From Paracoccus hibiscisoli (lineage in GTDB: Bacteria > Pseudomonadota > Alphaproteobacteria > Rhodobacterales > Rhodobacteraceae), in the NCBI RefSeq assembly GCF_005048265.1, contig NZ_SUNH01000021.1, positions 1 through 64,000 of the forward strand: a stretch of DNA of 64,000 nucleotides, written 5' to 3'. The notes beneath the pieces were generated by a model that saw only the letters and a list, made by a program, of their open reading frames with translations, had not been told where the DNA came from and made no database searches. Within the stretch, counting starts at the first letter, position 1; every line of letters begins with the position of its first letter. Both the position numbers and the translations under genes were made by a program. Positions 1 through 64,000 of the stretch are shown here, one piece after another.

Positions 1-72
1 TTTCAGATCCGTGTGGCCGTCCTGAACGGCTTCACCGCACTCGGCATACCCGTCACTGAAGCCGTGGGATGA
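1..72 (+). CDS. Transposase, C-terminal fragment (partial at window edge)
   Basis: Frame 1 is open from base 1 to a TGA at 70-72 and encodes 23 residues containing RVAVLNGFTALGIPVTEAVG. This resembles the end of IS5-family (IS903-group) transposases, where a -VAVLN- segment closes the protein. The identification rests on memory of the family and on the adjacent IS-like terminus, because the DDE catalytic part lies outside the window. It may be a complete transposase continuing to the left. Confidence 0.5.
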   Translation, partial: FQIRVAVLNGFTALGIPVTEAVG

Positions 73-126
73 GTCTGTCCGGGGGAAGGGGAACCTCGAC
101 CCTCAGCCGATTTGTGCAACAGAGCC
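1..126 (+). mobile_element. Right end of an IS5-family insertion sequence
   Basis: The minus-strand sequence ending at about 126 reads ggctctgttgcacaaatcg, which resembles the terminal inverted repeats of IS5-group elements. It follows directly after an open frame that ends at 72 and resembles a transposase C-terminus. Only this end is in the window, so the left end and target duplication cannot be checked. The element ends about 8 bp beyond the stop codon of the regulator at 135-1412, which appears intact. Confidence 0.6.
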
Positions 127-134
127 CCGCGGCC

Positions 135-1412
135 CTAGCCCGCAGGTCCGCCCTGCGGCACCAGGATCGACGGCTCTCGCCGCGCGGGACAGGCCGTGCG
201 GGGGCAGATCCGGCAGGCCGGCCCGATGGGCAGCGCATCGGCGGGCACCGGCCCGTCCGCTGGCAAAATCAGCATCAGCGCATCGGTCAGTAGCGGCCCG
301 TCCAGCCCCATAGGCTGACGGCGCTGCGCATAGGACAGCGTGCGGAACAGCCGCCCGTCCGGCGTCACCACCAGCCGCGCCAGCGCCACCTGCGGCACCG
401 CCAGCGCATGATAGAGCGGCCACAGCGCACAGCTGTCGCCCGGTCGCGGCAACGCGAATCCCTGCGCCGCGCGGCGCATGGTCAGCGCCCCCGATCCGTC
501 ACAGACCAGCAGGCCCGCGCCTTCGAACCCGGTCGGGCGCAGATCGGCCAGCCGCCGCATCACCAGATCCAGCGGCAGCCCAAGCCGCGCGGACAGGCGC
601 ACCGGGTCGGGCGGGTTGCCCGCGGCGGGCAGCGCCTCGGTCAGGTGACGGTCCGGCAGGGCGGCGCGGTCGGCATGCATGTGGCGCAGCAGGTCGGCGG
701 CCATCGCCCTTGCCGCATCCGAGGTCAGATCGCCCGGATCAGGCGCCTCGGCGCCCTGCGCGGCCATCCAGGCCTCGACCTCCTCCTGCGGGGTCGAGGC
801 GTTGCCATCGGCCTCGAAGCTGTCCAGATAGGCGACCAGCGCCTGCGCGGTCAGCGACAGCCGCTGGCTGTCCTGATGCAGGTTCGCATGAAACCGCCGC
901 CGCCAGTCGGGGGAAATCTCTCCGTCCTCGACTAGGATCGCCGCGGTGGAGCGGACCGAGGTCACCGCCGACAGCACCTCGTGCAGGGTGGTCAGCAGAT
1001 AGGGGTCCTGGGTCATGCGGTCGGACAGGTCGACCAGTTGCCGTTCCAGCCCGCCGCCGCGCCGCGCATGCGCGATCAGCAGCGCGGCCCAGCCCGGAAA
1101 GCGGGCTAGGAATTCAGTGATCTGATCCAGCTCGGCCACGGTGCCTGCGGCGACCGGATGGGCCGCGGCCTCCCGCAGGGCGGCGATGCGGATTTCCTCG
1201 CGGCCCTCGGCCAGCTCATCGGCGGGCACCTCCAGCTCATCGGCCAGGCGGGCGATCAGTTCCGGGCTGACAGGACGGCGGTTATGTTCGATCAGGTTCA
1301 GATAGGCAGGCGATATGCCCACCGCCCTCGCCACATCCGCCTGGCGCCGCGACAGGGCCAGGCGGCGTTCTCTGATCCGCGTCCCCGTCAGGACATTCGC
1401 GCCCCCCGACAC
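135..1412 (-). CDS. XRE-type helix-turn-helix regulator with C-terminal DUF2083 (ScfR-like)
   Basis: Predicted DNA-binding regulator of about 425 residues. An N-terminal XRE helix-turn-helix (about residues 10-65) contains RRQADVARAVGISPAYLNLI. The C-terminus has the cysteine cluster CRICPRTACPAR typical of DUF2083, the domain of short-chain fatty acyl-CoA regulators. No HExxH motif of the ImmA/IrrE peptidase domain is visible. The start is uncertain: I chose GTG at 1412, four bases past the stop of the upstream DUF815 gene, because the alternative near LTGTRIRERR would need a CTG codon. The close spacing suggests co-transcription with the ATPase and tatCBA. Its 3' end abuts an insertion sequence. 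Confidence 0.75.
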   Translation of the reverse strand: MSGGANVLTGTRIRERRLALSRRQADVARAVGISPAYLNLIEHNRRPVSPELIARLADELEVPADELAEGREEIRIAALREAAAHPVAAGTVAELDQITEFLARFPGWAALLIAHARRGGGLERQLVDLSDRMTQDPYLLTTLHEVLSAVTSVRSTAAILVEDGEISPDWRRRFHANLHQDSQRLSLTAQALVAYLDSFEADGNASTPQEEVEAWMAAQGAEAPDPGDLTSDAARAMAADLLRHMHADRAALPDRHLTEALPAAGNPPDPVRLSARLGLPLDLVMRRLADLRPTGFEGAGLLVCDGSGALTMRRAAQGFALPRPGDSCALWPLYHALAVPQVALARLVVTPDGRLFRTLSYAQRRQPMGLDGPLLTDALMLILPADGPVPADALPIGPACRICPRTACPARREPSILVPQGGPAG

Positions 1413-1416
1413 CGCC

Positions 1417-2262
1417 TCAGACTGCCAGGCCGTGCCGACCTGCCAAATCGGTAAAGAACTGCCAGGCCACCCGGCCCGACCGCGCACCCCGCGTCGCCTG
1501 CCATTCGATGGCCTCCGCGCGCAGCGTGTCGGGGTCGATGCGCAGCCCATGGGCCGCGCAATAGCTGTCGATCATCGCCAGGAACTGGTCCTGGTCGCAG
1601 GGGTGAAAGCCCAGCCACAGCCCGAACCGGTCCGACAGGGACACCTTTTCCTCGACCGCCTCACCGGGGTGGATGGCGGTGGCGCGTTCGTTGTCGATCA
1701 TGTCGCGCGGCATCAGGTGGCGCCGGTTCGAGGTGGCATACAGGATCACATTGGCGGGCCGCCCGCTGATGCCGCCATCCAGCACGGCCTTCAGCGACTT
1801 GTACTGCGTGTCGTCATGGCTGAAGGACAGATCGTCCGAGAACAGCAGAAAACGCCGGTCGGGAACCGCGCCCAGCATGGCCAGCAGCCGCCCCACGCTG
1901 GCCAGGTCGTCGCGGGCGATCTCGACCAGGGTCAGCGGCAGGCCCTGGGCCACGGCCTCGGCATGCACGGCCTTAACCAGCGACGACTTGCCCATGCCCC
2001 GCGCGCCCCACAGCAGCGCATTGTTGGCCGCATGGCCGCGCGCGAATTGCAGCGTGTTCTCCAGCAGCGTGCGGCGCGAGCGGTCGATGCCGATCAGCTG
2101 GTCCAGCGGCACGCCAGCGACCTGCGGCACCGGCACCAGACGGTCGGGATCGGGCTGCCAGACAAAGGCATCCGCCTGGTCAAAACGCGGCGCGGGGTGC
2201 GGCGGGGGGGCCAGCCGCTCCAGCGCGTCGGCAATCCGGTCGAGGGCTGCGACATCGGTCAT
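1417..2262 (-). CDS. DUF815-family AAA-type ATPase
   Basis: ATP-binding protein of 281 residues. The Walker A motif GARGMGKS lies at about residues 86-93, with an acidic hydrophobic stretch [10 protein letters not shown] as the probable Walker B near 140. These features and the length match the DUF815 family, which is widespread in alphaproteobacteria and has no firmly established role. Its ATG overlaps the tatC stop (ATGA), and a GAGGAA ribosome site lies inside the end of tatC, so it is probably translationally coupled to tatC. No transmembrane segment is seen, so it should be cytoplasmic. Confidence 0.85.
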
Positions 2263-3131
2263 CGGGCCGGTTCCTCGTCGTCGTCATCCTCGACCCACAG
2301 ACCCTGGGCGCGCAGCTCGGCCTCGCGGCGCCGCTCGATGCGGGCGACCAGCTGGATCGAGACCTCGTAGAGGCCATAGATCACCACGAACAGCACCACC
2401 TGGGAAATCACGTCGGGCGGGGTCGCGACCGCCGCCAGCACCAGGATCGCCAGCACCGCATAGCGCCGCACCGATCCCAGCCCCGCGGCCGATACCAGCC
2501 CGGCCCGCCCCATCAGCGTCAGCAGCACCGGCAGCTGAAAGCTGATGCCGAAGGCCAGGATGAACTTGGTCGTCAGCTTCAGATATTCGTCGACCGAGCC
2601 CTGAAAGACGATCGCCGCCAGCGGGTTGTCCACCGGAGCCGTGGCCACGTCGTCGGGCAGTTGCAGCGGTCCCTGCTGAAAGCCCAGGAAAAAATCATAG
2701 GCCATCGGCAGGATGACGTAGAAGGCAAAGGACGCCCCGATGAAGAACATCACCGGAGAGGCGACCAGAAACGGCAGGAACGCCGCCTTTTCGTTGCGAT
2801 AAAGGCCCGGCGCCACGAAACGCCACATCTGGTAGGCGATCACCGGAAAGGCCAGCACGAAGCCGCCCAGGAACGAGATCCGCACCGCGACAAAGAACCC
2901 CTCCTGCAGCTTCAGCAGGATCAGGCCGCATTCCTGGCCCCGATCCTCCAATGCGGAACAGATGGGCTGGGTCAGGAAATTGTAGATCGGGTTCCAGACC
3001 GTATAACACAGCACCATCGCCACGATGAAGGCCAGCAGCGACCAGATGATGCGCGTGCGCAGCTCGGCCAGATGCTCGATCAGCGGGGCAGAGCTGTCGT
3101 CGATGGGGTCGGGCTTGGGCGTGCTGGCCAA
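2259..3131 (-). CDS. tatC: Sec-independent (twin-arginine) translocase subunit TatC
   Basis: Polytopic inner-membrane protein of 290 residues that recognises twin-arginine signal peptides and forms the translocase core with TatB and TatA. About six hydrophobic segments are visible, with the conserved opening [14 protein letters not shown] and the family-typical [11 protein letters not shown] and LLKLQEGFF stretches. The only in-frame start near the expected position is TTG at 3131, one base after the tatB stop. The C-terminus is very acidic (WVEDDDDEE). Gene order tatA-tatB-tatC on one strand with minimal gaps marks an operon that continues into DUF815. Confidence 0.95.
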
Positions 3132-3132
3132 C

Positions 3133-3588
3133 TCAGTCGTCTTTCATGTCGCTGCGGCGCACCGCATGCAGGCGCCGGGCCGGGCCGTCGGCGGAGGCAT
3201 CGGACGCCACCGCATCCGGGGCCACGACCGGGGTCGCCTGGGGTTCGGGTGCCGCAGGATCGGGGGTCGCGGCGGGTGCGGCCGCCTTGGGTTCGGGCCG
3301 CTTGGGGTCCCATTTCTCGAATTTCTGGGTGGCGCGGTCCAGCGCATCCAGCCCAAGCGATTTCTTGGATGTCATGTTGCGCACGTCGCGCAGCGACTTG
3401 GCGGCGTCATCCAGACCGGAATCCTTGGCCGCATCCTCCATCGCGGATGAGAATTCGCGGGCCATGCCGCGGGCGCGTGCCGTGATCCGGCCTAGCGTGT
3501 GGAACAGATGCGGCAGGTCCTTGGGGCCCACCACGATCAATGCCACGATGCCGATCAGCAGCAGTTCGGTCCAGCCGATGTCCAGCAT
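3133..3588 (-). CDS. tatB: Twin-arginine translocase subunit TatB
   Basis: TatB of 151 residues. It begins [20 protein letters not shown], a single N-terminal membrane helix, followed by the G-P-K-D-L-P hinge and an amphipathic helix ([18 protein letters not shown]). The Glu in the membrane helix and the D-I-G-W start separate TatB from TatA. The tail is Pro/Ala/Glu-rich and variable, as usual for the family. It is followed almost immediately by tatC and preceded by tatA with a 21-bp gap. Confidence 0.95.
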
Positions 3589-3609
3589 GGGGACCCTGCC
3601 TTTCCGGGC

Positions 3610-3918
3610 TTACGTGCGGTCGCGGGTCTGGGGGCCGGGCAAGGTGGAACCGGGCGCGGGCTGACTGGACACGGGCTGGCCGGGCGCCGTGTGGGGCGTC
3701 ACGTCGCGCGCCGCCTCTCCGGGGACCTGGCGGGGATGGTCGCGGTTGACGTCTGCGGCGGTCTCGATGTCGTCCGAGCTGTCCTTGACGCCCCGCTTGA
3801 AGGCGGTGATGCCCTTGCCCACTTCGCCCATCAGCGACGAGATCTTGCCCCGTCCGAACAGGACCAGAACGACGACCGCGATCAGAAGAAGGCCGGGAAG
3901 GCCGATATTGTTCAGCAT
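3610..3918 (-). CDS. tatA: Twin-arginine translocase subunit TatA
   Basis: TatA of 102 residues, the pore-forming or membrane-thinning component of the Tat system. It starts [20 protein letters not shown], followed by the FGRGKI hinge and the amphipathic helix [21 protein letters not shown] good ribosome site (AGGGAG, 6 bp before ATG) supports the start. It is the first gene of the minus-strand tat operon, so its promoter should lie in the 150-bp gap shared with the divergent MarC gene. Confidence 0.95.
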
Positions 3919-4068
3919 GAGAAACTCCCTGGCGGGATGGTACGGCCCACCCGCACAAGATATTTAAGCCCTGACCGCCGGAATGCAAACCCCCATTCCC
4001 CTACCCGGCAGCACCCCGCCACCTCACGGACGGCTTGGCAGCGCCCGACGGGCGGGCGATAAGGGGGC

Positions 4069-4689
4069 ATGGACATGGCCACCTACATCACCGCTTTCGT
4101 CACGCTGTTCGTGGTCATCGACCCGATCGGCCTTGCCCCCATCTTCATCGCGCTGACCCCCGATCAGACGGGCGCGCAGCGCCGCCGCATCGGCGCGCGG
4201 TCGCTGGTGATCGCGGCGATCCTGCTGACGCTGTTCGGGCTGACGGGCGACGCGATCCTGTCGGGCATCGGCATCTCGATCTCGGCCTTCCGCATCGCGG
4301 GGGGCCTGCTTTTGTTCCTGACCGCGCTGGACATGCTGTTCGAGCGCCGCACCGAACGCCGCGAGGGCCAGGCCGAGGGAGAGAACCCTGCCCACGACCC
4401 GTCGGTCTTTCCGCTGGCCATGCCGCTTCTGGCCGGTCCCGGTGCGCTGGCCACGATGATCCTGCTGGTCGGAGAGAATCAGGGCGCGGCCCATGTGGTG
4501 ATGGTCCATGTGATGATGCTGGCCGTGCTGGCCATCTGCATGGTGCTGTTCGCGCTGGCCACGCCGCTGGCCCGCGCCCTGGGACGGACCGGCACGATGG
4601 TGGTCACGCGGCTTCTGGGGATGCTGCTGGCGGCGCTGTCGGTGCAGTTCGTGATCGACGGGCTGCGCGGATCGGGCCTGTTCGGATGA
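4069..4689 (+). CDS. MarC-family integral membrane protein
   Basis: Membrane protein of 206 residues with about six hydrophobic helices. It opens ATYITAFVTLFVVIDPIGLA and has the MPLLAGPGALATMILL repeat unit typical of the MarC family (formerly UPF0056). The substrate of the family is unknown, and its early link to multiple antibiotic resistance has not been upheld. It is divergent from tatA. Its stop overlaps the start of the aspartic protease gene (ATGA at 4686), so the two are probably translated together. Confidence 0.88.
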   Translation: MDMATYITAFVTLFVVIDPIGLAPIFIALTPDQTGAQRRRIGARSLVIAAILLTLFGLTGDAILSGIGISISAFRIAGGLLLFLTALDMLFERRTERREGQAEGENPAHDPSVFPLAMPLLAGPGALATMILLVGENQGAAHVVMVHVMMLAVLAICMVLFALATPLARALGRTGTMVVTRLLGMLLAALSVQFVIDGLRGSGLFG

Positions 4690-5258
4690 GCCCGGACCAG
4701 ATCGCGCGGCTGGCCTTTTACGTGCTGCTGCTGGTGGTGATCGGCGGGGCGATGCTGTTCGAGCTGTCGGGCCGCGGCGGGCGGGCGCTGCGCGCGCTGC
4801 TTTTGTGGGCGGTGATCATCGCGGGGCTGGCCTTCGGCTATGACTGGTGGCAGCAGACCTATGCCCCGCGCCAGCAGGTGCTGGAGAACGGCGCCCGGAT
4901 CGAAATCCCGGTCGGCCGCGGCGGCCATTTCCACCTGGAGGCCGTGCTGAACGGCACGCCGGTCGATTTCATCGTCGATACCGGTGCGACCAGCGTCGCC
5001 CTGTCGCGCCGCGACGCGCAGGCCATCGGGCTGGAGCTGGACGCCCTGCGCTTCAGCGGGCTGGCGGTGACGGCCAACGGTCGCGTGGCCACCGCGCCGG
5101 TGACCATCGCGGAATTCGCCATCGGCGATGCCGTCGACCGCGATGTGCGCGCGGTGGTGATCGACAGCGAACTGCAAGACAGCCTGCTGGGCATGTCCTA
5201 TCTGCGCCGCTTTGCCCGCGTCAGCTTTGAAGGCGACCTGCTGATTCTGGAACGCTAG
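4686..5258 (+). CDS. Membrane-anchored retropepsin-like aspartic protease (TIGR02281 type)
   Basis: Predicted clan AA aspartic protease of 190 residues. Two hydrophobic helices occupy about residues 8-26 and 36-52, followed by an exported or cytosolic protease domain with the catalytic signature FIVDTGATSVALS (DTG at about 98-100). One DTG is present, so an active enzyme would have to dimerise, as retropepsins do. Its ATG overlaps the marC stop. Its TAG stop overlaps the TAG stop of the convergent hydrolase within a shared CTAG at 5255-5258. Confidence 0.85.
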   Translation: MSPDQIARLAFYVLLLVVIGGAMLFELSGRGGRALRALLLWAVIIAGLAFGYDWWQQTYAPRQQVLENGARIEIPVGRGGHFHLEAVLNGTPVDFIVDTGATSVALSRRDAQAIGLELDALRFSGLAVTANGRVATAPVTIAEFAIGDAVDRDVRAVVIDSELQDSLLGMSYLRRFARVSFEGDLLILER

Positions 5259-6502
5259 CCGGGCGTTGCGCCCGACATCTGGCGGATGGTGGCAAAGATC
5301 ACGTCCGTCCCGCGGGCGATCTGGGCATAGTCGGTCCATTCCTCGGGGGCGTGGGACACGCCGCCTTTGCTGGGCACGAAGATCAGGCCGGTGGGCGCGA
5401 ACTCCGCCATGATCATCGCGTCATGGCCCGCGCCGCTGACCATCACCCGATGCGACACGCCCAAGGCATCGGCCTGCGCCGACAGGGCCGCGCCGATCTG
5501 CCCCGACAGCGGCGTGGGCGCGGCATAAAGCTGACGTTCGACCGCGCAGGTCAGGCCGTTGCCCTGCGCATGGGCGACCGTTCCCTCGACCATCTGGATC
5601 AGGCGCAGCACGTCCTCCTCGGCCGGGGCGCGCAGATCGACGGTGAAGGTCACCAGATCGGGGATCACGTTGGCGCCGCCCGGCAGGACCTCCATCCGGC
5701 CCACGGTCAGCACCGCATCGCGCCCCGTCTGACGCGCCAGATCGGGCAGCTGCGACAGGATCGCCACCGCCCCGGTCAGCGCGTCGCGCCGCTGGTCCAT
5801 CGGCGTGGTGCCCGCATGGCCCGCGCGCCCCCGCACCGTCACGCGCAGCTGCGCCAGACCCACGATGCGGTCGACGATGGCGATGTCGCGGCCCTCGGCC
5901 TCGAGGACGGGGCCCTGTTCGATATGCAGTTCCAGAAAGGCGTGGACCGATCCGGGGGCGCGCGCCGCCTGCCCCGCTTGCGCGGGGTCCAGGCCATAGG
6001 CCGCCATCGCCTGCGCCGCCGACACGCCGTTATCGTCGCGCAGATCGGCCAGCGTGGCAGGGTCCAGCTGCCCGGTCAGCAGGCGAGAGCCGAACAGACC
6101 GCCGCCGAAACGGGTGCCCTCCTCCTCGATCAGGGCTGCGACCTCGATGGGGCGGTCGGGGCGCAGGCCCAGCTCGCGGAACAGGAACGCCGTCTCGATC
6201 GCCGCCACCACGCCCGCCGGGCCGTCGAAGCGCCCGCCATGAGGCACCGAATCCAGATGCGAGCCGACCAGGATGGGGGCCAGATCGGGCTGCCGCCCCT
6301 CGATCCGGCCAAAGATGTTGCCGACGGCATCCTCATGCACCGACAGGCCCGCCTCGCGCATCTGCGCGATGGTGAAATCGGCCGCCGCGCGATATTCGGG
6401 GCTGTAGGTCAGCCGCGTGGTCCCCTGCCCCGGCGTGGCGTTGCACAGGTCCAGTCCCTCGATCATCGCCTCGATCCGGCGCGCATTCGCGTAACCCGTC
6501 AT
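5255..6502 (-). CDS. M20-family Zn-dependent amidohydrolase (N-carbamoyl-amino-acid / allantoate amidohydrolase type)
   Basis: Enzyme of 415 residues from the hydantoinase/carbamoylase branch of the M20 metallopeptidases, which cleave N-carbamoyl or ureido groups. Metal-binding motifs are visible in order: HLDSVPHGGRFDGPAG, the EEEGTRFGGGLFGSR block, HIEQGP, the dimerisation-domain segment GHAGTTPM, and SGAGHDAM near the C-terminus. The precise substrate (N-carbamoyl-beta-alanine, N-carbamoyl-L-amino acid or allantoate) cannot be read from these motifs. It stands alone between a convergent protease gene and the end of the molybdoenzyme operon. Confidence 0.88.
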   Translation of the reverse strand: MTGYANARRIEAMIEGLDLCNATPGQGTTRLTYSPEYRAAADFTIAQMREAGLSVHEDAVGNIFGRIEGRQPDLAPILVGSHLDSVPHGGRFDGPAGVVAAIETAFLFRELGLRPDRPIEVAALIEEEGTRFGGGLFGSRLLTGQLDPATLADLRDDNGVSAAQAMAAYGLDPAQAGQAARAPGSVHAFLELHIEQGPVLEAEGRDIAIVDRIVGLAQLRVTVRGRAGHAGTTPMDQRRDALTGAVAILSQLPDLARQTGRDAVLTVGRMEVLPGGANVIPDLVTFTVDLRAPAEEDVLRLIQMVEGTVAHAQGNGLTCAVERQLYAAPTPLSGQIGAALSAQADALGVSHRVMVSGAGHDAMIMAEFAPTGLIFVPSKGGVSHAPEEWTDYAQIARGTDVIFATIRQMSGATPG

Positions 6503-6594
6503 CTGCCTGTCCCCCCTGTTTCGCGCGCACCATCCGGCGGGAATGCTGCGCGGTCAACGGGTTGCGGGACAGGCGGCGGTCCGGGTGTGGCCGC

Positions 6595-6607
6595 CGGGTG
6601 TCACCCG
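6595..6607 (-). terminator. Small palindrome just after the FdhF-like gene
   Basis: A 13-bp palindrome, cgggtg-t-caccc-g, begins 1-2 bp downstream of the FdhF-like stop codon, followed by a second cggcgg/ccgccg pair. It could help end the molybdoenzyme operon transcript, but there is no T-tract, so a rho-independent terminator is not established. Confidence 0.25.
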
Positions 6608-6608
6608 T

Positions 6609-8879
6609 TCAGGCCAGACGCACCGGAATGCCCTTGGCAGCAGGCGTGTCCGAGGCCAGATCCCCCCGCGACAGCGGTGACAGCGGGTTCAGTTCGGGGA
6701 AATACCCCGCCAGACAGCCCCGCGGCAGATCATAGGGCACGACGCGCAACCCCTCGACCCGGCGCACAACGCCGTCATCCGCCGCCCCGTCCAGGGTGAT
6801 GCGCTGTTCGGGGGCCAATCCTTCGGCGGCCATGTCCTCGGGGGACATCATGACCAGCATCCTGTCGCCCTCGATCCCGCGCAGACGGTCGGACATGCCA
6901 TAGACGGTGGTGTTGAACTGATCGTTCGACCGCAGCGTCATCAGGCGATAGACGCCCGCCCGTTCGCCCAGGCCCGTCGCGTCCAGATCGGCGGGGCAGG
7001 TGAACTGCGCCCGCCCGCTCTCGGTCTGCCAGTCGCGGTTGCGCGCGGGGTTGTCGCGGTAAAAGCCGCCGGGTTCGTTCATCCGCGCCTCGAAATCGCG
7101 GAAATCGTCGGGATAGACGGCCTCGATCAGCGCCCGGATGCGGGCATAATCGTCCGCCCAGCTGTCCCAGGGCATCTTGGGGCTGGGCGCCAGCGTCGCC
7201 TGCGCCAGCCGTGCAACGATGGCGGTCTCGGACATCAGATGCGGGCTGGCGGGCGTCCGCTTGCCGATTGAGCCATGGATGTGGCTGAAGCTGTCCTCGA
7301 CCGTCACCTGCTGGTTGGTGCCGGACTGGATGTCCTGCTCCGCCCGCACCAGACACGGCAAGATCCAGGACGACCGCCCCGGCATCAGATGCGTCCGGTT
7401 CAGCCGCGTGGCGACATGCACGGTCAGCGGCATCGCGCGCCAGGCGGCGGCGACGCGGTCGGTGTCGGGCACCGCGCGTGCCAGATTGCCGCCCAGACCC
7501 AGGAAACCCTGCGCCCGCCCTTCCAGCAGCGCCTCGACAAAGGCGGTGGTGTTCCACCCCTCCTCCATCGGCGGCTCGATCCCGAACAGGTCGCGCAGGC
7601 GGTCGTTGGGGACCAGCTCGGGCTTTTCGGTGATGCCCACGGTGCGCTGGCCCTGCACGTTCGAATGGCCGCGCACCGGGCTGCAGCCGGCGCCCTTGCG
7701 GCCGATATTGCCGCGCAGCAGCAGCAGGTTGACCAGCGCGCCGATGGCGTCCGATCCGTGGACATGCTGCGTCAGGCCCATGCCATAGACGCCGATCACC
7801 GCTTTGGACCGAGCATAGATCGCGCCGATCCCCTCCATAGCGTCGCGGGTCAGGCCGCTGACCCGCTCAAGGTCGGCCCAATCCGTCGCGTCGACCCAGT
7901 CCATCCAGTCCTGCACCCCGTGGCAATGTGCCTCCAGAAAGGCGTGGTCCAGCACCCCGCCTTCCGCGCGCTCCAGCGCCAGCACGTGTTTCGCGATGCC
8001 GGTCAAGGCCGCGATGTCGCCGCCGGTGCGGACCTGCAGATAGCGGTCGGCGATCTCGGTCGGCGAACCGACGGTCATCTGCCAGACGCTTTGCGGGCTG
8101 GCGAATTCGATCAGGCCCTTTTCGCGCAGCGGGTTGATCGCCACGATGCAGCAGCTGCGTTCGGCCGCCTCCTGCAGAGGGTGCAGCATGCGCGGGCTGT
8201 TGGTGCCGGGGTTCTGGCCGACATTGATGATCATGTCGCAATGCTCGAAGTCCTCCAGCACGCAGGTGCCGACCGGAGAGCCTACGACCTCCTTGAGCCC
8301 GACCGAGGTCGTCTCATGGCACATGTTCGAGCTGTCGGGCAGGTTCACGTGACCATAGGCCCGCGCATACAGCGCGTAGAGGAACGACGCCTCCAGCCCC
8401 GCCTTGCCCGATGCGTAGAACGTCACCGCCTTGGGGTCCAGCGCCTGCAATTCCTGGCCGATGGCTGCAAAGGCCTCGTTCCAGGTCGTCTCCAGATAGC
8501 GGTCGCTGGCCGCGTCATAGCGCAGCGGATGGGTCAGGCGGCCGGCCATCTCCAGATCGTATTCCGACCAGGTCGACAGCTCTGTGACCGTGCGGTCCAA
8601 GAAGAAATCCGGCCCGCAGCGTTCCGAAGTCAGGTCCCACAGCGTGGCCTTGGCCCCGTTCTCGCAGAACTCGACCACATGGGGGTTGGGCGGCTTGCCC
8701 CAGGCGCAGGACACGCACATCAGCCCGCCCGGCTTGTTCTGACGCCGCAGCGTCTCCAGCGCGCCGGGACCGGGGCGGGCGGCGCGGGCGACCTGGGCCA
8801 TGCCCTTGGCCGAACCCCAGCCCCCCACCGGGCCGTCATAGGTCATCGGATCGGGGGTCGTGGTCAGGTCGTCGGACAT
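6609..8879 (-). CDS. FdhF/YdeP-type molybdopterin oxidoreductase
   Basis: Molybdopterin-guanine-dinucleotide oxidoreductase of 756 residues, related to formate dehydrogenase H alpha subunits and E. coli YdeP. Near residue 55 it has CVSCAWGKP and then EFCENGAKA. A cysteine in SSNMCHETTSVGL sits where the molybdenum ligand is expected. The middle region carries the family segments VGQNPGTNSPRML and GMGLTQHVHG. I chose ATG 8879 because AGGAG lies 9 bp upstream; a GTG at 8936 overlapping the previous stop is the alternative. It follows three aldehyde-oxidoreductase genes on the same strand. The substrate is unknown; YdeP homologues are linked to acid resistance in E. coli. Confidence 0.82.
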   Translation of the reverse strand: MSDDLTTTPDPMTYDGPVGGWGSAKGMAQVARAARPGPGALETLRRQNKPGGLMCVSCAWGKPPNPHVVEFCENGAKATLWDLTSERCGPDFFLDRTVTELSTWSEYDLEMAGRLTHPLRYDAASDRYLETTWNEAFAAIGQELQALDPKAVTFYASGKAGLEASFLYALYARAYGHVNLPDSSNMCHETTSVGLKEVVGSPVGTCVLEDFEHCDMIINVGQNPGTNSPRMLHPLQEAAERSCCIVAINPLREKGLIEFASPQSVWQMTVGSPTEIADRYLQVRTGGDIAALTGIAKHVLALERAEGGVLDHAFLEAHCHGVQDWMDWVDATDWADLERVSGLTRDAMEGIGAIYARSKAVIGVYGMGLTQHVHGSDAIGALVNLLLLRGNIGRKGAGCSPVRGHSNVQGQRTVGITEKPELVPNDRLRDLFGIEPPMEEGWNTTAFVEALLEGRAQGFLGLGGNLARAVPDTDRVAAAWRAMPLTVHVATRLNRTHLMPGRSSWILPCLVRAEQDIQSGTNQQVTVEDSFSHIHGSIGKRTPASPHLMSETAIVARLAQATLAPSPKMPWDSWADDYARIRALIEAVYPDDFRDFEARMNEPGGFYRDNPARNRDWQTESGRAQFTCPADLDATGLGERAGVYRLMTLRSNDQFNTTVYGMSDRLRGIEGDRMLVMMSPEDMAAEGLAPEQRITLDGAADDGVVRRVEGLRVVPYDLPRGCLAGYFPELNPLSPLSRGDLASDTPAAKGIPVRLA

Positions 8880-8900
8880 GGGGGCAGGCTCCTGTCTGGG

Positions 8901-8924
8901 GCCGGGGGCGGTGCCGCCCCCGGC
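8901..8924. other. Perfect 11-bp-arm hairpin inside the molybdoenzyme operon
   Basis: gccgggggcgg and its exact complement are separated by only tg. The hairpin lies between the Mo-subunit stop (8933) and the ribosome site of the FdhF-like gene (start 8879). On the transcript it would fold into a very stable GC stem, possibly acting as an attenuator, a processing or stabilising element, or a way to set the ratio of the two enzymes. No T-tract follows it. Confidence 0.6.
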
Positions 8925-8932
8925 GGGATGGG

Positions 8933-11143
8933 TCACGCCGCAGGGGCGAAGGGGTCCGGCAGATGCGCGAGCAGCCGGTCCGGGGTCATCGGGAAATCGC
9001 GCAGCCGGACACCGCAGGCGTTGTAGATCGCGTTGGCCACCGCCCCCGCCGCGCCGCAGATGCCTAGTTCGCCCACGCCCTTGGCCTGAATGGGCGAGGC
9101 GTGAGGGTCACGCTCCTCCAGCAGGATCACCTCCATCGGGGGAATGTCGGCATGGACCGGGACGTGGTATTCGGCCAGATCGTGGTTCACCAGATGGCCG
9201 TCGCGGCTGTCGAACTGCAGCGCCTCGGTCAGGGCGCTGCCGATGCCCCAGACCATGCCGCCCAGGCATTGCGACCGTGCCGTCTTGGCGTTCAGCACCC
9301 GGCCAAAGCCAAAGGCGCCGGTCATGCGACGGATGCGCGTCTCTCCGGTAAAGGCATTGACGGCAACCTCGCAGAAGAACGCGCCATAGGTGGACTGGTT
9401 GACCTTTTCCATCAGATCGCCCGGCTCGATCCGGCCGGTGCGGGTCAGATCCTCGGTCAGTAGGTCGGTCACGGGGCGCGGGTCCACGCCCTCGGCCCAG
9501 GCCTTGCCGTCCTGCAGCAGCAGATCATCGGCGGAACAGCCGACCGCCTGCGCCAGCGTGGCCCGGATCGCCTCGCAGGCGCGGAACGCCGCCGACCCGG
9601 TCGATGACGCGCCCCAGCTCCCGCCCGACCCGGCGCCGGAGGGCAGACGGCTGTCGCCCAGCTGCACGGTAGTGCGGTCGATCGGCTGGCCCAGCATCTC
9701 GGCCGCAATCTGGCCCAGCACGGCATAGCTGCCGGTGCCTATATCGGTGTGGTCGGTTTCCACGACCACATGGCCGTCGGCGGTCAGGGTCACGCGGGCC
9801 TCGGCCTTGGCCAGGATGTTCACGCGGGCGGCGGAGGCGACGCCGTGGCCGATCCACCACTCCCCCTCGCGGCGCGCGCAAGGGGTGGCGCTGCGCTGGT
9901 CCCAGCCAAAGGCCGCGGCGCCGGCATCCAGCGCCTGGACCAGACGGCGCGACGAATAGGGCGTGCCCTCTCCGGGGACCGCATCGGGCAGGTTCCGCTT
10001 GCGGAGTTCCACAGGGTCGATGCCCGCGGCCTCTGCCAGCTCGTCCATCGCGACCTCAAGGGCCTGCATACCCACGGCCTCGCCGGGCGCGCGGACGGAA
10101 CCGGCGGTCAGGCGGGTGATGTCGGATTTGCGCACCGCCAGCAGGCGGTTCTCTCCGGCATAGAGGAACTCGGACGCCTGCGTCACCGGCTCGGAGAAAT
10201 CCTCTCCGGGCAGGTTCGACACCAGCGCCTCATGGGCAAAGGCCGTCAGGCGGCCATCGGGGCCACAACCCAGACGGATGCGCTGTTCGGTCTCGGAGCG
10301 ACGCATGATCGACTGGAACACCTGCTGGCGGCTCATGACGACGCGCACCGGGCGGCCCAGATCCTGCGCGGCCAGCGCGGCGGCGACCGCCTCATGCGAT
10401 ATCCCCAGCTTGGAGCCGAAGCCCCCGCCGACATAGGGAGACAGGATGCGCACGTGCTTGGGGTCGATACCCAGGCTGTCCGCCAGTTCGGCCACGTTGA
10501 AGGACAGCATCTGCAGGCTGCCCCACAGGGTCAGATCGCGCCCTTCCCATTCGGCGATGGCGGCATGCGGCTCCATCGCGGCGCTGGCATGGCCGGGAGT
10601 GGTGAATTGTGCATCGACGACATGCGCGGCCTCGCGCAGGGCGCGGTCCAGATCGCCCGCCTCGACCGGGTCGTCGGCGGGTTCGGCATTGTCGTCCGAA
10701 GGCATGAACCGCGCGTCATCCGACTGGTCGTCATAATCGATGCGCAGCGCCTTGGCGGCGGCGGTGGCCTGCTCGAAGGTCTCGGCCACGACCAGGGCCA
10801 CCGGCTGCATCGGGAAATCAACCGTCGAGACGTCCTGTTCCGGCGCCTCTCCGGCGGTGCCCTGGGCTGCGCGGCGCAGCATGCGTTCGGACGAATAGAC
10901 GCCCAGCACGCCGGGCATCGCCATCACCGCATCGCGATGGATCGCGGTGACGCGGCCCTTGCTGATCGCGGCGCCCACCAGCACGCCCTCGGCACAGCCG
11001 GGACGCGCGTATTCGGCGGCATAGGTGGCGGTGCCCGCGACCTTCAGCGGACCTTCGGGCCGGTCCAGCCCCTTGCCGATCACGCCCTGTCGGGTGCGAT
11101 CCAGCATGTCGCGGGTGTCGGGGGTGTCATAGGTGTCGCTCAT
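8933..11143 (-). CDS. Xanthine-dehydrogenase-family molybdenum-binding subunit (PaoC-like aldehyde oxidoreductase large subunit)
   Basis: Catalytic subunit of 736 residues of a heterotrimeric molybdenum hydroxylase. Family blocks include the N-terminal GKGLDRPEGPLKVAGTATYA, PYVGGGFGSKLG and the C-terminal KGVGELGICGAAGAVANAIY, where the Glu of GVGE is the expected active-site base. I preferred ATG 11143 over the in-frame ATG 11149 because GGGGGA lies 6 bp before the former. It follows the FAD subunit, whose stop overlaps the upstream ATG. Similarity of the whole set to E. coli PaoABC (YagTSR) suggests an aldehyde substrate, but no XdhC/PaoD-type maturation factor is next to it. Confidence 0.88.
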   Translation of the reverse strand: MSDTYDTPDTRDMLDRTRQGVIGKGLDRPEGPLKVAGTATYAAEYARPGCAEGVLVGAAISKGRVTAIHRDAVMAMPGVLGVYSSERMLRRAAQGTAGEAPEQDVSTVDFPMQPVALVVAETFEQATAAAKALRIDYDDQSDDARFMPSDDNAEPADDPVEAGDLDRALREAAHVVDAQFTTPGHASAAMEPHAAIAEWEGRDLTLWGSLQMLSFNVAELADSLGIDPKHVRILSPYVGGGFGSKLGISHEAVAAALAAQDLGRPVRVVMSRQQVFQSIMRRSETEQRIRLGCGPDGRLTAFAHEALVSNLPGEDFSEPVTQASEFLYAGENRLLAVRKSDITRLTAGSVRAPGEAVGMQALEVAMDELAEAAGIDPVELRKRNLPDAVPGEGTPYSSRRLVQALDAGAAAFGWDQRSATPCARREGEWWIGHGVASAARVNILAKAEARVTLTADGHVVVETDHTDIGTGSYAVLGQIAAEMLGQPIDRTTVQLGDSRLPSGAGSGGSWGASSTGSAAFRACEAIRATLAQAVGCSADDLLLQDGKAWAEGVDPRPVTDLLTEDLTRTGRIEPGDLMEKVNQSTYGAFFCEVAVNAFTGETRIRRMTGAFGFGRVLNAKTARSQCLGGMVWGIGSALTEALQFDSRDGHLVNHDLAEYHVPVHADIPPMEVILLEERDPHASPIQAKGVGELGICGAAGAVANAIYNACGVRLRDFPMTPDRLLAHLPDPFAPAA

Positions 11144-11145
11144 GG

Positions 11146-12108
11146 TCATTCCCCCGTGGCTTCGGCCAGCGCGGCCGCAAGGGTGCGGCGGGTCAGCAGA
11201 ATCTTAAAATCATTGTCGCCCTGGCCCTGTGCGTCTTCCAGCAGCAGATCCGCCGCCTTGTCGAACAGCGCGGCCGAGGGCCGTTCCCCGACCAGCATTT
11301 TCTCAACCCGCTCATCGGTCCAGGGCTTGTGCGCGATGCTGCCAAAGGCCAGCTGCGCCGCGTCGATGCGACCCGCATCCATGCGGATGGCCGCCGCGAC
11401 CGACACCAGCGCAAAGGCATAGGACGCCCGGTCGCGCACCTTGCGATACAGCTGGCGTCCGCCGAAGGGCGCGGGCAGGCGGATGGCGGTGATGACCTCT
11501 CCGGGCTTCAGCACGTTGTCGCGGGACGGGTCGTCCTTGGGTAAACGGTGGAAATCGCGCATCGCGATCTCTCGCACGCCATCAGGGCCTTCGGTCTCGA
11601 CCGTGGCGCGCAGGGCGGACAGGGCCACGGCCATGTCGCCGGGATAGGTGGCGATGCAGGCATCCGACGCACCCAGGATCGCATGGTTGCGGTTCACGCC
11701 CCCCTGCGCCGCGCAGCCGGTTCCCGGCTCGCGCTTGTTGCAGGGCGAATGGCCGTCCATGAAATAGCCGCAGCGCGTGCGCTGGCACAGGTTGCCGCCC
11801 ATCGTTGCCTTGTTGCGCAGCTGCGGGCTGGCCCCGGCCAGAATGGCGCGCGACAGCAGGGGCCAGTCGGCCCGGATGCGCGGATGCGCGGCGCAGTCGG
11901 AATTGCTAACCAGCGCGCCGATGCGCAGCCCCGCTCCTTCGCGCGCAATGTCGCGCAGGCCGATGCGGTTGATGTCCAGCAACGCGTCGGGGGTCGCGAC
12001 CTCCAGCTTCATCAGGTCAAGCAGGTTCGTGCCGCCCGCGATCAGCATGGCGGGGCTGCCAACGGCCTGCGACAGGTCATCGGCGCGGGTGTAATCGAAC
12101 GCCTTCAT
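11146..12108 (-). CDS. FAD-binding subunit of molybdenum hydroxylase, with an extra Fe-S cysteine set (PaoB-like)
   Basis: Flavoprotein subunit of 320 residues that passes electrons from the Fe-S subunit. The FAD-binding loop [10 protein letters not shown] is near residue 25. The segment [10 protein letters not shown] followed by [12 protein letters not shown] holds cysteines that, in E. coli PaoB (YagS), bind an additional 4Fe-4S cluster missing from ordinary xanthine dehydrogenases. This is the main reason to place the enzyme in the PaoABC group. The stop of the 2Fe-2S gene overlaps its ATG by a few bases, and its own stop overlaps the large-subunit start, so the three are tightly coupled. 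Confidence 0.88.
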
Positions 12109-12629
12109 TGCGCGGCCTCCGCATCCATCGCATCGCGGATCGCGGCCAGGATGTTGTCATAGGCGCCGCAGCGGCACAGGTTGCCGCTCATCCGTTCGCG
12201 GATCTCGGCATCGGCGATGGCGGGCTTGTCGGCGGGATCGGCGGTGGCGGCACTGGGCCAGCCTGCGCGGATCTCCTCGATCATGGCGGTGGCGGAACAG
12301 ATCTGGCCGGGGGTGCAATAGCCGCACTGGAACCCGTCATGCGCGACAAAGGCCGCCTGCAGCGCGGACAGGGCGTCGGGCTGGCCCAGCCCCTCGATGG
12401 TGGTGACCTCGTCACCGTCATGCATGACGGCCAGCGTCAGGCAGGAGTTGATGCGGCGGCCATTGACGATGACCGTGCAGGCCCCGCATTGGCCGTGGTC
12501 GCAGCCCTTCTTGGTGCCGGTCAGGCCCAGGTCCAGACGCAGCACGTCCAGCAGGCTGCGGCGCGGATCGCCGCTGATTTCATGGGATTGGCCGTTGACG
12601 GTCAACCTGGCGGCGGGGCGTTGTGCCAT
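12105..12629 (-). CDS. 2Fe-2S subunit of molybdenum hydroxylase (PaoA-like), without a Tat leader
   Basis: Small subunit of 174 residues with two 2Fe-2S clusters. The plant-type cluster ligands are in CDHGQCGAC plus a later NSC, and the second cluster is in CGYCTPG and [10 protein letters not shown] 12629 is preferred because AAGGAG stands 8 bp upstream, giving a start at [14 protein letters not shown]. The longer in-frame reading to 12746 has no such signal. With this start there is no twin-arginine leader, unlike E. coli PaoA, so the enzyme is predicted to be cytoplasmic. It is the first gene of the four-gene molybdoenzyme operon. Confidence 0.88.
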
Positions 12630-12711
12630 TCGAGGGCTCCTTGGACCGCGTGCTTGGGTCCAAGGCAACGTAGCGCGGGCACGGCGGTTCCCTTGCCCTT
12701 TGTCAGTCCCG

Positions 12712-13692
12712 TTACGCGACCAGGGCGGTCGCGTTCCTGCGGGCATGGGCCTGCGCGATCATCGCGCAGATCAGCAGCTGCGCCATATGATAAACCAGCA
12801 CCGGCAGGACCGTGGCCCCCACCGTCTCGGGCGGGAACAGCGCCGCCGCGATCGGCAACCCCGAGGCCAGGCTTTTCGTCGAGCCGCAGAAGAACAGGAC
12901 CGAGCGATCCTCGGGCGGCAGGCGGAACAGGCGGCCCATCCCGGCCATCAGCCCGAACACCACCGCCAGCATGACCAGCATCACCGCGATCAGCGCGATC
13001 AGCGCCACCGGCGGGATCGACGCCCACAGGCCCGACACGGTGCCCGCGCTGAAGGCCGAATAGACGATCAACAGGATCGCGCCCCGGTCCACGACCAGGG
13101 TCAGCGTCTTGCGCGTCCGGACGAAATTGCCGACCCAGGGGCGCAGCAGCTGGCCCAGCACGAAGGGCAGCAGGATCTGCGTGCCGATGCGCACCACCGC
13201 GTCCAGGCTGATGCCCCCGTCACCCGCCTGCATCAGCAGCGCGACCAGCACCGGCGTCAGCACGACCCCGATCAGGTTGGACAGCGACGCCGCGCAGATG
13301 GCCGCAGGCACGTTGCCCCCCGCCATCGACACGAAGGCGATCGAGCTTTGGATGGTCGACGGCAGCACCGCCAGAAACACCAGCCCCAGTGTCACCTGCG
13401 GCCCCAGCAGCCCGCCGAACACGGCGGCGAACAACAGCCCCACGGCCGGGATCAGCAGATAGGTCGACGCGAATGTCAGCCCCTGCAGCCGCCAGTTCAG
13501 CAGTCCCGCCCGGACCGAGGCCGGGTCCAGTTTCGCGCCGTACAGAAAGAACAGCAGCGCCACCGCGCCGTAGGTCACCTGCCCCAGCCCGTCCGCCGCG
13601 ATGCCCCGCGCGGGCAGCATCAGCCCCAGCAGCACCGTGCCCAGCAGCATCAGCATATAGGTGTCGATCCCGATGCGTCGCAGAAATCCCAT
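12712..13692 (-). CDS. Bile acid:sodium symporter superfamily (YfeH/SBF-like) transporter
   Basis: Membrane transporter of 326 residues with about nine to ten hydrophobic helices. The segments FFLYGAKLDPASVRAGLLNW, VFLAVLPSTIQSSIAF and FCGSTKSLASGLPIA match the SBF-like family (E. coli YfeH). It lies 11 bp downstream of the gamma-glutamyltransferase gene and is probably its operon partner, moving a substrate or product of that enzyme. The actual substrate is unknown; relatives carry bile acids, sulfate, pantothenate or keto acids. Confidence 0.85.
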   Translation of the reverse strand: MGFLRRIGIDTYMLMLLGTVLLGLMLPARGIAADGLGQVTYGAVALLFFLYGAKLDPASVRAGLLNWRLQGLTFASTYLLIPAVGLLFAAVFGGLLGPQVTLGLVFLAVLPSTIQSSIAFVSMAGGNVPAAICAASLSNLIGVVLTPVLVALLMQAGDGGISLDAVVRIGTQILLPFVLGQLLRPWVGNFVRTRKTLTLVVDRGAILLIVYSAFSAGTVSGLWASIPPVALIALIAVMLVMLAVVFGLMAGMGRLFRLPPEDRSVLFFCGSTKSLASGLPIAAALFPPETVGATVLPVLVYHMAQLLICAMIAQAHARRNATALVA

Positions 13693-13703
13693 GGCTTATC
13701 CTT

Positions 13704-15281
13704 TCACAGGCCGATGGCCATGCCGTCCTTGCGGCTGTCGGACCCGCCTTCCAGCAGACCCGTTGAAATACGGATCGCCTGCGCGCCGCCCATCGGGCCG
13801 GTCAGGCGTTTGATGACATGGCCGCGCGCGGCCAGATCGTCGCAGATGTCCTGCGGCAGGGTCGGTTCGACCTGCAGCACGCCGTCGGTCGCAAAGCTGC
13901 GCGGCTCGTCAATCGCGGCCTGCAGGGACAGGCCCCGGTCGATCACCGCCGACAGAAAGGCCGCGTGGCCGGTGGCCTGATACTGCCCGCCCATCACGCC
14001 AAAGGGCATGACGTTGCGCCCGCCCTGCGTGACCATGCCGGGAATGATCGTGTGCATCGGACGTTTGCGCGGACCGATGGCGTTCGGATGGCCGGGGATC
14101 AGGCGGAAGGACGCGCCCCGGCTTTGGAACAGCACGCCGGTCGCCGGGTCCAGCCGCCCCGAGCCGAAGCCGTGAAAGATCGAATTGATGAAGGACACCG
14201 CGTTCCCCTGCGCGTCCACCACGCACAGATAGATGGTGTCCTTGTGCTCGGGCTCGTCCCACAGGGCGGGGGCCTGGGCGCGGGTCATGTCGATGCGGGC
14301 GCGCAGGGCGGTGATGGCCGCGTCCGACAGCAGCGTCTCCGTCAGGCCCGCGCAATGGTCCGCATCGCCCAGCAGGGCGTCGCGGTGGTGATAGGCCAGC
14401 TTGGTCGCCTCGGCCTGGACATGATGGCGGTCTGCGGTGGACAGCGCGGCCATGTCGAAGCCCTCGATGATCCGAAGGATCAGCAGCGCGGCAAGCCCCT
14501 GCCCGTTCGGCGGGCATTCGTGGATGTCGAACCCGCGATAGCGCGCGCAGATCGGCGCGACCCATTCGGCGCCGTCCGTCGCCCCGGCAAAATCCTGTTC
14601 CGTATGCAGCCCGCCCAGGGACCGCAGATGCGCGACCATGCGCGCGGCGGTATCGCCCTGATAAAAGGCCGCCGGGCCGTGGGCCGCGATCTCCTCCAGC
14701 CGGTCGGCCAGCAGGGGTTGCGCATGGCGCGCGCCCGCTTGCGGCGCGGGCAGGAACAGGGCCGCGGCATGGGGGTCCGCCGCCACCGTCGCCGCCGATT
14801 CGGCCCAGTCCTGCGCGACGCGCGGGGTGACCGGATAGCCGTCGCGGGCATAACCCACCGCATCGCGGAACAGCCGTGTCAGCGGCAGAGAGCCCAGATC
14901 GGCATGCAGCCGGCACCAGGCCGAAATCGCGCCCGGCACGGTCACCGCATGCGGGCTGCTCTGCGGGATCGCATCGGTCAGCCCGGCGGCCTGCAGGGCC
15001 TCAACCGTTGCGGCGGCGGGCGCACGCCCCGACCCGTTCAGCGCCCGTACCGGTCCATTCACCGGGGCATACAGCGCAAAGCAATCGCCGCCGATGCCCG
15101 TCATCAGCGGGTCGACCACCGCCTGCACCGCGCTGGCGGCGATGGCCGCGTCGACGGCATTGCCGCCCTGGGCCAGGACCGACAGGCCCGCGGCGCTGGC
15201 CAGCGGGTGAGAGGTCGCCACCATCGCGCGGCCCGCATAGGTCGCCGGGCGACGGCCCGACAGGAAATCGAATGCGCTCAT
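13704..15281 (-). CDS. Gamma-glutamyltransferase-family Ntn hydrolase
   Basis: Protein of 525 residues of the gamma-glutamyltranspeptidase family, made as one chain and normally self-cleaved before a catalytic threonine. The N-terminal block VLAQGGNAVDAAIAAS, the KDTIYLCVVDAQGNAVSFIN segment with the candidate nucleophile Thr, and the C-terminal QYQATGHAAFL are all present. There is no signal peptide, so it should be cytoplasmic, unlike E. coli Ggt. It heads an operon with the SBF-like transporter and is divergent from a GntR regulator with a palindrome between them. Many members are not true glutathione hydrolases, so the substrate is open. Confidence 0.85.
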   Translation of the reverse strand: MSAFDFLSGRRPATYAGRAMVATSHPLASAAGLSVLAQGGNAVDAAIAASAVQAVVDPLMTGIGGDCFALYAPVNGPVRALNGSGRAPAAATVEALQAAGLTDAIPQSSPHAVTVPGAISAWCRLHADLGSLPLTRLFRDAVGYARDGYPVTPRVAQDWAESAATVAADPHAAALFLPAPQAGARHAQPLLADRLEEIAAHGPAAFYQGDTAARMVAHLRSLGGLHTEQDFAGATDGAEWVAPICARYRGFDIHECPPNGQGLAALLILRIIEGFDMAALSTADRHHVQAEATKLAYHHRDALLGDADHCAGLTETLLSDAAITALRARIDMTRAQAPALWDEPEHKDTIYLCVVDAQGNAVSFINSIFHGFGSGRLDPATGVLFQSRGASFRLIPGHPNAIGPRKRPMHTIIPGMVTQGGRNVMPFGVMGGQYQATGHAAFLSAVIDRGLSLQAAIDEPRSFATDGVLQVEPTLPQDICDDLAARGHVIKRLTGPMGGAQAIRISTGLLEGGSDSRKDGMAIGL

Positions 15282-15326
15282 GGGCTGGTCTCCGGCTGCG
15301 GAATCACATGGTCAAGGCGGTCGCAT

Positions 15327-15336
15327 ATGTATACAT
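15327..15336. promoter_or_regulatory. Probable GntR operator between divergent ggt and gntR genes
   Basis: The exact 10-bp palindrome ATGTATACAT lies between the gamma-glutamyltransferase start (15281) and the GntR start (15373). It fits the GT-N(0-3)-AC core of operators used by FadR-subfamily GntR proteins. It also argues against the GntR ATG at 15340, which is only 4 bp from the palindrome, and for the ATG at 15373. Confidence 0.55.
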
Positions 15337-15372
15337 GTCATGGCAACAGAAATACAATTGACGGAATGGCCC

Positions 15373-16020
15373 ATGTCCGCAACCCGCTCGGCCGATCAGG
15401 TTCATGCCGCATTGTCGGCGCAGATCGTGGCGGGCACGCTGCGGCCCGGCGATCCGCTGGCCGAAACCGCGCTGGCCGCGCAGTTCGGGCTGTCGCGCAC
15501 CCCGGTGCGCGAGGCGTTGCAAAGGCTGGCGGGCGAGGGTCTGGTGGAACGCGGACCGCGCCGCGCCTTTGTCGTGCGCGACATGACCACCGACGCCCTG
15601 CGCCACCTGTTCGAGGCCCTGGCCGAGCTGGAGGCGCTGTGCGCCAGCCTGTCGGCGCTGCGCATGACGCCCACCGATCACGCGCTGCTGGCGGGCATCC
15701 TGGACCGCGACGACCTGCCCGGCGCGGATTACGCGCAGGCCAACATCCGCTTTCACGGCGCGCTGCGGCAGGGGGCGGGCAATGAGGTCCTGGCCGATCT
15801 GCTGGCCGATCTGGACCGGCGCAGCCTGCCCTGGCGCAATGCGCAGTTTCAGAAACGCGCGGCGCGCATCGCCACGTCGCGGGCGGAACACCGGGCGATC
15901 CTGGCCGCGATCACCGCGCGCGATGCGGACGGTGCGGCAGACCGGATGCGGGCGCATATGGGCGCATCCCTGGGGGTGATCCTGGAGATGCTGGCCGCGC
16001 GACCCTATTCGGCGGGCTGA
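15373..16020 (+). CDS. GntR-family transcriptional regulator (FCD/FadR subfamily)
   Basis: Regulator of 215 residues. The winged-helix N-terminus contains ALSAQIVAGTLRPGDPLAET and the recognition region AAQFGLSRTPVREALQRL. The all-helical C-terminus, with ANIRFHGALRQGAGN and SRAEHRAILAAI, is of the FCD ligand-binding type. ATG 15373 is preferred; ATG 15340 is in frame but overlaps the operator region. It is divergent from the ggt/transporter operon and probably represses it and itself. Its end overlaps the convergent RND gene by 16 bp. Confidence 0.85.
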   Translation: MSATRSADQVHAALSAQIVAGTLRPGDPLAETALAAQFGLSRTPVREALQRLAGEGLVERGPRRAFVVRDMTTDALRHLFEALAELEALCASLSALRMTPTDHALLAGILDRDDLPGADYAQANIRFHGALRQGAGNEVLADLLADLDRRSLPWRNAQFQKRAARIATSRAEHRAILAAITARDADGAADRMRAHMGASLGVILEMLAARPYSAG

Positions 16021-19000
16021 GGCGCGGGTTTGGTCGCGGGTGCCGGATCGCGCCGCCCGATCCGTTCGACCAGCACATAGATCACCGGCGTCAGGAACAG
16101 CGTCAGCACGAAGGCCAGCGACAGCCCGCCCACGATGACCGCGCCGATGGCCCGGCGGCTTTCGGCGCCCGCCCCGGTCGCGGTGGCCAGCGGCACGGCG
16201 CCCAGGATCGTGGCGATGGTGGTCATCATCACCGGGCGCAGGCGGGTCACCGCGCCTTCGCGCGCGGCGGTGACCAGATCGCGGCCCTCCTCGCGCAGCT
16301 GGTTGGCGAATTCCACGATCAGGATGCCGTTCTTGGCCATGATCCCGATCAGCAGGATCATCCCCACCTGGGAAAAGATGTTGACCGACGCCCCCGTCAA
16401 CAGCAGCGTCGCCACCGCCCCGGCCAGCCCCAGAGGCACGGTCAGCATGATCGTCAGCGGGGTGCGGAAACTCTCGAACTGGGCGGCCAGCACCAGGAAC
16501 ACGATGACCAGCGCCATGGCAAAGACGGTGGCCACGCCGCCCTGGTTCTCCTGGTAATCGGCGGCCTGACCGCGCCAGACCAGCAGGGCGCCTGCGGGCA
16601 GGTCGCGGGCCGCAGCCTCGACCAGGGCCATGGCGCGGGCCAGATCGGTGCCCTCGACCAGATCGGCCTCGGAATTGACCGAGATCAGGCGGTCGTTGCG
16701 CGCGATGGAGGGGACCGTGGCCCCCGTCGTGACATCGGCAAAGGCCGACAACGGGATCAGGTCGCCCCGCGTGTTGCGGATCAGCACGGACAGCATGTCC
16801 TGCACGCTGTCGCGATCCTCGGGGGCGGCCTGCAGGATCACTGGATATTGCCGCCCGCCGCTGGTGTATTCGCCCACGTTGCGGGACGCGAACAGCACCT
16901 GCAGGGTCTGGGCCACGGTCTCGCTGTCCAGGCCCAGGTCCTGGGCGCGGGTGCGGTCGATCTCCAGCGAGGCGCCAGGCTGGTTGGCGGCGAAATCGAC
17001 ATCGACGCCCGACAGGCCGGGCGCGTCCGACAGCCGGTCGGCGACCTCCTCGGCCCACAGGGCCGCGCGCTCCAGGTCGGGGCCGCCGATGGACCAGCTG
17101 ATGCTGCCGCTGCCGCCGCCCAGACCCAAGCCCCCCGACGGCCGGATCGAGGTCGACACATCGGTCATCGCGGTCAGCTGCGGGCGCAGTTCGGCCATCA
17201 CGTCATCGACCGACACGTCGCGATCGTCCCAGGGCGCCAGGTTCACGAACAGCAACGAGCGGCGCGCATTGCCGCCCAGGCCCACGATGGCGGTGACGTT
17301 CTCGACCACGCCCTGGTCGCGCAGGGGCGCGATCATCGCCTCGACCCGGCGGGTGGCCGCGTCGGTGTATTCCAGGTTCGAGCCCTGTGGCGCGTTCAGG
17401 ATGATGCGGAACCCGCCCCGATCCTCGTCCGGGGTCAACTGGCGCGGCAGCGCCTGATAGACCGACACCGCCCCCGCCACCAGGAACGCCGTTCCCGCCA
17501 GGATCACCACGGGACGCGCGATCATGCGCGCAAGGATCCGGTCATAGCCGCGTTCGGCCCATCCGATCACGCGGTTCATGCTGCGCGTCAGCAGGTTGGG
17601 ACGATCCTCGCGCGGCATCACGCGGGCTGCCAGCACCGGCGACAGGGTCAGCGCGACCACCCCCGACACGGCGACCGCAATGGCCAGCACGATGCCGAAT
17701 TCCGCGAACAGCTGGCCCAATTCCCCGTCCATGAAGCTGACCGGCACAAAGACCGAGATCAGCACCGCCGTCGTCGCGATCACTGCAAAGCTGACCTGCC
17801 CCGCGCCCTGGCGTGCGGCCTCGGCCCGGGACTTGCCCATGGCGCGGTGGCGCTGAATGTTCTCCAGCACGACGATGGCGTCGTCCACCACCAGACCGAT
17901 GGCCAGGATCAGCGCGAACAGCGTCAGGATGTTGATGGTGAAGCCCAGGGCCAGCATGCCCAGGGCCGCCCCCAGGGCCGAGACCGGGATGGTGACGATC
18001 GGCACCAGCGACAGCCGGGCCGAGCCCAGGAACAGGAAGATGACGGCGGTAACCAGCCCCACCGCCTCGACAAAGACCCGGATGACCTGCGCGATCGAAC
18101 TTTCGATGAACACGGCCTCGTCGGTGGTGACGCGCAGGCTCATCCCATCGGGCAGGGTGGGGGCGATGCGGTCCAGCTCTGCCTTGACGGCGGACGATAT
18201 GGCGACGGTGTTCGACTGCGCCTGCGGCTGCACGCCCAGACCCAGGGCGATGTTGCCGTTGGCGCGATAGATGGTGGTGGTCTGTTCGGCCCCCTCCTCG
18301 ATGCGGGCCACGTCGCCAAGGCGCAGCGGACGCCCGCCCTCGTCGCGCAGGACCACCTGGGCGAAGACGTCGGCGGTGGTGAACCGCGTCTGCGCCAGCA
18401 CCTGCAGCTGGCGGGCGCCGGTCTCGATCTGGCCTGCGGGCAGTTCGACATTGTTGGCCTGCAGCGCGCCGATGATGTCGCTGGTGGTGATGCCATAGGC
18501 GGCCATGCGCGCCTGATCCAGCCAGATGCGCATGGACGGCGCGCGTTCACCAAAGATCTGCGCATTTGCCACGCCGGGCAGCCGCGCCAACCGGTCAGTG
18601 ATGAAGCGGCTGGCGTAATCGGACAGCTCCAGCGGGGTCATGTTGGGGCTGGACAGTGACAGGCGCACCACCGGGTCGCCCTCGTCGTCGTTCTTTTCGA
18701 CGCGGGGGGTGCCCGCGCCGTCAGGCAGGTTGTTCAGCACCCGGTCGACCGCCGCGCGCACGTCGTTGGCGGCGGCGTCGATGTCGCGGCCCGTGTCAAA
18801 GGTCAGCACCGTCCGCATCCGCCCCCGGTCCGAGGTGGTGCGCATGGCCGTGACGCCGCTGACGCCCGCCAGCGCGCCCTCGATCACGGTGGCCAGCTGG
18901 TTGTCGACCACGTCGGGGGCGGCGCCGGTGTAATCGACGCGCACGCTGACCTCGGCCGCCTCGACCGAGGGCAGCTCGCGGACCGGCAGGCGGGTGATGG

Positions 19001-19082
19001 CCACCGCCCCGATCAGCACGATCAGCAGGTTGATGACGGTCGCGAAGACGGGGCGGCGCAGGGCGAAATCGGGGACGCTCAT
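16005..19082 (-). CDS. RND-family efflux transporter, inner-membrane permease
   Basis: Hydrophobe/amphiphile efflux pump of 1025 residues, the normal length for the family. After the first helix (FATVINLLIVLIGAVAI) come a large periplasmic loop, a helix block with VVDDAIVVLENIQRH carrying the proton-relay Asp pair, a second large loop and a C-terminal helix block with GIMAKNGILIVEF. The start ATG at 19082 overlaps the stop of the adaptor gene. Drug specificity cannot be read from sequence. No TolC-type outer-membrane factor is nearby, so it must use one encoded elsewhere. Confidence 0.92.
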   Translation of the reverse strand: MSVPDFALRRPVFATVINLLIVLIGAVAITRLPVRELPSVEAAEVSVRVDYTGAAPDVVDNQLATVIEGALAGVSGVTAMRTTSDRGRMRTVLTFDTGRDIDAAANDVRAAVDRVLNNLPDGAGTPRVEKNDDEGDPVVRLSLSSPNMTPLELSDYASRFITDRLARLPGVANAQIFGERAPSMRIWLDQARMAAYGITTSDIIGALQANNVELPAGQIETGARQLQVLAQTRFTTADVFAQVVLRDEGGRPLRLGDVARIEEGAEQTTTIYRANGNIALGLGVQPQAQSNTVAISSAVKAELDRIAPTLPDGMSLRVTTDEAVFIESSIAQVIRVFVEAVGLVTAVIFLFLGSARLSLVPIVTIPVSALGAALGMLALGFTINILTLFALILAIGLVVDDAIVVLENIQRHRAMGKSRAEAARQGAGQVSFAVIATTAVLISVFVPVSFMDGELGQLFAEFGIVLAIAVAVSGVVALTLSPVLAARVMPREDRPNLLTRSMNRVIGWAERGYDRILARMIARPVVILAGTAFLVAGAVSVYQALPRQLTPDEDRGGFRIILNAPQGSNLEYTDAATRRVEAMIAPLRDQGVVENVTAIVGLGGNARRSLLFVNLAPWDDRDVSVDDVMAELRPQLTAMTDVSTSIRPSGGLGLGGGSGSISWSIGGPDLERAALWAEEVADRLSDAPGLSGVDVDFAANQPGASLEIDRTRAQDLGLDSETVAQTLQVLFASRNVGEYTSGGRQYPVILQAAPEDRDSVQDMLSVLIRNTRGDLIPLSAFADVTTGATVPSIARNDRLISVNSEADLVEGTDLARAMALVEAAARDLPAGALLVWRGQAADYQENQGGVATVFAMALVIVFLVLAAQFESFRTPLTIMLTVPLGLAGAVATLLLTGASVNIFSQVGMILLIGIMAKNGILIVEFANQLREEGRDLVTAAREGAVTRLRPVMMTTIATILGAVPLATATGAGAESRRAIGAVIVGGLSLAFVLTLFLTPVIYVLVERIGRRDPAPATKPAPQPAE

Positions 19083-20185
19083 CCGTCTGCCCCAACGGGT
19101 GCGGCGGTGGCGGTGCGGTCGGGGCGCGGGGTGGCCGCGACGGCCGTGCCCGGCTGGACGCGGTGCAGGTTCGACACGATGATCTGGGTGCCCAGCTCGA
19201 CCCCCTGCAGAACCTCGACCAGGCCGTCGGCCTCCTGGCCCACGCGGATCTCGGCCCATTCGGCGCGGTCGTCCCGCACGACCAGGACGCGCTGGACGTT
19301 ACCCTCGACGCTCAGCGCGGTTTCGGGGACGGCGGGGCGGTCACGCTCGTCCAGGACCAGCTCGACCTGCAGGAACATCCCCCCGGCCAGCGCGCGGTCC
19401 GGGTTGGGCATCTGCGCGCGCAGCGCGATAGAGCGTGTGGCCGCATCGACTCGCGTGTCGACCAGCGTGATCTGCGCCTGAAACACCCGGTCCGGCCAGG
19501 CCGATGATCGCAGCTGGACCCCTTGCCCCACCGCCAGGCGCGGCAGCAGCGTTTCGGGAACGGCGAAATCGACCTCGATCACCTCAAGGTCATCCAGCGT
19601 GGCGATGGGGGTGCCGCTGTCCAGCATCTGCCCCTCGACCAGATCGGTCAGGCCGACGATACCGGAAAACGGCGCGCGCAGCTGGCGGTCGTCCAGCGCG
19701 ACCTGGGCGCGGTCGCGTTCGGCACGGGCACGCAGCTGGGCCGCGCGCGCCGTCTGGAACGCCGCGTCCGAGGCGCTGCCGCTGCGGTTCAGCTGTTCCT
19801 GACGGGCAAAGGCCGCGTCGGCCTCGGCCAGGGTCGCCTCGGCCGCGGCCAGGTCGGCCTGTTCGGCGCGGTCGTCCAGCTCCAGCAGGATGTCTCCCTG
19901 TTCAACGTCGGCGCCCGGGCGAAAGGCGATGCGGGTGATGCGGCCGCTGGCCTCTGGCATCAGGTCGACGGCGCTGCGGGCGCGGGCGGTGCCCACGGCG
20001 CGCACGCTGTCGGTGAACCGCGCGCGGCTGACCGCGACGGTATCGACCGCGACGGGCTGGCCGCCCCCGCCGCCCCGCGCGACCTGCGGGTCGGGCGCGG
20101 CCAGCAGGCGGTCCGCCAGGTTCAGACCCAGCACGCCTGCTGCGACGATCACGATCGCACCGATGGTCGCCTTGACGAAGCGCAT
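19079..20185 (-). CDS. RND efflux periplasmic adaptor (membrane fusion protein)
   Basis: Adaptor of 368 residues linking the permease to an outer-membrane channel. It has one N-terminal membrane anchor (about residues 6-24), a lipoyl-like half motif at PGADVEQGDILLELDDRAEQ, a coiled-coil hairpin rich in Ala, Glu and Arg (about 100-165), the second lipoyl half at RAPFSGIVGL, and a beta-barrel domain. It is the first gene of a two-gene operon with the permease. The promoter should lie in the gap to 20387 shared with the divergent phosphatase gene. Confidence 0.9.
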   Translation of the reverse strand: MRFVKATIGAIVIVAAGVLGLNLADRLLAAPDPQVARGGGGGQPVAVDTVAVSRARFTDSVRAVGTARARSAVDLMPEASGRITRIAFRPGADVEQGDILLELDDRAEQADLAAAEATLAEADAAFARQEQLNRSGSASDAAFQTARAAQLRARAERDRAQVALDDRQLRAPFSGIVGLTDLVEGQMLDSGTPIATLDDLEVIEVDFAVPETLLPRLAVGQGVQLRSSAWPDRVFQAQITLVDTRVDAATRSIALRAQMPNPDRALAGGMFLQVELVLDERDRPAVPETALSVEGNVQRVLVVRDDRAEWAEIRVGQEADGLVEVLQGVELGTQIIVSNLHRVQPGTAVAATPRPDRTATAAPVGADG

Positions 20186-20387
20186 GGTCAGTTCTTCTCC
20201 GCTGCAGGGTCCGGCGACCTCCCGAAGGGGACGAGCCTTGGGACCGGGCGTGGCTGGGGGCAGATTGCCGCTTGTTTCACGTCATGCAACTGATAATCCC
20301 GTGTGTCCAAGGGAAACCGGCATGCCTGCCGCCCATCGGGGCAGCCTGCACGCCCCGCCTGACCGCCCCTGCCGAAAGGACTGGCCG

Positions 20388-21164
20388 ATGACCACGACCG
20401 ACGATCTGACCCTTGCGCTGGAGGCCGCGACGGCGGCGGGCGCGCTGCTGCGCGACCATTGGAACGACCGGGGCGCGCTGATGATCGACGCCAAGCGGCA
20501 GGGTGACTTTGTGTCGCAGGCCGATCACCGGGCCGAGGCGCTGCTGCGCGACCGCCTGCTGGGCGCGAACCCCGAAGACGGCTGGCTGGGCGAGGAGACC
20601 GAAGGCCGCGCCGGTCGCCGCCGCTGGATCGTGGACCCGCTTGACGGGACGACGAACTTTCTGCGCGGCATCGCGCATTGGGCGGTGTCCATCGCGCTGG
20701 AACAGGACGGGCGGCTGGTCCTGGGCGTCGTCCACGACCCGCTGAAGGATGAGACCTTCAGCGCGGTGGAGGGCGGCGGCCTGCGGCTGAACGGCACGGC
20801 GCTGGTGCCTGCCGCGCCTGCGGGCTTTGATGCGGCGCTGTTCGGGACGGGGCTGCCCTTTGGCAGCATGCCGCATATCGACGATCACGCCGCCGATCTG
20901 GCGCGGGTGCTGCCGGGCACGGCGGGGGTGCGCCGCATGGGGGCCGCCGCGCTGGATCTGGCCTATGTCGCCGCCGGGCGGCTGGACGGGTTCTGGGAAC
21001 GCCGCCTGCGGCCCTGGGACATCGCCGCGGGCCTGGTCCTGATGCGCGAGGCGGGCATCCGCACCGAGGGCTGGTCCGCGGATGAGCGCCCCGAGGACAC
21101 CGGCACCGTCATCGCCGCCCCGCCCGCGCTGTTCGACCGCCTGGCCGCGACCCTGCGCGCCTAG
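20388..21164 (+). CDS. Inositol-monophosphatase-family phosphatase
   Basis: Mg-dependent phosphatase of 258 residues of the SuhB/CysQ superfamily. The metal-binding motifs are complete: GEETEG, DPLDGTTNFLRG and the C-terminal WDIAAGLVLMREAG. AAAGGA, 8 bp before ATG 20388, supports the start. The motifs fit inositol-1-phosphatase/SuhB better than CysQ but do not prove the substrate. Its TAG stop shares a CTAG (21161-21164) with the convergent FkbM gene. Confidence 0.88.
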   Translation: MTTTDDLTLALEAATAAGALLRDHWNDRGALMIDAKRQGDFVSQADHRAEALLRDRLLGANPEDGWLGEETEGRAGRRRWIVDPLDGTTNFLRGIAHWAVSIALEQDGRLVLGVVHDPLKDETFSAVEGGGLRLNGTALVPAAPAGFDAALFGTGLPFGSMPHIDDHAADLARVLPGTAGVRRMGAAALDLAYVAAGRLDGFWERRLRPWDIAAGLVLMREAGIRTEGWSADERPEDTGTVIAAPPALFDRLAATLRA

Positions 21165-21892
21165 GCCAGCCGCGCGTAAAGGTCGCCCGACCCGCCCTCG
21201 GGCGGCAGGGCGGCCAGCCAGGCGCGCACCGCATCCGCGTCGCGCCATTCGTCCCACAGGAACCCCCCGGCCTCTCCGGTCACCGGGTTGAACCGATAGC
21301 GGCCAAGGCTCTCCAGCCGGTCGATCACCGCCAGCGTGCGGTCGCGGAACGCGGGCAGGTATTCGACCGACAGCATCGGCAGCGGCTGCCCCAGGCCGGA
21401 CAGCACGTCCAGCTCGAACCCCTCGACGTCGATCTTAACGAAATCGGGCAGGCCGTGGGTGGCGATCAGCGCGTCCATCGTGGTCATCTGCACTTGCTGA
21501 CTGCGGTCCCACCGGACATGGCCGAAACCCGGCGCCCCGGCCGCCTCGGCCGCGAAGCTGGTGCTGAGCGACGACACCGTGGGGTGCAGCGACGACACCG
21601 CCATCTGCGCCACCGCCTCGGACGGGCCGATGGCCTTTTGCACCAGCACGATGTCGCGCGGCAGGCTGCGACGCAGGAACCCGGCAAAGGGCTCCTGCGG
21701 CTCGCAGGCGACGACCCGCGCGCCCGCCGCCCGCATGGCCCGCGACCGGCTGCCCACATGCGCGCCGATGTCAAAGGCCAGATCGCCCGGTTGCAGCAGA
21801 TCGCCATAGAACGCCCGCAACTGCCGGCGGCGCAGCGGATTGTAATAGATGGCAAGCGACCGGATCAGGCCCAGATAGGCGCGCAGAGGCAT
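21161..21892 (-). CDS. FkbM-family SAM-dependent methyltransferase
   Basis: Methyltransferase of 243 residues. The SAM-binding glycine motif is FDIGAHVGSRSRAM, followed by an acidic residue in VVACEPQEP, and the FkbM signature KIDVEGFELDVLSGL is near residue 150. Family members methylate hydroxyls of sugars or polyketides. ATG 21892 has GAGGGA about 8 bp upstream. No sugar-polymer genes are nearby, so its substrate is not evident. It diverges from the ribA operon. Confidence 0.85.
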   Translation of the reverse strand: MPLRAYLGLIRSLAIYYNPLRRRQLRAFYGDLLQPGDLAFDIGAHVGSRSRAMRAAGARVVACEPQEPFAGFLRRSLPRDIVLVQKAIGPSEAVAQMAVSSLHPTVSSLSTSFAAEAAGAPGFGHVRWDRSQQVQMTTMDALIATHGLPDFVKIDVEGFELDVLSGLGQPLPMLSVEYLPAFRDRTLAVIDRLESLGRYRFNPVTGEAGGFLWDEWRDADAVRAWLAALPPEGGSGDLYARLA

Positions 21893-22096
21893 CGGATTCC
21901 CTCGGTTGGATGGGGTCAGCCTAGGGCCTGCGACGGCCCGCGTCCAGAAAGCCGGGGGCGGTTCCGGGGCACGCACGGCAGCGTGATCCAGCTGCGCGAC
22001 ATTGTGCCACAAGGCTGCAACCCTCGCGGAACTGCTACGTGTTTCAAGGCGTTGCGACAAACGTGACACCCTGTTTCCTGGGCCGAAAGTTGAAAA

Positions 22097-23233
22097 ATGC
22101 GCGTATTTCCCCCGATTTCCACCGCATTGCCCGCCGTTCCGGGGGCCGATGATCCGCTGACGCTGCGTCGATCCGAACGCGTGGCCCGGATGGTGTCGGA
22201 CCTCAGGCTGGGCCTGCCGGTGGTGCTGATCGGCGACCCGGCCCCCGCGCTGATCTATCCGGTCGAGACCCTGTCGCCCGAACGCTTTGCCGCCTTGGGC
22301 GCCGGAGGAGAGCTTGTCCTGACCGCCCGCCGCGCCGAGGCCCTGCGCCATCGTCCGCATGAGGGCGAGGTCGCCTTGGTCCCCGTGCCCGCGGGCGCGC
22401 GTCTGGACTGGGTCCAGGCCTTGGCCGACCCGTCGCGCCGCATGCCCGCGAACGCTGCCCTGCCGCAGGCCCCCCAGCATCAGCCGACGATCCTGCATCG
22501 TGCCGCCATCCGCCTGGTCAAGACGGCAGAGCTGCTGCCCGCTGCGCTGGTCGTGACCGGCCCCGACGTGATCGACACCGCGCTGCGCCACGGCCTGGGC
22601 ATCCTTGCGGCGGATGAGGTTCTGGACCAGGTCCTGCTGCCGCGCGACCCGCGCCCGGTGTCGGACGCCCGCGTGCCGATGCTGGCCGCGCGCAACGGTC
22701 GCCTGCACGTGTTCCGCGCGCCAGATGGCGGCCCCGAGCATTACGCGGTCGAGGTCGGCACCCCCGACCGGGACAAGCCCGTGCTGGTGCGCCTGCATTC
22801 GGCATGCTTTACCGGCGACGTGCTGGGCAGCCTGAAGTGCGATTGCGGCCCGCAGCTGCAGGCCGCCCTGCGCGCGATGGAGGCCAATGGCACCGGCGTG
22901 CTGCTGTATCTGAACCAGGAGGGGCGCGGCATCGGCCTGGCCAACAAGATGCGCGCCTACAGCCTGCAGGATCAGGGGCTGGACACGGTCGAGGCGAACC
23001 ACCGCCTTGGATTCGAGGATGACGAGCGTGATTTCCGCACCGGCGCCGCCCTGCTGCGCCAGATGGGGATCGGGCGCGTGCGTCTGATGACCAACAACCC
23101 CGCCAAGATCGCGCGTCTGGACAGCGAGGGCATCGAGGTCGTCGAACGGGTCGAACTGAAGGTCGGTCGCGGCCCCGAAAACACCCGCTATCTGGACACC
23201 AAGGCCCGCAAATCCGGGCATCTGCTGGCATGA
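22097..23233 (+). CDS. ribA: GTP cyclohydrolase II, with a long N-terminal domain
   Basis: Converts GTP to 2,5-diamino-6-ribosylamino-pyrimidinone 5'-phosphate, the first step of riboflavin synthesis. The protein has 378 residues. The C-terminal half (about 195-378) is canonical: zinc cysteines at about 237, 248 and 250 in CFTGDVLGSLKCDCG, then LNQEGRGIGLANKMRAYSLQ with the Tyr (about 288) equivalent to E. coli Tyr105, and VRLMTNNPAKI. The first ~190 residues replace the RibB domain of bifunctional enzymes but lack its recognisable motifs; their role is unknown. The ribosome site is weak. No FMN riboswitch is visible upstream. Its TGA overlaps the next ATG (ATGA), making it the lead gene of a five-gene operon. 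Confidence 0.92.
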   Translation: MRVFPPISTALPAVPGADDPLTLRRSERVARMVSDLRLGLPVVLIGDPAPALIYPVETLSPERFAALGAGGELVLTARRAEALRHRPHEGEVALVPVPAGARLDWVQALADPSRRMPANAALPQAPQHQPTILHRAAIRLVKTAELLPAALVVTGPDVIDTALRHGLGILAADEVLDQVLLPRDPRPVSDARVPMLAARNGRLHVFRAPDGGPEHYAVEVGTPDRDKPVLVRLHSACFTGDVLGSLKCDCGPQLQAALRAMEANGTGVLLYLNQEGRGIGLANKMRAYSLQDQGLDTVEANHRLGFEDDERDFRTGAALLRQMGIGRVRLMTNNPAKIARLDSEGIEVVERVELKVGRGPENTRYLDTKARKSGHLLA

Positions 23234-24174
23234 CCGCCGACGCGCTTTGGTGCACCGCCCCCGGTCAGGCCGCGCTGCGCCCCGGCCAGCTTGGCGAGGG
23301 CACCCACGTCCGCACGCTGTTCTCGGGCATCAGCCGCGGGACCGAGCGGTTGGTCCTGTCCGGCCAAGTTCCCGACAGCGAACAGGACCGCATGCGCGCC
23401 CCATTTCAGGAGGGCAATTTTCCGTTTCCGGTGAAATACGGCTATGCCGCCGTGGGCCTGGCAAGCGACGGCGCGCTGGCGGGACGCCATGTCTTTGCGC
23501 TGTTCCCACACCAGACCGAATTCCGCCTGCCCCAAGACGCGCTGATCCCGCTGCCCGACGCGCTGCCCCCAGAACGTGCGATCATGGCCGCGAATATGGA
23601 AACCGCGCTGAACATCCTTTGGGACAGCGGCGCGGGTGCGGGCGACCGGATCGCCGTCGTGGGCGGCGGGCTGGTCGGCCTTCTGACCGCCTATTTGGCC
23701 GCGCGGCTGCCGGGGGCGGAGGTGACGGTCATCGACCCCCTGCCCGACCGCGCCGCCATTGCCCGCGATCTGGGCTGCGCCTTTGCCGCGCCCGATGCCG
23801 CACCCGGCGATCAGGACGTGGTGATCCACACCAGCGCGTCGCAGGCCGGGCTGGTCCTGGCCCTGTCGCTGGCCGGGCCCCAGGCCACCATCGCCGAGGC
23901 CAGCTGGCATGGCGCGGCGCAGGTGGCCCTGCCCCTGGGCGGCGCGTTTCACAGCCGCCGCCTGCGCATCGTCAGCACTCAGGTCGGCAGCATCCCGCCC
24001 GACCGCGCGCCGCGCTGGACCTATCGCCGCCGCCTGAGCAAGGCGCTGGACCTGCTGTGCGACGCGCGGCTGGACGCGCTGATCTCGGGGCAGACGGCCT
24101 TCGCCGATCTGCCCGACGCCTATCCCGGCATCCTGGCCGACCCCGCCACCCTGTGCCACCGCATCGCCTATTGA
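23230..24174 (+). CDS. Medium-chain dehydrogenase/reductase (BchC-like), lacking the catalytic zinc cysteine
   Basis: Predicted NAD(P)-dependent oxidoreductase of 314 residues. The N-terminal catalytic part has SGISRGTERLVLSGQ, where classical zinc alcohol dehydrogenases have a Cys zinc ligand in a GICGTD-type motif. The same S-G-T-E arrangement occurs in bacteriochlorophyllide dehydrogenase BchC and related proteins. The nucleotide-binding fold is clear at IAVVGGGLVGLLTAY with an acidic residue in VTVIDPLPDR. It is translationally coupled to ribA and 13 bp from the PTPS-like gene, so its substrate is probably an intermediate of that pathway rather than an ordinary alcohol. Confidence 0.8.
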   Translation: MTADALWCTAPGQAALRPGQLGEGTHVRTLFSGISRGTERLVLSGQVPDSEQDRMRAPFQEGNFPFPVKYGYAAVGLASDGALAGRHVFALFPHQTEFRLPQDALIPLPDALPPERAIMAANMETALNILWDSGAGAGDRIAVVGGGLVGLLTAYLAARLPGAEVTVIDPLPDRAAIARDLGCAFAAPDAAPGDQDVVIHTSASQAGLVLALSLAGPQATIAEASWHGAAQVALPLGGAFHSRRLRIVSTQVGSIPPDRAPRWTYRRRLSKALDLLCDARLDALISGQTAFADLPDAYPGILADPATLCHRIAY

Positions 24175-24187
24175 CCCTGGAGACACC

Positions 24188-24583
24188 ATGTTCGCCGTCG
24201 AAGTCCGAGACCACATCATGATCGCCCATTCCTTCCCCTCGCCGACCTTCGGTCCGGCGCAGGGCATGCATGGCGCGACCTTCACCGTCGACACCGCCTT
24301 TTTCGCCGAAGAGATGGACCACGAAAGCCTGGTCGTCGATATCGGCCTGGCGACCGAGGCTCTGGCCGAGACGCTGTCCCCCCTGCGCTACAAGAACCTG
24401 GACGAAATCCCTGAGTTCGCCGGGAAAATGACCACGACCGAATTCCTGTGCAAGCATATCTTTGACCAGATGGCCGCCAAGGTTCGCGCCGGTGACCTGA
24501 AGGACGGGGGCCGCGTCAAAAAGCTGCGCGTGCTGCTGCACGAAAGCCACATGGCCCGCGCCTGGTTCGAAGGGGACATCTGA
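24188..24583 (+). CDS. 6-pyruvoyltetrahydropterin synthase/QueD-fold protein with a degenerate active site
   Basis: T-fold protein of 131 residues, the usual length for 6-pyruvoyl- or 6-carboxy-tetrahydropterin synthases. Recognisable parts are IAHSF (His14) and MHGATF (His28) of the zinc site, the LDEIP segment and the terminal HES (Glu119). Key residues are changed: HGH has become HGA (Ala30), the catalytic Cys four residues before that His is Ala24, and the Asp-His dyad of the LDHxxLN motif is Arg67-Tyr68. A normal QueD or PTPS reaction is therefore unlikely; the fold may bind a pterin-like compound or do different chemistry. It lies mid-operon with 13-bp and 2-bp gaps. Confidence 0.8.
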   Translation: MFAVEVRDHIMIAHSFPSPTFGPAQGMHGATFTVDTAFFAEEMDHESLVVDIGLATEALAETLSPLRYKNLDEIPEFAGKMTTTEFLCKHIFDQMAAKVRAGDLKDGGRVKKLRVLLHESHMARAWFEGDI

Positions 24584-24585
24584 AC

Positions 24586-25359
24586 ATGGGCTTTTCGGCG
24601 GAATGGCTGACCCTGCGCGAACCCGCCGACATGGCCGCCCGCGACGCGACGCTGCTGGCGCAGGCGGCCATCGTCGCGGGGCCTGATCCGGTGGTGCTGG
24701 ATCTGGGCTGCGGCACCGGATCGACGCTGCGCACGCTGGCGCCGCATCTGCCCGACCACGCGCGCTGGCATCTGGTCGACAACGACCCCGCCCTGCTGGA
24801 ACGTGCCGCGACCGAGGCGCCGGGCCGCGCCACCGTCCACACGCTGGACCTGCGCGATCTGGAGGCATTGCCGCTGGAGGGCGTCACCCTGGTGACGGCA
24901 TCCGCGCTGCTGGACCTGATGCCCGCCGACTGGATCGCGGCGCTGGCCGCGCGGCTGGCGGCGGTGGGCCTGCCCTTCTATGCCGCGCTGTCCTATGACG
25001 GGATCATGGCCTGGGACCCCGCCCTGCCGCGCGACGCGGACGTGACGCGGGCGTTCAACGACCACCAGCGGACCGACAAGGGGCTTGGCCCCGCGCTTGG
25101 TCCCGATGCGGCGGTGCAGGCGGCGCAGATCTTTCGCGATGCGGGCTTTGACGTTCATGACGGCAACAGCCCCTGGCGCATCGACGCCGACAGCGCACCC
25201 CTGCACCGCGCCCTGGTCGAGGGGATCGCGCAGGCGGCTTCCGAGACCGGTCTGGCCGTCGCGACCGACTGGGGCCGCAACCGCGCCGCGATGGCCGGCG
25301 ACAGCCGCTGCCTGATCGGGCATCATGACCTGTTGGCCCTGCCCCCCGGCACGGCCTGA
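24586..25359 (+). CDS. Class I SAM-dependent methyltransferase
   Basis: Methyltransferase of 257 residues with the Rossmann motif I VLDLGCGTGSTLRTLAP near residues 37-53, motif II acidic residue in HLVDNDPALL, and VTASALLDLMPADW as the motif IV region. Its start is two bases after the PTPS-like stop, so it belongs firmly to the ribA-led operon. By context it should methylate a pyrimidine, pterin or ribityl compound made by its neighbours. Fold-level similarity to trans-aconitate methyltransferases does not fix the substrate. Confidence 0.82.
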   Translation: MGFSAEWLTLREPADMAARDATLLAQAAIVAGPDPVVLDLGCGTGSTLRTLAPHLPDHARWHLVDNDPALLERAATEAPGRATVHTLDLRDLEALPLEGVTLVTASALLDLMPADWIAALAARLAAVGLPFYAALSYDGIMAWDPALPRDADVTRAFNDHQRTDKGLGPALGPDAAVQAAQIFRDAGFDVHDGNSPWRIDADSAPLHRALVEGIAQAASETGLAVATDWGRNRAAMAGDSRCLIGHHDLLALPPGTA

Positions 25360-25381
25360 CACACCCAGAGGAGGACCGCCC

Positions 25382-26212
25382 ATGCACGCCGTCGACGTCA
25401 CCCCTCGGGTCTGGGATCGGCTTCTGTCGGTCCGCACCGGCCAGGCCTGCGCCTGCTGCGGGCGGTTCACGGCGGGCGAACGTGCCGCGCTGGACCTGTA
25501 CGGTCCCGTCGCGCGGCGCGATCTGGGTCCGGTGACCATCGCCCAGATCGGCCAGTCGTTGGACGGACGCGTGGCCACCGCCACGGGCGATGCGCGCGAC
25601 GTGTCGGGCCCCGAGGGGCTGGCCCATCTGCACCGCCTGCGCGCACTGGTCGACGGCGTGGTGATCGGCGTCAAGACCGCCCTGCACGATCAGCCCCGCC
25701 TGACCGTGCGCCTGTGCAGCGGCCACAACCCGGCGCGCATCGTCATCGACCCGCGCGGGCGGCTGCCCGACGACGCGCCGGTTTTGGCCGCTGACGGCGC
25801 GCGGCGGATCATCGTCACCGGCACCGACCGCCCCCGCGCCCCGGGGATCGAGGTCCTGCGCCTGCCCGCCCCGGACGGTCGCCTGGACCCCGCGCAGGTG
25901 CTGGAGGGGCTGCGTAGCATCGGCCTGGGGTCGCTGCTGATCGAGGGGGGCGGCATCACCATCACCGGTTTCCTGGAGGCCGGGCTGCTGGACCGGCTTC
26001 AGGTCTCGATCGCGCCGCTGATCATCGGGGCCGGGCCGCAGGGGCTGACCAGCCTGTCGCCGGTGGACAAGCTGAAGGACGCGCTGCGCCCCGACACGCG
26101 TGTTTTTGGCATGGGCAGCGACATCGTCTTTGACTGTGCCTTTGGCGATCAGGCTGCGCGCGCGGTCGTGCCGCTGCATGTCGCGCAGCCGCTGGCTACT
26201 GCCGCCAGTTGA
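25382..26212 (+). CDS. RibD-type reductase domain protein without the deaminase domain
   Basis: Stand-alone homologue (276 residues) of the C-terminal reductase domain of RibD, which reduces the ribosyl side chain of the riboflavin precursor to ribityl using NADPH. Motifs include IAQIGQSLDGRVA, LRALVDGVVIGVKTAL, PRLTVR and SLLIEGGGITITGFLEAGL. The N-terminal ~60 residues contain CACCGRF but not the cytidine-deaminase zinc motifs (HAE, PCxxxxxxPC) of bifunctional RibD. GGAGG 7-8 bp before ATG 25382 supports the start. It is the last gene of the five-gene operon and overlaps the convergent CoA-transferase gene by 17 bp. Confidence 0.85.
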   Translation: MHAVDVTPRVWDRLLSVRTGQACACCGRFTAGERAALDLYGPVARRDLGPVTIAQIGQSLDGRVATATGDARDVSGPEGLAHLHRLRALVDGVVIGVKTALHDQPRLTVRLCSGHNPARIVIDPRGRLPDDAPVLAADGARRIIVTGTDRPRAPGIEVLRLPAPDGRLDPAQVLEGLRSIGLGSLLIEGGGITITGFLEAGLLDRLQVSIAPLIIGAGPQGLTSLSPVDKLKDALRPDTRVFGMGSDIVFDCAFGDQAARAVVPLHVAQPLATAAS

Positions 26213-27341
26213 AGGCGCCCTCTCCCAAGGCCGGGGCCGCGCCCGGGGCCACGGTGGTGTTGCGAGACAGGGTGATGGGCGTGCGCAGACCCGCGATCCC
26301 TTCGGGGGACACGACCATACCCCGCGCCTGAACCTGCGGATCGGACAGCGCCTCGGACACGCGGTTGATCGGCCCCGCAGGCACCCCCGCCGCCGTCAGC
26401 GCCGCGATCAGGTCGGCGCGGTCATGCCCCGCCATCGCCTGCGCCAGGGTCGCGCATAGGGCATCCCGCCCAGCCACACGCTGCGCATTCGTGGCCAGTG
26501 CCGGGTCATCCGCCAGCGCGGGCAGGTCCAGCGCCATGCACAGCGACCGGAACTGGCGGTCATTGCCGCAGGCGACGATCAGATGCCCGTCCCGCGCCGG
26601 AAACACCTGATAGGGCACGATATTCGGATGGGCATTGCCCAGACGCGCGGGTTCCACGCCCCCCAGCAGGTGGTTCGCGGCCTGATTGGCCAGCACCCCC
26701 ACAGCGCAATCGAACAGCGCCAGATCGACCTGCTGCCCCTGCCCCGAGCGCGCCCGCTCCGCCAGCGCTGCCTGAATACCGATGACGCCGTAAAGGCCGG
26801 TGAAAATGTCGATCCAGGCGACGCCGACCTTTTGCGGATCGCCCAATGGGTGGCCGGTCAGCTCCATGATGCCGCCCATGCCCTGGATCATGAAATCATA
26901 TCCCGGCTGGCTTGCCCGCGGCCCGGTCTGCCCGAAGCCGGTGACCGAGGCATAGACCAGCCCCGGATTGCGCGCCGACAGCGTCGCGTAATCCAGCCCG
27001 AACCGCGCCAGACCGCCCGCCTTGAAATTCTCGATCACCACATCGGCGCCGTCGATCAGCGCCCGCAGGCGGTCCAGATCGCCCGCGTCATTGAAGTCGC
27101 AGGTGACGCTGGTCTTGCCGCGATTGGTGGCGTGGAAATAGGCGGCGACCGTCTCCACCGTGCCATCGGCACGGGGGCGGTCGATGAAGGGCGGGCCCCA
27201 TCGGCGGGTGTCGTCGCCTTCGGGGGATTCGACCTTGATGACCTCGGCCCCCAGATCGGCCAGGGTCTGGCCGATCCAGGGGCCGGCCAGGATGCGCGCC
27301 AGCTCGACGACGCGCAGGCCAGTCAGCGGGCCTTCAGGCAA
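26196..27341 (-). CDS. CaiB/BaiF family (type III) CoA-transferase, probably glutarate:CoA
   Basis: Type III CoA-transferase of 381 residues. Family features are [26 protein letters not shown], the Asp-containing [11 protein letters not shown] segment (nucleophile Asp expected) and [14 protein letters not shown]. The start is TTG at 27341, overlapping the gcdH stop by 8 bp; no ATG or GTG is available nearby. Being downstream of and overlapping glutaryl-CoA dehydrogenase, it is predicted to activate glutarate with succinyl-CoA, like the human SUGCT enzyme. That specificity is inferred from context. Confidence 0.88.
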
Positions 27342-28542
27342 AGGCCTGCAGCCCCGTCTGCGCGCGGCCCAGGATCAGGGCATGGACGTCATGCGTGCCC
27401 TCATAGGTGTTCACGGTCTCCAGGTTCTGGGCGTGGCGCATGACGTGGTATTCGGCCTGGATGCCGTTGCCGCCATGCATGTCGCGTGACATGCGCGCGA
27501 TATCCAGCGCCTTACCGCAATTGTTGCGCTTGATGATCGAGATCATCTCGGGCGCAAAGCGGCCCTGGTCCATCAGCCGACCGACGCGCAAGGACGCCTG
27601 CAGGCCCAAGGCAATCTCGGTCTGCATGTCGGCCAGCTTTTTCTGGAACAGCTGCGTCGCGGCCAGGGGGCGGTTGAACTGCTTGCGGTCCATGCCATAG
27701 CGATGCGCGCGGAACCAGCAATCTTCGGCAGCGCCCATCACGCCCCAGCTGATGCCATAGCGCGCGCGGTTCAGACAGCCGAACGGTCCGCTCATGCCGC
27801 TGACATTGGGCAGCAGCGCGTCCTCCCCGACCTCAACGTTCTCCATCACGATCTCGCCGGTGATCGATGCGCGCAAGCTCAGCTTGCCGCCGATCTTCGG
27901 CGCGCTGAGGCCCTTCATGCCCTTTTCCAGGATGAACCCACGGATCTTCCCGCCATGGGCGTCGGACTTGGCCCAGACCACGAACACATCCGCGATCGGG
28001 CTGTTCGAGATCCACATCTTGGCGCCGTTCAGCACATAGCCGCCCTCGGTCTTGACCGCGCGGGTCTTCATGCCCGCGGGGTCGGACCCGGCATCGGGCT
28101 CGGTCAGGCCAAAGCAGCCGATCCATTCGCCGGAGGCCAGCTTCGGCAGATATTTCATCCGCTGTTCCTCGGACCCATAGGCATGGATCGGGAACATCAC
28201 CAAGCTGGACTGCACCGACATCATCGACCGGTATCCGCTGTCGATCCGCTCGACCTCACGCGCGACCAGGCCGTATGCGACATAGCCCGCGCCGACCCCG
28301 CCATATTCCTCGGGGATGGTGACGCCCAGCAACCCGCTGGCACCCATCTCGCGGAAAATTTCAGGGTCGGTCTGTTCGTTCAGATAGGCGTCGGTGACGC
28401 GCGGGGCCAGCTTGTCGGCGGCGAAGGACGCGGCCGTCTCGCGGATCATGCGTTCGTCCTCGTCCAGCTGATCGTCCAGCAGAAAGGGGTCTTCCCAGGC
28501 AAAGGCCGTGCCCTTGTGATCGACGGTGGTCTTGTCCAGCAT
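27334..28542 (-). CDS. gcdH: Glutaryl-CoA dehydrogenase
   Basis: FAD acyl-CoA dehydrogenase of 402 residues that oxidises and decarboxylates glutaryl-CoA to crotonyl-CoA in lysine, tryptophan and glutarate breakdown. Diagnostic sequences are [34 protein letters not shown], the [16 protein letters not shown] block and [19 protein letters not shown], where the Glu of YEGTHD is the catalytic base. AGGAA precedes the ATG. It is the first gene of a two-gene operon with the CoA-transferase and is divergent from a LysR regulator, the usual gcd arrangement in proteobacteria. Confidence 0.94.
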
Positions 28543-28623
28543 GGCATCATTCCTGCATCGGGTGACTGTTGCCGTCAGACTAGCGCAGCAAAGCCCGCAC
28601 GAAAAACACTATTTCCTCATGGG

Positions 28624-28640
28624 TTCATGCATTCTATGAA
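28624..28640. promoter_or_regulatory. LysR-type operator candidate (TTCAT-N7-ATGAA)
   Basis: A 17-bp interrupted palindrome with arms TTCAT and ATGAA fits the T-N11-A pattern of LysR-family sites and lies in the gcdH/lysR intergenic region. It covers two possible ATG codons (28627 and 28636) of the regulator gene, which makes the third ATG (28648) the more likely start if the site is real. Confidence 0.4.
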
Positions 28641-28647
28641 TGACCCC

Positions 28648-29535
28648 ATGCGCCAACGCCGCTTTCTGCCCAGCCTGTCCCAACTGATCGCCTTCGAGGC
28701 GGTGATGCGGCACGCCTCGGTCACGGCCGCTGCGGACGAGCTGCACCTGACCCAAAGCACCGTCAGCCGCCTGGTCGCCTCGCTGGAGCGTCAGCTGGGC
28801 AAGCCGCTGTTCACCCGCGACCGCAAGCGCCTGACCCCCACCCCCGAGGCGCAGGTCTATGCCGCCTCGGTCACGCAGGGGCTGGATGTGATCCAGCGCG
28901 CCAGCATGGGGCTGATCGCCAATCCGGGCGGGGGCGTGCTGTCGCTGTCGGTCCTGCCGACTTTCGCCACGCGCTGGCTGGCGCCGCGGATCGGGCAGTT
29001 TCTGGCCGACAATCCGGGCATCTCGATCAACCTGTCGACCAAGATCCAGCGCTTCAGCTTTGCCAGCGAGGCCTTTGATGCGGTGATCTTTTTCGGCCAG
29101 CCCGACTGGCCCGACGCGCATCACCTGCGGCTGTTCGACGAGCGGCTGACGGCCTGCGCCTCGGCCGATTTCCTGGCGCGCCACCCGATCACCGCACCCG
29201 CCGACATGGCCGGCCTGCCGATGCTGCAGCTGGAGACGCGACCCTCGGGCTGGGCCGCGTGGTTCAGGGCGCAGGGCGCGGCGGGCAGTCCGGCATCGGG
29301 GATGGTGATGGACCAGTTCTCGATGATGATCCAGGCGGCCATCGCGGGGCTGGGGGTGGCACTGCTGCCCAGCTATCTGGCCCAACCCGAGATCGACGAA
29401 GGGCGCCTGCAGCCCATCCTGCGCGCAGGCGTGCCGGGCGAAGGCGCCTATTGGCTGGCCTGGCCCGACCGGCGCCAGGGCGACCCGGCCTTTGCGCGCT
29501 TTCGCGCCTGGATCGCGGATCAGGTGGCGGGCTAG
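28648..29535 (+). CDS. LysR-family regulator of glutarate metabolism (GcdR-like)
   Basis: LysR regulator of 295 residues. The helix-turn-helix is in the first 65 residues (LSQLIAFEAVMRHASVTAAA, then HLTQSTVSRLVASLERQLG), followed by the periplasmic-binding-like effector domain ending with GLGVALLPSYLAQPEI. Three in-frame ATGs (28627, 28636, 28648) are possible. The last gives the usual family length and leaves a palindrome free upstream. It is divergent from gcdH, as GcdR is in Pseudomonas and relatives, so it probably activates the gcd operon in response to glutarate. Confidence 0.85.
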   Translation: MRQRRFLPSLSQLIAFEAVMRHASVTAAADELHLTQSTVSRLVASLERQLGKPLFTRDRKRLTPTPEAQVYAASVTQGLDVIQRASMGLIANPGGGVLSLSVLPTFATRWLAPRIGQFLADNPGISINLSTKIQRFSFASEAFDAVIFFGQPDWPDAHHLRLFDERLTACASADFLARHPITAPADMAGLPMLQLETRPSGWAAWFRAQGAAGSPASGMVMDQFSMMIQAAIAGLGVALLPSYLAQPEIDEGRLQPILRAGVPGEGAYWLAWPDRRQGDPAFARFRAWIADQVAG

Positions 29536-29537
29536 GG

Positions 29538-31049
29538 CTAGGCCCCGCCCTCGCCGCGCGGATCATGCGCCCCGGTGACGCCACCGGCGATGCGGATCGC
29601 GCCCGCGCAGCCGAAGATCGGCGACAGGGCGGGCAGTTCCGCGACCTCGTGCCCGCGGGCGTGCAGTCCGGCGATGGCCTCCGCGCCAAGCGATCCTTCG
29701 ACCTTCAGGCTGTCGCGGCTGTCCGAGAACGTCCGCCCCAGCAGGAACCGCGGCTGCGCCAGCGCCTGCGCAGGCTCCAGCCCCCGGTCGATCAGCCCGG
29801 TCAGCAGCACCGCCAGCGTCTGCGGCTGCCCATCCGCACCTTGCGTGCCATAGAGCAGATGCGGCGCCCCGTCCCGCAGGGCAACGCCGGGGTTCAGCGT
29901 ATAGAACGGCCGTTTCCCCGGCGCGATGGCATTCACATGGCCGGGGTCGGTCGCGAATCCCGCGCCGCGATTGTGCCAGATGATGCCGGTATCACCCACC
30001 ACCACACCGCTGCCCCAGTCCCAGAACGTGCTTTGCAGCACCGAGGCACAGCGCCCCTGCGCATCCGTCGCGGCAAGGAACACCGTATCGCCGGGCCGGG
30101 CGCGATGCGGCCAGTCCAGCGCCCGGTCGGGGTCGATGGCCCGCGCGCGCGCGTCCAGATGCGCGGGGTCCAGCAGGTCGCGCGGATCAGCGCCGCCATG
30201 ATCCGGGTCCGCGATGCGGGCGCGGTCCAGGAAGGCCTGCTTGACCGCCTCGACCAGCAGATGGGTGCGGGCGGCGGGGTCGTCCGGGATGGTGTGCCGG
30301 TGCAGGATGCCCATGATCGCCAGGGTCGCGGCGCCCTGCGTCGGTGGCGGCGGCGCCAGCAGCATCAGGTCGCGATAGGGCTGGGCCAGCACATCGGCCT
30401 GACGCGCGCGGGTGCCGGCCAGATCGGCGGCCGTCAGGGGCGCCCCGGCATCGGCCAACCCCTGCGCCACACGCCGTGCCGCCGGGCCGTCATGGAAACT
30501 GCGCAGCCCGTCGCGGGACAGCAGGTCCAGCATCTCGGCCAGCTGCGGCTGGCGCAGCGGGTCGTGGCCCGCCCCGAACAGCGCCGCGAAACCGGGCCAG
30601 GCGGGCCAGTCGGCGGCGCGGAACGCCAGCCAGAAACGCTGGCTGTCGCCGGGGCGGAACCCTTCGCGGGCGAGGCGGCGCGCCGGGGTCAGCAGGTCGG
30701 GCACCGCCATGGTGCCGCCCCACCGATCCGCCGTCAGGGCCAGCGCCCGGTCCCAGCTGTCCACCGCGCAGGCCGTGGTCAGCATCGACCCCGGCCCCCG
30801 CATCGGCAGCGCATCGGGCAGATCGGGCAGCACCTGCGGCGCCTGCCCGATCCCCAGGATCGACGTGGTCCAGCCGTCGCGGTCGGCCAGCATCCAGACC
30901 GCATCGCCGCCCAAGCCGTTGAAATGCGGCATGACCACGGCCAGTGTCGCGGCCATGGCGACCGCAGCCTCGGCTGCGGTGCCGCCTTGGGCCAGCACGT
31001 CGGTGCCGGCCTGCGTGGCCAGCGGATGCGGGCTGACGGCCAGGCTCAT
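29538..31049 (-). CDS. Second gamma-glutamyltransferase-family protein, in an ABC-transporter operon
   Basis: Gamma-glutamyltranspeptidase-family protein of 503 residues without a signal peptide. It has DVLAQGGTAAEAAVAMAATL, the GDTVFLAATDAQGRCASVLQ segment with the expected processing-site Thr, and GKRPFYTLNPGVAL. It is clearly a different paralogue from the one at 13704. Its ATG overlaps the stop of the substrate-binding protein, so it is the last gene of the NitT/TauT-type transporter operon. It probably processes the imported compound, for example by opening a gamma-glutamyl or related amide bond. The substrate is unknown. Confidence 0.82.
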   Translation of the reverse strand: MSLAVSPHPLATQAGTDVLAQGGTAAEAAVAMAATLAVVMPHFNGLGGDAVWMLADRDGWTTSILGIGQAPQVLPDLPDALPMRGPGSMLTTACAVDSWDRALALTADRWGGTMAVPDLLTPARRLAREGFRPGDSQRFWLAFRAADWPAWPGFAALFGAGHDPLRQPQLAEMLDLLSRDGLRSFHDGPAARRVAQGLADAGAPLTAADLAGTRARQADVLAQPYRDLMLLAPPPPTQGAATLAIMGILHRHTIPDDPAARTHLLVEAVKQAFLDRARIADPDHGGADPRDLLDPAHLDARARAIDPDRALDWPHRARPGDTVFLAATDAQGRCASVLQSTFWDWGSGVVVGDTGIIWHNRGAGFATDPGHVNAIAPGKRPFYTLNPGVALRDGAPHLLYGTQGADGQPQTLAVLLTGLIDRGLEPAQALAQPRFLLGRTFSDSRDSLKVEGSLGAEAIAGLHARGHEVAELPALSPIFGCAGAIRIAGGVTGAHDPRGEGGA

Positions 31050-32053
31050 GGCAGCTGGCGATCGGTCAGCGGCGGCAGGAAATCGCGGCTGAAGACCTGG
31101 GCCGCGTCGGGGGTGACGGCCAGCTGATAGCCCTCGGCCACGATGTCGATGGCGCGCGACAGGCGGTCGTCATCGACATCGCCCAGACCGATCCGCGATG
31201 CCTCGTCCGAGGTGATCAGATTGTCATAGGAATAGGTCATCCGCGCCATCTCCAGATCGCGATTGGCCAGGCTGTCATAGGCCATGACGGCATCGGCCCC
31301 CGCATCGGCGTCCGAGGCGATCTCGACCGCGGCGCGGTTGATGGCGCGCACCAGCCCGGTCACCGCATCGGGGTTTTCCGCGATCATCGCCTGCGACACC
31401 ATCACGCCGTTGCCATAGAGGTCCAGCCCGTGATCGCCAAAGCTCATCCAGTCGTAATCGGCCTCGGGGTCCTGACGGTTGTTGATCAGGTTGAACCAGG
31501 CGGTGATGTTGAAGACCAGCGATCCGTCGATATCGCCGCGGATCAGCATCGGCTCGGTCAGGTTCGGGGCCAGGCTTTCGACGGTGATGGTGTCGGGGTC
31601 CAGACCGTTCATGCGCGCGAAGACCGGCAGCAGGCGCGTGGTCGGCGTGCCAGGCGAGCCGCCAAGGGTCTTACCCTCCAGATCGGCAGGGGTGGCGATG
31701 CCGTCGGCCTTGCGGGTGACGATGGTGAAGGGCGGGTTGTTCCACAGCTGATAGACCATCACCGGCGTCACCTCGGGGCGTTCGGCGGCATTCTGGATGA
31801 TGGCGTTGATGTCGCCAAAGCCTGCGTCATAGGTGCCCGACATGATCCGCGTCACGGTCGCGGCAGAGCCTTCGCCCTGGTCGATGGTGACGCGCAGCCC
31901 CTCTTCCTCGAAATAGCCGCGCTCCTGCGCCAGCAGGATGGGCGCGTCGGACCCTTGGGTTTTCCAGCCCAGGGTAAAGCGGATGTCGGTCTGGGCCAGC
32001 GCAGGGCCCGCCAGCGCGATCAGGGACGCGGTCGCGGTCAGGAATTTCAGCAT
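31046..32053 (-). CDS. NMT1/THI5-like ABC transporter substrate-binding protein
   Basis: Periplasmic binding protein of 335 residues. A Sec signal peptide (MLKFLTATASLIALAGPALA) precedes mature QTDIRFTLGW. The segments APILLAQERGYFEEEGL and TRIMSGTYDAGFGDINAII are typical of the SsuA/TauA/ThiY cluster, which binds sulfonates, nitrate, pyrimidines or aromatic acids. The transporter lies beside a cytosine-deaminase-like gene that shares its operator. A nitrogen heterocycle is therefore a reasonable guess, not a proven ligand. Confidence 0.88.
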   Translation of the reverse strand: MLKFLTATASLIALAGPALAQTDIRFTLGWKTQGSDAPILLAQERGYFEEEGLRVTIDQGEGSAATVTRIMSGTYDAGFGDINAIIQNAAERPEVTPVMVYQLWNNPPFTIVTRKADGIATPADLEGKTLGGSPGTPTTRLLPVFARMNGLDPDTITVESLAPNLTEPMLIRGDIDGSLVFNITAWFNLINNRQDPEADYDWMSFGDHGLDLYGNGVMVSQAMIAENPDAVTGLVRAINRAAVEIASDADAGADAVMAYDSLANRDLEMARMTYSYDNLITSDEASRIGLGDVDDDRLSRAIDIVAEGYQLAVTPDAAQVFSRDFLPPLTDRQLP

Positions 32054-32070
32054 CGGGGACACCTTTTCGG

Positions 32071-32844
32071 TCAGGAGGGGGAAAGATCGGTGCGGCGGTT
32101 CGCCCAGCCCACGACCCGGCCCTCGATGACCGAGAACACGACGTAGAGGGCGACCCCCAGAAAGGCCAGGATGAACAGCCCGGCAAAGACCAGCGGCACG
32201 TCGAAGTTCGACGAGGCGCTCATCATCACATTGCCGATGCCCTTGTTCGAGGCGACCGTCTCGGCCAGCACGGTGCCGACAAAGGCGAAGGTCGCGGCGA
32301 TCTTCAGCGAGGCGAAGAAGAACGGCATGGTCCGCGGCAGGCCCACATTCAGCAGCAGGTCCATCTTGCTGGCGCCAAGCGATTTCAGCACGTCCTCCAT
32401 CTCGGGCTCGGTGGTCGCCAGGCCCGTGGCGATGTTCACCACGATGGGGAAAAAGCACATGGCCAGCGCGGTCAGCACCGCAGGCACCGGCCCCGCCCCG
32501 AACCACAGCACAAAGATCGGCACCACCGCGACCTTGGGGATGGACGAGAACCCGATCAGCAGCGGATAGGCCGTGTCATAGGCGACACGCGACGTGCCGA
32601 TCAGCGCGCCGATCACCACGCCCACGATCACCCCCAGGGCAAAGCCGATCATCGTCGTCCAAAGCGTCTGCAGGATATGCGGCCACAGGACCGGCATGCG
32701 CACCCACAGCGTGGCGATCACCTGAGAGGGTCGCGGCACGATCAGGTCGGACACGTTCAGCGCCAGGCACAGCACCTCCCAGGTGACAAAAAATGCCAGG
32801 ATCAGAGCGGCGGCCCAGAGGCGGCGGCGCAGCGCATAGGTCAT
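32071..32844 (-). CDS. ABC transporter permease (NitT/TauT type)
   Basis: Inner-membrane permease of 257 residues with about six helices. The cytoplasmic coupling loop, EPEMEDVLKSLGASKMDLLLNV, is the EAA motif of binding-protein-dependent systems. Its ATG overlaps the stop of the ATPase gene and it is followed 17 bp later by the binding protein, so it is the second gene of the operon. Confidence 0.92.
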   Translation of the reverse strand: MTYALRRRLWAAALILAFFVTWEVLCLALNVSDLIVPRPSQVIATLWVRMPVLWPHILQTLWTTMIGFALGVIVGVVIGALIGTSRVAYDTAYPLLIGFSSIPKVAVVPIFVLWFGAGPVPAVLTALAMCFFPIVVNIATGLATTEPEMEDVLKSLGASKMDLLLNVGLPRTMPFFFASLKIAATFAFVGTVLAETVASNKGIGNVMMSASSNFDVPLVFAGLFILAFLGVALYVVFSVIEGRVVGWANRRTDLSPS

Positions 32845-33677
32845 GCCGTCACCTCCTGCCGGGCGCTGATGATGCGTTCGCGAAGGCGCTGGTTCAGGGC
32901 GGTGAATTCGGGCTGGAAGGTCATCTCGATGCTGCGCGGGCGGGGAAAGGTGACGGGGCTGTCGTCGATGATGCGGCCGGGGCGCGCGCTCATCACGCAG
33001 ATGCGGGTGCCCAGGAACCCGGCCTCCTTGAGGTCATGGGTCACCAGGATCACGGTGGGGCGGCGCTTGATCCACAGATCCTGCATGGTGCCCCACAGCT
33101 CCTCTCGGGTGAACTGGTCCAGCGCGCCGAAGGGCTCATCCAGCAGCAGCAGGCTGGGGTCGTGGATCAGCGCGCGGCAGAGGTTGGCGCGTTGCAGCAT
33201 GCCGCCCGACAATTGCCAGGGGTAATGGTTCGCAAAGCCCTGCAGCCCGACATCCGCCAGCGCGGCATGCACCCGGTCGCGATACTCGCCGCGTTTCTTG
33301 CGGGCGAAATCATGGCGAAAGGGGCGCACGATCTTCAGCGGCAGCATCACGTTCTTTTCAATGGTCAGCCATGGCAGCAGGGTCGGGTTCTGGAACGCCA
33401 TGCCGATGCGCAGCGCCTTGGCCGCGACCTCGCGTCCGCCGACGATCACCGCGCCCTCGGACGGGCGGGTCAACCCGCTGACCAGCTTGAGGATTGTGGA
33501 CTTGCCGCAGCCCGAGGGACCGACCAGGGCCAGGAACTCACCCTCGTCGATGCGCAGGTCGGTGGGTTGCAGCGCCTGGACGCGGGCGCCCGCCTGGCCA
33601 AAGGTGACGCCCGCGCGCGACAGTTCGACCGCGGCGCGCTTTCGTTCGGGCTGAATCTGTGCAAGATCGGGGGTCAT
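32841..33677 (-). CDS. ABC transporter ATP-binding protein (NitT/TauT type)
   Basis: ATPase subunit of 278 residues. It carries Walker A GPSGCGKST, the signature LSGGMLQRANLCRA, Walker B LLLLDEPFGALD and the switch His in VILVTHDL. ATG 33677 is preferred over 33683 because AAGGA lies 6 bp upstream of it. It is the first gene of the importer operon, and an operator-like palindrome lies 30-43 bp upstream of the start. Confidence 0.92.
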   Translation of the reverse strand: MTPDLAQIQPERKRAAVELSRAGVTFGQAGARVQALQPTDLRIDEGEFLALVGPSGCGKSTILKLVSGLTRPSEGAVIVGGREVAAKALRIGMAFQNPTLLPWLTIEKNVMLPLKIVRPFRHDFARKKRGEYRDRVHAALADVGLQGFANHYPWQLSGGMLQRANLCRALIHDPSLLLLDEPFGALDQFTREELWGTMQDLWIKRRPTVILVTHDLKEAGFLGTRICVMSARPGRIIDDSPVTFPRPRSIEMTFQPEFTALNQRLRERIISARQEVTA

Positions 33678-33706
33678 GAGCATTCCTTACCGAAGGTGCA
33701 TGACCA

Positions 33707-33720
33707 AAGTGCATACACTT
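33707..33720. promoter_or_regulatory. GntR-type operator, site 1 (AAGTG-CATA-CACTT)
   Basis: The palindrome AAGTGCATACACTT lies in the divergent gap between the ABC ATPase gene and the GntR gene. Its arms are perfect 5-bp complements around CATA. A copy with one mismatch is at 34984-34997, upstream of the amidohydrolase. The core resembles operators of FadR-subfamily GntR proteins, and the adjacent gntR is the natural candidate to bind it. Confidence 0.6.
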
Positions 33721-33848
33721 CATGCCACAGGGTTAACCGCCGAATCGCCGCCGCTGCAAAGGCTGATGCGGTCGGGCAGCGTCCCGACCCGCGCGATGCC
33801 CGCGATTTGCGCAGCAGGGCGCAAACTGCCCGCGCAGCAGGCGCAGCC

Positions 33849-34550
33849 GTGACCGCGCGCCGCAACAGCGCCACTGGCGACCGCATGACCGCGATCTGCC
33901 AGGGCATCCGCCGCGCCATCATCGAGGGCGCGCTGCTGCCCGGCGACCGCCTGCCCGAGGACGCCCTGGGCGAGAGCTTCGGCGTCAGCCGCACCATCGC
34001 GCGCCACGCCCTGGGCCAGCTGGCGGCCGAGGGGCTGGTCGATCTGCGCCGCAACCGCATCGCCACCGTGGCCGCCCCCACCCCCGCCGATGCACGCGAC
34101 ATCTTTGACATCCGCGTCGCGCTGGAGCGGCAGGTGGTGCAGCATCTGGCGGGCAACCTGACCCCCGATCAGGTGGCCGAGCTGAAGGATATCGTGGCCC
34201 AGGAACATGCCGCGCGGCACGGGCCGGACGGCGCCTCGATCCGCCTCGCGACCGAGTTCCATATCCGCCTGGCCCAGATGACCGGCAAGCCGATCCTGGT
34301 GCGCTATGTTACGGAAATCTGTTACCGGGCGGGGCTTTCGCTGTCGTCTCTGGCCCGCCCGCATTCGTCGGAATGCGCCATCAGCGAGCATCTGGCCCTG
34401 ATCGAGCTGATCGCCCGCGGCCCCGCCGACAAGGCCGCGCAGATGATGGCCGACCATCTGGAGGCCGTCGCCGCCCGCGCCCTGCTGTCGGGCGATCGCG
34501 GCCGCAGCCGCGATCTGGTGAACATCCTGCAGCCCTATGCCAAGGGCTGA
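33849..34550 (+). CDS. GntR-family regulator (FCD type) of the importer/amidohydrolase genes
   Basis: Regulator of about 233 residues. The winged helix has GIRRAIIEGALLPGDRLPED and GESFGVSRTIARHALGQLAA. The C-terminal FCD domain shows FDIRVALERQVV, TEFHIRLAQMTG and SECAISEHLALIELIARG. The start is uncertain: GTG 33849 gives the family-typical lead before the first helix, while ATG 33885 has no ribosome site. It is divergent from the NitT importer, with an operator-like palindrome between them and a near copy upstream of the amidohydrolase at 35018. It ends directly against the convergent NTF2-like gene. Confidence 0.82.
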   Translation: MTARRNSATGDRMTAICQGIRRAIIEGALLPGDRLPEDALGESFGVSRTIARHALGQLAAEGLVDLRRNRIATVAAPTPADARDIFDIRVALERQVVQHLAGNLTPDQVAELKDIVAQEHAARHGPDGASIRLATEFHIRLAQMTGKPILVRYVTEICYRAGLSLSSLARPHSSECAISEHLALIELIARGPADKAAQMMADHLEAVAARALLSGDRGRSRDLVNILQPYAKG

Positions 34551-34952
34551 TCAGCCCTTGGCGATGGACGGGTCCAGCAGCCATTCGGCGCTGTCGTTCC
34601 AGACATCCGTGTCCAGGATCAACCCGTCGAGCACCGTGAAGCGGTCGATATAGCGGTTGCCGTCAAAGGGCGTCCCGTCCGGCCATTCGCCATACAGATA
34701 GCCCAGGCTATAGACGATGGTGCAGTCGCCATCGGGCACGACGTCATAGCGCTCGATCCGCTTCTTTACCCATTTATAGCGCGCGGCGTTGAAGCCGGTC
34801 GGCCCCGACGGCGTGTCGAACACCCGCCCGCCGGTGAAGCGGCAGACAAAGCCCGGCGCGACGAATGTTGCCGCGCGCACCGGGTCGGGCGCCATCGATG
34901 CTGCCAGATAATCCTGCACCGCGGCCAGATCGGCCTGGGTCCTGTCGCTCAT
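34551..34952 (-). CDS. NTF2-like (SnoaL/DUF4440-type) small protein
   Basis: Protein of 133 residues with the short alpha-plus-beta layout of the NTF2-like superfamily: an N-terminal helix (AAVQDYLAASMAPDP), then ATFVAPGFVCRFTGGRVFDT and several beta-like stretches (RYIDRFTVLDGLI). Members are ligand-binding proteins or small isomerases/hydrolases with few conserved residues, so no reaction can be assigned. ATG 34952 has AAAGGA 7 bp upstream. It is divergent from the amidohydrolase, with the second GntR-type operator between them, so it probably belongs to the same regulon. Confidence 0.7.
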   Translation of the reverse strand: MSDRTQADLAAVQDYLAASMAPDPVRAATFVAPGFVCRFTGGRVFDTPSGPTGFNAARYKWVKKRIERYDVVPDGDCTIVYSLGYLYGEWPDGTPFDGNRYIDRFTVLDGLILDTDVWNDSAEWLLDPSIAKG

Positions 34953-34983
34953 GGGGCGGTCCTTTCTTGCCAGTCGGCGGCAT

Positions 34984-34997
34984 AACTGCATACACTT
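34984..34997. promoter_or_regulatory. GntR-type operator, site 2 (AACTG-CATA-CACTT)
   Basis: AACTGCATACACTT matches 13 of 14 bases of the site at 33707-33720. It lies in the 65-bp gap between the divergent NTF2-like and amidohydrolase genes, 20 bp before the amidohydrolase ATG, so it could control both. Two such copies in matching promoter positions within 1.3 kb are unlikely to be chance. Confidence 0.6.
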
Positions 34998-35017
34998 GAA
35001 GAATACAGAAACGACCC

Positions 35018-36235
35018 ATGGATACAAGACAGATGCTGGACCTGATCCTGACCGATGCCCGCCTGCCCCGGCCCGCCGATATCGGCATCGCGGATGGCCG
35101 CATTGTCGCGGTGGGCCGGGATCTGGGCCCCGCGCGCCAGACCCGCGACCTGGGCGGGCGCGCGGTCCTGCCTGGTCTGGTCGAGGCGCATATCCACCTG
35201 GACAAGGCCGGCATTCTCTGCCGCTGCGGCCAGTCGCACAGCCTGTCGCAGGCGGTGGCGACGGTCAGCGCGCTCAAGCGCGATTTCACCACCGCCGATG
35301 TCCGCACCCGCGGCGCCCGCGTGCTGGAGGCCGCCATCACCCAAGGCACCATGCATATGCGCAGCCATGTCGAGGTCGATCCCCGAGCTGGCCTACGCAG
35401 CCTGACCGCCCTGCTGGCCCTGCGCGACGACTATGCATTTGCGCTGGACCTGCAGATCTGCGCCTTTGCGCAAGAGGGGCTGACCAACGATCCGGGCACC
35501 GAGGCGCTTCTGGAACAGGCGCTGGATCTGGGCGCGGACCTGCTGGGCGGCTGTCCCTATACCGACACGGACCCGCTGGCGCAGATCGACCGCCTGTTCG
35601 CGATGGCGGTCCGGCGCGGGGTCGATCTGGATTTCCATGTCGATTTCGACCTGGACCCGGAAGGATCGCACATCCGGGCGATCTGCGAACGCACGATGCG
35701 CCACGGCTGGCGGGGGCGCGTAACCCTGGGCCACGCGACCAAGCTGGCGGTGATGGACGATGCGCGGCTGGCCGAACACGCGGCCCTGCTGGCACGCGCC
35801 GGGGTGGCGGTCGTGGCGCTGCCTGCGACGGACCTGTACCTGAACGGCATGGATCAGGGCCATCGTGCGCCCCGCGGCGTGGCGCCCCTGCATCTGCTGG
35901 AGGGGGTCACGGTCGCGGTGGCCACGAACAACGTGATGAACCCCTTCACCCCTTATGGCGATTGCGCGCTGCTGCGGATGGCGAACCTCTATGCCAATGT
36001 CATGCATCTGGGGGCGGATCATTTCGATACCTGCCTGGACATGGTGACCCACGGCCCCGCGCGGTTGATGGGGCTGCAGGGCTACGGGCTGGCGCCGGGC
36101 GACCGGGCCGATCTGATCGTGCTGGACGCGGCAAGCCCGGCGGAGGCGCTGGCCATGATCGCGCCGCCACTGATGGGGTTCAAGGCCGGACGGCAGAGCT
36201 TTGACCGCCCCGCCGCCCGGCTGCTGCGGCCCTAG
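35018..36235 (+). CDS. Cytosine-deaminase-like metal-dependent amidohydrolase
   Basis: Amidohydrolase-superfamily enzyme of 405 residues, closest in pattern to CodA-type deaminases. The first metal motif HIHLDKA is at about 58-64, followed by HVDFDLD, a later His in LGHATKLA, and ATNNVMNPFTPYGD. In CodA the corresponding stretch has a metal-binding Asp (HDDVMDPW); here it is Asn, so the substrate or mechanism may differ. It should deaminate or hydrolyse a cyclic nitrogen compound. It shares an operator with the NitT importer. Its TAG stop is shared (CTAG) with the convergent RidA gene. Confidence 0.82.
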   Translation: MDTRQMLDLILTDARLPRPADIGIADGRIVAVGRDLGPARQTRDLGGRAVLPGLVEAHIHLDKAGILCRCGQSHSLSQAVATVSALKRDFTTADVRTRGARVLEAAITQGTMHMRSHVEVDPRAGLRSLTALLALRDDYAFALDLQICAFAQEGLTNDPGTEALLEQALDLGADLLGGCPYTDTDPLAQIDRLFAMAVRRGVDLDFHVDFDLDPEGSHIRAICERTMRHGWRGRVTLGHATKLAVMDDARLAEHAALLARAGVAVVALPATDLYLNGMDQGHRAPRGVAPLHLLEGVTVAVATNNVMNPFTPYGDCALLRMANLYANVMHLGADHFDTCLDMVTHGPARLMGLQGYGLAPGDRADLIVLDAASPAEALAMIAPPLMGFKAGRQSFDRPAARLLRP

Positions 36236-36696
36236 CGCAGCTCGACCACCGCGTCGATCTCGACCAGCGCGTTGGCGGGCAGGGACGAGACATTGACGAC
36301 GGTCCGCGCGTGCCGCCCCGCGTCGCCCCACAGGTCGATGAACAGCTGAGACGCGCCGTTCACCACGAAGGGCCCCTGCCCGTAATCGGGGGGTGCGGCG
36401 ACAAAGCCGCCCAGACGGATCACCTGCGCCACGCGCGACAGCGATCCCGCCACCGCCCTGATCGAGAACAGCAGGTTCAGCGCGCACATCCGCGCCGCGG
36501 CCTGTCCGTCATCCATGTCGAAACCGGGGCCGATGGGGCCGAAATACTGGGGCACCCCCTCCCATTCGCAGATCTGGCCGGACAGGAACAGCAGGTTGCC
36601 GCTGATCTTGCCCGGCAGGAACAGCGCCCGCGACGGGGCGGAGGGCGGCAGCGTGTGGCCCAGTTCGGCCAGACGTGCCTCTATGGGACAGGTCAT
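36232..36696 (-). CDS. RidA/YjgF/YER057c family protein
   Basis: Rid-family protein of 154 residues, related to enamine/imine deaminases. The C-terminal HARTVVNVSSLPANALVEIDAV contains the Arg and Glu positions that mark active RidA-type proteins. The N-terminus is about 20 residues longer than E. coli RidA. Its ATG overlaps the amidase stop, and it is the last gene of the oligopeptide-type importer operon. It may hydrolyse a reactive enamine or imine formed from the imported compound, or act on a carbamate-like intermediate as in pyrimidine degradation. Confidence 0.85.
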   Translation of the reverse strand: MTCPIEARLAELGHTLPPSAPSRALFLPGKISGNLLFLSGQICEWEGVPQYFGPIGPGFDMDDGQAAARMCALNLLFSIRAVAGSLSRVAQVIRLGGFVAAPPDYGQGPFVVNGASQLFIDLWGDAGRHARTVVNVSSLPANALVEIDAVVELR

Positions 36697-37862
36697 GCGG
36701 CCTCCTGCGGCTGGCGGGCCAGCTGGCAGGCCAGCGCGATCAGCGACAGGTCCGACCCGCGCGGCCCGATCAGCGACAGGCCGAACGGCGCGCCGTCGAC
36801 CGTTCCGGCGGGAAACACCACCTGCGGCAGCCGCGCCATGCCCGCCACGCAGAGCAGCCGCTGCGCATCGTGGCGAAAGCTGTCAAAGACCGCGACCGGC
36901 GCGTCCAGCCGGAAGGGCGCGTCATGCACCACCGGGGCCAGCAGCACGCCATTCGCGCCCAGCAGCGCGTCCATGTGCCGCGCGAACCCCTCGCGCGCGG
37001 CGCGGCCTGCGGTGATCTGGTCGGGGGTCAGCGCCTCGGCCGCATCAGCGCGGGCGTCGATGCCGCGCACCAGCGGCATGCGGGACCGGCGGATGAAGGG
37101 CAGGATCGTCTCCTTCGCATCGGCCATCACGGCGGTCAGGAAGGTCGCATAGGCGGCCTCCACCCCATCGGGATAGACCGACACGGGCCGCGCGGACAGA
37201 TGGCCGAAGCCCGCCTGCCAGACCGCCCGGGCATCGCGCCCCAGCAGGGCCAGCATGTCGGTCGGCACCATCAGATCGGGCGCGGTCAGGGGCGCGCTGT
37301 CTGCCACCAGCACGGCGGCGGCGCGGGCCAGCACCGCCCCGTCGCGGGCAAAGACCCCGCAGGCGTCAAAGCTGGGCGCCAGCGCCATCGCGCCCTCCAT
37401 CGGGATCAGCCCATGCGTGGGCCGCCAGCCCCAGGTGCCGCAAAAGCTGGCCGGAGCGCGAACCGATCCGCCGGTATCCGACCCGATGGCGATATCGGCC
37501 AGGCCCCCCGCCACCGCCACCGCCGACCCCGATGACGACCCGCCCGGAATACGGTCGGGTGCTGCGGGGTTCACGGGCGTGCCGAAATGGGCGTTCATGC
37601 CGTACATGGACCAGGCCAGCTCATCGGTATGCACCTTGCCCACGAACCGCGCGCCCGCATCCAGCAGGGCCTGCACGCAGGGCGCGGTCATCTCATGCAC
37701 CGGGCTTTCGGCCAGCCAGGTCGGACAGCCCGCGCCGGTGCGGTATCCGGCGACGTGATAGATGTCCTTGACCGCCAGGGTCAGGCCCGACAGCGGGCCG
37801 TCCGCCGCATGGGCGACCGGTGCGGGTGGATAGGGCAGAAAGGCGTGATAGGGGTCATGCAT
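36693..37862 (-). CDS. Amidase-signature family hydrolase
   Basis: Amidase of 389 residues with the Ser-cisSer-Lys catalytic triad. The Lys is in LTLAVKDIYHV, the cis-Ser in PGGSSSGSAVAVA and the nucleophile Ser in IGSDTGGSVRAPA. It is shorter than GatA (about 480 residues), as free amidases often are. Its start overlaps the ATPase gene upstream by 8 bp and its stop overlaps ridA, so it is part of the importer operon. It probably releases ammonia or an amine from the imported substrate. Confidence 0.88.
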   Translation of the reverse strand: MHDPYHAFLPYPPAPVAHAADGPLSGLTLAVKDIYHVAGYRTGAGCPTWLAESPVHEMTAPCVQALLDAGARFVGKVHTDELAWSMYGMNAHFGTPVNPAAPDRIPGGSSSGSAVAVAGGLADIAIGSDTGGSVRAPASFCGTWGWRPTHGLIPMEGAMALAPSFDACGVFARDGAVLARAAAVLVADSAPLTAPDLMVPTDMLALLGRDARAVWQAGFGHLSARPVSVYPDGVEAAYATFLTAVMADAKETILPFIRRSRMPLVRGIDARADAAEALTPDQITAGRAAREGFARHMDALLGANGVLLAPVVHDAPFRLDAPVAVFDSFRHDAQRLLCVAGMARLPQVVFPAGTVDGAPFGLSLIGPRGSDLSLIALACQLARQPQEAA

Positions 37863-38838
37863 GGGCGATCTCCAACGGCTCGTCCGCGCGCAGGCAGGCG
37901 ACGCGGCGGCGCGGTCCGGGGGTGGCCACCGGCGGCAGCGCCGTGCGACAGGCGGGCAGCGCAAAGGCGCAGCGCGGCGCAAAGGGGCAGCTGTCGGGCC
38001 GCGTTTCCAAAGATGGCGGCGCGCCGGGGATGGCGTCCAGCCGCGCGCCGCGTTCCACATCATGCAGGTTCGCCGCCAGCAGGCCACGCGTATAGGGGTG
38101 GCGCGGGTCGCGGATGATGTCGTGGGTGCTGCCCTCCTCGACGATCTGGCCGGCATACATGACCGCGATCCGTTCCGAGATCTCGACCGCCACGCCGATG
38201 TCATGGGTGACAAAGATTACCCCCATGCCGAATTCGCGCTGCAATTCGCGCATCAAGAGCAGGATCTGGATCTGCACCGTCGCATCCAGCGCGGTCGTCG
38301 GCTCATCCGCCAGCAGCAGGCGCGGACGGCAGGCCAGGGCCAGCGCGATCATCACCCGCTGGCGCATGCCCCCGGACAATTCGTGCGGATAGTTCCGCAG
38401 CCGCCTTTCCGCGGACGGGATGCGCACGCGGTGCAGCATGTCCAGCGCCACCTCCATCGCATCGGCGCGGCTGATGCCCTTGTGGCGCATCACGGTCTCG
38501 GCGATCTGCTGGCCCACGGTATAGACCGGGTCCAGCGCCAGGCCGGGGTCCTGAAAGACCATCGACACGTCGCCGCCGCGATAGGCGCGCAGGGACCGCC
38601 CCGACAGCGTCATGATGTCGGTTCCGTCAAAGGTGATGTCGCCCGTCAGGTCGGTGCGCTTTTCCGGCAGCAGGCGCAGCAGCGTCTTCAGCGTGACGCT
38701 TTTGCCCGACCCGCTTTCGCCCAGCAGGGCCAGCGTTTCCCCCGGCATCAGCGTCAGGGACAGGTCGTTGATCGCATGGACATTCCGCGCGCCCTTGAAG
38801 CGGACGTTCAGATGGTCGATCTGCAGCAGCGGGGTCAT
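37855..38838 (-). CDS. Oligopeptide-type ABC transporter ATP-binding protein (DppD-like)
   Basis: ATPase subunit of 327 residues. It has Walker A GESGSGKS, the signature [15 protein letters not shown], Walker [14 protein letters not shown] and the C-terminal oligopeptide/dipeptide extension with a [14 protein letters not shown]-type cysteine set that in some members holds an Fe-S cluster. The ATG at 38838 overlaps the stop of the second ATPase gene; a longer reading to 38904 is not supported. Confidence 0.92.
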
Positions 38839-39848
38839 GCGGGCACCCCCTGACCGGCGCGCGGATGGCCCGATGCGGGGTCGTGCAGGTGGCAGGCGAC
38901 CCAATGCGGCGACCCCTGCACCATCGGCCCCAGCACCGGGTGGCGCGCCTTGCAGACGTCAGCAGCAAACGCGCAACGGGTGTGGAACCGGCAGCCCGGC
39001 GGCGGGTCGATCGGGTTCGGCGGATCGCCGGTCAGCGGCGGCTTCTGCGTGCGGTTGTCCGGGTCCATCGACGGCATCGCCGAGAACAGCGACCGGGTAT
39101 AGGGATGCGCCTGTTCGGCCCAGATCATGTCGACCGGGGCCAATTCGACGACCTCTCCCAGATACATGACCAGGATGCGGTCCGAGATGTAGCGCACCAC
39201 GTTCAGATCATGGCTGATGAAGATATAGGTCAGCCCGAATTCCGCGCGCAGGTCGGACAGCAGGTTCAGGACCTGCGCCTCGACCGACTTGTCCAGCGCA
39301 CTGACGGCCTCGTCCAGAACCACGACCTTGGGCGACATGACCAGCGCGCGGGCGATGTTGATGCGCTGGCGCTGCCCACCCGACAATTCGTGCGGATAGC
39401 GGCCCGCGAACCGGTCGGGGTCCAGCCCCACCCGCGCCATCAGCCGTCGCGCCCGCCCCACCGGATCATCCAGCCCCTGCACCCGCGCGCCGAATGCGAT
39501 GCTGTCCAGGATGGTCATACGCGGGTTTAGCGACGCATAGCTGTCCTGAAACACCATCTGGATGTCGCGGCGCAGCGCGCGCAGGCTGATGTCGCGGCCA
39601 AGCGACTTGCCGCCCAACTCGATGTCGCCCTCGTCCCGGTCCACCAGCCCGATCAGCAGCTTGGCCGTGGTGGATTTGCCGCAGCCGGATTCGCCGACGA
39701 TGCCCAGGGTTTCGCCCGCGCGGACGTCAAAGCTGACCCCGTCCACGGCCTGGACCATGGCCTGCGTGCGGCCCAGGATGCCGCCCTTGATGGGAAAGTG
39801 CTTTTTCAGGTCGCGCACGCTCAGCAGGGGTTGGTCAGTCGCGGACAT
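38835..39848 (-). CDS. Oligopeptide-type ABC transporter ATP-binding protein (DppF-like)
   Basis: Second ATPase subunit, 337 residues. It has Walker A GESGCGKSTTAKLL, the signature LSGGQRQRINIARAL, Walker B VVVLDEAVSALDKSV (Glu followed by Ala where most have Pro) and a C-terminal CRFHTRCAFAADVC cysteine set. The N-terminus (FPIKGGILGRTQAMVQAVDG) is characteristic of DppF/OppF. It overlaps the DppC-like gene by 14 bp. Confidence 0.92.
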   Translation of the reverse strand: MSATDQPLLSVRDLKKHFPIKGGILGRTQAMVQAVDGVSFDVRAGETLGIVGESGCGKSTTAKLLIGLVDRDEGDIELGGKSLGRDISLRALRRDIQMVFQDSYASLNPRMTILDSIAFGARVQGLDDPVGRARRLMARVGLDPDRFAGRYPHELSGGQRQRINIARALVMSPKVVVLDEAVSALDKSVEAQVLNLLSDLRAEFGLTYIFISHDLNVVRYISDRILVMYLGEVVELAPVDMIWAEQAHPYTRSLFSAMPSMDPDNRTQKPPLTGDPPNPIDPPPGCRFHTRCAFAADVCKARHPVLGPMVQGSPHWVACHLHDPASGHPRAGQGVPA

Positions 39849-40716
39849 TCATCGCACTCCTCAAACCGTCGCTGAGCAGGTTCAGGCACAGCGAGGTGGC
39901 AAAGATCATCACCCCCGGCAGCGCCGCCAGCCACGGGTTCACATAGATCGCGGACCGCAGCGTGTTCAGCATCAGCCCCCATTCGGGTTCGGGCGGGCGC
40001 ACGCCGATGCCCAGAAAGGACAGCCCCGCCGCCAGGATCATGCAGACCGATGTCAGCGAGGTCGCATAGACGAAGATCGGCGACAGCACGTTGCCGATCA
40101 CATGCACCCGGATCACCGTCAGCGCATTGGCCCCCGACGCCCGCGCCGCGTCGATATAGTCCAAGCTGCGCACGCCGGAGGTCACCGCCTCGGCCACGCG
40201 GGTCACGGGCGGAATGAACACGATGGTCAGCGACACGAGGCTGTTCAGCACCCCCGCGCCCAGAGCGCCCGAGATGGCGATGGCCAGCAGGACAGACGGA
40301 AAGGCAAAGAACACGTCCACGACCCGCATGATGATCGTGTTGGTGATGCCGCCGACATAGCCCGCGATGATCCCCAACGTGCCGCCGATGAAGAACGCCA
40401 GCACCACCGGCATCAGCCCGATGAACAGCGTCAGCCGCCCGCCATAGATCAGGCGGGACAGCATGTCGCGGCCCTGCTCATCCGTGCCCAGCAGGTGTCC
40501 GGGCGTGCCAGGGGCCGATAGACGGGCGATCATGCTGCCCTGATAGGGGTCGGCCAGACCCAGCCAGGGTGCGAACACCGCCGACAGGACCAGCGCGGCC
40601 AGAATGACAGCGCAGATCATCGCGACCGGATCGCGGCGCAGGCGCGACAGCACGCCCGACCAGTATCCGCGCTGCGCGGGGGGAACGACGGGAATGTCGG
40701 TGGTCACCTGCACCAT
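39835..40716 (-). CDS. Oligopeptide-type ABC transporter permease (DppC-like)
   Basis: Permease of 293 residues with about six helices. The family features LLGTDEQGRDMLSRLIYGGR and the EAA loop AVTSGVRSLDYIDAARASGA are present. The order DppA-B-C-F-D then amidase and RidA, with very short gaps, marks a seven-gene operon. Confidence 0.92.
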   Translation of the reverse strand: MVQVTTDIPVVPPAQRGYWSGVLSRLRRDPVAMICAVILAALVLSAVFAPWLGLADPYQGSMIARLSAPGTPGHLLGTDEQGRDMLSRLIYGGRLTLFIGLMPVVLAFFIGGTLGIIAGYVGGITNTIIMRVVDVFFAFPSVLLAIAISGALGAGVLNSLVSLTIVFIPPVTRVAEAVTSGVRSLDYIDAARASGANALTVIRVHVIGNVLSPIFVYATSLTSVCMILAAGLSFLGIGVRPPEPEWGLMLNTLRSAIYVNPWLAALPGVMIFATSLCLNLLSDGLRSAMNVRD

Positions 40717-40719
40717 GGG

Positions 40720-41673
40720 TCAGCTCCTCTTGATGCGGGGGTCGATGGCGGCCTGGGCCACATCGACGATCAGGTTCATGCCGACGAAGAACATCGCCAG
40801 CACCAGGATCGTGCCCTGCAGCAGCGGCAGGTCGCGCTGAAAGATCGCGTTGGACAAAAGGAACCCCGAACCGGGCCAGTTGAACACCGTCTCGATCAGG
40901 ATCGACCCGCCCAGCAGATAGCCCAGCTGCAGCCCCATCACCGACAGGGCCGTTGCGGCCGCGTTGCGCGCCACATGGCGCAGCACGTCGCCGCGGCTGA
41001 GGCCCTTGGCGTATAGGGCCGTCACGAAATCCATCGACAGGATGTCGCCCGCCAGCGCCCGCACGGTGCGTGCAACGATGCCGATGGGCACCACCGCCAG
41101 CGTCACGGCGGGCAGGACCAGGTGGCGCATATGCGCCCAGTCCCACTGCCAGTCCTGCGACCCGCCCGGCCCCGCGCCCATCGACGGCAGCCAGCCCAGA
41201 TTGACCGAAAAGATGATGACCAGCACGATCCCCAGCCAATAGTTCGGCACCGACACCCCGGTGATCGAAAGCGCCGTCACCGCCCGGTCCAGCAGGGTGT
41301 CGCGGAAATACCCCGCCAGGAACCCCAGGAACGTGCCGATCGGGAAGGCGATCACCGCCGCCGCCGCCGCCAGCAGCAGCGAATTGCCGACCGCGCCGAA
41401 CACTTCGTCCGCGACGGGGCGGCCCGACGCGATGGACCGGCCCATCTCTCCCTGCAGCAGGTTGCTGATCCAGATCAGGTACTGGACCGGCACCGGCTTG
41501 TCCAAACCATAGGCCGCGCGCATCGCGGCCTGCTGTTCGGCGGTGGCATCGACCGGCATGATGGCCGTCAGCGGGTCGCCCGGCGCGATCTGCACCAGCG
41601 CGAAACACACGACCGACACCCCGAAGGCCACCGGCAGCACAAGGATCAGGCGTCGAAGGAAATAGCTGAGCAC
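40720..41673 (-). CDS. Oligopeptide-type ABC transporter permease (DppB-like)
   Basis: Permease of 317 residues. It begins with the DppB-type LSYFLRRLILVLPVAFGVSV and has PGDPLTAIMP after the first helix and the EAA-type loop ALAGDILSMDFVTALYAKGL. The start codon is GTG at 41673; the nearby ATG is out of frame. It is separated from the DppC-like gene by 3 bp. Confidence 0.92.
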   Translation of the reverse strand: MLSYFLRRLILVLPVAFGVSVVCFALVQIAPGDPLTAIMPVDATAEQQAAMRAAYGLDKPVPVQYLIWISNLLQGEMGRSIASGRPVADEVFGAVGNSLLLAAAAAVIAFPIGTFLGFLAGYFRDTLLDRAVTALSITGVSVPNYWLGIVLVIIFSVNLGWLPSMGAGPGGSQDWQWDWAHMRHLVLPAVTLAVVPIGIVARTVRALAGDILSMDFVTALYAKGLSRGDVLRHVARNAAATALSVMGLQLGYLLGGSILIETVFNWPGSGFLLSNAIFQRDLPLLQGTILVLAMFFVGMNLIVDVAQAAIDPRIKRS

Positions 41674-41725
41674 GGCATGCGTCCCTGGCTTGGCCGCACC
41701 CGCACGGGGCGCGGCCGGTTGCGGG

Positions 41726-43330
41726 TCAGTCGGCCATCGTGATGGACGAGAAGTTCAGGTACCAGTTCTGCGGCTGCACGAACCCCTGCACCTTGGGCGA
41801 CATCGCCCGTGGTGCGACGTCATGCGTGACCATCAGGAACAGCGCGTCATCGACGAATTTTTCGTGCGTTCGGCGCATCACCTCGTCCTGTTCGGCGGCG
41901 TCGAAGGTGGTCTTGATCTCCTCGAACAGGGCCTGCATGTCATCGTCGCAATAATGGCCCCAGTTGGTGCCGTTGGGTGCGACCAGGTCACAATCCAGGT
42001 GCCGGATGAAGCCGGTGAACGGGTCCTGGATGAAATAGGTGAAGTTGATCGACTGCGACCCCTCGACCGACGGATCGGCGGCGCCCGCGCGCCACAGGTT
42101 GATCATCTGGTTCCACTCGACGACCATGAACTCGACGTCGATCCAGGCCTGGGCCAGCGACTGCTGGATGTATTCGTTCATCGGCAGCGGCAGCATCTGC
42201 CCCGACCCGGAGGGAGAGATCAGCGCCTTGACCGACAGGCGGTTGTCGGGGCCAAAGCCCGCCTCGGTCATCAGGGCCTGCGCGGCCTCCAGGTCATAGG
42301 TCACGTCAAAGGTGGGTTCCCCGAACCACTGCGATTCCGGCGGCATGAAGCCCTTGGCCGGGATCATCAGCCCGCCCAGCAGCGCGCCCATCGATTCGCG
42401 GTCGATGGCCAGGTTCGCGGCCTTCCGCACGCGGATATCGTTCCAGGGCGACCCTTCGACCCGGCTCAGGTGCCAGGTCCAGTTATGCGGCAGCGCGTTC
42501 GAGGTGATCTCGAACCCGTTGCCCTGCATGGCGGGGATGGTATCGGGGGCCGGCGCCTCGATCCAGTCGACCTGCCCCGACATCAGCGCCGCCGAGCGCG
42601 CATTCGATTCCGGCAGCGGGATCAGCACCAGCCGGTCCAGCTTGGGGATGCGCGTCTCGTCCCAGTAATCGGCAAAGGGCACCAGTTCGGCCCGTTCGCG
42701 CGGCACGAACGACGTCATCATCCACGGCCCGGTCCCCGACGGCTTGGCCGCGACCTGCTCCCAGTCCTTGTCCAACGCCTCCCAATTCGCCTTGGAGGAC
42801 ATCATAACCCAGGCCAGCTGATAGGGCAGCGTCGCGTCGGGCTCATGGGTGATGATCTCGACCGTCAGATCGTCCACCGCGCGATAGCTGGCGATGGCGG
42901 GAACCCGCGACTTGCCCTGCGCGGACTGGCGCGGGTCGTATTGCTCGGCGCCCTCGTCCAGCAGCTTGTCCAGGTTCCAGACCACGTTTTCGGCGTTGAA
43001 CGGGCTGCCGTCGTGGAACGTCACCCCCTCGCGCAGGGTGAAGGTCCAGCGCGTGCGGTCGGCCTCGTCGGCCTCCCATGCGGTGGCCAGGCCCGGCACC
43101 AGGCCGGACGGGCCGTCGCCCTGCGTCAGGTCCCAGTTGATCAGCGCGTCATAGACCGTATAGCCGATAAAGCGCAGCCCCTCGCCGCCCTGATCGGGCT
43201 GGCCGGTGGTCAGGGGAATGTCGGCGGCGGTCATGCCGATGCGCAGCGTGCCCTGGGCCATGGCGGCCGGTGCGGCCAGAACGGCCACCGAAAGCGCCAG
43301 CGCGGCGATGCCTTTTCTCAGATCAAGCAA
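41726..43330 (-). CDS. Family 5 extracellular solute-binding protein (DppA/OppA-like)
   Basis: Periplasmic binding protein of 534 residues, the usual size. A signal peptide ends at about AAPAAMA, followed by TLRIGM. Family 5 landmarks are LREGVTFHDGSPFNAENVVW and VRKAANLAIDRESM. The start is TTG at 43330 with GGGAGA 7 bp upstream. It heads the seven-gene operon. Although the family binds peptides, many members carry sugars, nickel or other compounds; the amidase and RidA in the operon suggest a nitrogenous amide ligand. Confidence 0.9.
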   Translation of the reverse strand: MLDLRKGIAALALSVAVLAAPAAMAQGTLRIGMTAADIPLTTGQPDQGGEGLRFIGYTVYDALINWDLTQGDGPSGLVPGLATAWEADEADRTRWTFTLREGVTFHDGSPFNAENVVWNLDKLLDEGAEQYDPRQSAQGKSRVPAIASYRAVDDLTVEIITHEPDATLPYQLAWVMMSSKANWEALDKDWEQVAAKPSGTGPWMMTSFVPRERAELVPFADYWDETRIPKLDRLVLIPLPESNARSAALMSGQVDWIEAPAPDTIPAMQGNGFEITSNALPHNWTWHLSRVEGSPWNDIRVRKAANLAIDRESMGALLGGLMIPAKGFMPPESQWFGEPTFDVTYDLEAAQALMTEAGFGPDNRLSVKALISPSGSGQMLPLPMNEYIQQSLAQAWIDVEFMVVEWNQMINLWRAGAADPSVEGSQSINFTYFIQDPFTGFIRHLDCDLVAPNGTNWGHYCDDDMQALFEEIKTTFDAAEQDEVMRRTHEKFVDDALFLMVTHDVAPRAMSPKVQGFVQPQNWYLNFSSITMAD

Positions 43331-43455
43331 GGTCGTTCTCCCTGTTGGCCGGGGTCATGATGCGCCCCGAATTGGGGTCACCCTTGACCATGGGGCAGCC
43401 GGATGCACCGGTGGCCGGACCGGGCGAACGGGGCCAGACGGAAAAAACCCGATGC

Positions 43456-43486
43456 CTGCCCGACGGGCAGTCAGATTGCTGACAAT
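43456..43486. promoter_or_regulatory. Two operator-like palindromes between the divergent importer and racemase-like genes
   Basis: CTGCCCG-A-CGGGCAG (43456-43470) is a perfect 15-bp palindrome, followed 4 bp later by ATTG-CTGA-CAAT (43475-43486), a shorter palindrome of the kind bound by FadR-subfamily GntR proteins. Both lie in the 269-bp divergent gap and could control the importer operon, the racemase-like gene or both. The regulator is not identified, and the sites do not match the operators at 33707 or 34984. Confidence 0.35.
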
Positions 43487-43599
43487 TTCTGCACGCAGGG
43501 ATTTCACGCAAGCTGCGGACCGGGCAACACTGGACATCCGCGGCGATCTTTTGGCCCGCTTTGCCCTGCCCGTCACCCTGCTCAAGGACCGCGCCGCCC

Positions 43600-44217
43600 A
43601 TGATCCTTCTGGCCAACCCGAACACGAACGCGGGCACGACGGCGGCGATGTGCGCCATCGCGCGGCCCTGGCTGCCCGACCTGCACGGCTGGACCGCACC
43701 CCAGGGCCCGTCCGTCATCCTGGACCCCGACCAGCTGGACCGTGCGGCGGACCGGATCGCCGCGCTGGACCCGCCACCGGGCTGTCGCGGCGTGATCGTG
43801 GCGGCCTTCGGCGATCCGGGCGCGGCGCTGCTGGCCCTGCGCCTCGGGCTGCCGGTCATCGGCATCGGGGCGGCGGCGGCGCGGGCGGCGGGGCATGGCG
43901 GACGGGCCTTTGCCGTGGCCACGACGACCCCGGCGCTGACCGCCCGGATCGACACGCTGATGCAGGGTGGCCCGGGCCGCTATCTGGGCTGCCACGTCAC
44001 CCCAGGCGCGCCAGAGGCGCTGATGGCCGACCCCGCCGCCCTGGACCGCGCGCTGCTGGCGGCCATCCACCGCGCGGCGGTGGCGGGGGCGCAAGCGGTG
44101 ATCATCGGCGGCGGACCCCTGGCGCAAGCCGCGCTGCGGTTGCAGCCGCACAGCCCCGTGCCCCTGATCCAGCCCGTCCCCGAGGCCGCCCGCGCCATGG
44201 CCGCCCTGCTGGCCTAG
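43600..44217 (+). CDS. Asp/Glu/hydantoin racemase-fold protein lacking both catalytic cysteines
   Basis: Protein of 205 residues of the Asp/Glu/hydantoin racemase superfamily, recognised by MILLANPNTNAGTTAAM and VIVAAFGDPGAALLALRLGL. In active racemases two cysteines act as acid and base, in the contexts ACFGDPG and LGCAGM. Here they read AAFGDPG and IGGGPLA, so both are absent, and ordinary two-base racemisation is not expected. AAGGA lies about 11 bp before the ATG. It is divergent from the importer operon and may use or bind a related compound. Confidence 0.78.
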   Translation: MILLANPNTNAGTTAAMCAIARPWLPDLHGWTAPQGPSVILDPDQLDRAADRIAALDPPPGCRGVIVAAFGDPGAALLALRLGLPVIGIGAAAARAAGHGGRAFAVATTTPALTARIDTLMQGGPGRYLGCHVTPGAPEALMADPAALDRALLAAIHRAAVAGAQAVIIGGGPLAQAALRLQPHSPVPLIQPVPEAARAMAALLA

Positions 44218-45038
44218 CGCATCACCGTGGTTCGACCGGGACCTGGGTGCAGATGCCGCCGCGGCAGGTCAGGTTCAGCACCCTCAGGCCGGCGGCCACG
44301 CGCACCGTTCCGAAAGATCCGCAACCCGACGCTGCACCCGCGCGCACGGGCGCAGGCTGGCGCCGTGTTGGGTTCCCTGCGGTCCGTGACGCATCCCTGC
44401 AGCACCTGCCCGACCCTTGGTCGACCTCTCCGGCCACCGGGAACAGAAGGGACCGCTGCGACGCCACCCAATCTTACCACTGGCGACGAACATTGGGGCG
44501 CGGCCCGACACGCTCCATGCCGAATACAGCCTGAAGCCCCTGGTGCAGGCCGATCAGCGTCCCCAGATCGCGCCTTCAGGCGCTTCACCTTCTTGGACGA
44601 TCAGTCGGATGCGACAGCCTGCCCCAAGAAGGCGGGCGAATACTGCGACGGACCTCGGGCAGGTCGATCAAGGCCATGATAACGGGCAGCATCGCCCGCC
44701 CTGACCTGTGTGTCCGACGCTGCCGGCACCACGCAGGGCAGGAGCATGCTGAGCGCCGCCGCCCCTCCCGGCATGCCGCAGGCCACGGGGCAAGACCGCG
44801 CCGCGGTTTCGCTGCAGAGAGGCTGCATGGCGGCACGATCCGGCGGATCGGGCATGGCGTATGTTGCACAGGCGCATCACCGATGCCCTTAGGACACCTC
44901 CCGAAGGGCTTTCCCGAATGCAGGTCAGAGCCATATGGGAGAAGGACGGTGAGGCGGATACGGTCCTGTCAGCCATCACCGTGGGAAATTTCACGGGCAC
45001 GCGGGCGATCCGCGCAGGGCACCGTTTGCCCCGCGCGG
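44218..45038. other. Long stretch with no convincing gene
   Basis: About 820 bp between the racemase-like gene and the DUF2141 gene. Open frames are present on both strands, as expected for high-GC DNA, but none has a ribosome site with a recognisable domain. A minus-strand frame at 44222-44467 ends in LTCRGGICTQVPVEPR, which might be the tail of a decayed or secreted protein but cannot be assigned. No tRNA, repeat array or terminator-like hairpin was recognised here. Confidence 0.5.
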
Positions 45039-45470
45039 TCACGGGTTCAGGTCGATACCCATCCGCAGCGAGGTGGTGCCCAGATCGAACGCGGCCTCAT
45101 CGAAACGGGGTGCGCGCCAGCGTGGCGCCTTTCCGATCGAGATGCCCCACCGCTCCTGCGGGATGCCGAGCGCGTTCGTATCCAGTCGGCCATTCGCGTT
45201 CTCGTCATGCAGCACGGCCACGGCGTAGCGCCCGGGCGGCAGGCCGTCGAACTGGCAGACCCCCTGCCCGCCCTGCGGCGCGATGCGGACATGGGCCACG
45301 CCCGGCGCGGCGGGAAAGCCTTGCGCGTTGTCGTGGAGCGTGCAGGCCAGAACGCCCTTGTCGGAGGACAGGCCCGTCACCGTCACCTCGACAAAGGCCG
45401 CGGGCGTCGCCAGTGCCGCCCCCGACAGGCCCGCCGTGGCGATGACCGCCATGCCGATCAGCTGCCGCAT
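45039..45470 (-). CDS. DUF2141 domain secreted protein
   Basis: Small exported protein of 143 residues. It has a signal peptide (MRQLIGMAVIATAGLSGAAL, cleavage near ALA), then VEVTVTGLSSDKGVLACTLH and GRYAVAVLHDENANGRLDTN, whose D-x-N-x-N-G-x-x-D element is typical of DUF2141. The fold is beta-sandwich-like; function is unknown. The ATG at 45470 gives a clean leader and is preceded by GGGGAGA. A longer frame to 45533 is not supported. Confidence 0.82.
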   Translation of the reverse strand: MRQLIGMAVIATAGLSGAALATPAAFVEVTVTGLSSDKGVLACTLHDNAQGFPAAPGVAHVRIAPQGGQGVCQFDGLPPGRYAVAVLHDENANGRLDTNALGIPQERWGISIGKAPRWRAPRFDEAAFDLGTTSLRMGIDLNP

Positions 45471-45583
45471 CCTGTGTCTCCCCGCGTGTTGTGCATCGGA
45501 CGCAACACCATCACGATTGCCTGCGACGAACAACCGCCCCGGATGCGCCCCGGGATCACCATCGTTTGAGGCCGCAACGCGAA

Positions 45584-45608
45584 ACGGCCGCGCAGGGGGC
45601 GCGGCCGT
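45584..45608 (-). terminator. Terminator-like hairpin after the ferredoxin gene
   Basis: Arms acggccgcgc and gcgcggccgt (perfect 10 bp) enclose a 5-nt loop about 22 bp past the ferredoxin stop. The minus transcript continues with a short U run after the stem, so it is a plausible but weak rho-independent terminator. Confidence 0.6.
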
Positions 45609-45629
45609 CCGGGGTCCTTGGGGGTCGGA

Positions 45630-45983
<354 letters not shown>

Positions 45984-45993
45984 TTAGGCGATC

Positions 45994-46021
45994 GGGGGCG
46001 GTTTGAAAAGGGGCCGCCCCC
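45994..46021 (-). terminator. Hairpin after the Do-type protease gene
   Basis: Arms gggggcgg and ccgccccc with a 12-nt loop lie just downstream (minus direction) of the protease stop. The U residues are in the loop rather than after the stem, so function as an intrinsic terminator is uncertain. Confidence 0.4.
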
Positions 46022-46028
46022 GCCGGCC

Positions 46029-47606
46029 TCATTCGGCGGGTGCCTCATCCGTCAGCGGCAGGGCCACGAACAAAGGCTCTCCGCCGCGCCGGATCAGCAT
46101 CAAGACGGACCGGCGACCGGCCTCGCGGGCCTCATCGATGCGGTCGGTCAGGTCCGACAGGGTCGCGACGGTCTGCTGGTTCACATCGGTGATGATGTCA
46201 CCGGCGGCCAGACCCTTTTCGGCGGCCGGACCCTCGGGGTCGACGCCGGTGATGACCAGGCCCCGCGCATCGCGCGGCGCGCCCAGTTCGGTCGCCATCT
46301 CGGGGGTCAGCACGGTCACGGACATGCCCAGGACATCGCTTTCCGACGGCTCGTCGTCGGGCGTCTCGGGGGTGCCGCCACCCTGCGCGGTCTCACGGCG
46401 GCCCAAGGTCACGTCCAGCGTCAGTTCGTCGCCCTCGCGCATGACGACGATCTGGGCGGTCTCTCCGGCAGGCGCCTCGGCCACGCGGCGGACAAGGGCG
46501 CGGGTATCGGCGACCTCGGTCCCCGCGAAGGCGGTGATCACGTCGCCGGTCAGCAGGCCCGCATCACGCGCCGGCCCCTCGGGGACGTCGGTGATCATCG
46601 CGCCGCCGGTGACGTCCAGCCCCATCGCCTCGGCCATCTCCGGCGTCACGTCCTGGATCATCACGCCCAGCCAGCCGCGCCGGGTCTCTCCGAACTCCTG
46701 CAGCTGCGCCACGACCTGCGACACCACGTTCGACGCCATCGAGAACCCGATGCCGATCGAGCCGCCATTGGGCGACAGGATGGCCGTGTTCACGCCGATC
46801 ACCTCGCCCTGCAGGTTGAACAGCGGGCCGCCAGAATTGCCGCGGTTGATCGCCGCGTCGGTCTGCAGATAGTCGTCATAGGTGCCCGACAGCTCGCGAT
46901 TGCGCGCCGACACGATCCCCGAGCTGGCCGAGAATCCCTGCCCCAAGGGGTTGCCCAGGGCCAGGACCCAATCACCCACGCGGGCCGAGTCGCTGTCGCC
47001 GAACCGCACGAAGGGGATGGCCTCGTCGCTCTCGACCTTCAGCAGGGCCACGTCGGTATTGGGGTCGGTGCCGACCACGGTCGCGGGCAGGCGCTGGCCG
47101 GAGTAGAACTCGACCTCGATCTGGTCGGCGCCGTCGATGACGTGGTTGTTCGTCACGATGAACCCGTCCGCCGAGATCACGAAGCCCGACCCAAGTGCGT
47201 TCGACCGCTGCGGGCGGCGCTGCTGGGGCATGCCCTCTGGGCCGCCCGGCATGCCCGGAAAGCCGAATTCGCGGAACAGGTCGGAAAACGGGCTGCCCTC
47301 GGGGAATGACGGCCCGCCGGTGGGCTGCGACACGACCGAGGTGGTGGTGATGTTCACCACCGCGGGCGACACCTGCTCGGCCAGATCGGCAAAGCTGCCC
47401 GGCATCACCTGCGAGGGCGGGGCGCCGTTGGCCTCCATCCCAAGGGGCTGGTTGGCATCGGCGGCGTCCTGCGCCTGCTGGCTGACCTCGGGCGGCAGAT
47501 CGTCATTGGCGGGATCGACCACCTGCTGTGCGCCGGCATGCCCAAGCCCGACGACCAGCGCCAGGGCCGATGCGGTCAGGATGTGCCGGGGGAAAAGCGG
47601 TTTCAT
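46029..47606 (-). CDS. Do-type (DegP/DegQ/MucD) periplasmic serine protease
   Basis: Periplasmic protease/chaperone of 525 residues. A signal peptide (about 1-26) is followed by a linker with a Gly/Pro/Phe-rich loop and the trypsin-like domain with catalytic His155 (TNNHVID), Asp185 (DVALL) and Ser258 (GNSGGPL). Two PDZ domains follow (about 295-390 and 405-510), the second with GPAAEKGLAAGDIITDVN. It degrades misfolded envelope proteins. It lies next to hflKC but is separated from it by a strong terminator, so it has its own promoter. Confidence 0.92.
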   Translation of the reverse strand: MKPLFPRHILTASALALVVGLGHAGAQQVVDPANDDLPPEVSQQAQDAADANQPLGMEANGAPPSQVMPGSFADLAEQVSPAVVNITTTSVVSQPTGGPSFPEGSPFSDLFREFGFPGMPGGPEGMPQQRRPQRSNALGSGFVISADGFIVTNNHVIDGADQIEVEFYSGQRLPATVVGTDPNTDVALLKVESDEAIPFVRFGDSDSARVGDWVLALGNPLGQGFSASSGIVSARNRELSGTYDDYLQTDAAINRGNSGGPLFNLQGEVIGVNTAILSPNGGSIGIGFSMASNVVSQVVAQLQEFGETRRGWLGVMIQDVTPEMAEAMGLDVTGGAMITDVPEGPARDAGLLTGDVITAFAGTEVADTRALVRRVAEAPAGETAQIVVMREGDELTLDVTLGRRETAQGGGTPETPDDEPSESDVLGMSVTVLTPEMATELGAPRDARGLVITGVDPEGPAAEKGLAAGDIITDVNQQTVATLSDLTDRIDEAREAGRRSVLMLIRRGGEPLFVALPLTDEAPAE

Positions 47607-47740
47607 GCGATGTCCTCATCTCTCGATGGCAGGGGTGCGGATGCGGCCCGATCTGCCGTGACGGATATGACTGCTATCTAAGGGCGCGTGGCAAATAAAT
47701 CACGCTCTCGGGTTGTGAACTGATCGTGACTTTTGTTGCG

Positions 47741-47769
47741 AAAACGGGCGGGGGTTTCCCCCCGCCCGT
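47741..47769 (-). terminator. Strong rho-independent terminator of hflKC
   Basis: On the minus strand, ACGGGCGGGGG and CCCCCGCCCGT form a perfect 11-bp stem with a GAAA loop, followed by TTTT. The stem begins 8 bp past the hflC stop codon. Confidence 0.85.
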
Positions 47770-47777
47770 CCATCAGA

Positions 47778-49079
47778 TCAGTTGGCCGGGGCCGGTTCGA
47801 CAGGCGCATCCGCCGGTGCGGGCTCTGCCGGGGCAGGCTCGGCGGGGGCCGGTTCAGCGGGTGCGGGATCGGCGGGGGCGGGCTCGGCGGGGGCGGGTTC
47901 GGCGGGGGCGGTTTCCGCGGGGGCGGTTTCCGCGGGCGCCTCCTGACCGGCATCGGGCGCCGGGGTCATCTGTACCTCGGGCAGCACCATCTCCGAAGGC
48001 TCCTGCGGGGGTGCCGCCAGGCTCTCGGGGACGGGGGTCAGCTGCACGCCAGCCGATTCGCCGATGCGGTTGCCCTCGCTGTCGATCACATCGGGCGTGA
48101 CCAGCGTCTCGGCATCGCCGTTCACGTCGCTCAGCGTCAGCCCCAGACGTTCGGCCGCATTGCCCGGCGGAACCGGGGTCGCGGCCGGGTTGGCATTCTC
48201 CGCGCCGTCGCTGGACAGGTAGGTGAAGAACTCGCTGTCCGGCTGCATCACCATGGAGCTGTTCTCACCGCGCAGCGCCCGCTGATACGAGGTCAGCGAC
48301 CGCGTGAACGAGAAGAACTCGGGGTCGCGCCCATAGGCGTCCGCATAGATCGCGTTGCGCTGCGCATCGGCCTCGCCTCGGATGATCTCGGAGCGGCGGC
48401 GCGCCTCGGAGGTCAGCTCGACCACGGTCCGGTCGGCTGCGGCCCGCACGCGCTGCGCGGCCTCGTTACCGCGGGCGACCTCGTCGGCGGCCTCACGGTT
48501 CCGTTCGGCCCGCATCCGCGCATAGGTCGCGTTCAGGTTCTGCTCGGGCAGGTCGGTGCGGGTCAGGCGCACGTCGATGATCTCGATCCCCAGACCCGCC
48601 GAATTGGCGCGCGCCTCGTCGCGGATCTGGTTCATAAGGCTGGTCCGGTCATCAGACAGCACCGAGGTCGAGGGAACTGTACCCAGAACGCCCCGGATGG
48701 CGTCGACGACGATCGGCTCCAGCCGCATCTCGGCGGCCTGGATGCCCTGGACGCCGACGGCCTGACGGAAGCGGACCGGATCGGTGATCCGCCAGCGGGC
48801 AAAGGCGTCGACCACCAGGCGGCGGTCATCCAGCGGGGTGACCTCCAGCGGGCTGGTCGGCAGGCCCAGGATGCGCCCGTCATATTTGACGACATTGTCG
48901 ATGAAGGGCAGCTTGAAGTTCAGGCCCGGCGTCTCCTGGACGTTCACGACCCGGCCGATCCGCAGGACCAGCGCCTTTTCGCGCTCGTCCACGATGAACA
49001 GCGACGATCCGGCGACCACGGCAACGACGACCAGCGCGGGCAGGGCCAGGGCGGTCAGGATATTGGTGCGCGCGGCCAT
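47778..49079 (-). CDS. hflC: HflC, SPFH-domain membrane protein, with a Pro-Ala-Glu repeat tail
   Basis: Membrane-anchored regulator of the FtsH protease, acting with HflK. An N-terminal helix (about 9-28) is followed by FIVDEREKALVLRIGRVVNV and the SPFH domain, then a charged helix (ATYARMRAERNREAADEVARG) and the conserved PEFFSFTRSLTSYQRAL. Ordinary HflC stops near 300-330 residues. This protein has 433: after FFTYLS the last ~120 residues are low complexity, ending in eight APAEP-like repeats. Its ATG overlaps the hflK stop (TGATG). The tail's role is unknown; it would lie on the periplasmic side if topology follows E. coli. Confidence 0.9.
   Translation of the reverse strand: MAARTNILTALALPALVVVAVVAGSSLFIVDEREKALVLRIGRVVNVQETPGLNFKLPFIDNVVKYDGRILGLPTSPLEVTPLDDRRLVVDAFARWRITDPVRFRQAVGVQGIQAAEMRLEPIVVDAIRGVLGTVPSTSVLSDDRTSLMNQIRDEARANSAGLGIEIIDVRLTRTDLPEQNLNATYARMRAERNREAADEVARGNEAAQRVRAAADRTVVELTSEARRRSEIIRGEADAQRNAIYADAYGRDPEFFSFTRSLTSYQRALRGENSSMVMQPDSEFFTYLSSDGAENANPAATPVPPGNAAERLGLTLSDVNGDAETLVTPDVIDSEGNRIGESAGVQLTPVPESLAAPPQEPSEMVLPEVQMTPAPDAGQEAPAETAPAETAPAEPAPAEPAPADPAPAEPAPAEPAPAEPAPADAPVEPAPAN
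47820..47939 (-). repeat. 15-bp tandem repeats encoding APAEP units in HflC
   Basis: Eight successive 15-bp units encode APAET, APAEP or APADP (residues about 381-420 of HflC). The units are similar but not identical at the DNA level. Such tracts often change copy number by slippage. Confidence 0.8.
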
Positions 49080-50359
49080 CAGTTCGTCCCTCCGGTGGTA
49101 GTGGTGGTGGCGGGCTGGGCGGGGGCCTGCCCTGCGGCGGGTGCTGCGGGAGCCTGAGCCGCGTTGCCCGTGTTGCCGCGCAGCTGGTCCAGCGGCAGAT
49201 AGGGCACGACGCCCGATCCGCCCTCGCCACCGCCGATGCCCTCGCCGATGATGATCTTGTTCACCTCGCCCAGCACCTGCTCCATCGTCTCCAGATACAT
49301 CCGGCGACGGGTCACGTCAGGCGCGTTCACGTATTCCTCGTAGATCGAGTTGAAGCGCGCGGCCTCACCGGCTGCGGTGTTGACCGCCTCGGCACGGTAA
49401 CCCTCGGCCTGTTCCAGGATCTGGGCGGCCTGACCGCGTGCGGCGGCCAGTTCGCGGTTGGCATAGGCGTCGGCCTCGTTCTGCAGACGGTCACGTTCCT
49501 GCTGGGCGGCCTGCACCTCGCGGAACGAGTCGATGACCTCCTCGGGCGGATCGGCGCGGTCCAGGTTGACGCGGATGACGTTGATGCCCGATTGATAGCT
49601 GTCCAGCGTGGTCTGGACGGCGGTGCGCAGGTCGCTGGCGATGACACCGCGATCGCGGTTCAGGATCGGGGCCAGCTCGCTGCGGGCGATGATGTCGCGC
49701 ATCGCCGCCTCGGACACGGCGCGGATGGTGTCCGCCGGGTCCGCCAGGTTGAACAGGAAGGCCTGCGGGTCGCGGATGTTCCAGACGACCTGGTATTCCA
49801 TGTTCACGATGTTCTGGTCGCGGGTCAGCATCAGGCCGGTATCCATCGGCCCGGCCTGACCGGTGCCGATCTCGGTGACGCGTTCGTTGGTGACGGGCAC
49901 GACCTCGGCGGTGACGACCGGCCAGGGGGCAAAGTTCAGACCCTCGGTCCCCACGGCGATGGCGCGGCCGAACAGGAACTCGACCGATTGCTCGTTGGTC
50001 TGCACCCGGTAGAAGCTGGCAAAGGCCCACAGGCCCACCGCGGCCAGGCCGGCGATCACCAGGGTCGATCGGTTCAGCCCGAAATTCGGGCCCATCGGGC
50101 TGCGCGGGCCATTGCCGCCGCCGCCGGTTCCCCCGCCGGTGCCGCGACCGCCCATCAGGACGCGCAGTCGTTCCTGACCCTTCTTCATCAGGTCCTCGAT
50201 CTCGGGGCGCTGCGGGTCGCCCGCCGGTCCCGGACGGCGCGGGCCGCCCGGCGGCGGCTGCTCACCCCAGGGACGACCTGCAGGCTTCTTGTCACGATCC
50301 CCGTCATCACGACCGCCATTGCCGCCGCCGCCTCCGCCCCAGGGGCCCTGATTTGCCAT
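49079..50359 (-). CDS. hflK: HflK, SPFH-domain membrane protein
   Basis: Partner of HflC in the complex that encloses and modulates FtsH. The protein has 426 residues: a Gly-rich, charged cytoplasmic N-terminus (about 1-90), one membrane helix (TLVIAGLAAVGLWAFASFYR), the SPFH domain opening TNEQSVEFLFGRAIAV, a coiled-coil region (EVQAAQQERDRLQNEADAYA) and an Ala/Pro/Thr tail. It is first in the hflKC pair and probably has its own promoter in the 115-bp gap before it. Confidence 0.93.
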   Translation of the reverse strand: MANQGPWGGGGGGNGGRDDGDRDKKPAGRPWGEQPPPGGPRRPGPAGDPQRPEIEDLMKKGQERLRVLMGGRGTGGGTGGGGNGPRSPMGPNFGLNRSTLVIAGLAAVGLWAFASFYRVQTNEQSVEFLFGRAIAVGTEGLNFAPWPVVTAEVVPVTNERVTEIGTGQAGPMDTGLMLTRDQNIVNMEYQVVWNIRDPQAFLFNLADPADTIRAVSEAAMRDIIARSELAPILNRDRGVIASDLRTAVQTTLDSYQSGINVIRVNLDRADPPEEVIDSFREVQAAQQERDRLQNEADAYANRELAAARGQAAQILEQAEGYRAEAVNTAAGEAARFNSIYEEYVNAPDVTRRRMYLETMEQVLGEVNKIIIGEGIGGGEGGSGVVPYLPLDQLRGNTGNAAQAPAAPAAGQAPAQPATTTTTGGTN

Positions 50360-50396
50360 CCGATAGACCTTCTTTCGTAAGAATTTCCGTTACTTG

Positions 50397-50425
50397 AAAA
50401 CTGGGGCGCGGGGCCGAAATGTCAA
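50397..50425 (-). promoter_or_regulatory. Possible hflKC promoter
   Basis: On the minus strand TTGACA (50420-50425) is a perfect -35 element, with AGTTTT 17 nt downstream as a poor -10. It sits 38-66 bp before the hflK start. The weak -10 keeps confidence low, although -10 boxes are often degenerate in this group. Confidence 0.35.
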
Positions 50426-50474
50426 CCCTGCGACCCGCCCCTGGCCGCGACCCAAGGCCGCGCCCACGGTGTTG

Positions 50475-51854
50475 TCATCCCGTGACCGCCGCCAGACGGC
50501 GCGTGGGATGGCGCATCGTCACCAGTTCCTCGGCCGCCGTCGGGTGGACGGCGATGGTGGCGTCGAACTGCGCCTTGGTCGCGCCCATGCCGATGGGGAT
50601 GGCCGCCAGCTGGATCATCTCCCCGGCCTCGGGGCCGAAGATGTGGCAGCCCAGCACCCGGTCATCGGCCGGGTCGACCAGCAGCTTCATCATCACCTTG
50701 GCGTCGCTGCCCGCGAACATGGTCCGCATGGGCCGGAAGGTCGTGGCATAGACGTCGACCGCGCCCCGCGCATGGGCCTCCTCCTCGGTCAGACCGACCG
50801 AGGCGACCTCGTGGGGGCGCAGATAGACCGCGCTGGCGACGATGGAGTGATCGACCGTCCGGGGCCGCGCGCCGAACACGGTATCGGCGAACGCATGCCC
50901 CTCGCGGATCGCGACCGGGGTCAGGTTCACGCGGTCGGTCACGTCGCCCACCGCAAAGATCGACGGCACGCAGGTCTGCGACCACTCGTCGACCTCGATC
51001 GCGCCGTTGCGTTTGGTGCGGACCTCGGTCGTCTCCAGCCCCAGCCCCCGGGTATAGGGGTCGCGCCCGGTCGCCATCAGCACCGCGTCGAACCGCTCAT
51101 CCGTACCGTCGTCGAAGCGCACGCGGATGCCGTCGCCGTCGCGCTCCAGCGCTGCGGGCGTCAGGCCCAGACGCAGATCCACCCCCACCGTGCTCAGCTG
51201 CAGGGTGGCCAGGTCGCGCGCCTCGCGGTCAAAGCCGCGCAGCACCGCGTCGCCGCGATAGGCCTGCACCGTGTCCACGCCCAGCCCCGCCAGGATGGTC
51301 GCGAATTCGCAGGCGACAAAGCCGCCGCCCACCAGCAGGATGCGCCCCGGCAACCGGTCCATCAGGAACAGGTCGTCCGAGATCATCGCCAGCTCCTCTC
51401 CGGGGATGCCGATGGGCGCGGGCCTGCCGCCGGTGGCGATCAGGATGTGGCGCGCGGTGCGGGTCGTGCCATCGGCCAGGCGCACCTGGTGATGGCCGTC
51501 CAGGGTCGCGCGCTGGTCGTGGATTTCGACGCCCGCGCGGGTCAGCCCGGCGCGATAGATCACCTCCAGCCGCAACAGCTCGGCATCCAGCTTTTCGCGG
51601 AACACCGTCCAATCGAACGTGCCCGCCTGCGCGTCGCACCAGCCGTATCCGCGCATTTCCTGCGTCATCAGCCCGGCCTGGGAGGCAAAGATCATCAGCT
51701 TTTTCGGCACGCAGCCCCGGATGACGCAGGTGCCGCCCATGCGGCTTTCCTCGGCCAGACCGACCCTGGCGCCATGCTCGCCCGCCGCGATCCGGGCCGC
51801 GCGCACGCCGCCCGAACCCCCGCCGATGACGAACAGATCGTAATCGAAGCTCAC
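50475..51854 (-). CDS. gor: Glutathione-disulfide reductase
   Basis: FAD/NADPH flavoenzyme of 459 residues that reduces oxidised glutathione. The FAD motif GGGSGGVRAAR is followed by the redox disulfide GGTCVIRGCVPKK, the NADPH motif VGGGFVACEFA, FAVGDVTDRV, and the C-terminal catalytic HPTAAEE. The start is GTG at 51854, one base after the rpiA stop, with GAGGGGGAA as ribosome site. It is co-transcribed with rpiA, an order common in Rhodobacterales. Confidence 0.93.
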   Translation of the reverse strand: MSFDYDLFVIGGGSGGVRAARIAAGEHGARVGLAEESRMGGTCVIRGCVPKKLMIFASQAGLMTQEMRGYGWCDAQAGTFDWTVFREKLDAELLRLEVIYRAGLTRAGVEIHDQRATLDGHHQVRLADGTTRTARHILIATGGRPAPIGIPGEELAMISDDLFLMDRLPGRILLVGGGFVACEFATILAGLGVDTVQAYRGDAVLRGFDREARDLATLQLSTVGVDLRLGLTPAALERDGDGIRVRFDDGTDERFDAVLMATGRDPYTRGLGLETTEVRTKRNGAIEVDEWSQTCVPSIFAVGDVTDRVNLTPVAIREGHAFADTVFGARPRTVDHSIVASAVYLRPHEVASVGLTEEEAHARGAVDVYATTFRPMRTMFAGSDAKVMMKLLVDPADDRVLGCHIFGPEAGEMIQLAAIPIGMGATKAQFDATIAVHPTAAEELVTMRHPTRRLAAVTG

Positions 51855-51855
51855 G

Positions 51856-52605
51856 TCATTCCCCCTCTTGCGCCAGCATGTCGGCGTCGATGTCGTCGCG
51901 CGCCAGCTCGACCACGCTGCCATCCTCGCGGCCGATGATGGCCAGGTCGCACATGCCCAGGAACAGGCCGTGTTCGACCACGCCGGGAATGCCCGACAGC
52001 GCGCGCGCCAGCGCCACCGGATCGGGGATCGCGCCCAGATGCAGGTCCAGGATCAGGTTGCCCTCATCCGTCACCACCGCGTCGCTGCCGCGCAGGCGCT
52101 GCAGCACGTCATGATCGCCCAGCTCCAGCGCCTCCAGGGCGCGGCGGATCAGCTTGCGCGTCGTCTCGAAGCCGAATTCCAGCACCTCGACCGGCAGGGG
52201 AAAGGCGCCCAGCACCTCGACCACCTTGCCGGGATCGGCGATCACGACCATGCGGTCGCTGGCGGCGGCCACGACCTTTTCGCGCAGATGCGCGGCCCCG
52301 CCGCCCTTGATCAGGTGCAGATGCGGGTCGACCTCGTCGGCGCCGTCGATGGTCATGTCCAGCCAGCCGATATCGTCCAGGCTCTCGACCGCCAGACCCA
52401 GGCTCTGGGCCAGATCGGCGGTGGCCTTCGACGTGGCGGCGCAGCGCAGCGACAGGCCCTCGGCCGCGACCCGCTCGGCCAGCACCCGCACCATCACGCT
52501 GGCGGTCGAGCCGGTGCCCAGACCCAGCCTCATCCCGTCCTCGACCAGGGCCACCGCGGCCCGCGCGGCGGCCAGCTTGGCCGGATCGGCCTGTGTAAGC
52601 GCCAT
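51856..52605 (-). CDS. rpiA: Ribose-5-phosphate isomerase A
   Basis: Interconverts ribose-5-phosphate and ribulose-5-phosphate in the pentose phosphate pathway. The protein has 249 residues with GLGTGSTASVMV (phosphate loop), TIDGADEVDPHL containing the catalytic acids, and KGGGAAHLREKVV with the catalytic Lys. ATG 52605 is chosen because AAGGA lies 8 bp upstream; the ATG between them is out of frame. Together with gor it links NADPH supply and glutathione reduction. Confidence 0.93.
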   Translation of the reverse strand: MALTQADPAKLAAARAAVALVEDGMRLGLGTGSTASVMVRVLAERVAAEGLSLRCAATSKATADLAQSLGLAVESLDDIGWLDMTIDGADEVDPHLHLIKGGGAAHLREKVVAAASDRMVVIADPGKVVEVLGAFPLPVEVLEFGFETTRKLIRRALEALELGDHDVLQRLRGSDAVVTDEGNLILDLHLGAIPDPVALARALSGIPGVVEHGLFLGMCDLAIIGREDGSVVELARDDIDADMLAQEGE

Positions 52606-52725
52606 GACGACATTCCTTCGCAAAAACCCGCTTGGGCCCGCTTATAAGGCACCCGCACCCGAAGGGCGAGGGGGCAGCCGCATTGCGACGACCGCTTTGC
52701 TGGGGTTTTCGGACTATACAGCGCC

Positions 52726-53841
52726 TCAGCCGCGCGCCAGCCCCTCGGGCAGGATCACGGTGAACCGGCTGCCCTCGCCCACGCGGCTTTCGATGCGCAG
52801 GCGGCCGCGATGGCGGTTCACGATATGCTTGACGATCGCCAGGCCCAGCCCGGTGCCGCCCTGCGCGCGGGCGCGATGCGTGTCCACGCGGTAGAACCGC
52901 TCGGTCAGGCGGGGCAGGTGCTGTTCCTCGATGCCGTCGCCGCGATCCTCGACGGTGACCGCCCAGGCCGGGCCGCGCAACAGCGGCTCATGCGCGATGC
53001 GCGCCAACGTGACCCGCATGACCCCGCCCGCGGCGCCGTATTTCAGCGCGTTCTCGATCAGGTTCTGGAACACCTGCGTCAGCTGGTCGCCATCGCCCGG
53101 CACCCGCAGGGCACGGTCCAGCCCCTCGGTCACGACCTCGACGCCCGCAGCCTCGGCGCGCGGGGCCAGCATCGCCAGGATGCCCCGCAGCAGCCCAGGC
53201 AGATCGACCAGCCCCGAAGGGCGCGAGCGTTCCTCGGCCTGCACCCGGCTCAGCGACAGCAGCTCGCTGATCAGGCGGTTCATGCGGCCCGCCTCGCGCT
53301 CCATGATGTCCAGGAACCGGTCGCGGGCGCGCGCATCGTCGCGGGCGGGACCGCGCAGCGTCTCGATAAAGCCGGTCATGGCGGTCAGGGGGGTCTTCAG
53401 CTCGTGGCTGACATTGGCCACGAAATCGCGGCGCATCTGCTCGGCCTCCTCGGCCACGCTGCGGTCCTGCACGGCGATGGTCGCGCCGCGCCCGAACAGG
53501 CTGGGCAGAGGGGCGACGGTCACCTCGGCCAGGATCTCGCGGCCATCGGCGGTGCAGGGCGCGCGCAGCGTGATCACCCCCGCAGGCGCGGGCAGCGCCG
53601 GGTCCGCGATCGGCGCGGGCGTGCCCTCGGGGTCCAGCACCCAATCCACCGCCTGCACGACCGCCGGGTGGCGCAAAACGGTGACAAAGGGCCGCCCCTC
53701 CAGATCCGGCCCGAACAGCGCCAGCGCCAGCGCATTGGCCGCGATCACGCGGGCGTCGCGATCGACCGCCAGCATCGGCACCGGCACGCCGTCCAGCAGA
53801 CCGGCCACCCGCCGCATGGCCCCCGCGACCGGACCGGCCAT
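52726..53841 (-). CDS. PAS-domain sensor histidine kinase without membrane helices (PhoR-like, orphan)
   Basis: Histidine kinase of 371 residues. The N-terminal PAS-like region (about 12-120) is followed by the phosphoacceptor helix FVANVSHELKTPLTAM, then the ATPase domain with N-box NLIENALKYG, G1 DRGDGI and G2 GGTGLGLAIVKHI. The kinase core resembles PhoR, but no transmembrane segment is visible and there is no response regulator or Pst transporter nearby. Its ATG directly follows the stop of the gamma carbonic anhydrase gene, so it is the third gene of a gmk operon. It probably senses a cytoplasmic signal. Confidence 0.88.
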   Translation of the reverse strand: MAGPVAGAMRRVAGLLDGVPVPMLAVDRDARVIAANALALALFGPDLEGRPFVTVLRHPAVVQAVDWVLDPEGTPAPIADPALPAPAGVITLRAPCTADGREILAEVTVAPLPSLFGRGATIAVQDRSVAEEAEQMRRDFVANVSHELKTPLTAMTGFIETLRGPARDDARARDRFLDIMEREAGRMNRLISELLSLSRVQAEERSRPSGLVDLPGLLRGILAMLAPRAEAAGVEVVTEGLDRALRVPGDGDQLTQVFQNLIENALKYGAAGGVMRVTLARIAHEPLLRGPAWAVTVEDRGDGIEEQHLPRLTERFYRVDTHRARAQGGTGLGLAIVKHIVNRHRGRLRIESRVGEGSRFTVILPEGLARG

Positions 53842-54378
53842 CTAGGTCCCCGCCCCGCTGATGGGCCGCAACCCCGCCCGGAACCGCGCCGCATTGGCCC
53901 GATAGCGCGCGGCCGAGGCGCGCAGCCCCGCCACCGCATCGCCGTCCAGCATCCGCACGACCCGGCCCGGCGCACCCATGACCAGCGCGCCCTCGGGGAT
54001 CACCTTGCCCTCGGGGATCAGCGCGCCGGCACCGATCAGCGCCCCCGCCCCGATCACCGCGCCGTTCAGGATGGTCGCGCCCATCCCCACCAGCGCCCCG
54101 TCCCCGATCCGGCAGCCATGCAGGATCGCGCGATGCCCGATGGTGCAATCGGTCCCGATCATCAGCGGATGGCCCGGATCGGTATGCAGGCAGCACAGGT
54201 CCTGGACATTGCTGCCCGGCCCGACCGTGATCATCTCGGTATCGCCGCGCAGCACGGCGCCGAACCACACGGACGCGCCCGCAGCCAGCGTCACCCGCCC
54301 CATCACCTGCGCATCCGGCGCCACCCAGGCATCGGGGTCGATCTGCGGCTCGATCCCGTCCAGCGCCCAGATCATCAC
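53842..54378 (-). CDS. Gamma carbonic anhydrase-family hexapeptide-repeat protein
   Basis: Left-handed beta-helix protein of 178 residues. It has imperfect hexapeptide repeats ([20 protein letters not shown] onward) and the zinc histidines expected for gamma carbonic anhydrases in CLHTDPGHP and [10 protein letters not shown]. Many members are active only weakly or have other roles. It overlaps gmk at its start (ATGA) and abuts the histidine kinase gene. Confidence 0.88.
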
Positions 54379-55007
54379 GCCTCCTCGGCCATCAGGGCGC
54401 GCACGAAACCGCCCAGGCCCGACTGTCGGTCGCGGCGCAGGCGTTCGGCGGTCAGGATGGCGCGCATCCGGGCCTCGGTCTCGTCCAGGTCATCGTTGAC
54501 CAGGACGTAATCGTATTCGGCCCAGTGGCTGATCTCGGACCGGCTTTTTTCCATGCGACCCGCAATGACCGCGTCGCTGTCCTGGCCCCGCCCGCGCAGC
54601 CGCCGCTCCAGCTCGGGCAGCGAGGGGGGCAGCACAAAGATCGACACGACATGACGCCCCAGGGCCGAGGCGCGGATCTGCTGTCCCCCCTGCCAGTCCA
54701 CGTCGAACAGCGTGTCGCGCCCGGCCAGCATCGCCTGTTCGACCGGGCCGCGCGGGCTGCCGTAAAGGTTGCCGAACACCTCGGCATGTTCCAGCATCTG
54801 CCCGTCCGCGACCATCTGCTCGAACCCCGCGCGCGAGGTGAAATGGTAATCGACGCCGTCCACCTCTCCGGGGCGCGGCGCGCGCGTGGTGGCCGACACC
54901 GAAAAGCGCAGGCCCGCATCCCACTCCATCAGCCGTCGCGCCAGTGTCGATTTTCCCGCCCCCGAAGGCGATGACAGGATGACCATCAGGCCGGTGCGGT
55001 CGATCAT
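54375..55007 (-). CDS. gmk: Guanylate kinase
   Basis: Phosphorylates GMP to GDP. The protein has 210 residues with P-loop [11 protein letters not shown], then [19 protein letters not shown] (GMP binding) and [17 protein letters not shown] 55007 is taken as start. A GTG at 55013, two codons upstream and 5 bp from GAGGG, is equally possible. It is the first gene of a three-gene operon with gamma carbonic anhydrase and a histidine kinase. Confidence 0.95.
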
Positions 55008-55112
55008 GGCCACGTGTTCCCTCGCGTCTGCTGCGGTTGCCGTTGCGCATCGGGATGCCCCGGTCGGGCGCGGGGGTCAAGGGGGCCGCGCCCCTGCCCG
55101 AACCAGGGCATC

Positions 55113-55127
55113 TTAACCATTCGTTCA
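55113..55127. promoter_or_regulatory. CtrA-like site (TTAA-N7-TTCA)
   Basis: TTAACCATTCGTTCA has the full first half (TTAACCAT is a frequent form) and one mismatch in the second half of the alphaproteobacterial CtrA consensus TTAA-N7-TTAA. It is 90 bp before the PAS-protein start and about 106 bp from gmk. A single site in a short gap is only suggestive. Confidence 0.35.
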
Positions 55128-55216
55128 TAATATGACTCGGCGTGTGGCATCCGATGGCGTTATGGTGGCGTTGCGAGCAGTGACCGGCAGCGCCGGGGTT
55201 TAGTAAAGGGTCGATC

Positions 55217-55999
55217 GTGTCGGACCGGGAAGACGGATCAGAGATCAAACCGGGTCAATCCCCGCAGGATGGCCCCGGCCGGGTCGTGCGGCTGCAGGAT
55301 TACGACACCTGTCAGCCCGACCGCGTCCTGAGAGAGATGCGCGAATACTGGAACAGCATCCGCAAGGGGCGCGCCATTCCCGCCCGTTCGGATGTCGATC
55401 CGCGCGGCATCGCCCGCACGCTGGATTATGCCTTCATCCTGGAGCGGATCGCGCCGGGGGCCGGTCGTCTGCGTCTGGCGGGCCGGCACCTGATCGACCT
55501 GATGGGGATGGAGGTGCGCGGCATGCCGATCTGCGCCTTTCTGAACACGACCTCTCGCGGGCGGTTCTCGGACGTGCTGGAAAGCGTGTTCAAGGCGCCC
55601 CAGATCGCGCGGCTGACGCTGCATGGTCGGTCGGACTATGCCCGCCCGCAATTGGCGGGGCAGATGCTGCTGCTGCCGCTGCGGTCGGATCTGGGCGACG
55701 TGACGCGTGCCTTGGGCTGCCTGGTGGCAGAGGGCGATACGGGCATTCCACCCCGCCGGTTCGACCTGGTCGATGACGAGGTCATCCCCATCATCGACGG
55801 CGGCACGACCTTGGCGCCGTCCCCCTCGACCATCGGTTTCGCCGAGGGTATGGCCGATTTCGCCAAACGGAACGAACCGCGCGCCCCGACGCCGCCGCCC
55901 CCGCTGCGCGGTTTCCCGCAGGCCGAGACGCCCGAGGAACGGCGCGCCCTGTTCCGCGTGATCCAGCCCGTCACGGACGACCGCGACCGCTCTAGCTGA
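55217..55999 (+). CDS. PAS-domain protein (PAS_5 / alphaproteobacterial type)
   Basis: Protein of 260 residues. The region from about 35 to 180 (REMREYWNSIRKGRAIPARS, then LAGRHLIDLMGMEVRGMPIC and MLLLPLRSDLGDVTRALG) matches the PAS_5 type found in single-domain proteins of alphaproteobacteria, some of them cell-cycle-linked. There is no output domain, and the C-terminus is Pro-rich. The start is GTG at 55217 with AAAGGG 6 bp upstream. It is divergent from gmk with a CtrA-like site in between. Confidence 0.8.
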   Translation: MSDREDGSEIKPGQSPQDGPGRVVRLQDYDTCQPDRVLREMREYWNSIRKGRAIPARSDVDPRGIARTLDYAFILERIAPGAGRLRLAGRHLIDLMGMEVRGMPICAFLNTTSRGRFSDVLESVFKAPQIARLTLHGRSDYARPQLAGQMLLLPLRSDLGDVTRALGCLVAEGDTGIPPRRFDLVDDEVIPIIDGGTTLAPSPSTIGFAEGMADFAKRNEPRAPTPPPPLRGFPQAETPEERRALFRVIQPVTDDRDRSS

Positions 56000-56975
56000 G
56001 CAGGCCCGCCCGCCAGCGATACCGCGCGGCCTGAGCCGGGGCATCGCGGCCGCGCGATGTGATCCAGGCATCTTCGTCACGCCGGAACCCCAGGTTCTTG
56101 ACGATCTTGCGCGATGCCGGGTTGTCCAGAAACACTTCGGCCACGATTTCGGATGGGGCCAGGCGGACCACGATCTCGTCAAAGACGGCGGACACCATCT
56201 CCTGTCCGAAGCCCTGCCCCGCATGATCGGGGTCCAGGAAATATGTCAGGTGGGGCGGCGTGCCCTCGATCAGACTGACCGATCCGATGATCTGCCCCTC
56301 GTGCCGCACCGCCAGGCGAAGCGGCGGCACCCGCGCCGATTGCAGCAGCAGCGGCGCGGCCTCATCCACCGTCATCGCGGGGTGATAGCGCAACAGCATC
56401 CGCGCGACCGCAGGCCGGGTGACGATCCGGTGCAGCGCGGGCAGGTCCGCAGGCGTGACCGCATCGATGCGCAGGCGCGGCGTCGTCAGAGCGATGGCGT
56501 GGCGGGCCTCGAACCCGGCGCGGTCCAGGGTCAGGCGGTCGGCCTGCACCTCCCGCGCCAAGGGCCGCGACGACAGCGTCACCCGCCCGCAGGGACGAAA
56601 CCCCAGCCAGTCCAGCAGCCGGGCCGAGCGGTCGTTGCCGACCAGACAATGCGCCTGAACCTCGGCTGCGCCCGACAGGAACAGCCGCGACAGGGCCAGC
56701 ACCCCGGCGCGGCGACCGATGCCCTGCCCCTGCCGGTCCGGCGTGATCCAGATGCCAAAGACGCGGCCCGCCTGGACCATGCCGACCAGCCGGTCCCCCT
56801 GCCGCACGGCATGTTCGTCCAGACCCGCCCCGGCCACGAAATCGCGGGCATCATCCACGCCATAGGGCCAGGGCAGCGTGGTCAGCCAGCGCACGACGTC
56901 CCAATCGGCCATGGCCGCCGCGATGTCGTCGGCATCCTCGGGCCAGGGGCGCGTCAGGGCGACCGGGGGGTGCAT
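55992..56975 (-). CDS. Protein with two GNAT acetyltransferase domains
   Basis: Protein of 327 residues made of two GNAT domains. The N-terminal one (about 1-155) has the acetyl-CoA loop FGIWITPDRQGQGIGRRAGV. The C-terminal one (about 165-320) has YFLDPDHAGQGFGQEMVSAV and resembles RimJ/RimL-type N-acetyltransferases. Both retain the R/Q-x-x-G-x-G/A-like loop, so both may bind acetyl-CoA, the second more loosely. ATG 56975 starts 4 bp after the rnd stop. Its end overlaps the convergent PAS-protein gene by 8 bp. Substrate unknown. Confidence 0.82.
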   Translation of the reverse strand: MHPPVALTRPWPEDADDIAAAMADWDVVRWLTTLPWPYGVDDARDFVAGAGLDEHAVRQGDRLVGMVQAGRVFGIWITPDRQGQGIGRRAGVLALSRLFLSGAAEVQAHCLVGNDRSARLLDWLGFRPCGRVTLSSRPLAREVQADRLTLDRAGFEARHAIALTTPRLRIDAVTPADLPALHRIVTRPAVARMLLRYHPAMTVDEAAPLLLQSARVPPLRLAVRHEGQIIGSVSLIEGTPPHLTYFLDPDHAGQGFGQEMVSAVFDEIVVRLAPSEIVAEVFLDNPASRKIVKNLGFRRDEDAWITSRGRDAPAQAARYRWRAGLLS

Positions 56976-56979
56976 GGGC

Positions 56980-58161
56980 TCAGGCGACCGGAACGACCTT
57001 GACCGCGCCGCCCTTGGCCGACAGCGCGATCTCTCCGGCAGCCAGGCGCAGGGCGTCCTGGCCAAAGACCTCGGCCCGCCAGCCCTGCAGCGCGGGCAGA
57101 TCGCGGCTGCCGGTGGCGATGGCGTCCAGCTCGGAAGACGACGCGATCAGCTTTGGCGCGACGCCCGCCGCATCGGCCTTGGCCTTGAGCAGCACGCGCA
57201 ACAGGTCCGACAGCGCGGCATTGCCGGGCTTGCCCGGCTCCTCGCCCTTGGGCTGGGGCAGGTCCTTGGACTCCATGCCCGCCTTGACCGCGGCCAGAAT
57301 GCCGTTGGCGATGTCGCCCCGCCGCGCCTCGCGTAGCAGCAGGCGCGACTTGCCCAGATCAGCCTCGGTCAGCGGCTTGGTCGAGGCCAGCTCGATCATC
57401 GCATCGTCCTTGTAGACCCGCGACCGGGGGATGTCGCGTTCCTGGGCATAGGCCTCGCGGAACCGCGCCAGCTCGCGCAGGATGGCCAGGAAACGCGGCG
57501 AATTGGTGCGGGTGCGCACCTTCATCCAGGCCTCTTCGGGGCGGGTGATATAGGTCTCGGGGTCGGTCAGGACCGACAGCTCCTCGGCCAGCCAGGCGTC
57601 GCGGCCGGTCTTTTTCAGCTCGGCCGCCAAGAATTCATAGATCACCCGCAGATGGGTCACATCGGCCAGCGCATAGGCCGCCTGCGCATCCGACAGCGGC
57701 CGGCGCGACCAGTCGGTAAAGCGCGACGACTTGTCCAGATCGGCCCGTGCGATCTTGCGCACCAGCGTCTCGTATCCGACCTGTTCGCCAAAGCCGCAGA
57801 CCATGGCCGCGACCTGGGTGTCGAACAAAGGCGTCGGAAAGATCTGCGCGTCGTGGAAAAAGATTTCAAGATCCTGCCGCGCGGCGTGGAACACCTTGAC
57901 CGTCGCCTCGTGGCGGAACAGGTCGTAAAGCGACTCCAGCGACAGCCCCTCGGCCATGGGGTCGACCAGCACGGCCTCGCCCCCGGGGGTCTTGGCCGTC
58001 GATGCGGGCGGCACGGCCAGCTGGATCAGGCACAGCTTGGACCAATAGGTCCGTTCCCGCAGGAATTCGGTGTCGATCGTGACGTAAGGGTGGGATTTCG
58101 CGGCCTCGCAGAAACGGGCAAGGTCTTCGGTGCGGGTGATGGTCGGAATGTCCTGGCTCAT
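56980..58161 (-). CDS. rnd: Ribonuclease D
   Basis: 3'-to-5' exoribonuclease of 393 residues involved in tRNA 3'-end trimming. The DEDDy exonuclease motifs are present: VTIDTEFLRE (Exo I), VKVFHAARQDLEIF (Exo II) and AYALADVTHLRVIYEFL (Exo III with the Tyr/Asp). An HRDC-like helical domain occupies the middle (RELARFREAYAQERDIPRSR). It is followed after 4 bp by the double-GNAT gene, probably one transcript. Confidence 0.93.
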   Translation of the reverse strand: MSQDIPTITRTEDLARFCEAAKSHPYVTIDTEFLRERTYWSKLCLIQLAVPPASTAKTPGGEAVLVDPMAEGLSLESLYDLFRHEATVKVFHAARQDLEIFFHDAQIFPTPLFDTQVAAMVCGFGEQVGYETLVRKIARADLDKSSRFTDWSRRPLSDAQAAYALADVTHLRVIYEFLAAELKKTGRDAWLAEELSVLTDPETYITRPEEAWMKVRTRTNSPRFLAILRELARFREAYAQERDIPRSRVYKDDAMIELASTKPLTEADLGKSRLLLREARRGDIANGILAAVKAGMESKDLPQPKGEEPGKPGNAALSDLLRVLLKAKADAAGVAPKLIASSSELDAIATGSRDLPALQGWRAEVFGQDALRLAAGEIALSAKGGAVKVVPVA

Positions 58162-58228
58162 GCGGCTCTTTCAGCTCGGGCGGTTCGTCCGCCCCCCGGC
58201 CCAGCAATACGCCCACGCGCCCGTGATG

Positions 58229-58255
58229 AAAAGCCCCGACGCCCGGCGCCGGGGC
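58229..58255 (-). terminator. Rho-independent terminator of the mrp operon
   Basis: On the minus strand GCCCCGGCG and CGTCGGGGC pair over 9 bp with one G-U wobble around CCGGG, followed directly by TTTT. It lies shortly after the mrpG stop (58263) and before rnd. Confidence 0.85.
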
Positions 58256-58262
58256 CGTCCGG

Positions 58263-58622
58263 TCATTCGGGCGGCTGCTCGGGCGGGCGCTTGCGCAGGG
58301 CTTCGGCCACGCCATCCTCGCAGACGGTGCGGTCGACCATGGGCACCCCGGTCCGGAACGCCGCGCGGCCGATCAGATGCGCCGCGACCGGCGCCGTCAA
58401 CAGCAGGAACAGGATGGCCGCCACCGCGCGGGCGATCACCGTGCCCTCGGCAAAGGCGATGGCCACGGCGACCAGGATCAGCCCCGACCCCAAAGTGCCC
58501 GCCTTGGTCGAGGCATGCATCCGCGTCAGCAGGTCCGGCAGGCGCAGCACGCCCAGGCCCGCAGCCACCGCAAAGATCCCGCCGGAGATGACGAAAAACG
58601 ATACGACAAGCTCTCCGATCAT
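58263..58622 (-). CDS. mrpG: Mrp-type Na+/H+ antiporter subunit G
   Basis: Membrane protein of 119 residues with three helices. It starts MIGELVVSFFVISGGIFAVA and has the family-typical LPDLLTRMHASTKAGTLGSG. It is the last gene of the mrpABCDEFG operon. Its ATG overlaps the mrpF stop. Confidence 0.92.
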   Translation of the reverse strand: MIGELVVSFFVISGGIFAVAAGLGVLRLPDLLTRMHASTKAGTLGSGLILVAVAIAFAEGTVIARAVAAILFLLLTAPVAAHLIGRAAFRTGVPMVDRTVCEDGVAEALRKRPPEQPPE

Positions 58623-58909
58623 GTCAGCTCCTCCGCCTTGAGCAGGATGCGGCGTTCCAGATAACGGGCCAGGCACACGGTCGCCAGAAAGCCCACCAGC
58701 GCCAGAACGACCGCCACGTCCAGAAAGCCCGCGCTGCGCGATTGCAGAGCCGCCAGCCCGCCGAACGAGACAAGCTGCACCGTCATCACGTCCAGCGCGA
58801 CGATGCGGTCGGCCAGCGTGGGCCCGCGCACCAGCCGGATGGCCGCGAAGGTCACGCCCAGGATGACCAGGGCGAAACCGAACAGAATTGCATAATCCAG
58901 GATTGTCAT
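58619..58909 (-). CDS. mrpF: Mrp-type Na+/H+ antiporter subunit F
   Basis: Small subunit of 96 residues with three helices. The conserved IRLVRGPTLADRIVALD follows the first helix. The start MTILDYAIL at 58909 lies 4 bp after the mrpE stop. Confidence 0.92.
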   Translation of the reverse strand: MTILDYAILFGFALVILGVTFAAIRLVRGPTLADRIVALDVMTVQLVSFGGLAALQSRSAGFLDVAVVLALVGFLATVCLARYLERRILLKAEELT

Positions 58910-58913
58910 GGTC

Positions 58914-59390
58914 CTACTCCGTCGCCTCGCGCACCCAGACCTCGAAGCGGTCGCGGATCTGCGCGCGGATCGCATCGGGGTCTTCGCCGAACATCGCGTG
59001 GATATACAGCATCTTGCGGTCCTCGGAGACGTCCAGGCTGAGGGTGCCCGGCGTCAGCGAGATGAAATTGGCCAGCAGCGTGATCTGCAGGTCGGTCGTG
59101 ACCGTGATCGGCACCGCGATCAGGGCCGGGTTGGACGCCTGCCCCGGCGTGAACACGTCCGCCACCACCGGCAGCGAGCTGACCACCAGCTCATAGACGA
59201 ACATCACGATCAGCCGCGCCCAATAATACAGCCGCAGGAAATAGCGGCCGGTTTCCGGAAACAGCGGGCGCACCAGCCACATCGCGGCCAGACCCACCAG
59301 GAACCCGGTCAGAAGCCCGCCCAGGGTCAGGCTGCCGGTCAGCGCGACCCAGGCAAAGGCCAGCACCATGTTGATGGCAAAGAGGTTCAT
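58914..59390 (-). CDS. mrpE: Mrp-type Na+/H+ antiporter subunit E
   Basis: Subunit of 158 residues with an N-terminal membrane part (MVLAFAWVALTGSLTLGGLL) and a cytoplasmic C-terminus containing FISLTPGTLSLDVSEDRKML, the MrpE signature. It is overlapped by the mrpD stop at its ATG. Confidence 0.93.
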   Translation of the reverse strand: MNLFAINMVLAFAWVALTGSLTLGGLLTGFLVGLAAMWLVRPLFPETGRYFLRLYYWARLIVMFVYELVVSSLPVVADVFTPGQASNPALIAVPITVTTDLQITLLANFISLTPGTLSLDVSEDRKMLYIHAMFGEDPDAIRAQIRDRFEVWVREATE

Positions 59391-60886
59391 GGCTGCACCC
59401 CTAGAACGGTCGTGACGTAATCGGTCGGATCAAGCAGCTGGTTGGCCGAGCGTTCGGCGAACTGCACGAAGGGCTCGGGGAAGAGGCCGATCAGGCAGGT
59501 CAGTGCGGCCAGCGCGACGATGGGCAGCATCAGCGCCACCCGGTCGAAGGTGGGAAGGTCCGACAGGCGCGGCTTGATCCCGTCGGGATGCGCGGGCCAG
59601 AAGGCCGAGCCCCAGATCTTGGTCATCGAGAAGATCGTCAGCAGGCCCACCCCCAATGCCACGCCCGCGACGAACCACATCTCAAGGTCCAGCGCGGCCT
59701 TGACCACGACATATTTCGCCCAGAACCCCGACAGCGGCGGAAAGCCCGCCAGAGAGAAGGCCGGGATCAGGAACAGGAAGGCCAGCAGCGGCGCATGGGC
59801 GTAAAGGCCGCCGATGCGCGCCAGATCGGTCGATCCGGCGATGCGCTTTGCCACGCCCGCGACAAAGAACAGGTTGGCCTTCACGATGATGTGGTGGACC
59901 AGATAGAAGACCGCGCCCATCAGGCCCAGGGGCGTGTACAGCGCCAGGCCCAGCACCATGTAGCCGATCTGGCTGATGATGTGGAACGACAGGATGCGGC
60001 GGAAATCGTTCATCGCGGCCGCGCCCAGAACGCCCGTGACCATGGTCACCACCGCCAGCCACAGCAGGATGGTGTGGGTGAAGGCCACGTCCTGATCAAA
60101 GATCAGCGTGAACATGCGGATCAGCGCATAGACGCCCACCTTGGTCAGCAGGCCCGCAAAGATCGCCGACACCGCGACGGGCGGCGTGTGATAGGAGGCG
60201 GGCAGCCAGAAGAACAGCGGGAACATCGCCGCCTTGACGCCAAAGGCCACCATGAACATCACCGCGATGGTGGTCAGCAGGCCGGTATTCTCGACCCCGC
60301 GCACGGCCAGGTGCAGGTCGGCCATGTTCAGCGTGCCGGTCAGGCCATAAAGCAAACCGATGCCCGCCAGGAACATGATGGTCGAGACCAGGTTCAGCAT
60401 CACGTATTTGATGCCCCCGTCCAGCTGTTCGCGCGTGCCGCCCAGGACCAGCAGGCCAAAGCTGGAGATCAGCATGACCTCGAACCAGACATAGAGGTTG
60501 AACAGGTCGCCCGTCAGGAAGGCGCCGACGACGCCGACCATCAGCATCTGCAGCAGGGCGTGAAAGCCCAGACGCTCCATTCGCTCGGGGATTTCCGACA
60601 GGGTGTAGATCACGGTGGCAAGGCCCGTGATGGCGGTGATGACGACCATCACCCCGCCCAGCAGGTCGGCGACCAGCGTGATGCCGAAGGGCGCCTGCCA
60701 GTTCGACATCTGGGCTGCGACGACGCCCTGCTCCAGCACCTCGGCCATCAGCATGATCGACGCCATCAGCAGCGCGACCGTCCCCGCGACCGAGATCCAG
60801 CGCCCGGCCGGGCTGTTGCGGAACAGATAGGCCAGCACGCCCGTCAGCAGCGGGATGATGATCGGATAGACAAGAAGCCAGCTCAT
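59387..60886 (-). CDS. mrpD: Mrp-type Na+/H+ antiporter subunit D
   Basis: Proton-translocating subunit of 499 residues, homologous to complex I NuoM/NuoN. It has about 14 helices, with the conserved Glu in NLYVWFEVMLISSFGLLVLG and Lys residues in GVKAAMFPLFFWLPASYHTP and LLTKVGVYALIRMF. The start overlaps the mrpC stop. Confidence 0.94.
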   Translation of the reverse strand: MSWLLVYPIIIPLLTGVLAYLFRNSPAGRWISVAGTVALLMASIMLMAEVLEQGVVAAQMSNWQAPFGITLVADLLGGVMVVITAITGLATVIYTLSEIPERMERLGFHALLQMLMVGVVGAFLTGDLFNLYVWFEVMLISSFGLLVLGGTREQLDGGIKYVMLNLVSTIMFLAGIGLLYGLTGTLNMADLHLAVRGVENTGLLTTIAVMFMVAFGVKAAMFPLFFWLPASYHTPPVAVSAIFAGLLTKVGVYALIRMFTLIFDQDVAFTHTILLWLAVVTMVTGVLGAAAMNDFRRILSFHIISQIGYMVLGLALYTPLGLMGAVFYLVHHIIVKANLFFVAGVAKRIAGSTDLARIGGLYAHAPLLAFLFLIPAFSLAGFPPLSGFWAKYVVVKAALDLEMWFVAGVALGVGLLTIFSMTKIWGSAFWPAHPDGIKPRLSDLPTFDRVALMLPIVALAALTCLIGLFPEPFVQFAERSANQLLDPTDYVTTVLGVQP

Positions 60887-61317
60887 ATCCCGGCCTCCTG
60901 CCCGGTGGCGGGTTTGGCGGGGTTGGCCTTGCCCATGCCCAGCCTGCCGGTATCCAGCTTGGATTCGTCGGCAGGTTCGGCCACGCGCATCTCGTCGCTG
61001 TTGACGGTGCCCAGGGTCATGTAGGTCCGGTAGACCAGCGCCAGCGTGAAGGCCAGCAGGCCAAAGCCGATGACGATGGCGGTCAGGACCAGCGCCTGCG
61101 GCAGCGCGTTGGCGACGACGCCGGTGGGCGCGTATTCGCCCGCGTCGATCAGCGGCGGCGCGCCCGCGGTCAACCGGCCGCCGGTGAAGATCAGCAGGTT
61201 GACCGCGTTCGACAGCAGGACCAGCCCGAACAGGAACCGCAGCACATTGCGGTCCAGCATCAGATAGACCGAGGTGGACACAAGCACCCCGATGGTGATG
61301 GCAAGCAGCAGTTCCAC
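60883..61317 (-). CDS. mrpC: Mrp-type Na+/H+ antiporter subunit C
   Basis: NuoK-like subunit of 144 residues with three helices, including YLMLDRNVLRFLFGLVLLSN and GVVANALPQALVLTAIVIGF. The start is GTG at 61317 with AGGAG 7 bp upstream, just past the mrpB stop. The C-terminal ~30 residues are a charged, variable tail. Confidence 0.92.
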   Translation of the reverse strand: MELLLAITIGVLVSTSVYLMLDRNVLRFLFGLVLLSNAVNLLIFTGGRLTAGAPPLIDAGEYAPTGVVANALPQALVLTAIVIGFGLLAFTLALVYRTYMTLGTVNSDEMRVAEPADESKLDTGRLGMGKANPAKPATGQEAGI

Positions 61318-61318
61318 G

Positions 61319-61735
61319 TCAGATCTCCTGTTCCATGGCAAAGACCAGGGTCAGGATGCCGCCAAAGACAGCCATGTAGACTCCGATATCGAAAACCAGA
61401 ACGGTGGACAACGGGATATAGCTGTCGCCGTCCTGAAACAGGAACAGCCACTGTCCGGTGAAGAACGGATCGCCCGCGAAACCCGCGCCCAGGCCCGCCA
61501 GCGCCGCGACGCCCACGCCCAGGATGGCCAGGTTCGACGGGTCGATCCGCAGCGCCGCACGCGCCTCGTCGACCGAGGTCGCGATGGTATAGAGGATGAA
61601 CGCGGTCGCCCCGATCAGCCCGCCGATGAAGCCGCCGCCAGGCAGGTTGTGCCCGCGCAGCAGCGCATAGATCGAGAACATCAGCAGCAGGGCCGCCAGC
61701 AGGCGCGTAGTGGTCGTCAGGATCAGCGACTGCAT
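61319..61735 (-). CDS. mrpB: Mrp-type Na+/H+ antiporter subunit B
   Basis: Subunit of 138 residues with four helices. It has LLRGHNLPGGGFIGGLIGAT and VLVFDIGVYMAVFGGILTLV, both MrpB signatures. ATG 61735 lies 1 bp after the mrpA stop with GGAGAG upstream. Confidence 0.92.
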   Translation of the reverse strand: MQSLILTTTTRLLAALLLMFSIYALLRGHNLPGGGFIGGLIGATAFILYTIATSVDEARAALRIDPSNLAILGVGVAALAGLGAGFAGDPFFTGQWLFLFQDGDSYIPLSTVLVFDIGVYMAVFGGILTLVFAMEQEI

Positions 61736-61736
61736 C

Positions 61737-64000
61737 TCAGCTCTCCTCCTCGGGCTTGCGGCGGGTGGACATGCCGCGCAGCAGCGCGAATGCCGCGATG
61801 GCCGCGATGGCGACGACGGTGACCTCGCCAAAGGTGTCCAGGGCGCGGAAATCGACCAGGATCACGTTGACGATGTTGCGGCCATAGGCCTCGGGATAGG
61901 AGGCCGCCTCGAAGAAGGTCGTCAGGCGACGGTCGAAATCGGTGGCCAGCACCGAGATCATCAGGAAGGTCGTCACCAGACCCATGCCGCCCGCGATCAT
62001 CGCGTGACCGGCGCGGAAGGTCGCCTTGGAGCGGCGCGGCAGATAGGGCAGCCGCAGCATCACGACGCTGACCAGCACGACGACCAGAACCTCGACCAGC
62101 AGCTGGGTGATGGCCACGTCGGGCGCGCTGAACATGATGAAGATCAGCGCGACGCCGATGCCCGTCACCCCCATGGCCGCCACGGCGGTCATGCGGCTGT
62201 GGGTCCAGACCGTCAGCATCGCGCCCGCCGCGATCAGGCCCAGCACGGCCCATTGCACGGGATGGATGCCCTCGGTCGTCAGGCTGAGGCCCGACCGGAA
62301 TGCGCCCTTGATCAGATAGGTGCCGCCCACCAGCACAACGAAGGTGCCAAATGTCACCGCCATATAGCGCTGCAGGCTGCCGTTCTGGATCAGGCGCGTC
62401 TGCCAGGCGGCAAAGGCCTTGAACCCCTCCAGCAGCCGGTCCCAGCCCGCATCGAAATCGACGGGGTTGCGCGCCTCGAAGGCGGCCAGGCGGGTGCGGA
62501 TGGCCTCGTGCCGGCGATAGACCAGCCAGCCCGCCAGGAAGGTCAGCAGCGACAGGATCAGCGCCATGTTGACGCCGCCCCACAGGTACAGATGCACCTC
62601 GCGGACCTCTCCGAAGACGGCATGGGTGGCGGGGCCGACCAGGTAATAGCCCAGCACGCCCGGCACCAGACCGAAGATCAGCGACAGCGCGCCCAGGACC
62701 AGCGGCCCGGCCAGCATCGGCCAGGGGCCCTCATGCGGCTCGGTGGGGGTCGGGCGCAGATCGCCCCGGAAGGGCTTCAGCGCGACGATGCCGCCGACCG
62801 CGAACATCATGACGGATGCAGCAAAGGCCATGATCGTGACCCAGAACGCGCCGAACCCCTCCAGGCCCAGACCGGCCTTGTACATGAATTCCTTGCCGAT
62901 AAAGCCGACCATGGGCGGGATGCCCGCCATGCTGATCGCGGCCAGGGCTGCCGCCAGACCGGTCAGCGGCATCGCCTTGGACAGGCCGCCCAGCACGCCC
63001 GCCTCGCGGGTGCCGGTGGCATGGTCCACGATGCCGATCATCAGGAACAGCGCCGCCTTGTAGAGCGAATGCACCACCAGGAACAGCATCGCCGCCATGA
63101 TCGCGTAATGCGTGCCCGCCCCCAGGAACATCGTCAGCGTGCCAAGCGCCATCAGCGTGGTATAGGCCAGCACCTGCTTGATGTCGGTCTGGCGCATCGC
63201 CATGACCGAGGCAAAGACCGCCGTCACGCCCCCGAACAGCGTCAGGATCCAGAACCACGCATCCGTCCCGCCCAGGGCGGGGTTCATGCGCGCCATCAGG
63301 AAGATGCCCGCCTTGACCATCGTCGCGCTGTGCAGATAGGCCGACACGGGCGTCGGCGCGGCCATCGCGTTGGGCAGCCAGAAATGGAACGGCACCTGCG
63401 CCGATTTGGTGAAGGTCCCCGCCAGGAACAGCAGCAGGATCGCCAGATACCAGGGATGCGCGCGCAGCATGTCGCCCTGAGTCAGGATCTCGGACAGCTG
63501 GAAGGTGCCCGCGACATTGCCCAGCACGATCATCCCGCCCAGCAGGATCAGCCCGCCCGTCCCCGTCACCAGCAGCGCCTGCAGCGCCGAACGCCGCGAC
63601 TTGGCGCTGTCGGCGTTAAAGCCGATCAGCAGGTAGGAGGCGATGGTCGTGATCTCCCAGAACACGAACAGCATGATCAGGTTGTCGGCCAGCACCAGCC
63701 CCAGCATGCCCACCATGAACATCAGCAGATAGCTGACGAACCGCGGATAATCGGGATGCTGGCCCAGATAGCGCGCCGAATACAGCGTGACCGCGGCGCC
63801 GATCCCGGTGATCAGCAGCACGAAGGTCATCGACAGGCCGTCCAGCAGCACCGACAGGTTGATGCCCAGAGACGGCACCCAGTCGATGCCGTGGACCTGT
63901 GGCCCCAGCGCAATCTGGGGCAGCAGCCCCAGGAAATACAAAAACAGGATCGACGGGAACGCGATCGAGATCCAGCCCGCAGCCCCCCCCATCACGCGAT
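61737..64000 (-). CDS. mrpA: Mrp-type Na+/H+ antiporter subunit A (partial, N-terminus beyond the window)
   Basis: Large NuoL-like proton-translocating subunit. About 750 residues are visible and the frame is open to the window edge, so the first few dozen residues are missing. Conserved parts include LFVFWEITTIASYLLIGFN, FHFWLPNAMAAPTPVSAYLH with the helix-break Pro, and VHSLYKAALFLMIGIVDHAT. The C-terminal third (FIMFSAPDVAITQLLVEVL and after) is the DUF4040/MbhD-E-like extension normal for MrpA. It leads the operon that secures Na+/H+ exchange and pH or salt tolerance. Confidence 0.94.
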   Translation of the reverse strand, partial: RVMGGAAGWISIAFPSILFLYFLGLLPQIALGPQVHGIDWVPSLGINLSVLLDGLSMTFVLLITGIGAAVTLYSARYLGQHPDYPRFVSYLLMFMVGMLGLVLADNLIMLFVFWEITTIASYLLIGFNADSAKSRRSALQALLVTGTGGLILLGGMIVLGNVAGTFQLSEILTQGDMLRAHPWYLAILLLFLAGTFTKSAQVPFHFWLPNAMAAPTPVSAYLHSATMVKAGIFLMARMNPALGGTDAWFWILTLFGGVTAVFASVMAMRQTDIKQVLAYTTLMALGTLTMFLGAGTHYAIMAAMLFLVVHSLYKAALFLMIGIVDHATGTREAGVLGGLSKAMPLTGLAAALAAISMAGIPPMVGFIGKEFMYKAGLGLEGFGAFWVTIMAFAASVMMFAVGGIVALKPFRGDLRPTPTEPHEGPWPMLAGPLVLGALSLIFGLVPGVLGYYLVGPATHAVFGEVREVHLYLWGGVNMALILSLLTFLAGWLVYRRHEAIRTRLAAFEARNPVDFDAGWDRLLEGFKAFAAWQTRLIQNGSLQRYMAVTFGTFVVLVGGTYLIKGAFRSGLSLTTEGIHPVQWAVLGLIAAGAMLTVWTHSRMTAVAAMGVTGIGVALIFIMFSAPDVAITQLLVEVLVVVLVSVVMLRLPYLPRRSKATFRAGHAMIAGGMGLVTTFLMISVLATDFDRRLTTFFEAASYPEAYGRNIVNVILVDFRALDTFGEVTVVAIAAIAAFALLRGMSTRRKPEEES

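Follow-up and report, generated by a model that had tools for sequence, protein, structure and literature searches.

The window analysed here, a 64,000-nucleotide stretch of the Paracoccus hibiscisoli genome (contig NZ_SUNH01000021.1), contains five forward-strand open reading frames between positions 22097 and 26212, all running from an ATG to a TGA codon and separated by intergenic gaps of -4, 13, 2 and 22 bp (genes A to E in Table 1). These were re-found at exactly the coordinates, order and spacing that the initial annotation had given. The matches of A, C, E and D to PF00925, PF01242, PF01872 and Methyltransf_25, respectively, all exceed the Pfam cut-offs.

Table 1. The five-gene operon, its neighbours in the window and the associated genes on a separate contig
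Gene	Assignment	Position	Strand	Size, match and remarks
I	inositol-monophosphatase-family phosphatase, upstream	20388..21164	+	PF00459 182.4 bits
M	FkbM-family methyltransferase, divergent neighbour	21161..21892	-	PF05050 59.3 bits
A	GTP cyclohydrolase II (RibA paralogue)	22097..23233	+	378 aa, PF00925 201.8 bits
B	MDR dehydrogenase, probably zinc-less	23230..24174	+	314 aa, BchC-like in SGISRGTE motif
C	PTPS-IV subfamily T-fold protein	24188..24583	+	131 aa, PF01242 73.4 bits
D	class I SAM methyltransferase	24586..25359	+	257 aa, Methyltransf_25 44.4 bits
E	stand-alone RibD_C-type reductase without deaminase	25382..26212	+	276 aa, PF01872 131.1 bits
X	GT4 glycosyltransferase	contig C13, outside the window		
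F	CDP-alcohol phosphotransferase	contig C13, outside the window		PF01066 54.5 bits
L	LPG_synthase_TM family, flippase-like	contig C13, outside the window		
S	sulfatase-family membrane enzyme	contig C13, outside the window		LTA-synthase-like by eye

The product of gene A has every mark of a GTP cyclohydrolase II. It matches TIGR00505 at 226.5 bits (cut-off 205.85), is 59% identical to the other RibA of the same genome (contig C36) and, in sequence alignment, carries the zinc cysteines and the tyrosine of the RAYSLQ motif, which we take to be the residue that goes with full ring opening. Among 53 aligned RibA-type sequences linked to the cluster, each cysteine is kept in 52 and the tyrosine in 51. 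Gene counts of A over loci probably include some ordinary RibA lying beside the cluster (L070, L084-L086, L099, L100). The tyrosine exceptions are a gap in one sequence and a methionine in Streptomyces fungicidicus (L185), where a creatininase gene is also nearby. The idea of an archaeal-style formyl intermediate resolved by a creatininase was rejected: tyrosine loss and creatininase follow no rule across the linked RibA-type sequences, because four further creatininase-bearing loci (L065, L066, L083, L088) keep the tyrosine. Within the five-gene operon, neither RibB, riboflavin synthase, lumazine synthase nor a RibD deaminase is encoded. A search of the genome found a complete second riboflavin set, including the other ribA and a ribD: besides the RibA on contig C36, RibBA, a deaminase-domain RibD, riboflavin synthase and lumazine synthase are encoded on contig C29. 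Since the complete set sits elsewhere, the operon is not a riboflavin operon, and the separation from riboflavin synthesis that the initial annotation proposed is borne out.

Gene E points in the same direction. Its product scores well above the RibD_C cut-off of 24.1 bits and contains the aspartate of the DxP motif (presumably E. coli Asp200, judged by motif), which is conserved in 97 of 97 homologues; these features identify a RibD_C-type pyrimidine reductase. Its best solved relatives, 6p8c and 2azn (about 100 bits), are of the 2,5-diamino type, and E. coli RibD scores about 66 bits. At the substrate-selecting position, E has Gln55 where RibD has a lysine (Lys152 in E. coli, Lys157 in this genome's own RibD), a difference that sets E apart from bacterial RibD. 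Across all 97 loci with an E match, the position is occupied by Gln in 78 proteins, His in 18, Leu in one and Lys in none. According to PMC3631187, a lysine at this site helps the enzyme to recognise the deaminated substrate, and the residue is Lys in bacteria, Thr in fungi and Asn in archaea; this selectivity argument is based on structures and a single mutant of yeast RIB7. The nearest PDB kin of E, the archaeal and fungal 2,5-diamino-6-ribosylamino-pyrimidinone phosphate reductases (RIB7 type), likewise do without the bacterial lysine, but have Asn (archaea) or Thr (fungi) where the E proteins have Gln or His, or in one case Leu. A simple motif test revealed no in-frame upstream deaminase motif in any of the 97 E proteins. 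The original suggestion of a pathway with no deaminase and a non-deaminated intermediate is thus supported, because the lysine favouring the deaminated form is missing throughout; the substrate itself, the non-deaminated form, is a prediction. The same residue, along with the second complete gene set, eliminates identity with a riboflavin operon.

The product of gene C was initially described as a PTPS/QueD-fold protein. The fold family (PF01242) is correct; the catalytic residues of PTPS and QueD are missing. In alignment with PTPS 2g64, Ala24 and Ala30 take the places of the Cys and last His of its CxxxxxHGH motif, and the FGPA and HGAT motifs are invariant in 41 aligned C-family sequences (drawn from 41 of 53 loci, the window and 52 relatives). 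The catalytic Cys and one zinc His are therefore lost in all 41, HGA standing in place of the HGH zinc site, and a role as QueD or tetrahydrobiopterin enzyme can be discarded. Glu119, invariant in the same sequences, is presumably the PTPS residue that anchors the 2-amino-4-oxo ring. A separate QueD-like protein with a CARLHGH motif is encoded on contig C101 of this genome; its BLASTP match to C (15.8 bits, E 0.15) is too weak for residue mapping. C carries the FGPAQ signature and has PF00925 and PF01872 neighbours, which places it in PTPS-IV, a COG0720 subfamily (cluster-node 62, 561 sequences) that PMC5445326 defines by this signature. PTPS-IV genes are common: one scan of species genomes gave at least 589 stretches that encode them. 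The name "6-carboxytetrahydropterin synthase", borne by 14 of 20 plasmid matches, is contradicted by the loss of catalytic residues. The nearest solved structure (E 7.1e-59) is that of SCO6650 from Streptomyces coelicolor (3d7j), an actinobacterial member of the same subfamily named "uncharacterized" in the PDB; it is described as having the PTPS fold but neither zinc nor the catalytic triad, and as being encoded near the GTP cyclohydrolase II gene SCO6655.

Gene B specifies a diverged MDR protein (ADH_zinc_N 24.1 bits, under the cut-off of 31.8). The label "BchC-like dehydrogenase" given to it at the outset holds as a motif resemblance and not as membership, because its score against TIGR01202 bchC (33.8 bits) is far under the cut-off of 291.25. 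BchC, the bacteriochlorophyll hydroxyethyl dehydrogenase, has an SGIS-GTE motif without Cys, and so does B: SRGTE is invariant in 25 B sequences, with no Cys at that site. Unlike BchC, B also occurs in Streptomyces and Microbacterium. The predicted structure of B (pLDDT 93.7) retrieved, in Foldseek alone, generic MDR dehydrogenase and reductase folds as best PDB matches, L-idonate 5-dehydrogenase at the top. For D, the high-confidence model (pLDDT 96.5) found no close or informative PDB relative by Foldseek alone (best TM about 0.66).

Conservation of the neighbourhood was assessed in two sets of loci. In the first, made up of the window and 52 relatives' stretches all chosen for the PTPS-like gene, 51 of 53 loci have the dehydrogenase, 46 the methyltransferase and 40 the RibD-like reductase, counts that are partly circular as the A-E and X profiles were seeded from this set. 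The second, unseeded for these profiles, comprises 80 loci and gave 74, 76 and 52, respectively. None of the three genes was found in any of 20 control 18-kb loci from 11 of the same genomes, indicating that the arrangement is not due to chance. B and C share a strand in 128 loci, and in 120 of these they are adjacent. The cluster occurs in Alpha- and Gammaproteobacteria and in Actinomycetota, so the expectation that the gene order would be conserved well beyond close relatives fared well. Two Streptomyces plasmids that were examined have a PTPS-IV homologue and none of the other cluster genes. An FkbM-family gene (M) is found near PTPS-IV in 9 of the 53 and 33 of the 80 loci; the I-type neighbour also occurs in Palleronia sp. 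LCG004, the locus counts for this family being weak as one of the two profile seeds was misframed. A cytochrome b561 gene is linked to the cluster as well.

Related clusters include the GT4 glycosyltransferase X. In P. hibiscisoli, X, L, S and F sit together in a single block on contig C13, apart from the contig of the operon; in a relative (L021), the four genes share a 16-kb stretch with I-M-B-C-D-E. The CDP-alcohol phosphotransferase motif is DxxDGxxAR-x8-GxxxDxxxD, and all four aspartates are invariant in 23 F sequences, as expected of this enzyme family. Co-occurrence was measured in 40 PTPS-IV genomes, chosen from 57 known ones for their completeness, and in 40 genomes that gave no match at E 1e-8. 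About 12 of the latter were taken from the no-match tally, not individually itemised, and several, at 0.8-1.7 Mb, are small or incomplete, a bias in favour of the contrast. The query alignments for E, F and S contain some sequences from the tested genomes, and one seed of the S profile has two stops. B was detected (E 1e-30) in all 40 PTPS-IV genomes and in none of the 40 others, an E-type reductase above 230 bits in 35 and 0. The reductase is on another contig or at least 60 kb away in five of the 35 (G083, G101, G176, G183, G526) and missing at this threshold in five PTPS-IV genomes (G017, G322, G378, G380, G418), two of which, G322 and G418, show an additional, weaker RibD_C-like match (103-106 bits). 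F and S are each present in 20 of 40 PTPS-IV genomes and one of 40 others, in the same 21 genomes. Restricted to the family, the comparison gives 10/10 against 0/20 for B, 9/10 against 0/20 for E and 5/10 against 1/20 for F and S. An envelope step is thus not universal, since half of the PTPS-IV genomes tested have neither F nor S and one genome without PTPS-IV (G018, also lacking B) has both. The view of the five genes as the whole unit gives way to a larger system with a glycosyltransferase, joined by membrane genes in 20 of the 40 PTPS-IV genomes.

With moderate confidence, and arguing from sequence, we propose that the operon encodes one half of a conserved pathway that starts from GTP and departs from riboflavin synthesis before deamination. 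Its product is probably a sugar-bearing, methylated, pterin-like molecule and may be fixed to the cell envelope. By family function, A would convert GTP to 2,5-diamino-6-ribosylamino-pyrimidinone phosphate, whose ribosyl group E, given its substrate-selecting residue, is predicted to reduce to ribityl without deamination. The side chain could then be oxidised by B, an MDR dehydrogenase in which the usual zinc Cys is missing, while C, which keeps the pterin-binding Glu and has lost the PTPS active site, might hold or close the 2-amino-4-oxo ring system to give a pterin-like compound. Judging from their families, D would methylate this compound and X add a sugar; F, L and S may link it to a lipid or glycan for display in the envelope. 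A more detailed scheme, decidedly unlikely to be right in full, would bypass GTP cyclohydrolase I: after reduction of the RibA product by E, B would oxidise C2' to a ketone, C would allow ring closure by the 5-amino group, and D and X would methylate and glycosylate. In roughly half of the genomes, F, L and S would then anchor the product in the envelope as a lipid or glycan bearing a pterin, and the linked cytochrome b561 might service it. The C2' keto intermediate is the one that GTP cyclohydrolase I forms by Amadori rearrangement, and the fold of B is shared with sorbitol and other polyol dehydrogenases.

Three other explanations were weighed. The product could be a pteridine or pyrimidine that is soluble, secreted or antibiotic-like, in which case the envelope genes would be neighbours for historical reasons; we consider this rather unlikely. 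Toxoflavin is made along such lines, by a GTP cyclohydrolase II, a RibD-like enzyme and a methyltransferase together with ToxC and ToxD, and A, D and E resemble this toolkit. The patchy distribution, plasmids included, and the absence of F and S from half of the tested PTPS-IV genomes also fit. To our knowledge, however, toxoflavin synthesis gives no role to proteins of the B or C type; moreover, X travels with F, S and L in this genome, and two genomes of only 1.4-1.6 Mb (G406/G308; L083/L088) hold the complete cluster, which is unexpected for an antibiotic. An accessory riboflavin operon, in which the extra RibA and RibD reductase raise flavin output beside unrelated passengers, appears very improbable. 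In its favour, A is an ordinary GTP cyclohydrolase II, and E exceeds the RibD_C cut-off, but the strictest pair is formed by the non-riboflavin genes B and C, RibA, RibBA, RibD, riboflavin synthase and lumazine synthase are all available elsewhere, the operon lacks deaminase, lumazine synthase and riboflavin synthase, and the lysine favouring the deaminated substrate is missing in every E protein. A part in F420 (deazaflavin) synthesis would follow from an unpublished remark in PMC5041015 that PTPS-IV acts in the archaeal pathway. In G393 and G473, about 6 kb separate the CofD gene from that of PTPS-IV, and CofD occurs in 6 of the 40 PTPS-IV genomes and in 2 of the 40 others; the remark is nevertheless a misfit, as 34 of the 40, the present genome counted, have no CofD match (TIGR01819, the CofD profile only), and such a role is rejected for this genome on the CofD result. 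The F420 precursor FO derives from deaminated ribityl-uracil, in conflict with the E residue. We give this explanation hardly any credence.

The five-gene association is not wholly new, as the available part of PMC5445326 had in 2017 already placed GTP cyclohydrolase II (PF00925, there labelled FolE2) and RibD_C (PF01872) beside PTPS-IV, the two neighbours shared with the present operon; that part proposes no pathway or product. Of the papers listed by a literature search on the gene combination and the subfamily, PMC5445326 and PMC5041015 were the ones it led to, and no pathway or product was in print in what was found; PMC2853524, also listed, mentions SCO6655 and SCO2687 once each. To the 2017 neighbours, the present analysis adds B, D, X, the F/S/L module, the genome co-occurrence, the substrate residue of E and the CofD test. 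Because the pathway is shared, its substrate predicted, its gene set defined and its layout split into two pieces, metabolomics of mutants should be able to find the product directly. A membrane-bound product would represent a novel type of envelope molecule; a pterin derived via RibA would mean that pterins can be reached by a second route.

All five genes that the initial annotation had grouped as a riboflavin/pterin-branch operon (A to E) were confirmed in position, each running from ATG to TGA with spacings of -4, 13, 2 and 22 bp. Pfam and NCBIfam place their products as a GTP cyclohydrolase II (A), a diverged MDR dehydrogenase (B), a PTPS-family protein (C), a class I methyltransferase (D) and a RibD C-terminal domain (E). 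The label "BchC-like" attached to B stands as a resemblance rather than as family membership, since the protein scores below all family cut-offs shown, the sole exception being the small NAD(P)-binding model PF13450. Structure comparison of a predicted model assigns B to the MDR fold, with polyol and alcohol dehydrogenases among its closest matches; its usual zinc motif is devoid of Cys. Two gamma-glutamyltranspeptidase genes bracket the cluster region, one on each side.

Gamma-glutamyltranspeptidase genes in the window
Feature	Position	Strand	Profile match
gamma-glutamyltranspeptidase	13704-15281	-	PF01019, 449.8 bits
gamma-glutamyltranspeptidase	29538-31049	-	PF01019, 309.2 bits

The genome (3.96 Mb, 112 contigs, completeness 100%) contains three GTP cyclohydrolase II matches: A, a stand-alone RibA on contig C36 and a RibBA on contig C29. 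The question of a second ribBA/ribD/ribE/ribH set, raised in the initial annotation, is answered by C29, where RibBA is flanked by riboflavin synthase (Lum_binding) and lumazine synthase (DMRL_synthase) and where a RibD with deaminase and reductase domains is also encoded, plus RibA on C36. By eye, the cyclohydrolase half of this RibBA is without the usual Cys cluster. With RibA, RibBA, RibD, riboflavin synthase and lumazine synthase all encoded elsewhere in the genome, a riboflavin operon was rejected as the reading of the window genes. Contig C101 encodes a QueD-like protein whose CARLHGH motif is intact.

The proposal of a non-deaminated intermediate gained support from the sequence of E. 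According to PMC3631187, Lys152 of E. coli RibD probably favours the deaminated substrate, this position is occupied by Thr in fungi and by Asn in archaea, and a yeast Thr-to-Lys mutant prefers the deaminated substrate over the other by a factor of about three. The RibD of the window's own genome has Lys157 here. Among 97 E proteins the residue is Gln in 78, His in 18, Leu in one and Lys in none; a deaminase motif was found upstream in frame in none of the 97. Furthermore, among solved structures E matches 6p8c and M. jannaschii 2azn best, at about 100 bits, whereas E. coli RibD reaches about 66. Together, these features argue for a substrate that retains its amino group.

In an alignment of 41 C sequences, FGPA, HGAT, His14 and Glu119 are invariant and Gln25 nearly so. 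C differs from the PTPS 2g64 in that the catalytic Cys aligns with Ala24 and HGH with HGA. Among solved structures, C is closest to SCO6650 (3d7j), which reportedly lacks zinc and the catalytic triad. The FGPAQ signature of C is that of PTPS-IV in PMC5445326, where 561 PTPS-IV sequences were surveyed and PF00925 and PF01872 reported among their neighbours; PF00925 is named FolE2 there, whereas in Pfam it is GTP cyclohydrolase II. A role of PTPS-IV in archaeal F420 synthesis, given as unpublished work in PMC5041015, was rejected for this cluster, since CofD is missing from 34 of 40 PTPS-IV genomes, the present one included; CofD is somewhat commoner with PTPS-IV (6/40 versus 2/40 of the others).

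Forty genomes with PTPS-IV were compared with 40 without, the latter including small and incomplete ones. B occurs in 40/40 versus 0/40, and E (above 230 bits, the next best match overall being 158 bits) in 35/40 versus 0/40. The CDP-alcohol phosphotransferase F and the sulfatase-family membrane enzyme S each score 20/40 versus 1/40, in the identical 21 genomes. The pattern persists within the family alone (B, 10/10 versus 0/20; E, 9/10 versus 0/20). The link between E and PTPS-IV is not merely positional, as in five of the 35 genomes E lies on a separate contig or at least 60 kb away.

Across 53 loci (the window and 52 others), B was present in 51, a GT4 glycosyltransferase (X) in 47 (46 by sequence clustering), D in 46, E in 40, A in 19, an MdoH-like protein (Md) in 17, F in 16, cytochrome b561 in 13, an FkbM-family methyltransferase (M) in 9, S in 8 and an LPG_synthase_TM protein (L) in 2. 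The best 80 named loci, from at least 589 stretches found to encode PTPS-IV in a named-genome scan, gave D 76, B 74, X 69, E 52, b561 36, A, M and Md 33 each, F 29, S 26 and L 24. Truncation of some loci at contig ends lowers such counts. Twenty control loci scored zero for every gene counted, save one X. In 141 loci, 48 have only Md, 48 only F or S, three both and 42 neither; the rarity with which Md shares a locus with F or S suggests two alternative end modules.

X, identified by sequence (by Pfam in the present genome), sits between C and D at most loci and is absent from the window. Its copy here (54% identity over its length) lies on contig C13 in a single F-S-L-X block, with a divergent cytochrome b561 gene adjoining. 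As a related locus, L021, carries the F-S-L-X block and I-M-B-C-D-E (I, an inositol-monophosphatase-family phosphatase) on a single 16-kb stretch, the genome seems to hold one system split over two places. The system would extend beyond the five genes first described, taking in X at most loci and, in this genome, F-S-L on C13.

With C as query, matches at E 1e-8 were obtained in 13/149 genomes of the family and 45/385 of the class (this genome in both counts); an alignment query at E 1e-20 matched 27/398 phylum genomes, including 11 that belong to other classes. Paracoccus, Palleronia, Roseovarius, Bosea, Azorhizobium, Rhodomicrobium, Pseudohaliea, Xanthomonas and others figure among the best 80 named matches. 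Twenty plasmid records matched, including six from Streptomyces, one from Arthrobacter and one from Microbacterium. The order B, C, GT4, methyltransferase was seen in five of eight plasmid regions examined (Streptomyces fungicidicus, Microbacterium sp., Methylosinus, Thiodictyon and Peteryoungia), the Methylosinus methyltransferase being annotated as hypothetical and assigned by profile; a Palleronia region has the window's gene order, and two, both from Streptomyces, have the C homologue alone. In Palleronia sp. LCG004 (L189) a repABC plasmid carries the cluster, two genes away from those for replication, a location fitting horizontal spread. At L186 and L187 (Streptomyces plasmids), the remaining cluster genes are absent and genes for metallo-hydrolase, cupin and regulator proteins are among the neighbours; PTPS-IV may therefore serve a second function.

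Two alphaproteobacterial genomes of 1.4-1.6 Mb (L083 in G406; L088 in G308) carry the full A, B, C, X, D, E set plus a creatininase gene; a search of G308 found no further RibD-type reductase at E 1e-12. Cluster proteins of Paracoccus sp. PAMC 22219 (L105) are 91-98% identical to the window's, and its RibA, methyltransferase and FkbM profiles match in two pieces each, perhaps through assembly error. At L070, L084, L085, L086, L099 and L100 the cluster has an ordinary ribA on one side and a response-regulator gene on the other, which on C36 are immediate neighbours with nothing intervening; L002 (1426-3305) also enters this comparison.

The PTPS-IV subfamily and two of its neighbours are already in print; no account of the whole gene set, its substrate or its product was found among the listings and passages covered from open-licence PubMed Central. 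We propose that A would make the usual ring-opened intermediate, since it retains the Zn cysteines and Tyr, as do 51 of 53 linked RibA-type sequences aligned. E would reduce this product without deamination. Every step downstream of E we infer: C would hold the 2-amino-4-oxo ring via Glu119, D would methylate and X glycosylate. F, having the full set of its family's catalytic Asp, could plausibly link the product to a lipid or other alcohol. In its boldest version, the pathway would be a reduce-then-oxidise detour leading to dihydroneopterin chemistry.
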